This document shows positions 1 through 37,793 of a stretch of 37,793 bases of DNA, in pieces. Below the pieces are notes generated by a model that was not told where the DNA came from, did not search any database, and worked only from the letters and a program-made list of their open reading frames with translations. Origin of the DNA: an uncultured Flavonifractor sp. (GTDB lineage Bacteria; Bacillota; Clostridia; Oscillospirales; Oscillospiraceae). The stretch covers positions 1 through 37,793 of the forward strand of contig CANAAV010000023.1 of assembly GCA_947346365.1 (NCBI GenBank). The letters are read 5' to 3'. How positions within the stretch are numbered: the stretch's first letter is position 1; each line of letters opens with the position of its first letter. The translations under genes and the position numbers were made by a program.

Positions 1-1
1 T

Positions 2-544
2 GACAATGAAACCTACGAAAATGCCGCCGCTCCGCTGGCTACACTGAATGAATTGGTCGTGACCCTGCTGGTGGTGATTATCGTTGTCAGCGCCATCATT
101 CTGGCCTTGATCCTGACCCTTTGGACAAAGACCCGCATCCATGAGATCGGTGTGTTCCTGTCCGTGGGTATCAGGAAATCGGCCATCATCAGCCAGTATT
201 TGATTGAGGTGCTGCTGATCGCCGTTCTCGCCTTTGGCCTGTCCTACTTCACCAGCAACGCCATAGCGGGAAAGATCGGCAACCACCTGTTGGAGCAAAG
301 TATGCAGACCGAGCCGGAGGATGATAATGATGTTGTATCTGCAGCCGCTGCGGTTGATGTGGGCGCAGATAATCTTATCCAAAAGCCTCTGCCTACGGAG
401 AACGGCATCCAAGTGTCCGTTGAGCTGGATAATTTGGCCCAGCTCTATCTGATTGGCCTTGCTATTATCATTGCGGCTGTCAGCGCATCGTCTATCACGG
501 TCATGTGGCTGAAACCCCGTGAAATCCTGTCTAAAATGAGCTGA
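2..544 (+). CDS. FtsX/MacB-type ABC transporter permease, C-terminal part (5' end outside window)
   Basis: The frame is open from the left edge of the window to the TGA at 544, so this is the last ~180 residues of a longer permease. A membrane segment (about residues 20-45 of the visible part, rich in V/I/L) is followed by a KTRIHEIGVFLSVGIRK stretch, typical of the loop after a transmembrane helix in FtsX-family permeases. Two more membrane segments follow, around a soluble insert rich in D, E and A. The protein ends with the usual KPREIL tail. A cognate ATPase begins 13 bases downstream, so the two form an ABC exporter or lipoprotein/peptide-handling pump. The substrate cannot be told. Confidence 0.85.
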   Translation, partial: DNETYENAAAPLATLNELVVTLLVVIIVVSAIILALILTLWTKTRIHEIGVFLSVGIRKSAIISQYLIEVLLIAVLAFGLSYFTSNAIAGKIGNHLLEQSMQTEPEDDNDVVSAAAAVDVGADNLIQKPLPTENGIQVSVELDNLAQLYLIGLAIIIAAVSASSITVMWLKPREILSKMS

Positions 545-557
545 AGGAGGGACTGTC

Positions 558-1193
558 ATGCCAACACTGGAATTGAAAAATGTTTCTTACGCCTACGAAA
601 AGGGCAAGGTGGTTTTACAGAACGTCAGCGCAGAACTGGAAACTGGGAAACTGTACGCTATCCTCGGCCCGTCCGGGTCTGGCAAGACTACGCTGCTGTC
701 CCTATTAGGCGGACTGGACGTGCAGACACAGGGCAGCGTCCTGTTTGACAGCGAGGATATTGCGGCAAAGGGGCTGGAACACCACCGCAGGAACCATATC
801 TCACTGATTTTCCAAAGCTATAACCTGATTGACTACATGACGCCCGTTGAAAATGTGCGGCTTACCGCCAAGCTGGACGCCGCCCCCATTCTGGAACGGC
901 TGGGGCTGGAGCAGGACGAGACACAGCGGAATGTGCTGAAACTGTCCGGCGGACAGCAGCAGCGGGTGGCGATTGCGCGGGCGTTGGCCTCCGATGCCCC
1001 GGTCATTCTGGCGGACGAGCCGACCGGGAACCTGGACGCCGATACCGCCGAGGAGATTACGGCGATTTTGAAAGAGAGTGCCCATGCGTTCGGGAAGTGC
1101 GTGGTGGTCGTGACGCACTCTGGCGAGGTGGCAAAGCAGGCGGACGTGGTGCTGGAAATCAAACGGGGACATTTGAAAGAGAGGGAAATGTGA
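558..1193 (+). CDS. ABC transporter ATP-binding protein (LolD/MacB/FtsE-like class)
   Basis: This 211-residue ATPase energises the upstream FtsX-type permease. It has a Walker [10 protein letters not shown] at about residues 37-45, a Q-loop in [17 protein letters not shown], an ABC signature LSGGQQQR near 130-137 and a Walker B plus catalytic Glu in [12 protein letters not shown] near 150-160. The length is right for a complete single-cassette subunit. The start follows GGAGGGA at good spacing, 13 bases after the permease stop. The stop overlaps the start of the next gene (TGATG), so the three genes are probably one transcript. Drug, peptide or lipoprotein export are all possible for this class. 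Confidence 0.93.
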
Positions 1194-1525
1194 TGAAGAA
1201 ATTTATGATGATTTTGGCTTGTGTCCTGGTCTGCTTTTTGCTGTTCACCGGCTGTACCAATCAGAATGACGGCGGCGATCAGGACACGAATTGGGGGAAC
1301 TCTGCGGAAATTGATGATACAGACATTGCAATCGGTACTGAACCGGGGCTGGACACCGAGGACAATTCCGACGATGTAACCTTACTGGCATCCAGGCGTC
1401 AAAATAGGAGCCACCCTCTATATATTGACGTCATTGACGTACTGAACAAAATTTCTGAAAACGTAGGAATACGCTCCAAAACTCCCGTTTCCCGTCTCCT
1501 AGGCCCGCACTGCGGGACAGTGTGA
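1193..1525 (+). CDS. small lipoprotein, possibly with a replaced C-terminus
   Basis: The ATG overlaps the stop of the ATPase gene, which fixes the start. The N-terminus is a lipoprotein signal peptide: positive MKK, a hydrophobic core and the lipobox LFTGC with the lipidated Cys near residue 20. A low-complexity acidic region rich in D, E, G and N follows. From about base 1390 the composition changes (basic, [11 protein letters not shown]...), next to the rearranged araC/IS630 region, so the last ~45 residues may come from a junction and not from the original gene. Only the lipoprotein assignment is well supported. It probably serves the adjacent ABC pump at the outer face of the membrane. 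Confidence 0.6.
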
Positions 1526-1656
1526 ACCGGCGGGGCGGCGTAAGACGCTGCGCCTTTATCCTGCTTCCCTTTCGTCCCCACGGTCCACCTCGCCGCTTGT
1601 CAGCATTAGCAAAACTGCCAGTTGTTCATGGTGCTTTGATAAGGGGAAACCTGTGT

Positions 1657-1815
1657 CTATGCCCGCTGCCTGTATTCGCTGGGAGTACATCCTTTTAACT
1701 CCCGGAATGTTTTAGCGAAACAACTCATCTCCTGGAAACCGCACTCCGCTCCAATATCTGAAATTTTCCGATTGGTAGACACCAGCAGCTCCGCCGCCTT
1801 CTGAATACGCACTTG
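1657..1815 (-). pseudogene. AraC-family regulator, C-terminal fragment
   Basis: On the minus strand this encodes the second half of an AraC DNA-binding domain: the linking helix VRIQKAAELL, the second helix-turn-helix (ISDIGAECGFQEMSCFAKTFRE) and the family tail LKGCTPSEYRQ. The first helix-turn-helix and the sensor domain are absent. Upstream of about base 1815 the reading frame runs into sequence unrelated to AraC that belongs to the IS630 side of a junction. It is a dead remnant. The cut point is approximate because no clean insertion-sequence terminal repeat could be recognised. Confidence 0.75.
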
Positions 1816-1934
1816 TTTGGAAAGTCTAGATTGCCTCCACCCGGAGGTAGGAAAATTCGTCCTTCCTCCCTGCAAAAACGACGTAAACGGGCATCAATCG
1901 CTTCGGTGAGTCTTTTTCTTGTTCCTGCCGATAA

Positions 1935-2651
1935 AGCGGGCACGCGGGGCCTCACTGGGGCAAAATCTATGCGGATGACAAGCATCGGCAAATCAAACGA
2001 TATATGTTGCGGAACATCCAGACGCATACCAGTCGGAAATGGTCAAGGTATTTGGATGCAGCGAAAGCGGTATCCACAGGATGCACTGCGGCGGCATAAG
2101 ATCACAAGGAAAAAAAGACTGCCAGCTACCAGGAGCAGGACCGGCAAAAAGTAGCGGCGTATCAGGAAGCAATTAAGGATATACTGCCGGAAAAGATTGC
2201 CCATGTGGATGAAAGCGGGATAGATACATACTTGTATCGAGAATATGAGTATGCGCCGCAGGGCCAGCAAGTGTTTGGACAAGTTCGTGGTCGAAAGTAT
2301 CAGCGCTGCGGCATTGTCGCTGCTCAAACAGGCAGGAGGATTCTTGTGCCGTTTCAGTATAATGGAACGATGGACAGCAGGCTTTTTGAATTCTGGTTTT
2401 CCAACCAGCTTCTGCCTTCTCTGGAACAAGGAACCGTGATTGTAATGGACAATGCCTCATTCCATTCCAAAAAGCGGTTGCTTTTTGCTGCCCAAAACGC
2501 TGGATGCAGGCTACTGTTTCTTCCTCCGTACTCCCCAGAACTCAATCCCATTGAAAGATTCTGGGCTTGGCTGAAGCGTTTTTTGAGAAAAACACTTCCT
2601 TCTGCTCCTTCCTTTGATGATGCCCTTTGTACCGCTTTTCAACTGTGGTGA
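1935..2651 (+). pseudogene. IS630-family transposase, multiply frameshifted
   Basis: The C-terminal 148 residues (from 2205, open back to about 2115) carry the IS630 DDE catalytic core: DESGID, MDNASFHS and LPPYSPELNPIE. The N-terminal half is split over three frames. KHRQIKRY is read from about 1980, EHPDAYQSEMVKVFGC from 2012-2080, ALRRHKITRKK from 2083, and the final frame is entered at the A-run near 2111-2117. At least three frameshifts, and a stop at 1932 ahead of the first readable part, mean no active transposase can be made. The element probably disrupted the araC gene on its left. IS630 elements normally insert at TA, but the ends could not be defined here. Confidence 0.85.
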
Positions 2652-2712
2652 CTATACTATAACGGAGAGAAAGTTACCATGATTCTAAAACCGGACGGGA
2701 AGGAGGTGGTTT

Positions 2713-2924
2713 TTGAGCCGTGACGGTACGGGAACGCCAAGCATCCGTCAGAGCAAGGTGAAAAAAGCGCGGCAGAAAATTAATCATTTCCTGCGCCTTG
2801 CAAAGTATAATTTTTCTTCTTCTGGCTCTGATGATTGTCCTTATGGTATGCGGGGTGCTTTATATCAAGGAGCATCTGGCTCCTGCGCCGCTGAACTGTC
2901 AGCACTCTTATAAGCGTACAAGGT
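2713..2924 (+). pseudogene. frame-broken small membrane protein remnant
   Basis: An AGGAGG at 2701-2706 precedes a possible TTG start at 2713 or GTG at 2720. The TTG frame gives a basic stretch up to about base 2800. The frame used by the GTG is stopped by TGA at 2759, but beyond it encodes a clean transmembrane helix (IIFLLLALMIVLMVCGVLYI, bases 2807-2866) followed by KEHLAPAPLNC and a TAA at 2922-2924. Basic N-terminus plus one membrane helix suggests the anchor of a longer surface protein or hydrolase, now truncated and interrupted. I do not recognise the family. Confidence 0.4.
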
Positions 2925-2957
2925 AAAAAAGAGTGCCAACCATGCGGCCGGCACTCC
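2924..2957 (-). terminator. intrinsic terminator of the greA-lysS operon
   Basis: A perfect 7-bp stem (GAGTGCC 2931-2937 with GGCACTC 2950-2956) is followed on the minus strand by a run of six T. It lies about 90 bases past the lysS stop. Confidence 0.75.
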
Positions 2958-3047
2958 TTCTGCTATACCAAAATCCTTTTCATTTGTCGTAAAGTTTTCA
3001 AAAATCGGGGCTAAAATCCTCTGAAACCATTGCGGCGCAACGACTTT

Positions 3048-4550
3048 TTAATCCACCGGCTTCATCGTGGGGAACAGGAGAACGTCCCGAATAGAGTCGG
3101 AATTGGTCAGCATCATGACGGCGCGGTCAATACCGATGCCCATGCCGCCTGTGGGAGGCAGGCCGTACTCCAGGGCGGTGATATAGTCCTCGTCCATCAT
3201 GCCGGCCTCATCGTTGCCCATGTCCCGCAGAGCCAGCTCATGCTCAAAGCGGCCCCGCTGGTCAATGGGATCGTTGAGCTCAGAAAAGGCGTTGGCAAAC
3301 TCCGAGTGATTGATGAACAGCTCAAACCGCTCGGTGAGCCGGGGGTCCTTGGGAGAGCGCTTGGTCAGGGGAGAGACCTCCACCGGATACATGGTGATAA
3401 AGGTAGGCTGAATCAGCTGCTCCTCTACCCGCTGGTCGAAGGCCTCATAGAGGGCGGTACCCCAGGTGCGCTCACAGCCCTCCAGGTCAATGCCTTTGGC
3501 TTCCACGGCCTTGCAGGCCTCCTCATCGCCGCTGATGGCGTTGAAATCCACGCCCACATATTCCTTTACGGCGTCACTCATGCTCAGGCGCTTCCAGCCG
3601 GGGGTGAGGTCAATGTCCACGCCCAGCCACTGGATCTGGTAAGAGCCCAGAATATCCTTGGCGGCAGAGGAGAGGATGCCCTCAGCGATGTCCATCATGT
3701 CGTGGAAATCGGCGTAAGCCTCATAGAGCTCAATGGTGGTAAACTCTGGATTGTGCTTGGGATCCATGCCCTCATTGCGGAAAATGCGGCCAATCTCGTA
3801 CACCCGCTCAAAACCGCCCACTGTCAGGCGCTTCAGATGCAGCTCCGTGGCAATGCGCAGGTACATATCGAGACCCAGCGTGTTGTGATGGGTGACAAAA
3901 GGCCGGGCGGTGGCGCCGCCCTGGATGGTGTTTAGAATGGGAGTTTCCACCTCCAGGTAATCCCGGTCGTCCAGGTACTTGCGGACATGCTTGATAAAAG
4001 CGGTGCGGATCTGGAAGGTGCGGCGCACATCCTCGTTCATGATCAGGTCTACATACCGCTGGCGGTAACGGGTCTCCTTATCGGTCAGGCCGTGGAACTT
4101 CTCCGGCAGGGGCAGCAGGGACTTGGAGAGGAGGGTGACTTTGTGAGCCTTTACGGAGATTTCGCCCCGCTTGGTCTTAAATACCTCGCCCTCGACGCCT
4201 ACGATGTCGCCGATGTCGGTCTTCTTGAACTTGGCAAATTCCTCCTCACCCAGCTCGTCTACCCGGACATAGAGCTGGATGCGGCCCTTCACATCCTGCA
4301 TATCGCAGAATACGGCCTTGCCCATGCCCCGCTTGGACATAATGCGTCCGGCAACGGAGGTGTGCTTCCCCTCCAGGGCGTCGAAGTTTTCCTTAATATC
4401 GGCAGAGCGGTGGGTTACCACATACTTGGTGATCTGAAAGGGGTCCTGCCCCGCGTCCTGGAGCTCCTTGAGCTTGGCGCGGCGGATCTGGCGCAGCTCG
4501 GACAGGTTCTCTTCTGCTGGCTGGTTGACATTCTTCTCTTCGGTAGTCAT
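3048..4550 (-). CDS. lysS: lysyl-tRNA synthetase, class II
   Basis: This cytoplasmic enzyme charges tRNA-Lys with lysine using ATP. The 500 residues match the usual class II LysRS length. An N-terminal OB-fold anticodon-binding domain (about residues 60-170) precedes the class II catalytic core. Motif 2 is seen in FRNEGMDPKHNPEFTTIELYEAYADF (given in parts: FRNEGMD, HNPEFT, ELYEAY), and motif 3 in GMGIGIDRAVMML near the C-terminus. The start ATG has AAAGGAG eight bases upstream. It lies 19 bases after greA, so the two are co-transcribed from the promoter at 5169-5197. A greA-lysS pair is common in Clostridia. Nothing is unusual in the sequence. Confidence 0.98.
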   Translation of the reverse strand: MTTEEKNVNQPAEENLSELRQIRRAKLKELQDAGQDPFQITKYVVTHRSADIKENFDALEGKHTSVAGRIMSKRGMGKAVFCDMQDVKGRIQLYVRVDELGEEEFAKFKKTDIGDIVGVEGEVFKTKRGEISVKAHKVTLLSKSLLPLPEKFHGLTDKETRYRQRYVDLIMNEDVRRTFQIRTAFIKHVRKYLDDRDYLEVETPILNTIQGGATARPFVTHHNTLGLDMYLRIATELHLKRLTVGGFERVYEIGRIFRNEGMDPKHNPEFTTIELYEAYADFHDMMDIAEGILSSAAKDILGSYQIQWLGVDIDLTPGWKRLSMSDAVKEYVGVDFNAISGDEEACKAVEAKGIDLEGCERTWGTALYEAFDQRVEEQLIQPTFITMYPVEVSPLTKRSPKDPRLTERFELFINHSEFANAFSELNDPIDQRGRFEHELALRDMGNDEAGMMDEDYITALEYGLPPTGGMGIGIDRAVMMLTNSDSIRDVLLFPTMKPVD

Positions 4551-4569
4551 GGTTCTGGCTCCTTTACTA

Positions 4570-5043
4570 CTACTTTTGTATCTCTAGGATTTGATATCTC
4601 AATACGCCGGCGGGGGCCTCTACATGGACCTCCTCGCCTGCGGCACGGCCCAACAGGGCCCGCCCAAAGGGGGAGTCCTCAGAGATGCGGCCGTTCATGG
4701 GGTCGGCCTCCTGAGAGCCTACCACCTGGTAGAGCTCCTCCTCGTTGAATTCCAGGTCCAAAACCCGGATGCGGGAGCCCAGGCGGACCGCGTCGGGGTC
4801 CTCCGTATGCGCTTCAATTACAACGCAGTTTTGCAGGATGTTTTCCACCTCCGCGATGCGGGAGTAGAGCTTGCCCTGCTCATTTTTTGCCTCGTCATAT
4901 TCGCTGTTTTCGCTTAAATCACCAAAGGAGCGGGCCTCCTTAATCTGGGCGGCTACCTCCTTTTCCCGGACTGTTTTCAGATAGGTAAGCTCCTGTTTCA
5001 GCTCTTCCAAGCGCTCGGCGCTGAGCTTATATTCCTTAGCCAT
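4570..5043 (-). CDS. greA: transcription elongation factor GreA
   Basis: GreA binds the secondary channel of RNA polymerase and stimulates cleavage of backtracked transcripts. The chosen start (MAKEYKLSAERLEELKQEL) gives 157 residues, the normal GreA size. A longer in-frame extension upstream has no GreA similarity. The N-terminal antiparallel coiled coil carries the tip residues D and E (GDLSENSEYDEAKNEQ, about 44-59). The C-terminal FKBP-like domain contains DPMNGRISEDSPFGRALLG, a family hallmark. The ribosome-binding site (AAAGGGA) is somewhat distant from the ATG. First gene of the greA-lysS operon. Confidence 0.97.
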   Translation of the reverse strand: MAKEYKLSAERLEELKQELTYLKTVREKEVAAQIKEARSFGDLSENSEYDEAKNEQGKLYSRIAEVENILQNCVVIEAHTEDPDAVRLGSRIRVLDLEFNEEELYQVVGSQEADPMNGRISEDSPFGRALLGRAAGEEVHVEAPAGVLRYQILEIQK

Positions 5044-5168
5044 GGCTTGTACATACCGTCCCTTTCTATTAGAATCACGCGCTGTTATAAAAAGCGCAGT
5101 GGAGAAATCCAACCGGCCTGCCGTACAGCATTAAGATCCTGGCAGGGCGCACCTTGATATTATCCGAT

Positions 5169-5197
5169 ATTATAGGTAGTTTGTCCCCTCCTGTCAA
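5169..5197 (-). promoter_or_regulatory. sigma-A promoter of greA-lysS
   Basis: On the minus strand there is a full consensus TTGACA (5197-5192), a 17-base spacer and TATAAT (5174-5169). The -10 is followed by a near repeat of itself (TAATATCGGATAATATC). The leader to greA is about 120 bases and contains a GCGCT...AGCGC hairpin. Confidence 0.9.
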
Positions 5198-5198
5198 G

Positions 5199-5918
5199 TC
5201 AAATTCTTCCGAAACTGCCGGGAACGGGGCGGAATTCCCTAGTGGACAGACGCCCCTCTTCCCACAAAAGGGCGGCCAGGGGCAGGGGATCTACATCCTC
5301 CGGCAGGGGAGTAGGCGGGAGGAGGGAGAAGCCCAGCAGGTTGGGTGTGGGGCCGCAGAGGGCAAATGCGCCGGCGCTGATCCGCTCCTGGGAGAAACAC
5401 AGCGTCGTGTGGACGTGCACTGCAGCGTCCGGGGACAGCGCTGCCGCGCCAAACTCCCGGCGCAGGTGCTCGGACAGCGCCGCCCCGCCGGAGGGGGCGT
5501 CCACCACCAGCGTGCGCACCTGGGGGCAGAGAGACACCGCCGCCTGAAACAGAGCGCGGTCTACCCGCCGCCCTACCAGAGCTACGGCGGCGCTGGAAGG
5601 CGGGACGCCCAGCCGCTCTAGCTGTGCCAGCGCCAGGGGGGCCGCCAGCGCCCGGCACAGGGGCGCGGGGTCTACCGGGCGCAGGCCGTGGACGCGCAGC
5701 GGGGCCCAGAGGGGAAAGTCTGGGGCGGTCAGCACCCGGCGGACGCCCCGGCGGGCGAGCAGGGCGGCGGTCCGGCCGGTCCGGCGCAGCAGGGAGCGCT
5801 CTTTCAGGCCGGACGGCGCGGGCACGTCGGCGCGCAGAACCGGCAGGCTGGCCAGCCGGACTTGCTCCAGCTCAGCCCGCCAGCCCCGGCGCTGCTCCAG
5901 GCAAAGCCAGCCTACCAT
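5199..5918 (-). CDS. hypothetical protein upstream of greA
   Basis: This ~239-residue Ala/Leu/Arg-rich protein has no signal peptide or membrane segment, and I do not recognise its family. The middle (VALVGRRVDRALFQAAV, then VRTLVVDAPSGGAAL) alternates strand-like and helix-like stretches, which would suit a Rossmann-like fold, but no catalytic motif is visible. GAGGT at good spacing favours the ATG at 5918 (MVGWLCLEQ) over the upstream ATG at 5924 or GTG at 5927. The end of the gene overlaps the greA promoter region, so it may be transcribed into greA, but greA has its own strong promoter. Very high GC with strong codon bias supports a real gene despite open frames on the opposite strand. 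Confidence 0.65.
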   Translation of the reverse strand: MVGWLCLEQRRGWRAELEQVRLASLPVLRADVPAPSGLKERSLLRRTGRTAALLARRGVRRVLTAPDFPLWAPLRVHGLRPVDPAPLCRALAAPLALAQLERLGVPPSSAAVALVGRRVDRALFQAAVSLCPQVRTLVVDAPSGGAALSEHLRREFGAAALSPDAAVHVHTTLCFSQERISAGAFALCGPTPNLLGFSLLPPTPLPEDVDPLPLAALLWEEGRLSTREFRPVPGSFGRI

Positions 5919-6023
5919 GTCCATCACCTCAAGGGAGAATATGCTGTGCAGGAGGAGATATGCACCGAGGGGCCAAAGCTTGACAAAATGACAAAAAACC
6001 GGAGACGCTAAGCAAAAAATTTA

Positions 6024-6052
6024 TTGCAAAGTAAATAAGCCGGTGATAGAAT
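6024..6052 (+). promoter_or_regulatory. promoter of dhaKLM
   Basis: TTGCAA (6024-6029), 17-base spacer, TAGAAT (6047-6052), about 85 bases before dhaK. AAAGGGAGG at about 6121-6129 is the dhaK ribosome-binding site. Confidence 0.7.
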
Positions 6053-6136
6053 AAAAAGGTAACGCAGGGGCCGGATTGCCAGGAACCGCCGCTGCGGGCC
6101 ATTCTTGTTTAAACGACGAAAAAGGGAGGCGCAAAT

Positions 6137-7126
<990 letters not shown>

Positions 7127-7146
7127 AACGGAAAGCAGGCGGGCGA

Positions 7147-7767
7147 ATGAATACACAGCAGTTAATCGCACTCATGCGGCGGATTGCCGCGAAGGTGGAA
7201 GAGGAGAAGGCTTTTCTGACCGAGCTGGACAACGTGATTGGCGACGGGGACCATGGTATTAACTTGGCCCGTGGGTTCGGCGAGGTGGAGAAGAAGCTGG
7301 ATACTCTGGCGGATAAAGAGCCGGGCGATGTGCTCAAAAGCGTGGGCATGACGCTGGTTTCCACTGTGGGCGGGGCCTCCGGTCCCCTGTACGGTACGGG
7401 CTTTATGAAACTGGGAGCCGCGCTGAAGGGTAAGGCGGACATTGCGGTGCCCGACTTTTTGGAGGGGTTCCAAGGGGCCATTGAGGGCATTATGCAGCGG
7501 GGCCGCTCCACCAAGGGAGAAAAGACCATGCTGGACGCGATGATTCCCGCCAAGCAGGCCATTGAGGATAGCTGGAGCGGGGATCACAACGCCAAGGCGG
7601 CTTTTGCGGCGGGCGTCGCGGCCGCCAAAGAGGGGGTCGAGTACACCAAGACCATCGCGGCGACCAAGGGCCGCGCCAGTTATTTGGGTGAGCGGAGCAT
7701 CGGCCACCAGGACCCTGGAGCAACCTCTTTTACCATGATGCTGGAGATTGTGGGAGACGCGTTATAA
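7147..7767 (+). CDS. dhaL: dihydroxyacetone kinase subunit DhaL (ADP-binding)
   Basis: DhaL holds ADP as a permanent cofactor, accepts phosphate from DhaM and passes it to dihydroxyacetone on DhaK. The 206-residue protein has the Mg/ADP-binding motif NVIGDGDHGINLARGF (about 28-43), the central GGASGPLYGTGF loop and the C-terminal GRASYLGERSIGHQDPGA loop, all diagnostic of DhaL. GGCGGGCG upstream is a weak ribosome-binding site. The stop TAA is one base before the dhaM start, so translation is probably coupled. Confidence 0.97.
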   Translation: MNTQQLIALMRRIAAKVEEEKAFLTELDNVIGDGDHGINLARGFGEVEKKLDTLADKEPGDVLKSVGMTLVSTVGGASGPLYGTGFMKLGAALKGKADIAVPDFLEGFQGAIEGIMQRGRSTKGEKTMLDAMIPAKQAIEDSWSGDHNAKAAFAAGVAAAKEGVEYTKTIAATKGRASYLGERSIGHQDPGATSFTMMLEIVGDAL

Positions 7768-7768
7768 T

Positions 7769-8152
7769 ATGGTAGGATTTGTAATTGTATCCCACAGCGG
7801 CAGGCTGGCGGAGGGTGTGGTAGACCTGGCCCGGATGATGGCCGCGGATGTGCCCATAGCGGCGGCGGGCGGCCTGGAGGACGGCGGGTTTGGCACCAGC
7901 TTTGAAAAGATTCAAGCTGCCGTAGAGCGGGTGTACTCCGAGGACGGAGTCATTATGCTCATGGATATGGGCAGTGCGGTGATGACCGCCGAGATGGTGA
8001 TTGAGGCTATGGAGGGAAAACAGATCCGCATGGCGGACTGTCCCATAGCTGAGGGCGCCGTGACCGGCACGATCAATGCCAGCGCGGGCATGAGCCTGGA
8101 GGAGATCCTGGAGGAGCTGGAGCAGGTGGGCGCGCAGAAAAAGCTCTCCTGA
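7769..8152 (+). CDS. dhaM: PTS-dependent dihydroxyacetone kinase phosphotransferase DhaM (EIIA-only form)
   Basis: The 127-residue protein is a single EIIA-Man-like domain. It begins MVGFVIVSHSGRLAEGV with the phosphorylatable His near residue 9, and ends after an EEILEELEQVG helix. E. coli DhaM has additional HPr-like and EI-like domains; these are absent here, so phosphate should come from the general HPr. The ATG one base after the dhaL stop is preferred to an in-frame ATG at 7748 inside dhaL because the protein then starts exactly at the first strand. It is the last gene of the operon. The structured repeat at 8191-8460 begins 39 bases later. Confidence 0.94.
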   Translation: MVGFVIVSHSGRLAEGVVDLARMMAADVPIAAAGGLEDGGFGTSFEKIQAAVERVYSEDGVIMLMDMGSAVMTAEMVIEAMEGKQIRMADCPIAEGAVTGTINASAGMSLEEILEELEQVGAQKKLS

Positions 8153-8190
8153 CCGCAGAGAAAATCCTCAAAGATTCGTAGATAAAAGGA

Positions 8191-8460
8191 CAGGGGGCGC
8201 GGATGGACTCATCCGCGCCCCCTCAGCTTGTCGAAAAAGTCTCACAGAGTTCGCGCCTAAGGGCGCGAATCAGGTGTGAATTCGTTTTCTCTGACGACAT
8301 GTGCGTCAGAGAAAACACATCTCGGCCTGTAAGTGTACAAGCTGTCCGCTTTAAGCGGACAGCTTGTGTGCGAGGCAGGCCGCAGCAGGCTCGAAAAAGC
8401 GGCGAAGCCACTTTTTCGACAGGCACAGGGGGGTCGGATGGACTCATCCGCGCCCCCTGC
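8191..8460. repeat. structured multi-hairpin repeat, copy A
   Basis: This ~270-base intergenic element lies between the convergent dhaM and ybaK. It opens with a perfect 13-bp hairpin (8193-8205 with 8210-8222, loop GACT) and ends with a near copy of the same palindrome (about 8434-8457). Inside are an 8-bp hairpin with 4-base loop (8250-8257/8262-8269), a perfect 13-bp hairpin with 7-base loop (8284-8296/8304-8316) and a 31-base near-perfect palindrome (8337-8367). CTTGTCGAAAAAGT near the left end can pair with ACTTTTTCGACAGG near 8410-8423, closing the whole element. A diverged copy in the opposite orientation is at 11577-11793. It has no coding potential. It could be a small non-autonomous mobile element, a bidirectional terminator cluster or a structured RNA. 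Confidence 0.8.
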
Positions 8461-8468
8461 TCTTAAGT

Positions 8469-8943
8469 TCATTGCCAATTTTTGCACACGTCAATCCAAC
8501 CCATGCTGTTGGACAGCTGATAGAGCTCCTCGCAGTTCAGACGCACAGCGGAATGGTCGTTTCCCGCAGCGGGATAGACGGGTGTCAAACCGCTGAAGGG
8601 ACAGGTCGAGATAGACCGCCACGTCGCTGCGCCGGATGCCAAAAGGACACACGCCGCCCACTGCGTGGCCTGTAAAGTCCTCCACCTGCTCAGGAGTGAG
8701 CATGACGGCCTTGCAATGGAACTGCCGCTTAAATTTACTGTTGTCAATTTTGGCGTCGCCGGCGCAGACGATGAGCACGCATCCCTCCCCCACGGCGAAG
8801 GAGAGCGTTTTTGCGATGTGGGCGCTCTGGCAGCCCACCGCCTGCGCGGCGAGCTCTACCGTGGCGCTGGAGGCGGCGAACTCCAGAATGCGGTCCCCGT
8901 AGCCCCGCTGGACCAGATAGGCCCGGCCCTGTTCGATCGACAT
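8469..8943 (-). pseudogene. YbaK/EbsC-family (prolyl-tRNA editing-like) protein, frameshifted
   Basis: The first ~120 residues from the ATG at 8943 match the YbaK fold: a KTLSF-type motif (HIAKTLSFAVG), KIDNSKFKRQF, and HAVGGVCPFGI with the GxxxP region of aminoacyl-tRNA deacylases. At 8580-8582 a run of three G (CCC on the coding strand) shifts the frame. Beyond it the family C-terminus (VYPAAGNDHSAVRL, then ELYQLSNSMGWIDVCKNW) continues in another frame to a TGA at 8469. Removing one base restores one ~157-residue protein. The frameshifted frame instead runs on to 8491. It is either a recent pseudogene or a sequencing error. The start lies two bases after the thioesterase stop, so it is the second gene of that operon. 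Confidence 0.85.
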
Positions 8944-8945
8944 GC

Positions 8946-9341
8946 TCAGCGCGCCTCCTTTTTGGCCTCGGCCTTGGACAGAAAACGGCTGAGCGTGATG
9001 AGAAAGCGCTCGTGCACGCCTTCGCCGATAGGACCGGCCTGGTCGTAGGCCCTGACGGAAAAGATGAGCTTTTTCCCCTCCACGGCGGTGAGCTCTGCCT
9101 GTGCCCACACCTGCATTCCCACAGGCGTGGCGGCGTCATGGGTCACGTCCAGCCGGGTGCCCACGGTGCCCTGATCCTCTTCCAGGACGGACTGGACGGC
9201 GTTGACGGCAGCGCGCTCCATAAGGGCGATCATACAGGGGGTGGCAAATACCGGCACCAGCCCGCTGCCCATGGCGGCGGCGGTGTTCTCCGGCGTAACC
9301 ATGCACTGGGCGCGGCCTTTCATTCCAATGGTAATCGGCAT
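8946..9341 (-). CDS. hotdog-fold thioesterase, FlK-like
   Basis: This 131-residue protein has the hotdog architecture of the fluoroacetyl-CoA thioesterase (FlK) family: an N-terminal strand region, a long helix containing ALMERAAVNAVQ, then TRLDVTHDAATPVGMQVWAQAEL and a final GEGVHERFLI strand. Many clostridial members hydrolyse unknown acyl-CoAs, so a specific substrate cannot be given. GGAAGGAAGGAG upstream is a strong ribosome-binding site. It is first in an operon with the frameshifted ybaK, driven by the promoter at 9439-9467. Confidence 0.85.
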   Translation of the reverse strand: MPITIGMKGRAQCMVTPENTAAAMGSGLVPVFATPCMIALMERAAVNAVQSVLEEDQGTVGTRLDVTHDAATPVGMQVWAQAELTAVEGKKLIFSVRAYDQAGPIGEGVHERFLITLSRFLSKAEAKKEAR

Positions 9342-9421
9342 TGTTTTCCCGCTCCTTCCTTCCGGAAACCGCAGCTTACAGCCGAAAGACAGAAAAGAGC
9401 CTGCGGCAGGAGGACGGTTTG

Positions 9422-9467
9422 CCGGTGTTTACCCGGATAGTTTACACCGGATTTTGCCGGAAAGCAA
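9422..9467 (-). promoter_or_regulatory. promoter of the thioesterase gene with overlapping inverted repeat
   Basis: On the minus strand TTGCTT (9467-9462), 17-base spacer, TAAACT (9444-9439). The inverted repeat CCGGTGT (9422-9428) / ACACCGG (9444-9450) straddles the -10 box and start region, so it could be an operator for an unidentified repressor. Confidence 0.6.
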
Positions 9468-9502
9468 GGCAAATCGGAAAAGCAGGCCGAAAATGGGGGC
9501 GC

Positions 9503-10024
9503 TTACCACAAAGCAAAAAAGGTGTACTGGGAATTGAGGGACAGGTCGGCGAAGAGAACGCCCCGGGGCGGCAGAAAAGTAAACAGCACAAGGGCGGCGC
9601 CTAGAGCGGCGGCCAGCAGTGCAAACAGCTCCCACCGCTGTGAAAGCCACGCCTGGGGCAGACGGGGAGAGAGCAGAAAGACGCCCGCCATCAGCAGCAC
9701 GTATAATATGATATCAAAGAGCATGCTTTCCCCGCCCAGCAGCACGTGGTAGACCCAGCCGGCCCCCAGCAGAAGGATACCGGCCAGCAGGAGAGCCAGA
9801 CACCGCGGTCCCAGAGACTGCCGCCCGTCCTGCCGGGCCAGAATGAGGAAAGCCGCGAGACTGGGCCAGCAGATCAGTTTCAGGTGCTCCCAGAGGCTCT
9901 CTTTCACCGGGGCGAAGCAGGCGGTGACCGGATTGGGAAACAGCTCGTACAGAAAATGCAGGCAGGCTCCCGCCAGAGTGGCCGCAATGAAGGCCAAAAG
10001 GGTGGACCGGGACGGACGGAACAT
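9503..10024 (-). CDS. DUF6512-like integral membrane protein
   Basis: This 173-residue protein has about five hydrophobic segments (near residues 9-28, 50-62, 77-97, 105-122 and 135-150). The sequence NPVTACFAPVKESLWEHLKL after the first helix is the recognisable signature of the family I know as DUF6512, common in gut Clostridia and of unknown function. AAGGAGG eight bases before the ATG supports the start. It is divergent from ypeB, sharing the 167-base intergenic region. It may be transcribed towards the thioesterase gene, but that gene has its own promoter. Confidence 0.75.
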   Translation of the reverse strand: MFRPSRSTLLAFIAATLAGACLHFLYELFPNPVTACFAPVKESLWEHLKLICWPSLAAFLILARQDGRQSLGPRCLALLLAGILLLGAGWVYHVLLGGESMLFDIILYVLLMAGVFLLSPRLPQAWLSQRWELFALLAAALGAALVLFTFLPPRGVLFADLSLNSQYTFFALW

Positions 10025-10106
10025 GGGCGATACCTCCTTATTTCTTCTTACTGGGAGCTTATGCCGTGTCCCTGGAAGGTAGACCGGGAGGAAAGATTTC
10101 AGGCAG

Positions 10107-10135
10107 TCATAATGCCCCCGTTTCTGGTAAGACTA
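10107..10135 (+). promoter_or_regulatory. sigma-F/sigma-G-type promoter of ypeB
   Basis: TCATA (10107-10111), 14-base spacer and GGTAAGACTA (10126-10135). The -10 matches every fixed position of the forespore pattern GGnrAnAnTw, and the -35 matches four of five of GHATR. The leader contains a perfect 7-bp hairpin (10148-10154/10159-10165) before the AGGAGGGG ribosome-binding site. The spacer length equals that of the sigG promoter in this window. Confidence 0.6.
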
Positions 10136-10191
10136 TCTCACAAAAGGCGGGCGCTTATGCGCCCGAGAGAGGGCAAAATAGGAGGGGTTTT

Positions 10192-11565
10192 ATGGGTAGG
10201 ATTTGGAGCAGCCGGCGAGGGCGGGTCCGGGTGGTCAGCTTTTTGACAGCCGGGGCGCTGGCCGCAGCGGGGTTTGGCATACAGGGCAGGGCACAGGCCG
10301 CCCAGTATGCCCGCCTGCTGGGGAATCAGCGCCGGCACGCATTTGCAGAGCTGACTGCTGCTGCCGTGGAGTTGGATACGGCGCTGCAAAAGGCCAGCTA
10401 CGCCACGACGCCGGGGCTGTTTTCCAGCCTGTGCACCCAGGCCTATGCCAAAGCGCTCGCCGCGCAGATGGCTTTGGGAGAGCTGCCCTTTGGAAACATT
10501 GAGCTGGAACAGACCGCAGCCTTTTTTGCAAAGACCGGAGACTATGCCATGGCCCTCTCCCGGCAGGCCTATGGGGAGGCGGTGTGCACCCAAGAGGAGC
10601 GGGAGAACGTCGCGGCACTGGCGCAGACGGCCTCTGCCCTGGCGGACGCGCTGGGCACCCTTGCGCTCCAGCTGGGGGAGGGAGAAATGGATTTGGAGGA
10701 TCTGGAGGAGGTCCGGGCCCGCCTGTGCGCCGTTACGGAGGGAGAGAGTGATTTGACAGGCGGCTCCGTATTTCAGAGTGTAGAGGCTGATTTTCCCCAG
10801 ACGCCCGCTCTGATCTATGACGGGCCTTTTTCCGAACATCTGTCCAACCGGACGCCGAAGATGCTGGAGGGACTGCCCCAGGCCAGCGAGGAGGAGGCCA
10901 GGGAGGCCGCGGCCCGGTTCCTGGGCCTGCGGGCGGACATCTTTACTCTTTCCGCTCAAGGGGAGGGAGCGCTGCCCACTTGGGGCTTTACCGCCGCGGT
11001 GGACGGGGGCGAGCTCTATGTGGAGGTCACACGGCAGGGGGCTCAGGTGCTGCAGGTGATCTCCTCCCGGCCGGTCGCCGCCGCGCGGCTGGACCGGGAA
11101 GCCGCCGTTCAGGCGGCGGCGGATTTTTTGGAGCAGCGGGGATATCCCAATATGAGGCACAGCTATTCCATCAACCAGGGAGACGCGCTGACAGTCCACT
11201 TTGCCGCCGTACAGGACGGGGTGTACTGCTATCCGGACCTGGTAAAGGTGACAGTGGCCTTAGACACCGGAGGGATGATCGGGTTTGAGGGCCACGGCTA
11301 TCTGATGAACCACTGCACCCGTACGCTGCCCGTCGCCAAGGTCAGCCGGGAGGAGGCCCAAAAGCGGGTGGGAGAGGGACTGAAGGCGCTGTCGCATCAG
11401 ATGGTTTTAATCCCCAGCGCGGGGGAATACGAGCTGTTTTGCCACGAATTTAAATGCGAGGCCGCCAACGGCAGCCATGTGTTGGTGTACGTCAACGCTG
11501 AAAGCGGGCAGGAGGAGCGGATTTTGCTTCTGCTGGAGGATGAGAGCGGGACGCTGACGGTTTAA
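10192..11565 (+). CDS. ypeB: germination protein YpeB
   Basis: YpeB is made in the forespore, sits at the inner spore membrane/cortex and is required with the lytic transglycosylase SleB for cortex breakdown on germination. The 457-residue protein starts at an ATG seven bases after AGGAGGGG. An N-terminal membrane anchor (about residues 12-32) is followed by an alpha-helical domain (AQYARLLGNQRRHAFAELTAA onward) and C-terminal PepSY-like repeats, with YpeB-typical phrases such as VYCYPDLVKVTVALDTG and FEGHGYLMNH. In bacilli and many Clostridia sleB lies directly upstream; here the upstream neighbour is a divergent membrane protein, so sleB must be elsewhere or missing. A forespore-type promoter precedes it. 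Confidence 0.93.
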   Translation: MGRIWSSRRGRVRVVSFLTAGALAAAGFGIQGRAQAAQYARLLGNQRRHAFAELTAAAVELDTALQKASYATTPGLFSSLCTQAYAKALAAQMALGELPFGNIELEQTAAFFAKTGDYAMALSRQAYGEAVCTQEERENVAALAQTASALADALGTLALQLGEGEMDLEDLEEVRARLCAVTEGESDLTGGSVFQSVEADFPQTPALIYDGPFSEHLSNRTPKMLEGLPQASEEEAREAAARFLGLRADIFTLSAQGEGALPTWGFTAAVDGGELYVEVTRQGAQVLQVISSRPVAAARLDREAAVQAAADFLEQRGYPNMRHSYSINQGDALTVHFAAVQDGVYCYPDLVKVTVALDTGGMIGFEGHGYLMNHCTRTLPVAKVSREEAQKRVGEGLKALSHQMVLIPSAGEYELFCHEFKCEAANGSHVLVYVNAESGQEERILLLLEDESGTLTV

Positions 11566-11576
11566 GCGGAAAAAGA

Positions 11577-11793
11577 GGGCGGGGCCAACTTGGCCCCGCC
11601 CCCAGGCTGCCGGAAGAGGCTGCGCCTTTTCCGGCAGCGGAAGTGCAGCTCGCACACTTGCGGGCTGAGCTGTGTTTTCTCCAACGTACATGCCGCTGGA
11701 GAAAACAGATGAAAAAATTTTCCCGCCTGCGGGTGGGAATTCTGCGAGGCTTTTTTGACAAGCAGAGGGCGGAGCTAGCTTGGCCCCGCCCCC
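11577..11793. repeat. structured multi-hairpin repeat, copy B (inverted relative to copy A)
   Basis: This element lies between the convergent ypeB and the 11799 gene. GC-rich palindromes are at both ends (GGGCGGGGCCA...TGGCCCCGCCC near 11577-11601 and a weaker one near 11767-11791). Inside are a hairpin with the same 13/7/13 geometry as in copy A (11674-11686/11694-11706, GTTTTCTC...GAGAAAAC) and one with the same 8/4/8 geometry (11720-11727/11732-11739). Read on the minus strand it aligns with copy A through shared segments such as TTGTCAAAAAAG, GAGAAAACACA and AAGTGTGCGAGCTG. Several stem positions differ in both arms so that pairing is kept. Confidence 0.78.
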
Positions 11794-11798
11794 GCGCG

Positions 11799-11993
11799 CT
11801 ATGTTTCATCTAATACATGCCGGCCCAGGGTCCCGTCGGCATTGATGTAAAAACCGTCCACGATCTCCTGGGTCCCACCGCCGAAATACCAGCCGTTGGC
11901 CTCAACAAAGGCGAGGAAACGCGCTAAAAACGCATCGTGGGAGAGCTCCGGAGGGATCTCGACGCAGCCGTGAATTTCAATTTCCTTACGCAT
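11799..11993 (-). CDS. small conserved-looking protein of unknown function
   Basis: The chosen start gives 64 residues (MRKEIEIHGCVEIPPELSHD...). It overlaps the stop of the upstream LOR/SDH gene by eight bases (ATGCGTAA), a typical coupled-translation arrangement, which is the main reason to trust it. It has the pattern of a small alpha/beta domain: strand (EIEIHGCVEI), helix (DAFLARFLAFVEANGW), glycine turn (YFGGGTQEI) and strand (VDGFYINADG). I do not recognise a named family. The gene ends a few bases from the outer hairpin of repeat copy B. Confidence 0.65.
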   Translation of the reverse strand: MRKEIEIHGCVEIPPELSHDAFLARFLAFVEANGWYFGGGTQEIVDGFYINADGTLGRHVLDET

Positions 11994-13086
11994 GGAGCGG
12001 CGTGTCCGCCACGCCCTTGCGGACGTTGACAATGAAATCCTGTACATTGGTGACGATGGTGCGCACCGACAGGCTGCCCCGGTCCCGGAGCTTGTTGACA
12101 GCGAACTCCGAAATGTCCACTGAGTAGAAATACACTGGGCGGATCTGTCCGTTGACCACCCGGTAGGAGGGAGTCATGTTGCCGGTGGCCACGGTGTGAA
12201 GGGTGGAGGCCATGCAGATGACGGTGGTTGCCCGGCGCACCTGATCCCGCATGGCATTTTGCCCCTCGTAGACGTTGCCGTAGACCTCCGGCAGGGGTCC
12301 GTCGTCCCGGACAGAGCCCACCAGCACATAGGGGACGCTGTGCTGGACGCATTCATAGATGATGCCGTCCCTCACCGCGCCGCTGTGGATAAAAGCGGCG
12401 GTGGAGCCGCAGGCGCGGACGGCGTTGATGGTGTCAATGTGGTTGTAATGTCCGTTGGGGCGGCTCTGCTGGGTGTAGATATCCTGCCCCAGAGCGGTGC
12501 GCAGATAGCCTGCCTCCAAATCGTGGGTGGCCAGGGCGTTGCCTGCCAGCAGGCCGTGAACATACCCGCCGCGGACCAGGGCGGCAAAAGCGTCCCGTGC
12601 GTCGGCGTCGAAGGCACAGGCGGGGCCCAGCACCCAGACGATATATCCGTGTTCCCGTTCATGGCGGAGCAGCTCGTAGATGGAGTCGTAGTCCATGGAA
12701 TAGGCGGTCTCGCGGGAGCGGCCCTGTCGGAAGGAAAAGGTCTCCTGCTGCGCATCCTCCTGCTGGAAGCCGGCGGCGTGGACATAGATGCCCCGGGAGC
12801 CGTCCTCGCTGCGGCCCACGGCCACAGGTTCTCCCGCCTTCAGATTGCGGAATTCCACTGCAGAAAGCCTGCCCTGCCGCAGCACGGCGACGCAGTCCAT
12901 GCGGCTCTCCTCTACCAACAGCCACTGTCCGTCAACCTTGAAATATTCCGGGAAAATGCTGGTGGCGTGGTATCCCTCAGGGGCTACGCCGTCCTGGGGC
13001 GCAGGGGTGAAGCGGGCATCCGGAGCGGTTTGGAACTGGGGCAGGGTAAAATCGGGGGCGTGATATGCGGGCAGGGTGAAGGGCAT
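11986..13086 (-). CDS. LOR/SDH-domain protein (TIGR00300-type; candidate ornithine cyclodeaminase)
   Basis: The protein has 366 residues. The C-terminal half carries the features of the family named after the LOR/SDH region: GNALATHDLEAGYL, then HYNHIDTINAVRACGS, a glycine-poor Rossmann-like core and VICMASTLHTVATGNMTPS. Family members in methanogens and the C-terminal domain of cyanobacterial ArgZ/AgrE convert ornithine to proline plus ammonia using bound NAD; that is family knowledge, not shown here. It sits between an upstream promoter (13149-13177) and the small overlapping gene at 11799. A proC gene is also in this window, but about 9.5 kb away. I am confident of the family and less so of the substrate. 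Confidence 0.8.
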   Translation of the reverse strand: MPFTLPAYHAPDFTLPQFQTAPDARFTPAPQDGVAPEGYHATSIFPEYFKVDGQWLLVEESRMDCVAVLRQGRLSAVEFRNLKAGEPVAVGRSEDGSRGIYVHAAGFQQEDAQQETFSFRQGRSRETAYSMDYDSIYELLRHEREHGYIVWVLGPACAFDADARDAFAALVRGGYVHGLLAGNALATHDLEAGYLRTALGQDIYTQQSRPNGHYNHIDTINAVRACGSTAAFIHSGAVRDGIIYECVQHSVPYVLVGSVRDDGPLPEVYGNVYEGQNAMRDQVRRATTVICMASTLHTVATGNMTPSYRVVNGQIRPVYFYSVDISEFAVNKLRDRGSLSVRTIVTNVQDFIVNVRKGVADTPLHA

Positions 13087-13148
13087 AAAAAAACCTCCTA
13101 GTGATTGATAAAAGGCGGCGCGGCAGGCTGTGCCGCCGCTGCACCTCT

Positions 13149-13177
13149 ATTGTAGCCGATTTGACCGAAGATAGCAA
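13149..13177 (-). promoter_or_regulatory. promoter of the LOR/SDH gene
   Basis: Minus strand TTGCTA (13177-13172), 17-base spacer, TACAAT (13154-13149), about 60 bases before the ATG at 13086. Confidence 0.7.
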
Positions 13178-13224
13178 TCCGTATTTGTTGAAAGTTCCGA
13201 TATTTCGCGCCGGAGGGCATATGT

Positions 13225-13243
13225 AAAGCCGCCTCCCGGCGGC
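13225..13243 (-). terminator. possible terminator of sigG
   Basis: GCCGCC/GGCGGC 6-bp hairpin (13228-13233/13238-13243, loop of four) followed on the minus strand by TTTACAT. It lies about 30 bases past the sigG stop. The T tract is short, so the call is tentative. Confidence 0.45.
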
Positions 13244-13271
13244 CTGGGCAGAAGAGCTTTATAGAAGGGGA

Positions 13272-14042
13272 CTAAAGATTCTTTTTAATCTGATTAATGG
13301 CGTTTTTTTCCAGGCGGGAGACTTGGGCCTGGGAGATGCCGATTTCGGCAGAGACCTCCATCTGGGTCTTGCCCTCAAAAAAGCGCAGGTTGAGAATATG
13401 CCGCTCCCGGTCGCTGAGCTGGGACATGGCCTCTTTCAAGGCGATTTGCTCCAGCCAGCTTTCGTCGGTGTTTTTGGAGTCCTTCACCTGGTCCATCACG
13501 CATATGGTGTCTCCGCCGTCGGAGTATACGGGCTCGTAGAGGCTTACCGGGTCCATGATGGCGTCCAGGGCAAAGACCACGTCCTCCCGCTTCACGTCCA
13601 ACAGTTTGGCAATTTCCTCTACAGTGGGCTCTTTTTGATGCTCGCTCATATATTTCTCTTTGGCCTGAAGCACCCGGTAGGCGGTATCCCGCATGGAGCG
13701 GGACACCCGCATAGAGGAATTGTCCCGCAGATAGCGGCGGATTTCGCCCACGATCATGGGTACGCCATAGGTGGAGAAGCGCACGTCCAGATCGGTATTA
13801 AAATTATCGATGGCCTTAATCAGGCCGATGCATCCCACCTGAAACAGATCGTCGGCGTTCTCACCGCGGTTGACAAACTTTTGGATGACCGAGAGCACCA
13901 GGCGCAGATTGCCTGCGATCAGCTCTTCTCTGGCCTGCTTGTCCCCCTGCTTTGCGCGTTTGAGCAGCGCCAGCGTCTCGTCGCTTTTGAGCACCTTGAG
14001 CTTGGCGGTATTAACGCCGCAGATCTCCACCTTGCCCTGCAT
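13272..14042 (-). CDS. sigG: RNA polymerase sporulation sigma factor SigG
   Basis: SigG directs late forespore transcription. The 256 residues begin MQGKVEICGVNTAKLKVL, the N-terminal signature that separates SigG from SigF. Region 2 has DDLFQVGCIGLIKAIDNF and RFSTYGVPMIVGEIRRYLRD (-10 recognition), region 3 follows, and region 4 ends with the helix-turn-helix TQMEVSAEIGISQAQVSRLEK (-35 recognition). The sigE-spoIIGA genes that often lie upstream are not here; the gene is divergent from an ECF S-component. A forespore-type promoter precedes it at 14078-14105. Targets in this window are likely to include ypeB and possibly spoIVB. Confidence 0.96.
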   Translation of the reverse strand: MQGKVEICGVNTAKLKVLKSDETLALLKRAKQGDKQAREELIAGNLRLVLSVIQKFVNRGENADDLFQVGCIGLIKAIDNFNTDLDVRFSTYGVPMIVGEIRRYLRDNSSMRVSRSMRDTAYRVLQAKEKYMSEHQKEPTVEEIAKLLDVKREDVVFALDAIMDPVSLYEPVYSDGGDTICVMDQVKDSKNTDESWLEQIALKEAMSQLSDRERHILNLRFFEGKTQMEVSAEIGISQAQVSRLEKNAINQIKKNL

Positions 14043-14077
14043 CGGTCCATAACCCCCTCGCGGAAAACTGTGCTTAC

Positions 14078-14105
14078 AGTATTTCCGGGCGGGGGGCTTT
14101 CATAC
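14078..14105 (-). promoter_or_regulatory. sigma-F-type promoter of sigG
   Basis: Minus strand GTATG (14105-14101), 14-base spacer, GGAAATACT (14086-14078). This matches the forespore pattern GywTA / GGnrAnAnT at four of five and all fixed positions. It predicts a ~30-base leader to the sigG ATG. An interrupted inverted repeat (GGAAAACTGT...ACAGTATTTCC, 14062-14086) overlaps the -10. Confidence 0.65.
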
Positions 14106-14191
14106 GGCGGGGGAACAGGCTATATTTTTTATCGTGGGACCGTTTTCGATGGACTTCGTTCTGACCTTATTATATTTTCCATATCTGACGA

Positions 14192-14219
14192 TTGAAGTAC
14201 AGTCAGATTTTGCTATACT
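14192..14219 (+). promoter_or_regulatory. promoter of the ECF S-component gene
   Basis: TTGAAG (14192-14197), 16-base spacer, TATACT (14214-14219). No known riboswitch pattern is seen in the short leader. Confidence 0.55.
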
Positions 14220-14251
14220 GAAGCTATCAAAAGAAGTTAGGAGTGGTTCAA

Positions 14252-14842
14252 GTGGAAGATTTTAAGGAGAAGATTTCCCATAAAAAAATGACCGTGCAGC
14301 AGCTGTGCGTGCTGGGGATGCTGACGGCGCTGGTGTTTGCCAGCAATTACATGCGCGTGACGATGCCCATCGCCATCGGCGGCCGGACGTCCTTTACCCT
14401 GGCGAACATTATGTGCTGCCTGTCCGGGCTGCTGCTGGGCCCGGTGGGAGGGGTGGCCTCGGGGCTGGGTTCGGCGCTGTATGACCTGACCAATCCCCTG
14501 TTTGCCCCGGAGTGCTGGATTACGCTCATCACAAAAGGGACCATGGGCGCGGTGGCCGGGCTGGCCATGCGCTCTGCCCAGGAGCGGGAGCGGGCGGACT
14601 ATAGGCGCTGCCTGATAGGGGCAGTTCTGGGCTGCGCGGCCTACTATGTGCTGTATTTCGGAAAGTGCTTTGCCTACGACGGACTGCTGGTGGATCGGCT
14701 TGAGCCCGCGGTGGCTCTGGCGATTCTGCCTCTTAAGATTCCTGCGTCTATCTTCAATGCGGCTGTGGCGATTGTTGCGGCGCCGCCCCTGTGCGCGGCC
14801 CTCCGGGCCGCTCTACGGCGGGCCCATGTCAAGTCGGCCTGA
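14252..14842 (+). CDS. ECF transporter S-component (vitamin uptake), substrate unknown
   Basis: S-components capture a vitamin at the membrane and associate with a shared EcfA-A'-T energising module. The 196-residue protein has about five to six hydrophobic segments. It shows the typical layout: a short cytoplasmic N-terminus, VLGMLTALVFASNYMRV, then FTLANIMCCLSGLLLGPVGG, and GLGSALYDL with the alanine/glycine packing used to contact EcfT. GTG at 14252 is preferred because TTAGGAG lies eight bases before it; the in-frame GTG at 14243 would overlap the ribosome-binding site. No ecfA or ecfT genes are nearby, so it belongs to the group II (shared module) type. Related proteins transport riboflavin, folate, thiamin or queuosine precursors. 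Confidence 0.85.
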   Translation: MEDFKEKISHKKMTVQQLCVLGMLTALVFASNYMRVTMPIAIGGRTSFTLANIMCCLSGLLLGPVGGVASGLGSALYDLTNPLFAPECWITLITKGTMGAVAGLAMRSAQERERADYRRCLIGAVLGCAAYYVLYFGKCFAYDGLLVDRLEPAVALAILPLKIPASIFNAAVAIVAAPPLCAALRAALRRAHVKSA

Positions 14843-14906
14843 GGGCAGCTATGCCGCTTTCCTGTAGTAGCGTGCGATAAACCGTATGGGAAGGGCGTTT
14901 ATATGA

Positions 14907-14935
14907 TTGACAAACTGTAAAAAGAGACGTACAAT
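14907..14935 (+). promoter_or_regulatory. consensus sigma-A promoter of the kal-like gene
   Basis: TTGACA (14907-14912), 17-base spacer, TACAAT (14930-14935), about 60 bases before the ATG. The near-consensus boxes suggest strong expression. Confidence 0.8.
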
Positions 14936-14998
14936 AAACTTAGCAGTTTTTCAAAAAGAGAGCGTTTTTCCCCAATTTTTTGTTAGGAGTGAAGGAAA

Positions 14999-15400
14999 AT
15001 GGAAGAGAAAAAGTATACTTCGTTGATTCGCCTGCGCATGTCCGCCAAGGACGCCCATTACGGCGGAAATCTGGTGGACGGCGCCCACATGGTGCATCTG
15101 TTCGGCGATGTGGCGACCGAGCTGCTGATTAAGACCGACGGGGACGAGGGCCTTTTCTGCGCCTACAACAACGTCGAGTTCAAGGCCCCTGTCTATGCGG
15201 GGGATTACATCGAGGCCTATGGTGAGGTCACCCATATTGGCAATACCTCCCGCAAGATGCGTTTTGAGGCCCGTAAGGTCATTGCCACCCGCCCCGATAT
15301 CAGTGATTCCGCCGCTGATTTCCTGGAGGAGCCCATCATCGTAGCGGTGGCGGAGGGCACCTGCGTGGTGCCCAAGCAGTGCAAACGTAAAGAGCCCTGA
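14999..15400 (+). CDS. kal: 3-aminobutyryl-CoA ammonia-lyase (Kal-like hotdog protein)
   Basis: Kal removes ammonia from L-3-aminobutyryl-CoA to give crotonyl-CoA in the lysine fermentation pathway. The 133-residue protein is a single hotdog domain with the block [20 protein letters not shown] (about 13-32), then [34 protein letters not shown] and [11 protein letters not shown], which I associate with this family and not with ordinary thioesterases. GGAGTGAAGGAA precedes the ATG. The other pathway genes (kamA, kamDE, kdd, kce) are not in the window, and it has its own strong promoter and terminator. It may therefore be a stand-alone paralogue with another beta-amino- or beta-hydroxyacyl-CoA substrate. 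Confidence 0.72.
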
Positions 15401-15454
15401 AAAGGGACGGTTGAGCGGCACGGACCCGCTCGGCGAAAAGAGCCGGTAAACTGG

Positions 15455-15496
15455 CAGCCCCCTGATGCAGAAAGATAAAACTGCGTCAGGGGGCTG
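15455..15496 (+). terminator. hairpin terminator between convergent genes
   Basis: A 16-bp stem with one mismatched pair (CAGCCCCCTGATGCAG 15455-15470 with CTGCGTCAGGGGGCTG 15481-15496) lies 55 bases after the kal stop and faces the converging ECF gene. The T tract is short (TTGC), so it may be a bidirectional block and not a classical terminator. Confidence 0.6.
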
Positions 15497-15549
15497 TTGC
15501 ATGGAGATCAATAGAAATGGATAGAAGGGAATTTAGAAGGAGGGAGGGC

Positions 15550-16083
15550 TCAACGGGTGCGGCCGGGCGCGGCGTTCATGAGACGGGAGAGGACCTTCCG
15601 GCAGGGCTGAAACAGCACAAGCGCCATGACGAAGTTTCCTGCGCAGTGGAGCAGGTCGAAGGGGATGCCCTGTACCCACCAGGCCAGGGCAAACTGCCAG
15701 CCTCCGGAAATCCAGTACACCAGCGCGCACAAAGCGCCAAAGCAAAGGCCAAAGACCGCGCACAGAATGGCCCAGCCTATGGGGGACTCCATCCGGCGCA
15801 GCAGAATAGCCGCCAGGGCCAGCACAGCCCAGACATAGAGATAGCAGGCCGACCACAGTCCAAAGCCCCAGATCATATATTCCAGGGCCACATAGACGTA
15901 AACGGGACATAGGGCCCGCCAGCCCAGCACACTGGCGTATACTGCCACCAGCAGAGTGACCGGTTCAATATTGGGCAGAAAAGCCAGCGCCAGCTTAGCT
16001 ACGAGGAGAAGCGCGCCCAGCAGGCCGAATAAAACAATGTCCCAGGCCCCCAGCTTGGCCTGACGGCGGGCCTCAGCCATCAT
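15550..16083 (-). CDS. ECF transporter S-component, probable cobalamin type (CbrT-like)
   Basis: The 177-residue membrane protein has about six hydrophobic segments and the sequence FLPNIEPVTLLVAVYASVLGWRA after the first, followed by VYVYVALEYMIWGFGLW. That pattern belongs to the ECF S-component subgroup usually found beside DUF4430 proteins and linked to B12 uptake. Its start overlaps the end of the DUF4430 gene by 11 bases, so the two are translationally coupled. No EcfA/EcfT genes are present and no cobalamin riboswitch is visible upstream. The S-component call is firm; the cobalamin assignment rests on the partner gene. Confidence 0.78.
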   Translation of the reverse strand: MMAEARRQAKLGAWDIVLFGLLGALLLVAKLALAFLPNIEPVTLLVAVYASVLGWRALCPVYVYVALEYMIWGFGLWSACYLYVWAVLALAAILLRRMESPIGWAILCAVFGLCFGALCALVYWISGGWQFALAWWVQGIPFDLLHCAGNFVMALVLFQPCRKVLSRLMNAAPGRTR

Positions 16084-16492
16084 AGCCCACGGTAAGGGTC
16101 AGCTCAAAGGAGTCCTTGTCGGCAATGGGGGTGCTGTCTGCACCGGTATCCACCCGTTCGCCGCCTTTTGTGACTTTCCACCACTCCTGATTGCCCTCGT
16201 CGGCAGTTTCCCCGTCGGCAGTGAGGATATACAGGCCGTAAGCGCTCTGGTGATCCTCTACCACGCTGCCCTCTACCAGGGCCGGACCCAGATAGGCCTG
16301 CTGGGTATGTAAAGTAAAGCTTTTGGCAGCGCCGTCGCTGTGAATGACCTGGACGGAAATTGTTTTATCGCCCGCCACGCCCTTTGGGGCCAGGGTGCGC
16401 CAGACCAGCAGCAGTACCGCTGCCGCCGCAGCAAGGCATATGAGGGCAATGATTGTCTGCCTGGGTGTTTTGGCCTTTGATTTTTCACTCAT
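16073..16492 (-). CDS. membrane-anchored DUF4430 (transcobalamin-like C-terminal domain) protein
   Basis: The 139-residue protein has an N-terminal membrane anchor (about residues 13-31) with basic residues before it, then one extracytoplasmic domain ending EWWKVTKGGERVDTGADSTPIADKDSFELTLTVGY. The W-W-K and final TxGY features are those of DUF4430, structurally related to the beta domain of transcobalamin/intrinsic factor. It probably captures a corrinoid outside the cell for the overlapping S-component. AAGGAGGAAT before the ATG supports the start. It is driven by the promoter at 16526-16554. Confidence 0.85.
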   Translation of the reverse strand: MSEKSKAKTPRQTIIALICLAAAAAVLLLVWRTLAPKGVAGDKTISVQVIHSDGAAKSFTLHTQQAYLGPALVEGSVVEDHQSAYGLYILTADGETADEGNQEWWKVTKGGERVDTGADSTPIADKDSFELTLTVGYDG

Positions 16493-16525
16493 GGGGGATT
16501 CCTCCTTCTCCTCAATAACGAATTT

Positions 16526-16554
16526 AGTGTATCACAGGGGTGGAGAATCCGCAA
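16526..16554 (-). promoter_or_regulatory. promoter of the DUF4430-ECF S operon
   Basis: Minus strand TTGCGG (16554-16549), 17-base spacer, TACACT (16531-16526), giving a leader of about 30 bases. That is too short for a cobalamin riboswitch. Confidence 0.55.
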
Positions 16555-16752
16555 GAAAAAAAGCGCTGTTTCGACGGCGGGCGATGTGGTTTTTTTTAAC
16601 CTTTGCGGAGCGGTGCTTGAGCGAGAAAGATCGGCTCCAGCCTTCCGGAGAAGGAGAGGAGGGGCCTTTGCCGGGATTTGCGCCGGAAGGGGCATAACCG
16701 TCGCGGCCTGGGGAGCTTTCACGGTTTTCCAAAGCGGATGGAAAGACGGGCG

Positions 16753-17700
16753 TCAGCCGCCGCCTGCGTTTACCTCTACCGCCCTGTCTCCCAGGATTTG
16801 CCGAATAGGGCCCTGCTGCTCCGGCAGACAGTTGATCTGCTCCAGCGCAGGCAATTCCGACAATGTCTCCCAGCCGGCCGGATGGAGGTCCACCACAGTC
16901 ATGACCTTTAAACGGCTCAATCCTGCCAGCGGCTCCAGATCTAAAATCATCGGGCTGCGCAGATCCAGAAACTCCAACTCCAGCAGCGTTTCTACCCCGG
17001 TCAAAGAGGAGAGGCCGTCAGTGTGCACAAACAGCCAGTTTAGTCTGGTCAGCCCGGATAGAGGGGTTAGGTCTACCATTCCTTCGGCCTGCCAGATTCC
17101 CAGACAGTTCAGGCCGGTGAGCGACTGGATGACTGCGAGCTGCTCCGCCGCTACCGGGCGCAGCTGAAGGGTGTTCAGCTGCGCCATCTGGGGTAAGGCG
17201 GAGAGGTCGGTCAAATGAGAGCAGTCGTGGAGCAGCAGCGTCCCAAGCAGCGGCACATCCGTAAGACTTTCCAGTGTTTCCAGCTGTGTGCCGCCGGCAT
17301 TGAGATACCACAGCGCGCCGCACTGCTCCAGAGCCTCCAGATTGGACACCGGGTTTCCGCTGATATCCAATTGCCGCAGCATAGGGCATTCTCCCAGGGC
17401 TGTAACGTCTGAAATTTGGTTTCTATGGAGGGACAGCCGTTCCACGCCGCAGCCGGACAGCGGGGATAGATCGGAAAGATTCTGACTGCACAGCGCCAGA
17501 TCCCGTAGATTTTTCATATGCGGGATGTCTGAAAGGGTGTCAATACTGCCGGTGGAGGTCACGGCAGTAAAGTCGATCTGCGCCTGGCAGCCGTAAGAGG
17601 AGAGCTGTTCCCAACGCTCAAACCGCTCGCCGCCGCACAGCAGGATGTGCTCAATGGCGTCCAGATCCTGGGAAGTGACCGTACCCGGCTGCTTTCCCAA
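16753..17700 (-). CDS. leucine-rich-repeat protein, probable lipoprotein with frame-shifted N-terminus
   Basis: 315 residues from a TTG at 17700 contain about ten internalin-like LRR units (for example NLRDLALCSQNLSDLSPLSG, RLSLHRNQISDVTALG, RQLDISGNPVSNLEALE). The frame is open and LRR-cap-like further upstream (WLTFASAAIEAEVCRQLG) to a TGA at 17791-17793 but has no start codon there. Another frame, entered from about 17870, encodes a hydrophobic run ending FPFSCYDE, which looks like a lipoprotein signal and lipobox. One indel between 17700 and 17790, perhaps in the GC run 17755-17767, would join them. It is last in the ABC/HlyD operon. Either a frameshift mutation or a sequence error is possible. 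Confidence 0.7.
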   Translation of the reverse strand: MGKQPGTVTSQDLDAIEHILLCGGERFERWEQLSSYGCQAQIDFTAVTSTGSIDTLSDIPHMKNLRDLALCSQNLSDLSPLSGCGVERLSLHRNQISDVTALGECPMLRQLDISGNPVSNLEALEQCGALWYLNAGGTQLETLESLTDVPLLGTLLLHDCSHLTDLSALPQMAQLNTLQLRPVAAEQLAVIQSLTGLNCLGIWQAEGMVDLTPLSGLTRLNWLFVHTDGLSSLTGVETLLELEFLDLRSPMILDLEPLAGLSRLKVMTVVDLHPAGWETLSELPALEQINCLPEQQGPIRQILGDRAVEVNAGGG

Positions 17701-17866
17701 TTGGCGGCAGACCTCCGCCTCAATCGCGGCGCTGGCAAAGGTGAGCCAACGAACGCGCCCCGCCGGGATGAGTCCGGCGGAGCGTGTTCGTCATAACAGG
17801 AAAACGGAAAGAGGTACAGAAAGGGCAGGGGAAGGAGTGCGAAACGGAGAGAGGTCCGGCGGCAGT

Positions 17867-19312
17867 TCAGGGCAGGATGACCTCGTCGCTTTCGTTCAAG
17901 CCCTCCAAAATCTCTACATACCCACCGCCGGACAGGCCGGTTTTGACGGCGGTTTCCACCGCGCCGCCACTGCGGAGCACCTGGACGGCGTTCCCCTGCA
18001 CCGCCTGCTCCGGCAGGCGCAGGCAGTCCTCCCGCCGCTCGGTGAGAATGGAGACGGCGACGTTCATTCCGGCCCGCAGCCCATCGCGGCTGTCCAATTC
18101 CAGCTCCACCGTGTATTCGGTGACGCCGCCGGCGGTTATGCCCGCCTCGTCAATCCGGCTCACGGAGGCGGTATAGGTCCGCTGCTCGCCCTGATCGGTG
18201 GTAAAGGAGATCTCCGCCTGCTGGCCGGGCCAGAGCCGGTGAATATACAGCTCGTCAATATCTGTCTGGATGCACAGGGTATCCGGCTGGGCCAATACCG
18301 CCATAGGGCTGCCCGGGGCGGCCAGATCTCCCTGCTTGACCGAGCGGGTGAGGATGCTCCCCGCCGCCGGGGAGAGGATGGTATAGTCCGGCAGCTTGGC
18401 CTCCAGCTGCTCCAGGCTGACCGCCGCGGCCTTCTGGGCCAGAGCGGCATTTTCTGCGGCATTGGTGAGAGAGTCGTTTTTAAGGGTCATGACGGCCTGG
18501 CCCTGGACAACGGCGGAGCCGGTCTGAATGGGCAGAGAAATGACCTGACCGGACTGGGCGGCGTAGATAGCCTGCTGCGTGGCATTGGAAAGGGGGGCGG
18601 GCTGCATGCAGGCAGCGGCGCCCACGCTGGCCGTAGCCAGCGCGCCGCTGCTGAGTGCGCCGGGATTTGACAGGGAGAATTCCACATAGACGCCCTCCCG
18701 GCCGCCGGGAAAGGCGGTGGGCGTGTCATAGACCCGCACCAGCGTGCCGGAGAGCGTCTCCGGCTGGGCGGGGAAGGAGATGACGGCGGAGCTGCCGGGC
18801 AGCAGCGCCGCGGCGTCAGCTGTGGCAAAGGGGACGGTGAGGGTAAAAGCGGAGCTGTCCACCACCTGGGCGACAGGAGTTCCGGCGCTGACAAAATCCC
18901 CCTCATGGACGTTGAGCTCCGTCACTGTGCCCGCGGCATAGGAGCGGACGGTCAGATCCTCACAGGCCGCCGCGCTCTGGGCGGCGGCGGCCTCGGCGCT
19001 CTGGAGGGAGAGCCGGGCCTGGGCGATCTGGTCCTCTAGGGCGCTGGAGTCGATGACATAGAGCACCTGCCCCTCCTCCACCGTGTCCCCCTCCTGAAAG
19101 GCGCAGGAGATCACGCGCCCGCTGACGGTGGGGACGATGGTATAATTGTCCCGGTAGGCGGCGCAGCCGGTATCCTCCACCCGGTATTCCACCGCCCCCC
19201 GGCTGGGACGGACAGTCTCATATCCCTGCTGGGAAACGCAGCCCCCCAGCGCAAAAAAGCCGGCCAGAGAGACTGCCAGGGCGCGCCGTATTTTGATGTA
19301 AGCTGTCCTCAT
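17867..19312 (-). CDS. HlyD/MacA-like periplasmic-adaptor-type lipoprotein of an ABC pump
   Basis: In Gram-positive bacteria such adaptors work outside the membrane with MacB-type permeases. This 481-residue protein starts with a lipoprotein signal (MRTAYIKIRRALAV...FFALGGC, Cys near 25). A biotinyl-lipoyl hairpin follows: VSGRVISCAFQEGDTVEEGQVLYVID and, after a coiled-coil helix pair, TVTELNVHEGDFV. A second lipoyl-like half is ILSPAAGSILTRSVKQGDLAAPG, then a beta-barrel domain and a C-terminal membrane-proximal domain ending VEILEGLNESDEVILP. The duplicated lipoyl halves are a little unusual. The ATG at 19312 is preferred to an in-frame GTG at 19324. It is 17 bases downstream of the permease. 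Confidence 0.88.
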   Translation of the reverse strand: MRTAYIKIRRALAVSLAGFFALGGCVSQQGYETVRPSRGAVEYRVEDTGCAAYRDNYTIVPTVSGRVISCAFQEGDTVEEGQVLYVIDSSALEDQIAQARLSLQSAEAAAAQSAAACEDLTVRSYAAGTVTELNVHEGDFVSAGTPVAQVVDSSAFTLTVPFATADAAALLPGSSAVISFPAQPETLSGTLVRVYDTPTAFPGGREGVYVEFSLSNPGALSSGALATASVGAAACMQPAPLSNATQQAIYAAQSGQVISLPIQTGSAVVQGQAVMTLKNDSLTNAAENAALAQKAAAVSLEQLEAKLPDYTILSPAAGSILTRSVKQGDLAAPGSPMAVLAQPDTLCIQTDIDELYIHRLWPGQQAEISFTTDQGEQRTYTASVSRIDEAGITAGGVTEYTVELELDSRDGLRAGMNVAVSILTERREDCLRLPEQAVQGNAVQVLRSGGAVETAVKTGLSGGGYVEILEGLNESDEVILP

Positions 19313-19329
19313 TTCAATCCCCACTTTCC

Positions 19330-21639
19330 TTATTCCACGCTTTTTAGCGCGCCCAGCATGTCAATTTCCCGCATTTTTCGCCCGATCAGTACATTGACCG
19401 CCAGGGCGAAAATGACGGTCAGGGCGCAGGATACCGCCAGGGCGAAGGGGGTCACCACTATCTCCAGAGGCATACTGGTAATGGCCCCGATGATGAGCCG
19501 GTCCAGCGCCAGCCCCAGCGGGATGCCCAGCAGGATGCCGACGCCGGCAAAAATCAGGTTTTCGCTGAGCTGAAGCCGCTTAATCTCCTGCTCGTGAAAG
19601 CCCAGGACCATCAGGGTGGCCAGGCTGCGGATCTGTTCAAAAAAGCTCATGATGCCTAGATTATAGATGACGATACAGGCCAGGCCGCCGCCGAAGAGGA
19701 TGAGCACATAGACCACCATGGACATGCTCTGCATTCGCTCTACCACTGCCCGGGTGACGGTTTGACGGGTCTGCCAGCCGTCGATAAAGTCATATCCGTC
19801 CAGCTCTGCGGCCAGAGAGGCGGCGTCCCCGGTGAGATAGGCCGCCGTGGGGACGTAGGGCCTTCCCAGGCTGCGCCAAAAGCTCCGGCCCGCGTAGACG
19901 CCGGTGACACAGCGGTTGAGCTGGGCTATTCTGACCGGATAGAATCGGGGGTCTCCGGCAAAGCGGATATTTACCGTGTCCCCGGCGCGCACGCCCAGCT
20001 GCCGCGCTAGAGACTGCTCCAGCACCAGCCCGTCCCGGGGAAGGGTTTGGCTGCCTTGGGCGTAGGGGTCGAACAGGCGGAGGGACACCGTGTCCTCCGC
20101 CACGGTGAGCACGGCGGTAGAGAGATGGCTGGGGGAGTAGAGCCAGCAGGCGGCGGTCATTTCCAGCTCCGCAGCCCGCCCCTCCCCGGCGCGGGCTACC
20201 CGGCCGTATTGGGCCTGGGTAACTCCGGTGGAGAAGTCCACCAGCACATCGTAACGGTTTTGGTTGTCCGACAGGGAATTGGTGTAGTAATCCATAGAGT
20301 CCTTTATGGTAAAGGCCAGCAGGACCAAGGCCATGCAGAAGGCGATGCCCACAATGCACGTGAGCATGCGCACTTTATTGCGCAGGGTGTTGCGGATGAT
20401 GTACTTCTGATTGAAGCCCAGCCGCCGCCAGAGGGGGCGCACGCGCTCCAGCAGGAGGGTTTTGGCGTTTTCAGGAGGTTTGGGGCGCATACACTGGGCG
20501 GGGCTCTCCCTCAGCAGGGAGCGGGCCACCAGCCAGGCGCTGCCGATGCAGCATACCGCCGTCAAGACCAGGGCCTGCCGCCAGGAAGCAAAGTCGTGAA
20601 GGACCTCGTAGGCGGGCAGGTCGCTGCCCAGCACCAGAGTATCCACCAGCAGCTGGTCGATGGAACGGCCGCAGAGCGCTCCCAGGGGAAAGCCGGCGGC
20701 TACCACCAGCAGGGCGTGGAGCAGGTAATAGAACAAGATGGCGCCATCGGCGTACCCGAGGGCTTTAAAGGTGCCGATATCCATGCGGGCGCTCTCAATC
20801 AGGCGGTTCATGGTGCTGACCATCATCAGCACGGCGCATAGGAAAAAGAGGACGGGGAACACCCGCAGGATAGGGGCGATATTGTTGCGGGTTTCCATGA
20901 TAAAATAGGCCCGGCTGTTGTCCTCCAGGGCCAGGATATTGACCACTTTGTCCCCCAGGGCGCGCTCAATGGCCTGGCGGAGCTGCTCCGGGCGGGTGCC
21001 CTCGGAGACGGTGAGGCATACCTGGTTGTAGCGGTTGGGGCCCATAAGCCCCTCCAGCAGCTCCGGCCCGCCGTAGGCAAAGCCGTAGCGGGACAGATCC
21101 GGCGAGGGAGTGGTGGCGTTGACATGGTAGAGGCATTCCGGATTTTTAACCAGTCCGCACACCAGCAGGCGCAGCCGTTCCCCTGTGGCGGTGAGGGTGA
21201 GCTCGTACCAGCTGCCCACGTCTACGCCCCGGGCCGCGGCAAACTGGTCGCTCAGGGCAATTTCCCGGTTGCTCTGGGGCAGGCGGCCCTTGACCAGGTA
21301 AGGAATGTTCATCTGGGGGTTCTGGGGGACAGCATAGAGCTCCAAGGTGACGCCGGAGACGCCGGTCTCCTCTCCGTCGGCGGTGACCCGGCTCTGTACG
21401 CCGGTGACGCCGGGCAGGGCGGCCAGGGTACGGCAGTCGCCGGCGTCCAGAGCCACGCCGGTGATCCAGTAATCCGCCATGTTCTGCCGGTCGAAATATC
21501 CCAGGCAGATCAGGTCGATGTTATACAGCACGCCGCTGAGGGCGGTGTAGACAGACACGGCGATCATGGTAATAATTGTAACCGAAAGCAGCCGGGAGGC
21601 GGTGTGGCGCAGGTCTCGGAAAAAATTCCTCCAAATCAT
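19330..21639 (-). CDS. FtsX/MacB-type ABC transporter permease (large, two-FtsX-domain form)
   Basis: The 769-residue protein has one N-terminal membrane helix (about 17-38), a large extracytoplasmic domain, three helices near 255-375 (first FtsX domain), another helix near 430, a second extracytoplasmic domain and three C-terminal helices near 645-765. This makes eight in total, the two-FtsX arrangement of clostridial mechanotransmission-type transporters. The ATG (MIWRNFFRDLRHTASR) one base after the ATPase stop is chosen; an upstream in-frame extension lies inside the ATPase gene. With the ATPase and the HlyD-like lipoprotein it forms a tripartite pump. Peptides or envelope components are the likely substrates for the class. 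Confidence 0.92.
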   Translation of the reverse strand: MIWRNFFRDLRHTASRLLSVTIITMIAVSVYTALSGVLYNIDLICLGYFDRQNMADYWITGVALDAGDCRTLAALPGVTGVQSRVTADGEETGVSGVTLELYAVPQNPQMNIPYLVKGRLPQSNREIALSDQFAAARGVDVGSWYELTLTATGERLRLLVCGLVKNPECLYHVNATTPSPDLSRYGFAYGGPELLEGLMGPNRYNQVCLTVSEGTRPEQLRQAIERALGDKVVNILALEDNSRAYFIMETRNNIAPILRVFPVLFFLCAVLMMVSTMNRLIESARMDIGTFKALGYADGAILFYYLLHALLVVAAGFPLGALCGRSIDQLLVDTLVLGSDLPAYEVLHDFASWRQALVLTAVCCIGSAWLVARSLLRESPAQCMRPKPPENAKTLLLERVRPLWRRLGFNQKYIIRNTLRNKVRMLTCIVGIAFCMALVLLAFTIKDSMDYYTNSLSDNQNRYDVLVDFSTGVTQAQYGRVARAGEGRAAELEMTAACWLYSPSHLSTAVLTVAEDTVSLRLFDPYAQGSQTLPRDGLVLEQSLARQLGVRAGDTVNIRFAGDPRFYPVRIAQLNRCVTGVYAGRSFWRSLGRPYVPTAAYLTGDAASLAAELDGYDFIDGWQTRQTVTRAVVERMQSMSMVVYVLILFGGGLACIVIYNLGIMSFFEQIRSLATLMVLGFHEQEIKRLQLSENLIFAGVGILLGIPLGLALDRLIIGAITSMPLEIVVTPFALAVSCALTVIFALAVNVLIGRKMREIDMLGALKSVE

Positions 21640-21640
21640 G

Positions 21641-22342
21641 CTACCACTCCAGTTCCTGCACGGGCACGGGGGAAGGATTTTCCTGGAAAGACTCAATTTT
21701 TCCGTTTTTCATGCGGATGAGCACGTCCGCCGTAGGGGCCAGGGCCCCATTATGGGTGACGACTACCACGGTTTTGCGGCTTTTTTTGCACAGGTCGTAC
21801 AGCAGTGCCAAAATGGCCTTGCCGGTTTGATAGTCCAGCGCGCCGGTGGGCTCGTCGCAGAGAAGCACGTCCGGATTTTTGGCCAGCGCCCGGGCAATCG
21901 CGCCCCGCTGCTGCTCCCCGCCGGAGCATTGGGCGGGGAAGTTGGCCATACGTTCCCCCAGGCCCACCATGTGCAGCACTTCTTTTGCGTCTAAAGGGTT
22001 TTTGCAGATCTGGCTGGCCAGCTCTACATTTTCCAGTACCGTCAGGTTTGCCATAAGGTTGTAAAATTGAAAGACAAACCCGATGTTTTCCCTGCGGTAT
22101 TCTGTGAGCTGGCGCTTATTAAAGCGGGAGATCTCCTTGCCGTTGACACTTACCAGACCGGAGGTGGGAGAGTCCATGCCGCCTAAAATATTAAGGACCG
22201 TGGATTTGCCCGCGCCGCTGGCGCCGAGAATGATGGTATATTTTCCCTCTGGTATGGTGAAGCTGATGTCGTCTACCGCGCGGATGACGGTTTTGCCCAT
22301 GGTGTATTCACGGGTTACATGTTCCAGCAACACCCCCGCCAT
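21641..22342 (-). CDS. ABC transporter ATP-binding protein (MacB/LolD class)
   Basis: First gene of the ABC / permease / adaptor / LRR operon. The 233 residues include a Walker [10 protein letters not shown] (about 40-48), Q-loop [15 protein letters not shown], signature CSGGEQQR and Walker [12 protein letters not shown]. The signature has C in place of the usual leading L, which is tolerated in this class. The ATG at 22342 has AGAGGAGG seven bases upstream and is preferred to an upstream in-frame ATG at 22369. The intergenic region to proC (about 270 bases) holds divergent promoters; no clear minus-strand -35/-10 pair was found. Confidence 0.94.
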
Positions 22343-22520
22343 GAGACCGCCTCCTCTTTTGTGCATCATTCTTTATAGTAACTTTATCAAAGGATGGAGC
22401 CCTTTGACAACCGACAATTTTTGAACATATGTTGAGAAAATAACGTATAGTGGGCAAAATGTGTGGACCGCAACAAAATTTTTACAAAATGCGAGTGGGC
22501 GGGCCCTCAGCGGACACGTA

Positions 22521-22550
22521 TTGACAGAAAAACCGCTCGAGGTGTATGCT
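22521..22550 (+). promoter_or_regulatory. probable promoter of proC
   Basis: TTGACA (22521-22526), 18-base spacer, TATGCT (22545-22550), 60 bases before proC. A second TTGACA at about 22404 lacks a good -10. Confidence 0.5.
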
Positions 22551-22609
22551 GTCAGGGAGCTGAGATTTTGGCATACCGGAGATTATGCGGAGAAAAGGAG
22601 AGAGATTTT

Positions 22610-23437
22610 ATGAAACAAGCGGCATTTATCGGCGCGGGCAGCATGGGCGGCGCACTGATTCGGGCGGCCTGCCGGGCGGTGGGGGCGGAGCAGGTGGTCT
22701 TTACGGACCGTGATGCGGCGAAAGCGTCCGCCCTGGCGGAGGAGCTGGGCTGTGAGTGTGTGCCGGATAATGAAAGTGCGGCCGCCGGGGCGCGGTTTAT
22801 TTTCCTATGTGTAAAGCCGCAGCTGCTTCAGATGGTGTTGTCCGGCTTGCTTCCTGTGTTGGAGCGCTGCAGCAGGGCAGGAGAAGAGAAAGTACTGGTC
22901 TCGATTGCTGCCGGCGTCCAGACCAGTACGATCCGGGGATGGCTGGGGGATCTGGCGGATGAGCTGCCTGTTGTGCGGGTGATGCCGAATACCTGCGCCG
23001 CCATAGGACAGGGAATGTTGGCCCTGTGTGCATCGCCGGATGTAAAGGAGGAATACCTTGCCGGGGCAGCGTCCATCCTGGCCCAGGCCGGGCGGGTGGA
23101 GCGGCTGGAGGAGTATCTGATGGACCAGTTCACCGCCGTGGCCGGCTGCGGTCCGGCCTATGTATACCAGTTGATTGAGGCCCTGGCGGACGGAGGAGTG
23201 TTGGTGGGCCTGCCCCGGAAGCAGGCCCAGGCCTATGCCGCCCAGACAGTGCTGGGGGCGGCGGCCATGGTGCTGGAGTGCGGGGAGCACCCCGGCGCCC
23301 TAAAGGATGCGGTGTGCTCCCCGGGCGGGTCTACCATCGCGGGGGTGGCCGCCCTGGAGCGGTGTGGTTTCCGCTCCGCAGCCATTCAGGCAGTGAAAGC
23401 CGCCTATGAAAAAAATAGAGAGCTGGGGAACAGCTAA
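22610..23437 (+). CDS. proC: pyrroline-5-carboxylate reductase
   Basis: ProC reduces pyrroline-5-carboxylate to proline with NAD(P)H. The 275 residues start at an ATG after AAAAGGAGAGA; an in-frame upstream extension is not ProC-like. The N-terminal Rossmann motif is GAGSMGGALI (about 7-16) with TDRDAAKA as the second strand end. The middle has VRVMPNTCAAIGQGM, the family signature, and the C-terminal dimerisation domain has FTAVAGCGPAYVYQLIEALADGGVLVGL and SPGGSTIAGVAALE. All substrate-binding features are present. Monocistronic, closed by the bidirectional terminator at 23468-23503. Confidence 0.97.
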   Translation: MKQAAFIGAGSMGGALIRAACRAVGAEQVVFTDRDAAKASALAEELGCECVPDNESAAAGARFIFLCVKPQLLQMVLSGLLPVLERCSRAGEEKVLVSIAAGVQTSTIRGWLGDLADELPVVRVMPNTCAAIGQGMLALCASPDVKEEYLAGAASILAQAGRVERLEEYLMDQFTAVAGCGPAYVYQLIEALADGGVLVGLPRKQAQAYAAQTVLGAAAMVLECGEHPGALKDAVCSPGGSTIAGVAALERCGFRSAAIQAVKAAYEKNRELGNS

Positions 23438-23467
23438 AGCGCCCTTTGCCCCTGCCCTATTGCGAAG

Positions 23468-23503
23468 AAAAGCGCCCGGATGAACACTCATCCGGGCGCT
23501 TTT
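23468..23503. terminator. bidirectional intrinsic terminator between proC and the nucleoside-type ABC operon
   Basis: A perfect 16-bp stem (AAAAGCGCCCGGATGA 23468-23483 with its complement 23488-23503, loop ACAC) gives T tracts on both strands. Confidence 0.9.
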
Positions 23504-23513
23504 GCATGGAACG

Positions 23514-24455
23514 CTACCGCAGGCCTTTATCATAGGGGACGCCCTCGGCCTTGGGGGCGCGGGATTTACCGGAGGTGAAAGCCAGCACCACCAGAGAGAC
23601 GATATAGGGCAGCATATTGTATACCGCGCTGGGGATGGGGAGCCCGCGCAGCAGGTCAAAGCCGGTGTATACGTTGGACAGGGCCCGGAACAGTCCGAAC
23701 AGCAGCGCGGCCAGGGCGATGCGGGTGGGCCTCCACTGGCCAAAGATCATCACAGCCAGGGCCAGGAACCCAAAGCCCGCCACACCATACTCGAATTTCC
23801 ACTCGCTGACGCCGGTGGTAATATACACGATACCGCCCAGGCCGCCCAGCACACCGGAAATCAGTACGCCGGCATAGCGCATCTTATACACGCTGATGCC
23901 CACCGAGTCGGCCGCCTGGGGATGCTCGCCGCAAGCCATAAGCCGCAGGCCGAAGCGGGTTTTATAAAGCACAATGTAAGAACAGACCAGGGCCGCCACA
24001 GCCAAAGGCATGAACCAGCAGAACTCAAAGCTGCCAATATTAAGCAAAAACGCCTTTTTCTGCTCAATGTACTGGACGGTAGAGGAGACGTTGCTGGAAT
24101 CGACAGAGGAGTTGAGCGCCTTGACAATCACGGTGGCGGCGGCGGTGCCCAACAGATTCAGGGCGGTGCCCACCAGCGTCTGGTCCGCCTTAAAGTGAAT
24201 GGCGGCCACTGCCAGCAGCAGGGAGTAGGCCGCTCCTACCACTACGGCGGCCAGGATGGTCAGCAGAATGATGGCGAGGGCCGGAGCATCTCCGGGCAGG
24301 GAGCGCATCATCAGCGCGCCTCCTAGGGCGCCCATGACCATAATGCCCTCCAGGCCGATATTGATGACGCCGGAGTGCTCTGAGAAGCAGCCGCCCAAGG
24401 CGACCAGCACCAGCACGCAGGCGAACATGAGGGTATATTGAATCAGCAGCAGCAT
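23514..24455 (-). CDS. nucleoside-type ABC transporter permease (NupQ/YufQ-like)
   Basis: The 313-residue branched-chain-permease-fold protein has about eight to nine membrane helices. The N-terminal part HSGVINIGLEGIMVMGALGGAL carries the NIGLEG motif typical of the second permease of Bmp/PnrA-associated nucleoside transporters, and the middle RFGLRLMACGEHPQAADSVGISVYKMR is the coupling-helix region contacted by the ATPase. It overlaps the upstream permease by one base (ATG/TAA-type overlap at 24455). Characterised relatives import guanosine, uridine and other nucleosides; the substrate here is inferred only from the family. Confidence 0.92.
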   Translation of the reverse strand: MLLLIQYTLMFACVLVLVALGGCFSEHSGVINIGLEGIMVMGALGGALMMRSLPGDAPALAIILLTILAAVVVGAAYSLLLAVAAIHFKADQTLVGTALNLLGTAAATVIVKALNSSVDSSNVSSTVQYIEQKKAFLLNIGSFEFCWFMPLAVAALVCSYIVLYKTRFGLRLMACGEHPQAADSVGISVYKMRYAGVLISGVLGGLGGIVYITTGVSEWKFEYGVAGFGFLALAVMIFGQWRPTRIALAALLFGLFRALSNVYTGFDLLRGLPIPSAVYNMLPYIVSLVVLAFTSGKSRAPKAEGVPYDKGLR

Positions 24456-25624
24456 TACTTTTCGCCTCCTTCCTCAGTCCCGCCGTCCGGCGGGGCGGGG
24501 GAATCTGCCGCGGGGGCGGATGTGCGCTGCTTCTCCTCGAGCTTAGCGGCGCGGGCGTTCATGAACTGCTTAAAGAAGAGCACGAAGCCGCACAGGTAGA
24601 TAATCAGCGCCGAGATAAAGTCGGAGATCTGGGCGGAGTACATGGACTTGTCCAGGTAAGCGCCGCCGTTGGTGATGTGCTGGATGAAATAGGAGGAGAA
24701 CACGGTTCCGATGGGGTGCAGCCCGCCCAGGAAGGCGGCGGCGATGCCGTTAAAGCCCATAGCGGGCACCGAAGACTGGGTGCACTGCCACTGCTCAAAT
24801 CCGGTCAGGTAGAGAAGACCCGCTCCCATGCCTGCCAGGCCCCCGGCGATGACCATGGTGAGGATTAAGTTCCGCTTTTGTTTCATGCCCGCGTATTTGG
24901 CGGCGAATTTGTTAAAGCCGGTGGCCTTGAGCTCGTAGCCCAGCTTGGTCTTTTCCAGCAGAATCCAGATCAGAACCGCCACGACCATGGCCAGGGGGAT
25001 GGCAATGGTGACGTAGTTGTTGGAAAAGAACTTGTTGAGCCCCAAGGTGGGCAGCACCGAGCCGGGACTGGCGCTGCCGATGGGGAGGGTATAGGGGCTG
25101 GCGACCTCCTTGACGTTGTTCAGGAGCATGTTCACTAAGTAGAGGCTGATCCAGTTGAGCATGATACAGGAAATGACCTCGTTGACGTTGAGGTACGCCT
25201 TCAGCGCGCCGGAGACAGCGCCTAGCAGAGCCCCTGCCGCGATGGCGGCGATCAGGCAGACGGACCAGTGCAGATTCAGGGCCAGGGCGCAGTAGAGGCA
25301 CGCGCCCGCGCCGATGACATACTGCCCCGCCGCGCCGATGTTGAAAAGGCCTACTTTATAGGCGAACAAAACCGACAGGCTGCACATGAGCAGCGGGGCG
25401 GTTTTGACTAAAGTACTGCCGAAATACTTCAGCCGGGCGGCGGCGCTGGGGTAGTAGAAGAAGTTTTTAATGATGGTGGTGATGCCCTGCCAGGCGCCGC
25501 TGGGATTGATAATCAGCAGAGCGAGGAAGCCCACCAGAAGTCCGATGGCGATAGACAAGAGAGAGGCCGCCAGGGACTGGAACATTTTATTCTTCCAGAT
25601 GGATTTGTACTGTTTTCCCTCCAT
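24455..25624 (-). CDS. nucleoside-type ABC transporter permease (NupP/YufP-like)
   Basis: The 389-residue protein starts at the ATG (MEGKQYKSIWKNKMFQS) just after the ATPase gene; an in-frame extension upstream overlaps that gene and is discarded. It has eight to ten hydrophobic helices with FNIGAAGQYVIGAGA (the NIGAxGQ motif of the first permease in this family) and ELKATGFNKFAAKYAGMKQKR as the coupling helix. The last ~35 residues are a charged cytoplasmic tail (EEKQRTSAPAADSPAPPDGG) that is longer than usual. It works as a heterodimer with the next gene. Confidence 0.92.
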   Translation of the reverse strand: MEGKQYKSIWKNKMFQSLAASLLSIAIGLLVGFLALLIINPSGAWQGITTIIKNFFYYPSAAARLKYFGSTLVKTAPLLMCSLSVLFAYKVGLFNIGAAGQYVIGAGACLYCALALNLHWSVCLIAAIAAGALLGAVSGALKAYLNVNEVISCIMLNWISLYLVNMLLNNVKEVASPYTLPIGSASPGSVLPTLGLNKFFSNNYVTIAIPLAMVVAVLIWILLEKTKLGYELKATGFNKFAAKYAGMKQKRNLILTMVIAGGLAGMGAGLLYLTGFEQWQCTQSSVPAMGFNGIAAAFLGGLHPIGTVFSSYFIQHITNGGAYLDKSMYSAQISDFISALIIYLCGFVLFFKQFMNARAAKLEEKQRTSAPAADSPAPPDGGTEEGGEK

Positions 25625-25628
25625 GCTC

Positions 25629-27161
25629 TTATTTTCCCTCCCTCTTGGCGCCGGCCATATACAGGCCAAGCTCTTCCGGCGTAGCGGTTTTGGGATCCAG
25701 CTCGCCTACGATTTCCCCTTCGTACATGACCAGAATGCGGTCGGATACGTCCATAACCTCATCCAGTTCCAGGGAGACCAGCAGCACCGCCTTTCCCGCG
25801 TCCCGCTGGGCTACGATCTGCTTGTGGATGTACTCAATCGCGCCCACATCCAGGCCGCGGGTGGGCTGAACGGCGACCAGCAGCTGGGGATCCCGGTCGA
25901 TCTCGCGGGCCACGATGGCCTTTTGCTGATTGCCGCCGGACATGGCCCGGGCGGGGGTGGCGGGACCTTCACCGGAGCGCACGTCGTACTGTTCGATGAG
26001 CTTTTCCGCGTAGGCGCGGATGGCGGGGCGCTTTAAAAATCCGGCGGTGGTGACAAACTGGGGCTGAAAATACCGCTGTAGGACAATATTGTCCTCAAGA
26101 CTGTAATCCAGCACCAGGCCGTGCTTATGGCGGTCTTCCGGAATATGGCTCATGCCCAGTATGGAGCGCTTGCGGATGGGAATGTGGGTGATATCCTGAC
26201 CGGCTAGAGTGATGCTGCCTCCTTGGACGTTCTCCAGTCCGGTGAGGCCGTAAACCAGCTCGGTCTGTCCGTTGCCGTCAATGCCGGCGATACAGACGAT
26301 CTCCCCGGCGCGGACCTGGAAGGTGACGTTTTTCACCGCGTCGTTTTTATGGAGCTTTGAGGCCATGGTAAGGCCTTTAACATCCAGAACGACCTGACCG
26401 GGCTGAGCGGGGGCTTTCTCCACGGCGAAGCTGACGCTGCGGCCCACCATCATGCGGGAAAGCTCCTCCTTAGTGGTGTCCTTAATGTCCACAGTGCCGA
26501 TATATTTGCCCTTGCGCAGCACCGAGCAGCGGTCGGCCACGGCCATAATCTCGCTGAGCTTGTGAGTGATGAACAGGATGCTCTTCCCCTCGGCCTTAAG
26601 CCCGCGCATGATGTCCATGAGCTCTTCAATCTCCTGAGGGGTGAGCACGGCGGTGGGCTCGTCGAAAATGAGAATCTCATTTTCCCGGTAGAGCATCTTT
26701 AGGATCTCCGTGCGCTGCTGCATGCCCACAGTGATGTCCTCGACCAGGGCGTCCGGGTCCACCTTCAACCCGTATTTTTCCGACAGGGCCAGAACCTTTT
26801 CCCGGGCCTCCGCCTTCTGAAGCAGGCCGCCCCTGCAGGGCTCCACGCCCAGAATGATATTGTCCAGCACCGTGAAAATATCCACCAGCTTGAAGTGCTG
26901 ATGGACCATCCCAATACCCAGGCGGTTGGCATCGTTGGGATCGCGGATGGCGACCTCTTGGCCGTCCTTGCGGATGACGCCCTCCTCCGGCTGGTACAGA
27001 CCGAACAAAACGCTCATCAGGGTGGATTTTCCCGCCCCGTTTTCACCCAGCAGGGCATGAATCTCCCCTTTTTTCAGACGCAGCGTAATGTCGTCGTTGG
27101 CAATGATCCCAGGGAAACGCTTGGTGATATGGAGCATTTCAATGGCATATTGTTCTTCCAC
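25629..27161 (-). CDS. nucleoside-type ABC transporter ATPase, double cassette (NupO/YufO-like)
   Basis: The 510-residue protein contains two ABC cassettes in tandem, as in sugar and nucleoside importers of the RbsA/YufO type. Cassette 1 has Walker A GENGAGKST, an altered signature VGMQQRTEIL and Walker B ILIFDEPTAVLTP. Cassette 2 has a degenerate Walker A (GIDGNGQTEL, lysine replaced), a good signature MSGGNQQK and LVAVQPTRGLDVG in place of the usual DEPT. This asymmetry is normal for the family. GTG at 27161 follows GGGGGAGG at eight bases and is preferred to two longer in-frame starts. The Bmp/PnrA substrate-binding lipoprotein that usually precedes this gene is not present. Confidence 0.93.
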   Translation of the reverse strand: MEEQYAIEMLHITKRFPGIIANDDITLRLKKGEIHALLGENGAGKSTLMSVLFGLYQPEEGVIRKDGQEVAIRDPNDANRLGIGMVHQHFKLVDIFTVLDNIILGVEPCRGGLLQKAEAREKVLALSEKYGLKVDPDALVEDITVGMQQRTEILKMLYRENEILIFDEPTAVLTPQEIEELMDIMRGLKAEGKSILFITHKLSEIMAVADRCSVLRKGKYIGTVDIKDTTKEELSRMMVGRSVSFAVEKAPAQPGQVVLDVKGLTMASKLHKNDAVKNVTFQVRAGEIVCIAGIDGNGQTELVYGLTGLENVQGGSITLAGQDITHIPIRKRSILGMSHIPEDRHKHGLVLDYSLEDNIVLQRYFQPQFVTTAGFLKRPAIRAYAEKLIEQYDVRSGEGPATPARAMSGGNQQKAIVAREIDRDPQLLVAVQPTRGLDVGAIEYIHKQIVAQRDAGKAVLLVSLELDEVMDVSDRILVMYEGEIVGELDPKTATPEELGLYMAGAKREGK

Positions 27162-27273
27162 GCCTCTAACCTCCCCCATCCTCAGCAAATTTGCGCAGGG
27201 CTATGACCTATCTGCCGGCAGGAAAAGGGGAAATATTTCCAGAAAATCCGCCGGAAAGACAGGGCTTTTTTGT

Positions 27274-27302
27274 ATTATACTATAAAGTGTGGTATTTGAC
27301 AA
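27274..27302 (-). promoter_or_regulatory. promoter of the nucleoside-type ABC operon
   Basis: Minus strand TTGTCA (27302-27297), 17-base spacer, TATAAT (27279-27274). It leaves a leader of about 105 bases to the GTG; no purine riboswitch core was recognised in it. Confidence 0.82.
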
Positions 27303-27391
27303 AGGAAAATTCGCAGCTTTTGTTGAAAATATGGAGAGGGTATCGTACAAAGCGGGAAAGAAGACTCCCGTTGGGGCGGTATGCGGAGGCA

Positions 27392-27426
27392 AACGTTAGC
27401 ACTCTGAATAGGGGAGTGCTAACGTT
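27392..27426. promoter_or_regulatory. CIRCE operator (HrcA binding site) of clpB
   Basis: TTAGCACTC (27396-27404), nine bases, GAGTGCTAA (27414-27422) is an exact CIRCE consensus, and the palindrome extends by four more pairs on each side (AACG/CGTT). HrcA represses through CIRCE until heat or misfolded protein inactivates it. Candidate clpB promoter boxes lie just downstream: TTTACA at 27425-27430 with TATATT at 27450-27455 (19-base spacer, weak), or TATACT at 27473-27478. The site is about 90 bases upstream of the divergent ABC promoter, so an effect on that operon is less likely. Confidence 0.93.
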
Positions 27427-27553
27427 TACAGTTTAGACATAATTTTTTGTATATTTGTTCACAGCAGAATTCTATACTATGCTTCGGAAAGCGGAATAAC
27501 GGGAGAACAACAGCCCGAAGGTGGGGAGGCGAGTAGTAAGACGGGCAGAATCT

Positions 27554-27580
27554 CTGGCAGAGACGAAACTCCTCTGCCAG
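27554..27580 (+). promoter_or_regulatory. hairpin in the clpB leader
   Basis: A perfect 9-bp stem (CTGGCAGAG 27554-27562 with CTCTGCCAG 27572-27580) with a 9-base loop lies in the ~170-base untranslated leader, 65 bases before clpB. No T tract follows, so it is not a terminator. It may influence mRNA stability or translation. Confidence 0.5.
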
Positions 27581-27645
27581 TATGACAGGCGGCGCCCGGT
27601 ATTTTTAAGAACCACGGCGACTTTTCAGAAAGGACGTGACACGCT

Positions 27646-30264
27646 ATGAACGCGCAGAAATATACTCAAAAATCGCTGGAGGCGGTGCAGGCCGCCCAGA
27701 GCGTGGCCGTAGAATACGGCAACCAGCAGATTGAGCAGCCTCATCTGCTGCTGGCCCTGCTCTCAGACGAGGGGGGCTTAATTCCCCAGCTGCTGGGGGC
27801 CATGGGGCTCACGGTTCCCAGCTTTGCCGCCGCCGTGAAGGCGGAGGTCGAAAAGCTCCCCAGAGTGTCCGGCTCGGGGCGGGAGCAGGGAAAGGTCTAC
27901 GTGGCCCAGGATGTGGACAAAGCCCTCAACACGGCCGAGGCCGTAGCGGCGGGAATGAAGGATGAATATATTTCGGTAGAGCACCTGCTGCTGGGCCTGG
28001 TGGATACGGCCAACCGGGCGGTGAAGGAGCTGCTGCGGGCCTACCACGTAACCCGAGAGGGGATTTTGCAGGCCCTGAGCACCATCCGGGGCAGTCAGCG
28101 GGTAACCTCTGACAATCCGGAGGAGACCTATGACGCGCTGAAAAAGTACGGCTCCGATCTGGTGGAGCGGGCCCGGCAGAATAAGCTGGACCCGGTGATT
28201 GGACGGGACGACGAGATCCGCAATGTCATCCGTATCCTCTCCCGGAAGAGCAAGAACAACCCGGTCCTCATCGGTGAGCCGGGCGTGGGCAAAACCGCTA
28301 TTGCCGAGGGACTGGCACAGCGGATTGTGAAGGGAGACGTGCCTGCCTCCTTAAAGGATAAGACCATTTTTGCCCTGGATATGGGGGCGCTGATCGCCGG
28401 AGCAAAATACCGGGGAGAGTTTGAGGAGCGGCTGAAGGCCGTGCTCAACGAGGTTAAAAAGTCCGAGGGGCGCATTCTCCTGTTCATTGACGAGCTGCAC
28501 ACCATCGTAGGCGCGGGGAAGACCGAGGGGGCCATGGACGCGGGCAACCTGCTCAAGCCCCTGCTGGCCCGGGGGGAGCTGCACTGCATAGGGGCCACCA
28601 CGCTCAACGAGTACCGGCAGTATATAGAGAAGGACGCCGCCCTGGAGCGGCGGTTCCAGCCGGTGATGGTCAGCGAGCCCACAGTGGAGGACACCATTGC
28701 CATCCTCCGGGGACTGAAGGAGCGCTACGAGGTTTATCACGGGGTGAAGATCCAGGACGGGGCCATCATTGCCGCGGCCACTCTGTCCAACCGCTATATC
28801 ACCGACCGCTTTCTGCCGGACAAAGCCATAGACCTGATTGACGAGGCCTGCGCCATGATCCGCACGGAGATTGACTCCATGCCTACGGAGCTGGACGTCA
28901 TCCAGCGCAAGATTATTCAGCACGAGATTGAGGAGGCCGCCCTAAAGAAGGAGGACGACGCCCTGTCCCAAGAGCACCTGGCGGAGATACAAAAGGAGCT
29001 GGCGGAGCTGCGGGACGGCTTCCACGCGAAAAAGGCCCAGTGGGAAAATGAGAAGGACGCCATCGGGAAAGTGCAGAAGCTCCGGGAGGAGCTGGAGCAG
29101 GCCAACGCCGAGCTGGAGCGCGCCCAGCGGCAGTATGACCTCAACCGGGCGGCGGAGCTGCAATATGGGCGCATTCCGGAGCTGAAGCGGGCGCTGGAGG
29201 CGGAGGAGCAGCTGGCCCAGGAGGGCAGGCGCAGCTCTCTGCTGCGGGACAAGGTGACGGAGGAGGAAATTGCCCGGATTATCGAGCGGTGGACGGGCAT
29301 ACCGGTGGCCAAGCTCATGGAGGGAGAGCGGGAGAAGCTCCTGCACCTGGAGGATATCCTGCACCGCCGGGTGGTGGGCCAGGACGAGGCGGTGCGGCTG
29401 GTCAGCGAGTCCATCCTGCGTTCCCGGGCGGGCATCGCCGATCCCAGCCGGCCCATCGGTTCCTTCCTCTTCCTGGGGCCTACCGGCGTAGGCAAGACGG
29501 AGCTGGCGAAAACTCTGGCGGAGGCCCTGTTTGACAGCGAGAAGAACCTGGTGCGCATCGACATGAGCGAGTATATGGAAAAGTTCTCTGTCTCCCGGCT
29601 GATCGGAGCGCCTCCGGGCTATGTGGGGTATGAGGAGGGCGGTCAGCTCACCGAGGCGGTCCGCCGCAAGCCCTACTGTGTGGTTCTTTTTGACGAGGTA
29701 GAGAAGGCCCACCCGGACGTATTTAATATTCTGCTTCAGGTACTGGACGACGGCAGAATTACAGACAGCCAGGGGCGGACGGTGGACTTTAAGAACACGA
29801 TTTTGATTTTGACCTCCAACCTGGGCTCTCAATACCTGCTGGACGGCATCGGCGGCGGCGGGGAAATTACCGCCGAGGCGAAGGGGGCTGTGGAGGAGCT
29901 GTTGAAGCGCTCGTTCCGTCCGGAGTTTTTGAACCGTTTGGATGAAATTGTATTTTACAAGCCCTTGACGAAGGAAAACATCACCCACATCATCGACCTG
30001 CTGCTGGGCGAGCTCAACCGCCGTCTGGCGGAAAAACAGCTCACTGTGCAGCTCACCGAAGAGGCGCGTCAGTTCATCATAGACAGCGCCTATGATCCCG
30101 CCTTCGGTGCCCGCCCCCTGCGCCGCTTTGTGCAGCACACGGTGGAAACGCTCATCAGCCGCCGGATCATCGCTGGAGAGGTAGAGCCGGGAGACACGCT
30201 GGATGTGGACTGCGTGAACGGAGCGCTGGAGGTGCGCCGCGGCAGCGGAGAAGGGGAAAATTGA
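27646..30264 (+). CDS. clpB: ATP-dependent disaggregase ClpB
   Basis: ClpB is a hexameric AAA+ chaperone that extracts polypeptides from aggregates with DnaK. The 872 residues are full length. An N-terminal repeat domain (1-150) is followed by AAA-1 with Walker [14 protein letters not shown] (about 209-216) and [14 protein letters not shown], the long coiled-coil middle domain (about 410-525, [19 protein letters not shown]) that marks ClpB rather than ClpC or ClpA, AAA-2 with Walker [14 protein letters not shown] (about 611) and [14 protein letters not shown], and the C-terminal domain. No ClpP-docking IGF/L loop was seen. A CIRCE element upstream places it under HrcA; a strong terminator follows. 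Confidence 0.98.
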
Positions 30265-30374
30265 CAAGCTGCGTGCGGGAGCCGGCCCGTAAGAAATTGC
30301 CGTGTCTGTAGCGTTTTGTTTTAAGTATTTGGGGCTACCCGCAAGAAAAAGGGAAAGCCTGGCTGAATGACGGT

Positions 30375-30424
30375 AAGGCCCGGAGGAAAACAGAGGCCGT
30401 TCTGTTTCCCTCCGGGCCTTTTTG
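30375..30424 (+). terminator. intrinsic terminator of clpB (probably bidirectional)
   Basis: A long hairpin (AAGGCCCGGAGG...CTCCGGGCCTT, extended by AACAGA/TCTGTT inside) is followed by TTTTT on the plus strand. It lies about 110 bases after clpB and faces the converging spoIVB. The 100 bases between contain nothing recognisable. Confidence 0.88.
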
Positions 30425-30467
30425 ACTGCAGGGGTCAGGATATTGCCAAACCGCAAAAAGCTTCGCG

Positions 30468-31532
30468 TTATGCCTGCGGTTGGCCGCTTTCCCGGGCTGT
30501 CTCCAGCATGTGCTCCAGCAGAATGCCGTAGCCCTTTGTAGGATCGTTTACCAATACGTGGGTGACAGCTCCCACCATTCTGCCGTCCTGTAGGATGGGG
30601 CTGCCGCTCATCCCCTGAACGATGCCGCCGGTGGCTTGAAGCAGGCGGGGGTCGGTGACCTGGAGCATCAGGTCCCGTCCGTCCCCTCCGGCGGGATAGA
30701 CGTGGAGAATTTCCACCGTGTATTCCTCTACGGTCTGACCGTCGATGTTGGAGCGAATGACCGCCTGGCCGGTGCGCACCTGGCTGCGCTGGGCTACCGG
30801 TATAGGCGAGAGCCCAGCGGTGAGCTCATCGCACGACAGTTTTCCAAAGATGCCGCTAGGGGTATTGGCGTAAAGCGCGCCCATGTCCCGCTCTACTTGA
30901 AAAGCGCCGTGGAGCTCTCCTGGCTCGCCGCAGGCTCCTTTTTTTACCCCTGTTACTTCGGAGTACATGATGCTGCCCGACTCCAAGGGCATGAGCTGGG
31001 CAGTGTCCACGTCATTGATGCCGTGCCCCAGGGCGCCGAAGGTCCCGCTGGCGGGGTCATAGAAGGTCATGGTTCCGATGCCCGCCATGGAATCCCGAAT
31101 CCAGGCGCCCAATTTGTAGGCTCCGTCAGCGCTGCACTGGACGGCCTGCGCAGTGAGCTGAACGCTCTTTCCGGCCCGGCTGGCCCGGATACTCATGGCC
31201 TGTCCGGCGGCGTTCTGAAGGGCCGTCTGCACCTGTTCGATGGTGTCCACTTCTTCGCTGTTGATGTGGGTGATGATATCTCCTTCCCGAAGGCCGCAGT
31301 CCCTGGCGGGGGCGCTGCGCCCTTCGCCGGTGTCCACTTCCGAGAAGCCCACCACCATCACGCCGTCAGAAAAGAGCTTAATTCCCACAGTGCGTCCCAA
31401 GGGGACTACCGTACGTGGACCGTCCTCCCGCAGGGGACCGGCGGCCCCTGCGGGCTGTGCCAGCGCCCATGCCGCAGCGGCCGTCAATAGAGCCACCGCA
31501 GCCCAGTGCCGCCTTTTTTTCCTTTCTTTCAT
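30468..31532 (-). CDS. spoIVB: SpoIVB peptidase (S55 family)
   Basis: SpoIVB is secreted by the forespore and starts the intercompartmental cascade that activates pro-sigma-K. The 354 residues start with an N-terminal signal/anchor (WAAVALLTAAAAWALA, about 10-26). A PDZ domain (CGLREGDIITHINSEEVDTIEQVQTAL, about 85-115) is followed by the S55 peptidase domain with the catalytic His in FGALGHGINDVDT and the catalytic Ser in GGIVQGMSGSPILQDG. All three hallmark regions are intact. ATG at 31532 follows GGGGTGG; a longer in-frame extension is not SpoIVB-like. spoIIR or spo0A, sometimes adjacent, are not in view. Confidence 0.95.
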   Translation of the reverse strand: MKERKKRRHWAAVALLTAAAAWALAQPAGAAGPLREDGPRTVVPLGRTVGIKLFSDGVMVVGFSEVDTGEGRSAPARDCGLREGDIITHINSEEVDTIEQVQTALQNAAGQAMSIRASRAGKSVQLTAQAVQCSADGAYKLGAWIRDSMAGIGTMTFYDPASGTFGALGHGINDVDTAQLMPLESGSIMYSEVTGVKKGACGEPGELHGAFQVERDMGALYANTPSGIFGKLSCDELTAGLSPIPVAQRSQVRTGQAVIRSNIDGQTVEEYTVEILHVYPAGGDGRDLMLQVTDPRLLQATGGIVQGMSGSPILQDGRMVGAVTHVLVNDPTKGYGILLEHMLETARESGQPQA

Positions 31533-31798
31533 GCAACCACCCCTATATTCCCATTTACCGCAAGGTTGAATGCCGGTGCGGTCCGCCGGAGCGGACTGGA
31601 CCGGCGCTTTTTTAACATGGCCCGTCAGGCGAAAAAAAGCGCAGGCAGCGCTGGCAATGAAACGCTGCGTTGGCTTGGATGCCGCTGCCAAGGACCGCTG
31701 CCGCTCAAATCCGCCGTTTATGCTGGAAATTATTTCGATTTTTCTATAAACTGGAGAAGAAGAGCGGTAACCTGTATTTAAATGATAGAATAGCGCCG

Positions 31799-31961
31799 AG
31801 GCCTTGTTTGAAAATTGTTAACACGTCCAAATGGCGGATCTTTTTCCGCCCGGACGGCGGGGCTTTTCCTTGAAATCCGTCAGGATTCCTGCGTCAAAAC
31901 CCCTTGCCAGCCGAAAAAATCCCTCGCCCTTGGGGATATTCCCATTCTTCAAACAAGGCCT
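31799..31961. mobile_element. MITE, complete copy (~163 bp)
   Basis: Perfect 14-base terminal inverted repeats AGGCCTTGTTTGAA (31799-31812) and TTCAAACAAGGCCT (31948-31961) enclose a non-coding body with internal hairpins (CGTCC...GGACG near 31827-31860). The first ~75 bases recur at 37719-37793. The right flank reads CTAG and the second copy's left flank TTAG, compatible with YTAR-type target sites used by IS5/IS427-like transposases; the left flank here (CGAG) does not match, so that assignment is tentative. No transposase is in the window. The rest of 31533-32270 shows no gene or other structure I can name. Confidence 0.85.
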
Positions 31962-32270
31962 AGACCTGGGCGTTTTTCGCCGCCGCTGCCCGGCTGCAAA
32001 TACCAATTTTAAAGTAGAATTTTGAGTATGCCGGCGGACATTTATCATAGCAATCCCCCGGAAAACGCAGAGCAATACGCAGCGTTTTTTTCCTGGGCTC
32101 GTTCACACAACTCCAGACGCATGTTTTCCGGCTAAATTTGCTCAAAAAATACATATGTATGGCTTATAGGAAGGGTCTTAGGGGCAATCTTGAGCCGTGC
32201 GCTTGTAAAGCAGCGGCAAAAGTTTTTCGAAATTGACGGTTTTGCGCGTCTCCTTTCCGGCAGGGGGGGA

Positions 32271-32309
32271 TAAAAAACAGGCCCGATGTGAGAAGCCTCA
32301 CATCGGGCC
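32271..32309 (-). terminator. intrinsic terminator of rpsB-tsf
   Basis: A perfect 13-bp stem (GGCCCGATGTGAG 32280-32292 with its complement 32297-32309) is followed by six T on the minus strand, just past the tsf stop. Confidence 0.92.
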
Positions 32310-32326
32310 CGACGGGGTTCGGAAAA

Positions 32327-33241
32327 TTATTTACCTAGCTGCTTGGCAATCTCCTCGGCGAAGTTCTCCTGCTTCTTTTCGATGCCCTCGCCCTTTTCAA
32401 AGCGCACCGCATCCTTCAAGGTAATAGCGCCGCCCAGGGTCTTGGCCGCAGAAGCCACATACTGTTCCACGCTCATGGAGCTGTCCTTCACAAATTCCTG
32501 CTGCAACAGGCAGTTTTCCTTATAAAACTTACCCAACTTGCCGGCGACGATGCCTTCCTTGACCTTTTCAGGCTTAGAGGCCATTTTGGGATCGCTTTCC
32601 ATTTGGACCAGCAGGATCTTCTTTTCCTCATCCAGGGTGGACTGGTCAACCTGGCTCTTGTCCAGGAAGCGGGGGTTCAGGGCGGCAATCTGCATTGCCA
32701 TGTCCTTGCCTACCTCGTTGACCTGCTCAGCGGTCAGGCTGGTCTCCAGATTTACCAGAACGCCGATCTTGCCGCCGGCGTGGATATAGGGCACGCTGAC
32801 GCCCTCGGTAAAGGTGGCAAAACGGCGGACCTTGATGTTTTCGCCGATGACCAGAACCATCTCCTGCTGCTCTTCCTGCACGGTGCGGCCGTTGCCGTAG
32901 GGGGCAGCCATCAGGGCATCCAGGTCGACGGGTTTCTCCTTGGCGACGACGGCGGCGACTCCCTTGACAAATTCTACGAACTTCTCGTTCTTGCCCACAA
33001 AGTCGGTCTCGGCGTTGACCTCCAGCGCCACGCCTACGCCGTCGATGACAGCGGCATAGGCCATACCCTCGGCGGCAATACGGCCGCCCTTTTTAATGGA
33101 GGCGGCCAAGCCGCGCTCCCGCAGGATCTCAATGGCCTTGTCCATGTCGCCGTCGGCTTCCGTAAGGGCCTTTTTGCAGTCCATCATGCCGACGCCGGAC
33201 TTCTCGCGCAGAGCCTGCACGTCTTTCGCAGTAAATGCCAT
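32327..33241 (-). CDS. tsf: translation elongation factor Ts
   Basis: EF-Ts exchanges GDP for GTP on EF-Tu. The 304 residues begin with the conserved UBA-like N-terminal module (AKDVQALREKSGVGMMDCKKAL, about 4-25) followed by the TDFVGKNEKF motif (residues 80-90) in the core domain that contacts EF-Tu. The C-terminal domain ends with KGEGIEKKQENFAEEI. ATG follows a good AGAG-rich ribosome-binding site (GGAGGTAAGAG). It lies 83 bases after rpsB with a terminator-like hairpin between them. Confidence 0.98.
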   Translation of the reverse strand: MAFTAKDVQALREKSGVGMMDCKKALTEADGDMDKAIEILRERGLAASIKKGGRIAAEGMAYAAVIDGVGVALEVNAETDFVGKNEKFVEFVKGVAAVVAKEKPVDLDALMAAPYGNGRTVQEEQQEMVLVIGENIKVRRFATFTEGVSVPYIHAGGKIGVLVNLETSLTAEQVNEVGKDMAMQIAALNPRFLDKSQVDQSTLDEEKKILLVQMESDPKMASKPEKVKEGIVAGKLGKFYKENCLLQQEFVKDSSMSVEQYVASAAKTLGGAITLKDAVRFEKGEGIEKKQENFAEEIAKQLGK

Positions 33242-33275
33242 ATTCTCTTACCTCCAAAATTTTGATGATCTCTCA

Positions 33276-33307
33276 GAAAAACAGCGCCCGCGGGGGGCGG
33301 GCGCTGT
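33276..33307 (-). terminator. rpsB-tsf intercistronic terminator/attenuator
   Basis: An 11-bp GC-rich stem (ACAGCGCCCGC 33281-33291 with its complement 33297-33307, loop of five G on the plus strand) is followed by TTTTTC on the minus strand. As tsf has no promoter of its own that I can see, it should be a partial terminator that sets the S2 to EF-Ts ratio. Confidence 0.8.
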
Positions 33308-33324
33308 AAATAATGCCTCGCCTG

Positions 33325-34053
33325 TTACTGGGCGGCTTCTTCCGGCTTGACCTCGGCCTCGGGGGCGTCCTGGCCCTGGCGGCCCTCCTGAATGGCGTTG
33401 GCCATGACGCCGGAAATCAGCTTGATGGCGCGGATGGCGTCGTCATTGCCGGGAATCACATAGTCAATCTCGTCAGGGTCGCAGTTGGTATCTACGATGG
33501 CGACGATGGGAATGTGGAGCTTGCGGGCTTCGTTGATAGCGTTGCGCTCCTTGCGGGGGTCCACCACGAACAGAGCGCCGGGGAGCTTGCGCATCTCGGC
33601 CACGCCGCCCAAATACTTTTCCAGCTTGGCGATTTCGCCCAGGTGCTTCATAACTTCTTTCTTAGGCAGCATGTCGAAGGTGCCGTCTTCCTGCATCTTC
33701 TTGAGCTGGTTGAGGCGGTCTACACGCCCGCGCATAGTCTTGAAGTTGGTGAGCATACCGCCCAGCCAGCGGGCGTTGACGTAGTACATGCCGACGCGCT
33801 CGGCCTCTTCCTTAATGGCCTCCTGGGCCTGCTTTTTGGTGCCGACGAAAAGCAGGGTCTGGCCGGACTCGCCCAGGGAGCGCACAAAGCTGTAGGCCTC
33901 CTCCAGCTTTTTGACGGTTTTTTGCAGGTCGATGATATAGATGCCGTTGCGCTCGGTATAAATATAGGTGGCCATCTTGGGGTTCCAGCGGCGGGTCTGG
34001 TGGCCAAAGTGGACGCCCGCCTCGAGAAGCTGCTTCATAGATACGACTGCCAT
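33325..34053 (-). CDS. rpsB: 30S ribosomal protein S2
   Basis: S2 sits on the solvent side of the 30S subunit head-body junction and is needed for S1 or initiation-complex assembly. The 242 residues include the family signatures [24 protein letters not shown] at the N-terminus, [27 protein letters not shown] and [33 protein letters not shown]. The last ~15 residues are the usual acidic/Glu-rich tail. AAAGGAGGAAT before the ATG is a strong ribosome-binding site. First gene of rpsB-tsf, with a ~120-base structured leader. Confidence 0.98.
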
Positions 34054-34103
34054 AGGGTATTCCTCCTTTAATTGTTGATTCCTCCACCCGGTTCCTCCGG
34101 AGC

Positions 34104-34140
34104 GGGCCGACCCCCTGCCTTTTGCGGGAGCACCCGGCCC
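34104..34140 (-). promoter_or_regulatory. structured rpsB leader (possible S2 autoregulatory site)
   Basis: In the untranslated leader GGGCCG (34140-34135 on the minus strand) can pair with CGGCCC (34109-34104), enclosing GC-rich stretches around an AAAA loop. S2 represses its own operon through leader structures in other bacteria. Whether this one is recognised is inference. Confidence 0.4.
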
Positions 34141-34175
34141 TCCGTCCGCGGGTGTGCGTAATCACATACTGGGGT

Positions 34176-34204
34176 ATTTTAGCACAACACTGCCGGGATT
34201 GCAA
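34176..34204 (-). promoter_or_regulatory. promoter of rpsB-tsf
   Basis: Minus strand TTGCAA (34204-34199), 17-base spacer, TAAAAT (34181-34176), leader of about 120 bases. Confidence 0.75.
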
Positions 34205-34311
34205 GGGTTTTTTGTATGGACCCGGCGCCGAAGGGGCGACTTGGGGCAGCCATTTACCGCATGCGCTCAGGCGGCCGCGCCAGAATCGCGGAAAGGTGCC
34301 CCGGCGGCGCA

Positions 34312-34340
34312 TTGACAAGCTTTTAAAAGCATGATAGGAT
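34312..34340 (+). promoter_or_regulatory. promoter of fhs-fchA-folD with palindrome in the spacer
   Basis: TTGACA (34312-34317), 17-base spacer, TAGGAT (34335-34340). The spacer contains the perfect 12-base palindrome GCTTTTAAAAGC (34319-34330), a possible operator. Confidence 0.75.
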
Positions 34341-34356
34341 TTATCAAAGACAGCAT

Positions 34357-34378
34357 GGGAGCGGGACAGTCCGCTCCC
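34357..34378 (+). promoter_or_regulatory. hairpin in the fhs leader
   Basis: Perfect 8-bp stem GGGAGCGG/CCGCTCCC with loop GACAGT, followed by TCTTTG, about 12 bases after the expected transcription start and 27 before fhs. It could be a weak attenuator or an mRNA 5'-stabilising stem. Confidence 0.5.
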
Positions 34379-34404
34379 TCTTTGAACAGGAAAGGAGTGC
34401 CGGC

Positions 34405-36081
34405 ATGGAAGTTAAATCGGACATTGAAATTGCCCAGGCCTGCGAGCTGCGGCATATTCGGGATATTGCGGCGGCGGCGGGAGTTGATGAGGCATATTTG
34501 GAGTACTATGGCAGGTACAAGGCCAAGCTGGACCTGAAGCTGCTCTCTGACCGTTCCCGCCGGCCTGACGGAAAGCTGGTGCTGGTCACCGCCATCAACC
34601 CCACTCCCGCCGGGGAGGGGAAGACCACGACCACCGTGGGTTTGGCGGACGGCATGCGCCGCTTGGGGAAAAACGCGGTGGCCGCCCTGCGGGAACCGTC
34701 TTTAGGACCGGTTTTCGGGGTGAAGGGCGGAGCCGCCGGAGGCGGATATGCCCAGGTGGTGCCCATGGAGGATATCAACCTCCATTTTACAGGGGACTTC
34801 CATGCCATTGGCGCGGCCAATAATCTCCTGGCCGCGATGCTGGACAACCACATTCAGCAGGGCAACGAGCTGGATGTCGACGTGCGGCGGATTACCTGGA
34901 AGCGCTGCGTGGATATGAACGACCGGCAGCTGCGCAATATCGTCTGCGGCCTGGGGGGAAAGGTCAACGGCGTGCCGCGGGAGGATGGCTTTGACATCAC
35001 TGTGGCCTCCGAGATTATGGCCGTGCTCTGTCTGGCGGAATCCCTGGAGGATTTGAAGGCCCGGCTGGGCCGCATGGTGGTGGCGTACAGCCGCGCCGGG
35101 GCCCCTGTCACCGCCGGCGATTTGAGGGCCCAGGGGGCCATGGCCGCTCTGCTGAAGGATGCGATTAAGCCCAATCTGGCCCAGACTCTGGAGGGCACCC
35201 CGGCTTTTATCCACGGCGGTCCCTTTGCCAACATCGCGCACGGGTGCAATTCGGTGATGGCCACCCGCACCGCCCTGAAGATGGGGGATTACGCCATCAC
35301 TGAGGCGGGCTTCGGCGCGGACCTGGGAGCTGAGAAATTTTTGGATATTAAATGCCGTCTGGCGGGATTGACCCCGGCGGCGGTGGTGGTGGTGGCCACG
35401 GTGCGGGCCCTCAAGCACCACGGAGGCTGTCCTAAGGCGGATTTGGGCCGGGAGGACCTGAACGCATTGGAAGCGGGTCTGCCCAACCTGCTGCGCCATG
35501 TGGAGAACATCACCCATGTGTATGGCCTGCCCTGCGTAGTGGCGCTCAACCGCTTCCCCACCGATACGTCCTCGGAGCTGAAGCTGGTGGAGGACAAGTG
35601 CCGGGAGCTGGGGGTAAACGCGGTGCTCAGCGAGGTATGGTCCAAAGGCGGAGAAGGGGGCATGGATCTGGCCCGGGAGGTGGTCCGCCTGTGTGAGACC
35701 CCCGGTAAATTCACTTACGCCTACGAGCTGGACGCACCCATTGAGGAGAAGCTGGAGGCCATCGTGAAAAAGATCTACCACGGCGATGGGGTGGCGCTGA
35801 CTCCGGCGGCAAAAAAGCAGGCGGCGGAGCTCACTGCCCTGGGGTTTGGAGGCCTGCCCATCTGCATGGCAAAGACCCAGTATTCTTTCTCCGACGACGC
35901 CTCACTGCTGGGTGCGCCGGAGGGCTTCACCGTTACCGTGCGGAATCTGAAGGTCAGCGCCGGAGCGGGCTTCCTGGTGGCGCTGACCGGGGACATCATG
36001 ACCATGCCCGGCCTGCCTAAGGTTCCAGCGGCGGAGAAGGTGGACGTGGACGCCAACGGCAGAATTTCGGGGCTGTTTTGA
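34405..36081 (+). CDS. fhs: formate--tetrahydrofolate ligase
   Basis: Fhs makes 10-formyl-THF from formate, THF and ATP. The 558 residues are full length. The P-loop-like [20 protein letters not shown] (about 62-81) binds ATP/formyl phosphate. Further family blocks are [66 protein letters not shown] and the C-terminal [15 protein letters not shown] (cited in part). AAAGGAG precedes the ATG. Its TGA overlaps the fchA start (TGATG). In acetogens it belongs to the methyl branch of the Wood-Ljungdahl pathway; in non-acetogens it supplies formyl-THF for purines, and the window does not decide between these. Confidence 0.98.
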
Positions 36082-36698
36082 TGCGTATGCGGGAGATGGG
36101 CTGCGGAGCGTTTTTAGACGCGCTGGCAGCGAAGACGCCGGCGCCCGGCGGCGGCGGAGCGTCGGCCTTGATGGGCGCGCTGGGGGCGGCGCTGGCCTGT
36201 ATGGTGGGCTGCTACACCGTGGGAAAGCCGCGGTATGCCGCAGTAGAAGCGGAGGTTCAGGGACTGTTGGAGCGGGCGGAGAAGATACGGACCAGGCTTG
36301 TGGAGCTGATAGACGAAGACGCGGCCGCCTTTGAGCCGTTGTCCAGGGCGTACGCCATTCCCAAAGAGGATCCCAGCCGGGGGGAGATTATGGAGCGCTG
36401 CCTGCGCTCGGCGGCCGCGCCCCCCATGGAAATGCTCCGTCTGGCCTGTCAGGCCATTGAGATCCACCGGGAGCTGCTGGAAAAGGGGAGCGTGATGGTG
36501 CGCTCGGACGTAGGGACCGGTGTGATTGCCTGCTGGGGCGCCCTGTACGGCGCGGCCTTGAATGTGAAAGTCAACACGAAGGGCATGGCGGACCGGGCCT
36601 ATGCCGATGAGATAAACGCCCAGGTGGACGCATTGATGGAAAAGTACTGGAAAATGGCCGACGAAGTGTATGAATCGGTATTCAGGGGGTTTTCATAG
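36081..36698 (+). CDS. fchA: methenyl-THF cyclohydrolase / cyclodeaminase family protein FchA
   Basis: FchA interconverts 5,10-methenyl-THF and 10-formyl-THF. The 205-residue all-helical protein belongs to the formiminotransferase-cyclodeaminase C-terminal family. The N-terminal FLDALAAKTPAPGGGGASALMGALGAAL (AKTPAPGGG motif near 15-23) is the folate-binding signature, and the C-terminal GVIACWGALYGAALNVKVNTK is also conserved. ATG at 36081 overlaps the fhs stop; a TTG at 36078 is less likely. Placed between fhs and a folD that lacks cyclohydrolase residues, it very probably provides that step, so cyclohydrolase is favoured over cyclodeaminase. Confidence 0.9.
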   Translation: MRMREMGCGAFLDALAAKTPAPGGGGASALMGALGAALACMVGCYTVGKPRYAAVEAEVQGLLERAEKIRTRLVELIDEDAAAFEPLSRAYAIPKEDPSRGEIMERCLRSAAAPPMEMLRLACQAIEIHRELLEKGSVMVRSDVGTGVIACWGALYGAALNVKVNTKGMADRAYADEINAQVDALMEKYWKMADEVYESVFRGFS

Positions 36699-36699
36699 C

Positions 36700-37557
36700 A
36701 TGGCAGAGCTTTGGAGAGGCGCCCCTGCGGCAGAGGCGCTGAGCCTGCGGGCGTCTGCCCAGGCGGAGGAACTGAGGGCGGCGGGGATTACTCCTACCTT
36801 GGCGATAGTGCGGGTAGGAGAGCGGGCGGAGGACCTGTCCTACGAGCGGGGGGCCGTCAGGCGCTGTGAGGGTACAGGCGTGGCGGTGGAGCGCTTTGTC
36901 CTGGCGCAGGACGCTGCGCAGGAGGAGCTGACAGATCTTCTCCGGCGGATCAATGGAGACAGGCGGATTCACGGGTGCCTGCTGCTGCGCCCGCTGCCCC
37001 GGCAGATGGATGAAAAAGCGGTATGCGCCGTTCTGGCTCCGGAAAAAGACATAGACGGCATTACGCCCGGTTCCCTGGCGGGAGTGTTCACCGGCAGCGG
37101 GGCGGGATTTCCCCCCTGCACCGCCCAGGCGTGTATGGAACTGCTGGCGCACTATGGCTTTGATCCGGCGGGAAAGCGGGCGGTGGTGGTAGGCCGCAGC
37201 CTGGTGGTGGGCCGTCCGGCGGCGATGCTTTTGATGGGCCAAAACGCCACGGTGACGATCTGCCACACCAAGACTGCCAATTTGGCGGAGGAGTGCCGCC
37301 GGGGGGACATCCTCCTTGCGGCGGCCGGGCAGCCGGAGCTTATTAAAGCGGAGCATGTGCGCCCGGGAGCGGTAGTGCTGGATGTGGGGATCCACAGTGT
37401 GGACGGGAAACTGACGGGAGATGTGGAGTCTGCCGCGGCGGAGCCTGTGGCGGGAGCGATTACCCCGGTGCCCGGCGGGGTGGGGGCGGTGACCACCTGT
37501 GTGCTGGCTCTGCATGTGATACAGGCCGCCCGAAGACAGAACGGGCTGGAGACCTGA
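36700..37557 (+). CDS. folD: FolD-family methylene-THF dehydrogenase, predicted to lack cyclohydrolase activity
   Basis: FolD normally is a bifunctional NADP-dependent dehydrogenase/cyclohydrolase. The 285-residue protein aligns without gaps to E. coli FolD around the active site. Tyr48 is kept (DLSYERGAVRRCE), but the catalytic Lys (K54 in E. coli, K56 in human) is Ala52. In the LVQLPLP-type motif (here LLLRPLP) the conserved Gln is Leu96. The Asp in PEKDIDG is kept. The dinucleotide-binding GRSLVVGRPAAMLL and the C-terminal TPVPGGVGAVT are intact. Loss of Lys and Gln abolishes cyclohydrolase but not necessarily dehydrogenase activity in studied enzymes. ATG at 36700 is one base after the fchA stop. 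Confidence 0.93.
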   Translation: MAELWRGAPAAEALSLRASAQAEELRAAGITPTLAIVRVGERAEDLSYERGAVRRCEGTGVAVERFVLAQDAAQEELTDLLRRINGDRRIHGCLLLRPLPRQMDEKAVCAVLAPEKDIDGITPGSLAGVFTGSGAGFPPCTAQACMELLAHYGFDPAGKRAVVVGRSLVVGRPAAMLLMGQNATVTICHTKTANLAEECRRGDILLAAAGQPELIKAEHVRPGAVVLDVGIHSVDGKLTGDVESAAAEPVAGAITPVPGGVGAVTTCVLALHVIQAARRQNGLET

Positions 37558-37575
37558 AATGAAAAAGCGTGCGCC

Positions 37576-37647
37576 TTGGGTGGAACTCCGTAAGGAAGTT
37601 CCACCCAATACTCTTGCTAAAAAGAGGACCACGGGCATAGCCCGTGG
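37576..37647. repeat. two-hairpin unit after folD (possible terminator or IS200/IS605-like end)
   Basis: A perfect 12-bp stem (TTGGGTGGAACT 37576-37587 with 37597-37608, nine-base loop) is followed by an 8-bp stem with three-base loop (CCACGGGC 37629-37636 with GCCCGTGG 37640-37647) and AAAAAA. A short CCCGTGG-type hairpin resembles the subterminal hairpins of IS200/IS605-family elements, and it abuts an interrupted ftsH start. There is no T tract on the plus strand, so it is not a classical folD terminator. Confidence 0.5.
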
Positions 37648-37660
37648 GATAAAAAAGGCT

Positions 37661-37714
37661 AACGATACCGTAATAATAAATCAAAGGCTTTTTCGGTGTT
37701 TTCACTTCGTTCAT
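37661..37714 (-). pseudogene. ftsH N-terminal fragment
   Basis: Minus strand from the ATG at 37714: MNEVKTPKKPLIYYYGIV, then the frame runs into the hairpin unit. This resembles the first 18 residues of clostridial FtsH (membrane AAA+ zinc protease), ending where the first membrane helix should begin. The MITE starts five bases upstream of the ATG, so no ribosome-binding site is left. The fragment is short, so the identification rests on my recognition of the MNEVKTPKKPL start. Confidence 0.55.
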
Positions 37715-37718
37715 GTTT

Positions 37719-37793
37719 AGGCCTTGTTTGAAAATTGTTAACACGTCCAAATGGCGGGTCTTTTTCCGCTTGGACGGCGGGGTTTTTCCTTGA
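37719..37793. mobile_element. MITE, second copy (cut by window edge)
   Basis: It starts with the same AGGCCTTGTTTGAA terminal repeat as 31799 and follows it for 75 bases with only a few differences. Near 37745-37778 the hairpin arms CGTCCAA/TTGGACG remain pairable although the first copy reads CGTCC/GGACG with other neighbours. The right end lies beyond the window. Confidence 0.85.

Follow-up and report, generated by a model that had tools for sequence, protein, structure and literature searches.

The two copies of a structured repeat in the window, the 37,793-nucleotide stretch of uncultured Flavonifractor DNA analysed here, are most probably insertions of a MITE-like element of 160-200 nt with IS1182-type ends into terminator hairpins, which were duplicated on insertion (we put the probability of this reading at about 0.8). 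A preliminary description of the repeat had left three options: a structured RNA, a bidirectional terminator module or a hairpin-ended non-autonomous element. The last is best supported, by locus-specific duplicated hairpins, IS1182-type ends, dispersed copies and the presence or absence of the element at one orthologous site. The terminator module fits the duplicated target, and perhaps one hairpin at the right end of the element (hairpin D), but not the element as such.

On re-reading the sequence, both copies were found where they had been placed before, between convergent reading frames and with the order and geometry of parts then given. The conserved unit of 160-200 nt occupies positions 8224-8424 of the plus strand (copy 1) and 11604-11763 of the minus strand (copy 2). 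Copy 1 lies between the convergent genes for EIIA-man (+) and a tRNA-editing-domain protein (-), and copy 2 between YpeB (+) and a convergent minus-strand ORF of 82 aa without a Pfam hit. Copy 1 begins on the plus strand with a left terminal inverted repeat, CAGCTTGTCGAAAAAG (8224-8239), whose sequence matches IS1182-family ends. Hairpin A, with an 8/4/8 geometry (8250-8257/8262-8269), and hairpin B, with a 13/7/13 geometry and the loop ACATGTG (8284-8296/8304-8316), follow, both recognised from sequence and covariation. Hairpin C was delineated from the predicted fold and covariation and consists of a 13-bp inner stem with a 5-nt loop (8337-8367) and an outer pairing (8324-8329/8376-8381). 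The right end is formed by hairpin D, which pairs an A-tract with a T-tract (8391-8419), and by a right terminal inverted repeat, CTTTTTCGACAGGC (8411-8424), identified by sequence and end-motif comparison. By eye, hairpin D resembles a bidirectional terminator; a terminator scan made no call on it in copy 1, and when the whole of copy 1 was folded its T-tract arm paired with the left end instead.

Copy 2, in which hairpin C and the right end are altered, has hairpin A at 11739-11732/11727-11720 and hairpin B at 11706-11694/11686-11674, both on the minus strand. In the 13-bp stem of hairpin B, the copies differ as had been claimed, with one T-A pair becoming C-G, one G-C pair becoming A-T and one A-T pair becoming G.T. 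The sizes given for the 8-bp stem of hairpin A and its flip of one pair from G-C to C-G also stood, while an A.C mismatch in the same stem of copy 2 (TTCCCACC/GGCGGGAA) had been overlooked. The window holds a second repeat pair of 75 nt (31799-31873 and 37719-37793), which are direct repeats with 95% identity, the second reaching the window end.

Both copies fold far more stably than their shuffled sequences (z of -15.9 for copy 1 and -8.5 for copy 2, with none of 200 shuffles equal), which rules out chance palindromes. A covariance model trained on 41 copies, with copy 1 included and copy 2 left out, matched both, with E-values of 1e-34 for copy 1 (core 8239-8392, 153.5 bits) and 5e-20 for copy 2 (11613-11750, 90.8 bits). 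Palindromes arising by chance or an artefact of assembly thus have a negligible probability: the source assembly is indeed fragmented (44 contigs), but the shuffles, the mismatched-pair controls described below and the occurrence of the same element in a named public replicon record (NZ_AP023416.1) all argue against them. Mechanical ORFs in the window's ORF list overlap the element, which is itself only 160-200 nt long. An annotated 'hypothetical protein' (record positions 376926-377105) overlaps an element copy at L122 26846-27045.

The preliminary description had counted GC-rich palindromes on either side among the parts of the element. We rejected this, since the palindromes differ by locus and the two around a given copy form a direct repeat; as locus-specific direct repeats, they lie outside the conserved element. 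At copy 1, the left hairpin (8190-8223) and the right hairpin (8425-8458) share 94% identity. At copy 2, the hairpin on the right side of the element (11574-11603) and that on its left side (11764-11793) share 90%. At each of the two loci, the terminator scan called one hairpin of the two terminator-like, namely 8223-8192 on the minus strand and 11603-11575, also on the minus strand and with a TTTTT tail; it made no call on 8425-8458 or 11764-11793. When copies from the source genome were aligned, the better-preserved ones had about 200 nt in common, starting with CAGNTTGTC(G)AAAAAG and ending with CTTTTTCGACAG. The palindromes beyond this unit varied between loci but frequently matched on the two sides of a copy.

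To quantify the repeats, the left flank of each copy was compared with the right flank of the same copy and with those of other copies. At a score of at least 14, own flanks matched in 22 of the 60 copies of a first set, compared to 0 of 900 mismatched pairs. These 60 include five places that are most likely not the element (L008 +2488, L024 +300, L122 +18684, L122 +41976 and L122 -41704), which were kept and counted as misses, and the search motif for this set missed L032. A second set was found by a DNA pattern in a genome-contig collection, where 17 of 123 matches were excluded for lying near a sequence end. Here, own flanks matched in 32 of 106 copies and mismatched flanks in 1 of 1590 pairs. 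The repeats measure 14-41 nt and coincide with hairpins. Their length tracks that of the hairpin (r = 0.76, n = 49) and their edges fall close to the hairpin feet (median offsets of 2 and -1 nt), in a comparison from which 4 of 54 repeat pairs had been removed as duplicates. Because the repeats are locus-specific and coincide with hairpins, the flanks resemble target duplications that span entire terminator-like hairpins, and their form and place make the flanking hairpins at other loci putative terminators. Most copies carry no hairpin repeat (38 of 60 in the first set and 74 of 106 in the second). At L013 and L015, the two flanking hairpin copies differ on both arms, in L013 on the outer arm and in L015 by one C-G pair that became G-C.

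At its ends (CAGNYTGTCRAAAAAG), the element matches insertion sequences of the IS1182 family. Allowing at most three mismatches, the left end motif was present in 44 of 54 copies with a hairpin repeat and in 22 of 112 copies without one, a difference to which a Fisher test was applied; the right end motif was present in 40 of 54 and 25 of 112, respectively. Copies without a hairpin repeat instead have a conserved boundary, AAAGCC, which is not an IS-like end. In a survey of 300 genomes from the family of the source organism, 62 were positive for IS1182 domains at an E-value of 1e-6. Among 30 loci retrieved from this survey, seven (L082, L083, L084, L085, L086, L088 and L091) carry CAG(C/T)CTGTCGAAAAAG or a near form at one or both ends, and L087 carries a variant form. 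L064, L265 and L267 also carry this end or a near form, L267 being the same place as L082. The transposases of L086 and L087 score above the cut-off of NCBIfam NF033551 and are thus IS1182; the domains of the partner transposases are Pfam PF13751 and PF05598. Left ends of a second flavour, CAGACTGTAGACAAAG-like, occur at L147, L208 and L251, again following a duplicated hairpin, and the IS1182-domain locus L061 contains a stretch, TCTGTTGACAAAGTG, that is similar to them.

Whole-hairpin repeats also surround insertion sequences themselves: they are exact around L086 and L087 and near-exact around L265. The IS1182-matching ends and the duplicated hairpins, found around the element and these three insertion sequences alike, therefore point to a non-autonomous, IS1182-ended mobile element. 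IS1182 members in ISfinder have target repeats of 0-60 bp. The IS1182 elements L082/L267, L083 and L088, which have these same ends, are flanked by a different hairpin on each side, for which we offer no explanation except later rearrangement; the hairpin pairs compared were those of L082/L267, L083, L086, L087, L088 and L265. The covariance model of the element core had no match in 11 IS1182-bearing loci. The element is therefore no simple internally deleted form of these insertion sequences, and only the ends are common to both.

Domain and transposase searches found no IS1182 transposase in the source assembly, whose completeness is 86%. PF13751 was present in 4 of 16 examined element-bearing genomes, and one IS1182 transposase used as query had matches in 2 of 11. 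A transposase in the same genome is not strictly needed if its source was lost, is missing from the assembly or was transient. The failure to find IS1182 in most examined element genomes, together with the different ends of copies without hairpin repeats, would also suit movement by another transposase (e.g., of the HUH/Y1 type or another DDE enzyme), with the IS1182-like ends having arisen by convergence. We consider this unlikely, as such ends and whole-hairpin duplication coincide both in the element and in IS1182 elements.

Searches with copy 1 revealed many dispersed copies in its own genome, where the covariance model gave at least 26 matches. With blastn at an E-value of 1e-6, 27 of 150 family genomes, in 26 of 106 genera, contained a match, the source genome included, and the covariance model matched in 14 of 117 genomes of the order. 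Six genomes have at least 26 copies each, among them the source genome and four from another family. The covariance-model search of relatives that had been proposed thus uncovered further copies in several families of the order, and the stems of these copies covary; a lack of further copies or of covariation had been named as what would speak against the preliminary description. In the genome-contig collection, the DNA pattern matched at least 120 stretches. Among the 80 matches listed, the titles name Oscillospiraceae, Ruminococcaceae, Flavonifractor, Pseudoflavonifractor, Intestinimonas, Enterenecus and Firmicutes CAG:103, or unclassified Clostridia, Clostridiales, Eubacteriales, Bacillota or bacteria. 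Among plasmid records, the element was found in one, from Vescimonas fastidiosa (NZ_AP023416.1). The element or parts of it also matched five unannotated faecal phage records (MT835961, MT836333, MT836293, MT839839 and MT838656) and nine contigs classed as viral (L256-L264). Two unusual arrangements were seen: at L022 of the source genome (around 1501-1560), two left ends stand face to face and form one long palindrome, and at L027 (around 1501-1600) a short form has both ends and no middle, adjacent to a terminator-like hairpin whose arms reach into the end.

An alternative to a mobile element is a structured non-coding or cis-regulatory RNA kept by the host, whose flanking palindromes would be ordinary terminators. 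Several aspects of the genomic setting argue against it. In V. fastidiosa, counted over approximately 300 kb of the replicon with an incomplete gene table, four of five copies with a hairpin repeat lie in convergent gaps and the fifth overlaps a small hypothetical CDS. Only 2 of the 11 copies without repeats are in convergent gaps there, the remainder lying in tandem or divergent gaps (copy 149504 has no hairpin repeat by the repeat criterion). Copies of the element are thus found in convergent, tandem and divergent gaps, and their flanking palindromes are duplicated locus by locus. The site is not conserved either. Among 30 sibling loci from the genus of V. fastidiosa at recA, two contained the element, one a remnant and 27 neither, with absence judged by the covariance model and by a 230-nt sequence stretch. 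The recA copy of V. fastidiosa is therefore an insertion or a frequently lost element, and not a fixed regulator; it has no hairpin repeat. In one sibling, the loop of hairpin A in the element at recA (L275 1220-1423) is interrupted by an insertion. Beside a flanking gene of another Vescimonas copy, L041, 16 siblings were without the element in the stretch examined, one of these stretches being shortened, but the left gene in these siblings is not orthologous, so they are not true empty sites. Strict empty sites for a copy with a hairpin repeat were not found, the orthologue searches beside L035 and L087 having matched only the genome from which each locus came.

The evidence in favour of a host RNA comes from the core. 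In 41 copies with hairpins A-C, the 34 base pairs were 92.7% paired. Two-sided changes were found in 22 of these 34 pairs and in 198 cells, compared to 61 (sd 6.4) in shuffled and 18-32 in slid alignments, controls that model relatedness incompletely and template-switch correction not at all. The core alignment omits rows that lack hairpin C or in which it is shortened or continues into other sequence (L008, L015-L018, L024, L040, L044, L045, L054-L057 and L123:43466), so the figures for hairpin C hold only for copies that have it. In 104 held-out copies that had not defined the structure (two of 106 rows were removed as duplicates), hairpin B was 92.0% paired, with 318 two-sided cells versus 109.7 (sd 7.2). 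Hairpin C, whose columns are poorly aligned in this set because its length varies, was 68.7% paired, with 166 two-sided cells versus 77.8, and hairpin A, being fixed by the search pattern, was left unscored. Hairpins A-D are joined by conserved unpaired segments in a core common to many copies without IS1182-like ends. Conservation across many genera was seen for two of these segments, CCTCGCAGAG and CGACATGTGCG, among copies that were picked by motifs inside them, and would likewise suit a host RNA.

The balance of G.U and A.C pairs bears on whether the folded strand is RNA. G.U pairs outnumbered A.C pairs 97:19 overall and, after removal of two columns dominated by G.U (35 and 30 of 41 rows), 32:19. 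With the same two columns removed, the ratio was 10:11 in copies from the source genome, and hairpin B of the held-out copies gave 23:13 once its fixed column was excluded. This balance leans weakly towards a transcribed RNA strand. The two mostly-G.U columns favour a host RNA, whereas the ratios without them speak against it, as does the lack of a promoter-like site in a scan of the two window copies. Known Rfam families were also rejected as the identity of the element: there was no match at gathering level in the window, and six relative loci had only sub-threshold matches, the best being mir-15 with 32.5 bits against a threshold of 57.3. Taken with the genomic setting, we regard a host-kept RNA as improbable.

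The preliminary description had read the changes in the stems as selection on folding. The covariation is genuine and was seen again in the held-out copies, but template-switch repair could also yield changes on two arms. It is possible, and of the readings considered beside the main one the most plausible, that the covariation reflects a mutational process in which each arm serves as template for the other (quasi-palindrome correction) and folding is not under selection, which would be compatible with the mobile element. In line with this, paired changes also occur between flanking hairpin copies (e.g., at L013, L038 and L240). Conversely, one-sided or pair-breaking changes in the flanking hairpins number 92 versus 26 paired ones, a count that partly reflects edges outside the repeat, and terminators may be under selection too; quasi-palindrome correction also leaves the conserved unpaired segments unexplained. 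The element offers a clean system for telling selection from template-switch repair as the source of covariation in mobile hairpins.

Returning to the mobile element with IS1182-type ends, we propose that it would be moved in trans, most likely by a transposase of the IS1182 family. The target would be an intrinsic-terminator hairpin at a gene end, chosen by its shape and not its sequence. The 3' ends of the element may be joined at the 5' feet of two cruciform arms, with a stagger equal to the palindrome length, after which gap repair would copy the whole hairpin. Since this repair would place the element between two copies of the terminator, both convergent genes would keep one, and the insertion would probably do the host no harm. 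Such a mode of insertion, in which a whole terminator is duplicated and not destroyed, could let the element multiply between genes cheaply. A more speculative and rather doubtful reading is that of a mobile element that swaps its ends (IS1182-type, perhaps of two flavours, or none), so riding different transposases, and whose structured-RNA core serves either its propagation or host regulation. If this were true, insertion with duplication of the terminator would be almost neutral for the host, and this would account for the high copy number.

We found no description of this repeat in the open-licence literature, where searches with 12-mers and 11-mers of the core gave no title on the element. 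Being abundant in gut bacteria and missing from Rfam, the repeat could confuse analyses of terminators, small RNAs and assemblies. To our knowledge, duplication of a whole flanking hairpin is not a feature of ERIC, REP or BIME repeats, from which we set the element apart by description. Like them, it is an intergenic structured repeat with many copies per genome (as outlined in the available text of PMC3049150 and PMC10969869). MITEs in general include folded small repeats, some of them thought to be mobilised by insertion sequences (PMC10969869, in part). The same holds for the small repeats of pneumococci, which are highly folded and in some cases thought to be moved by IS transposases (PMC3049150, in part). 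Pneumococcal BOX, RUP and SPRITE resemble the element in their high copy number and extensive folding; the ends of RUP are common to an insertion sequence, and SPRITE is terminator-like and enriched near the 3' ends of genes (PMC3049150). The element differs from these by its hosts and supposed transposase, and the duplication of a whole terminator is absent from the available part of the PMC3049150 account; the distinction was drawn from descriptions.

The closest parallels are IS1272 and TnSha1/TnSha2 of staphylococci, which belong to the IS1182 family, have terminal inverted repeats and target stem-loops without a fixed sequence. The insertion sites of IS1272 and TnSha1 are hairpins, in several cases confirmed terminators (PMC4923244, PMC5678879). 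According to the available text of these papers, their target hairpin is wholly or partly deleted, with no duplication. In contrast, the element described here, which is non-autonomous and contains a structured core, appears to duplicate the whole hairpin. PMC5678879 draws such whole-hairpin duplication as a hypothetical pathway b, and within the accessible open-licence literature we found no report of it beyond that drawn possibility. Hairpin targeting of the IS1182 type with loss of the hairpin has thus already been published; what is new is an element with IS1182-type ends that appears to duplicate whole terminator-like hairpins, and so does what the alternative pathway, as depicted in PMC5678879, predicts.
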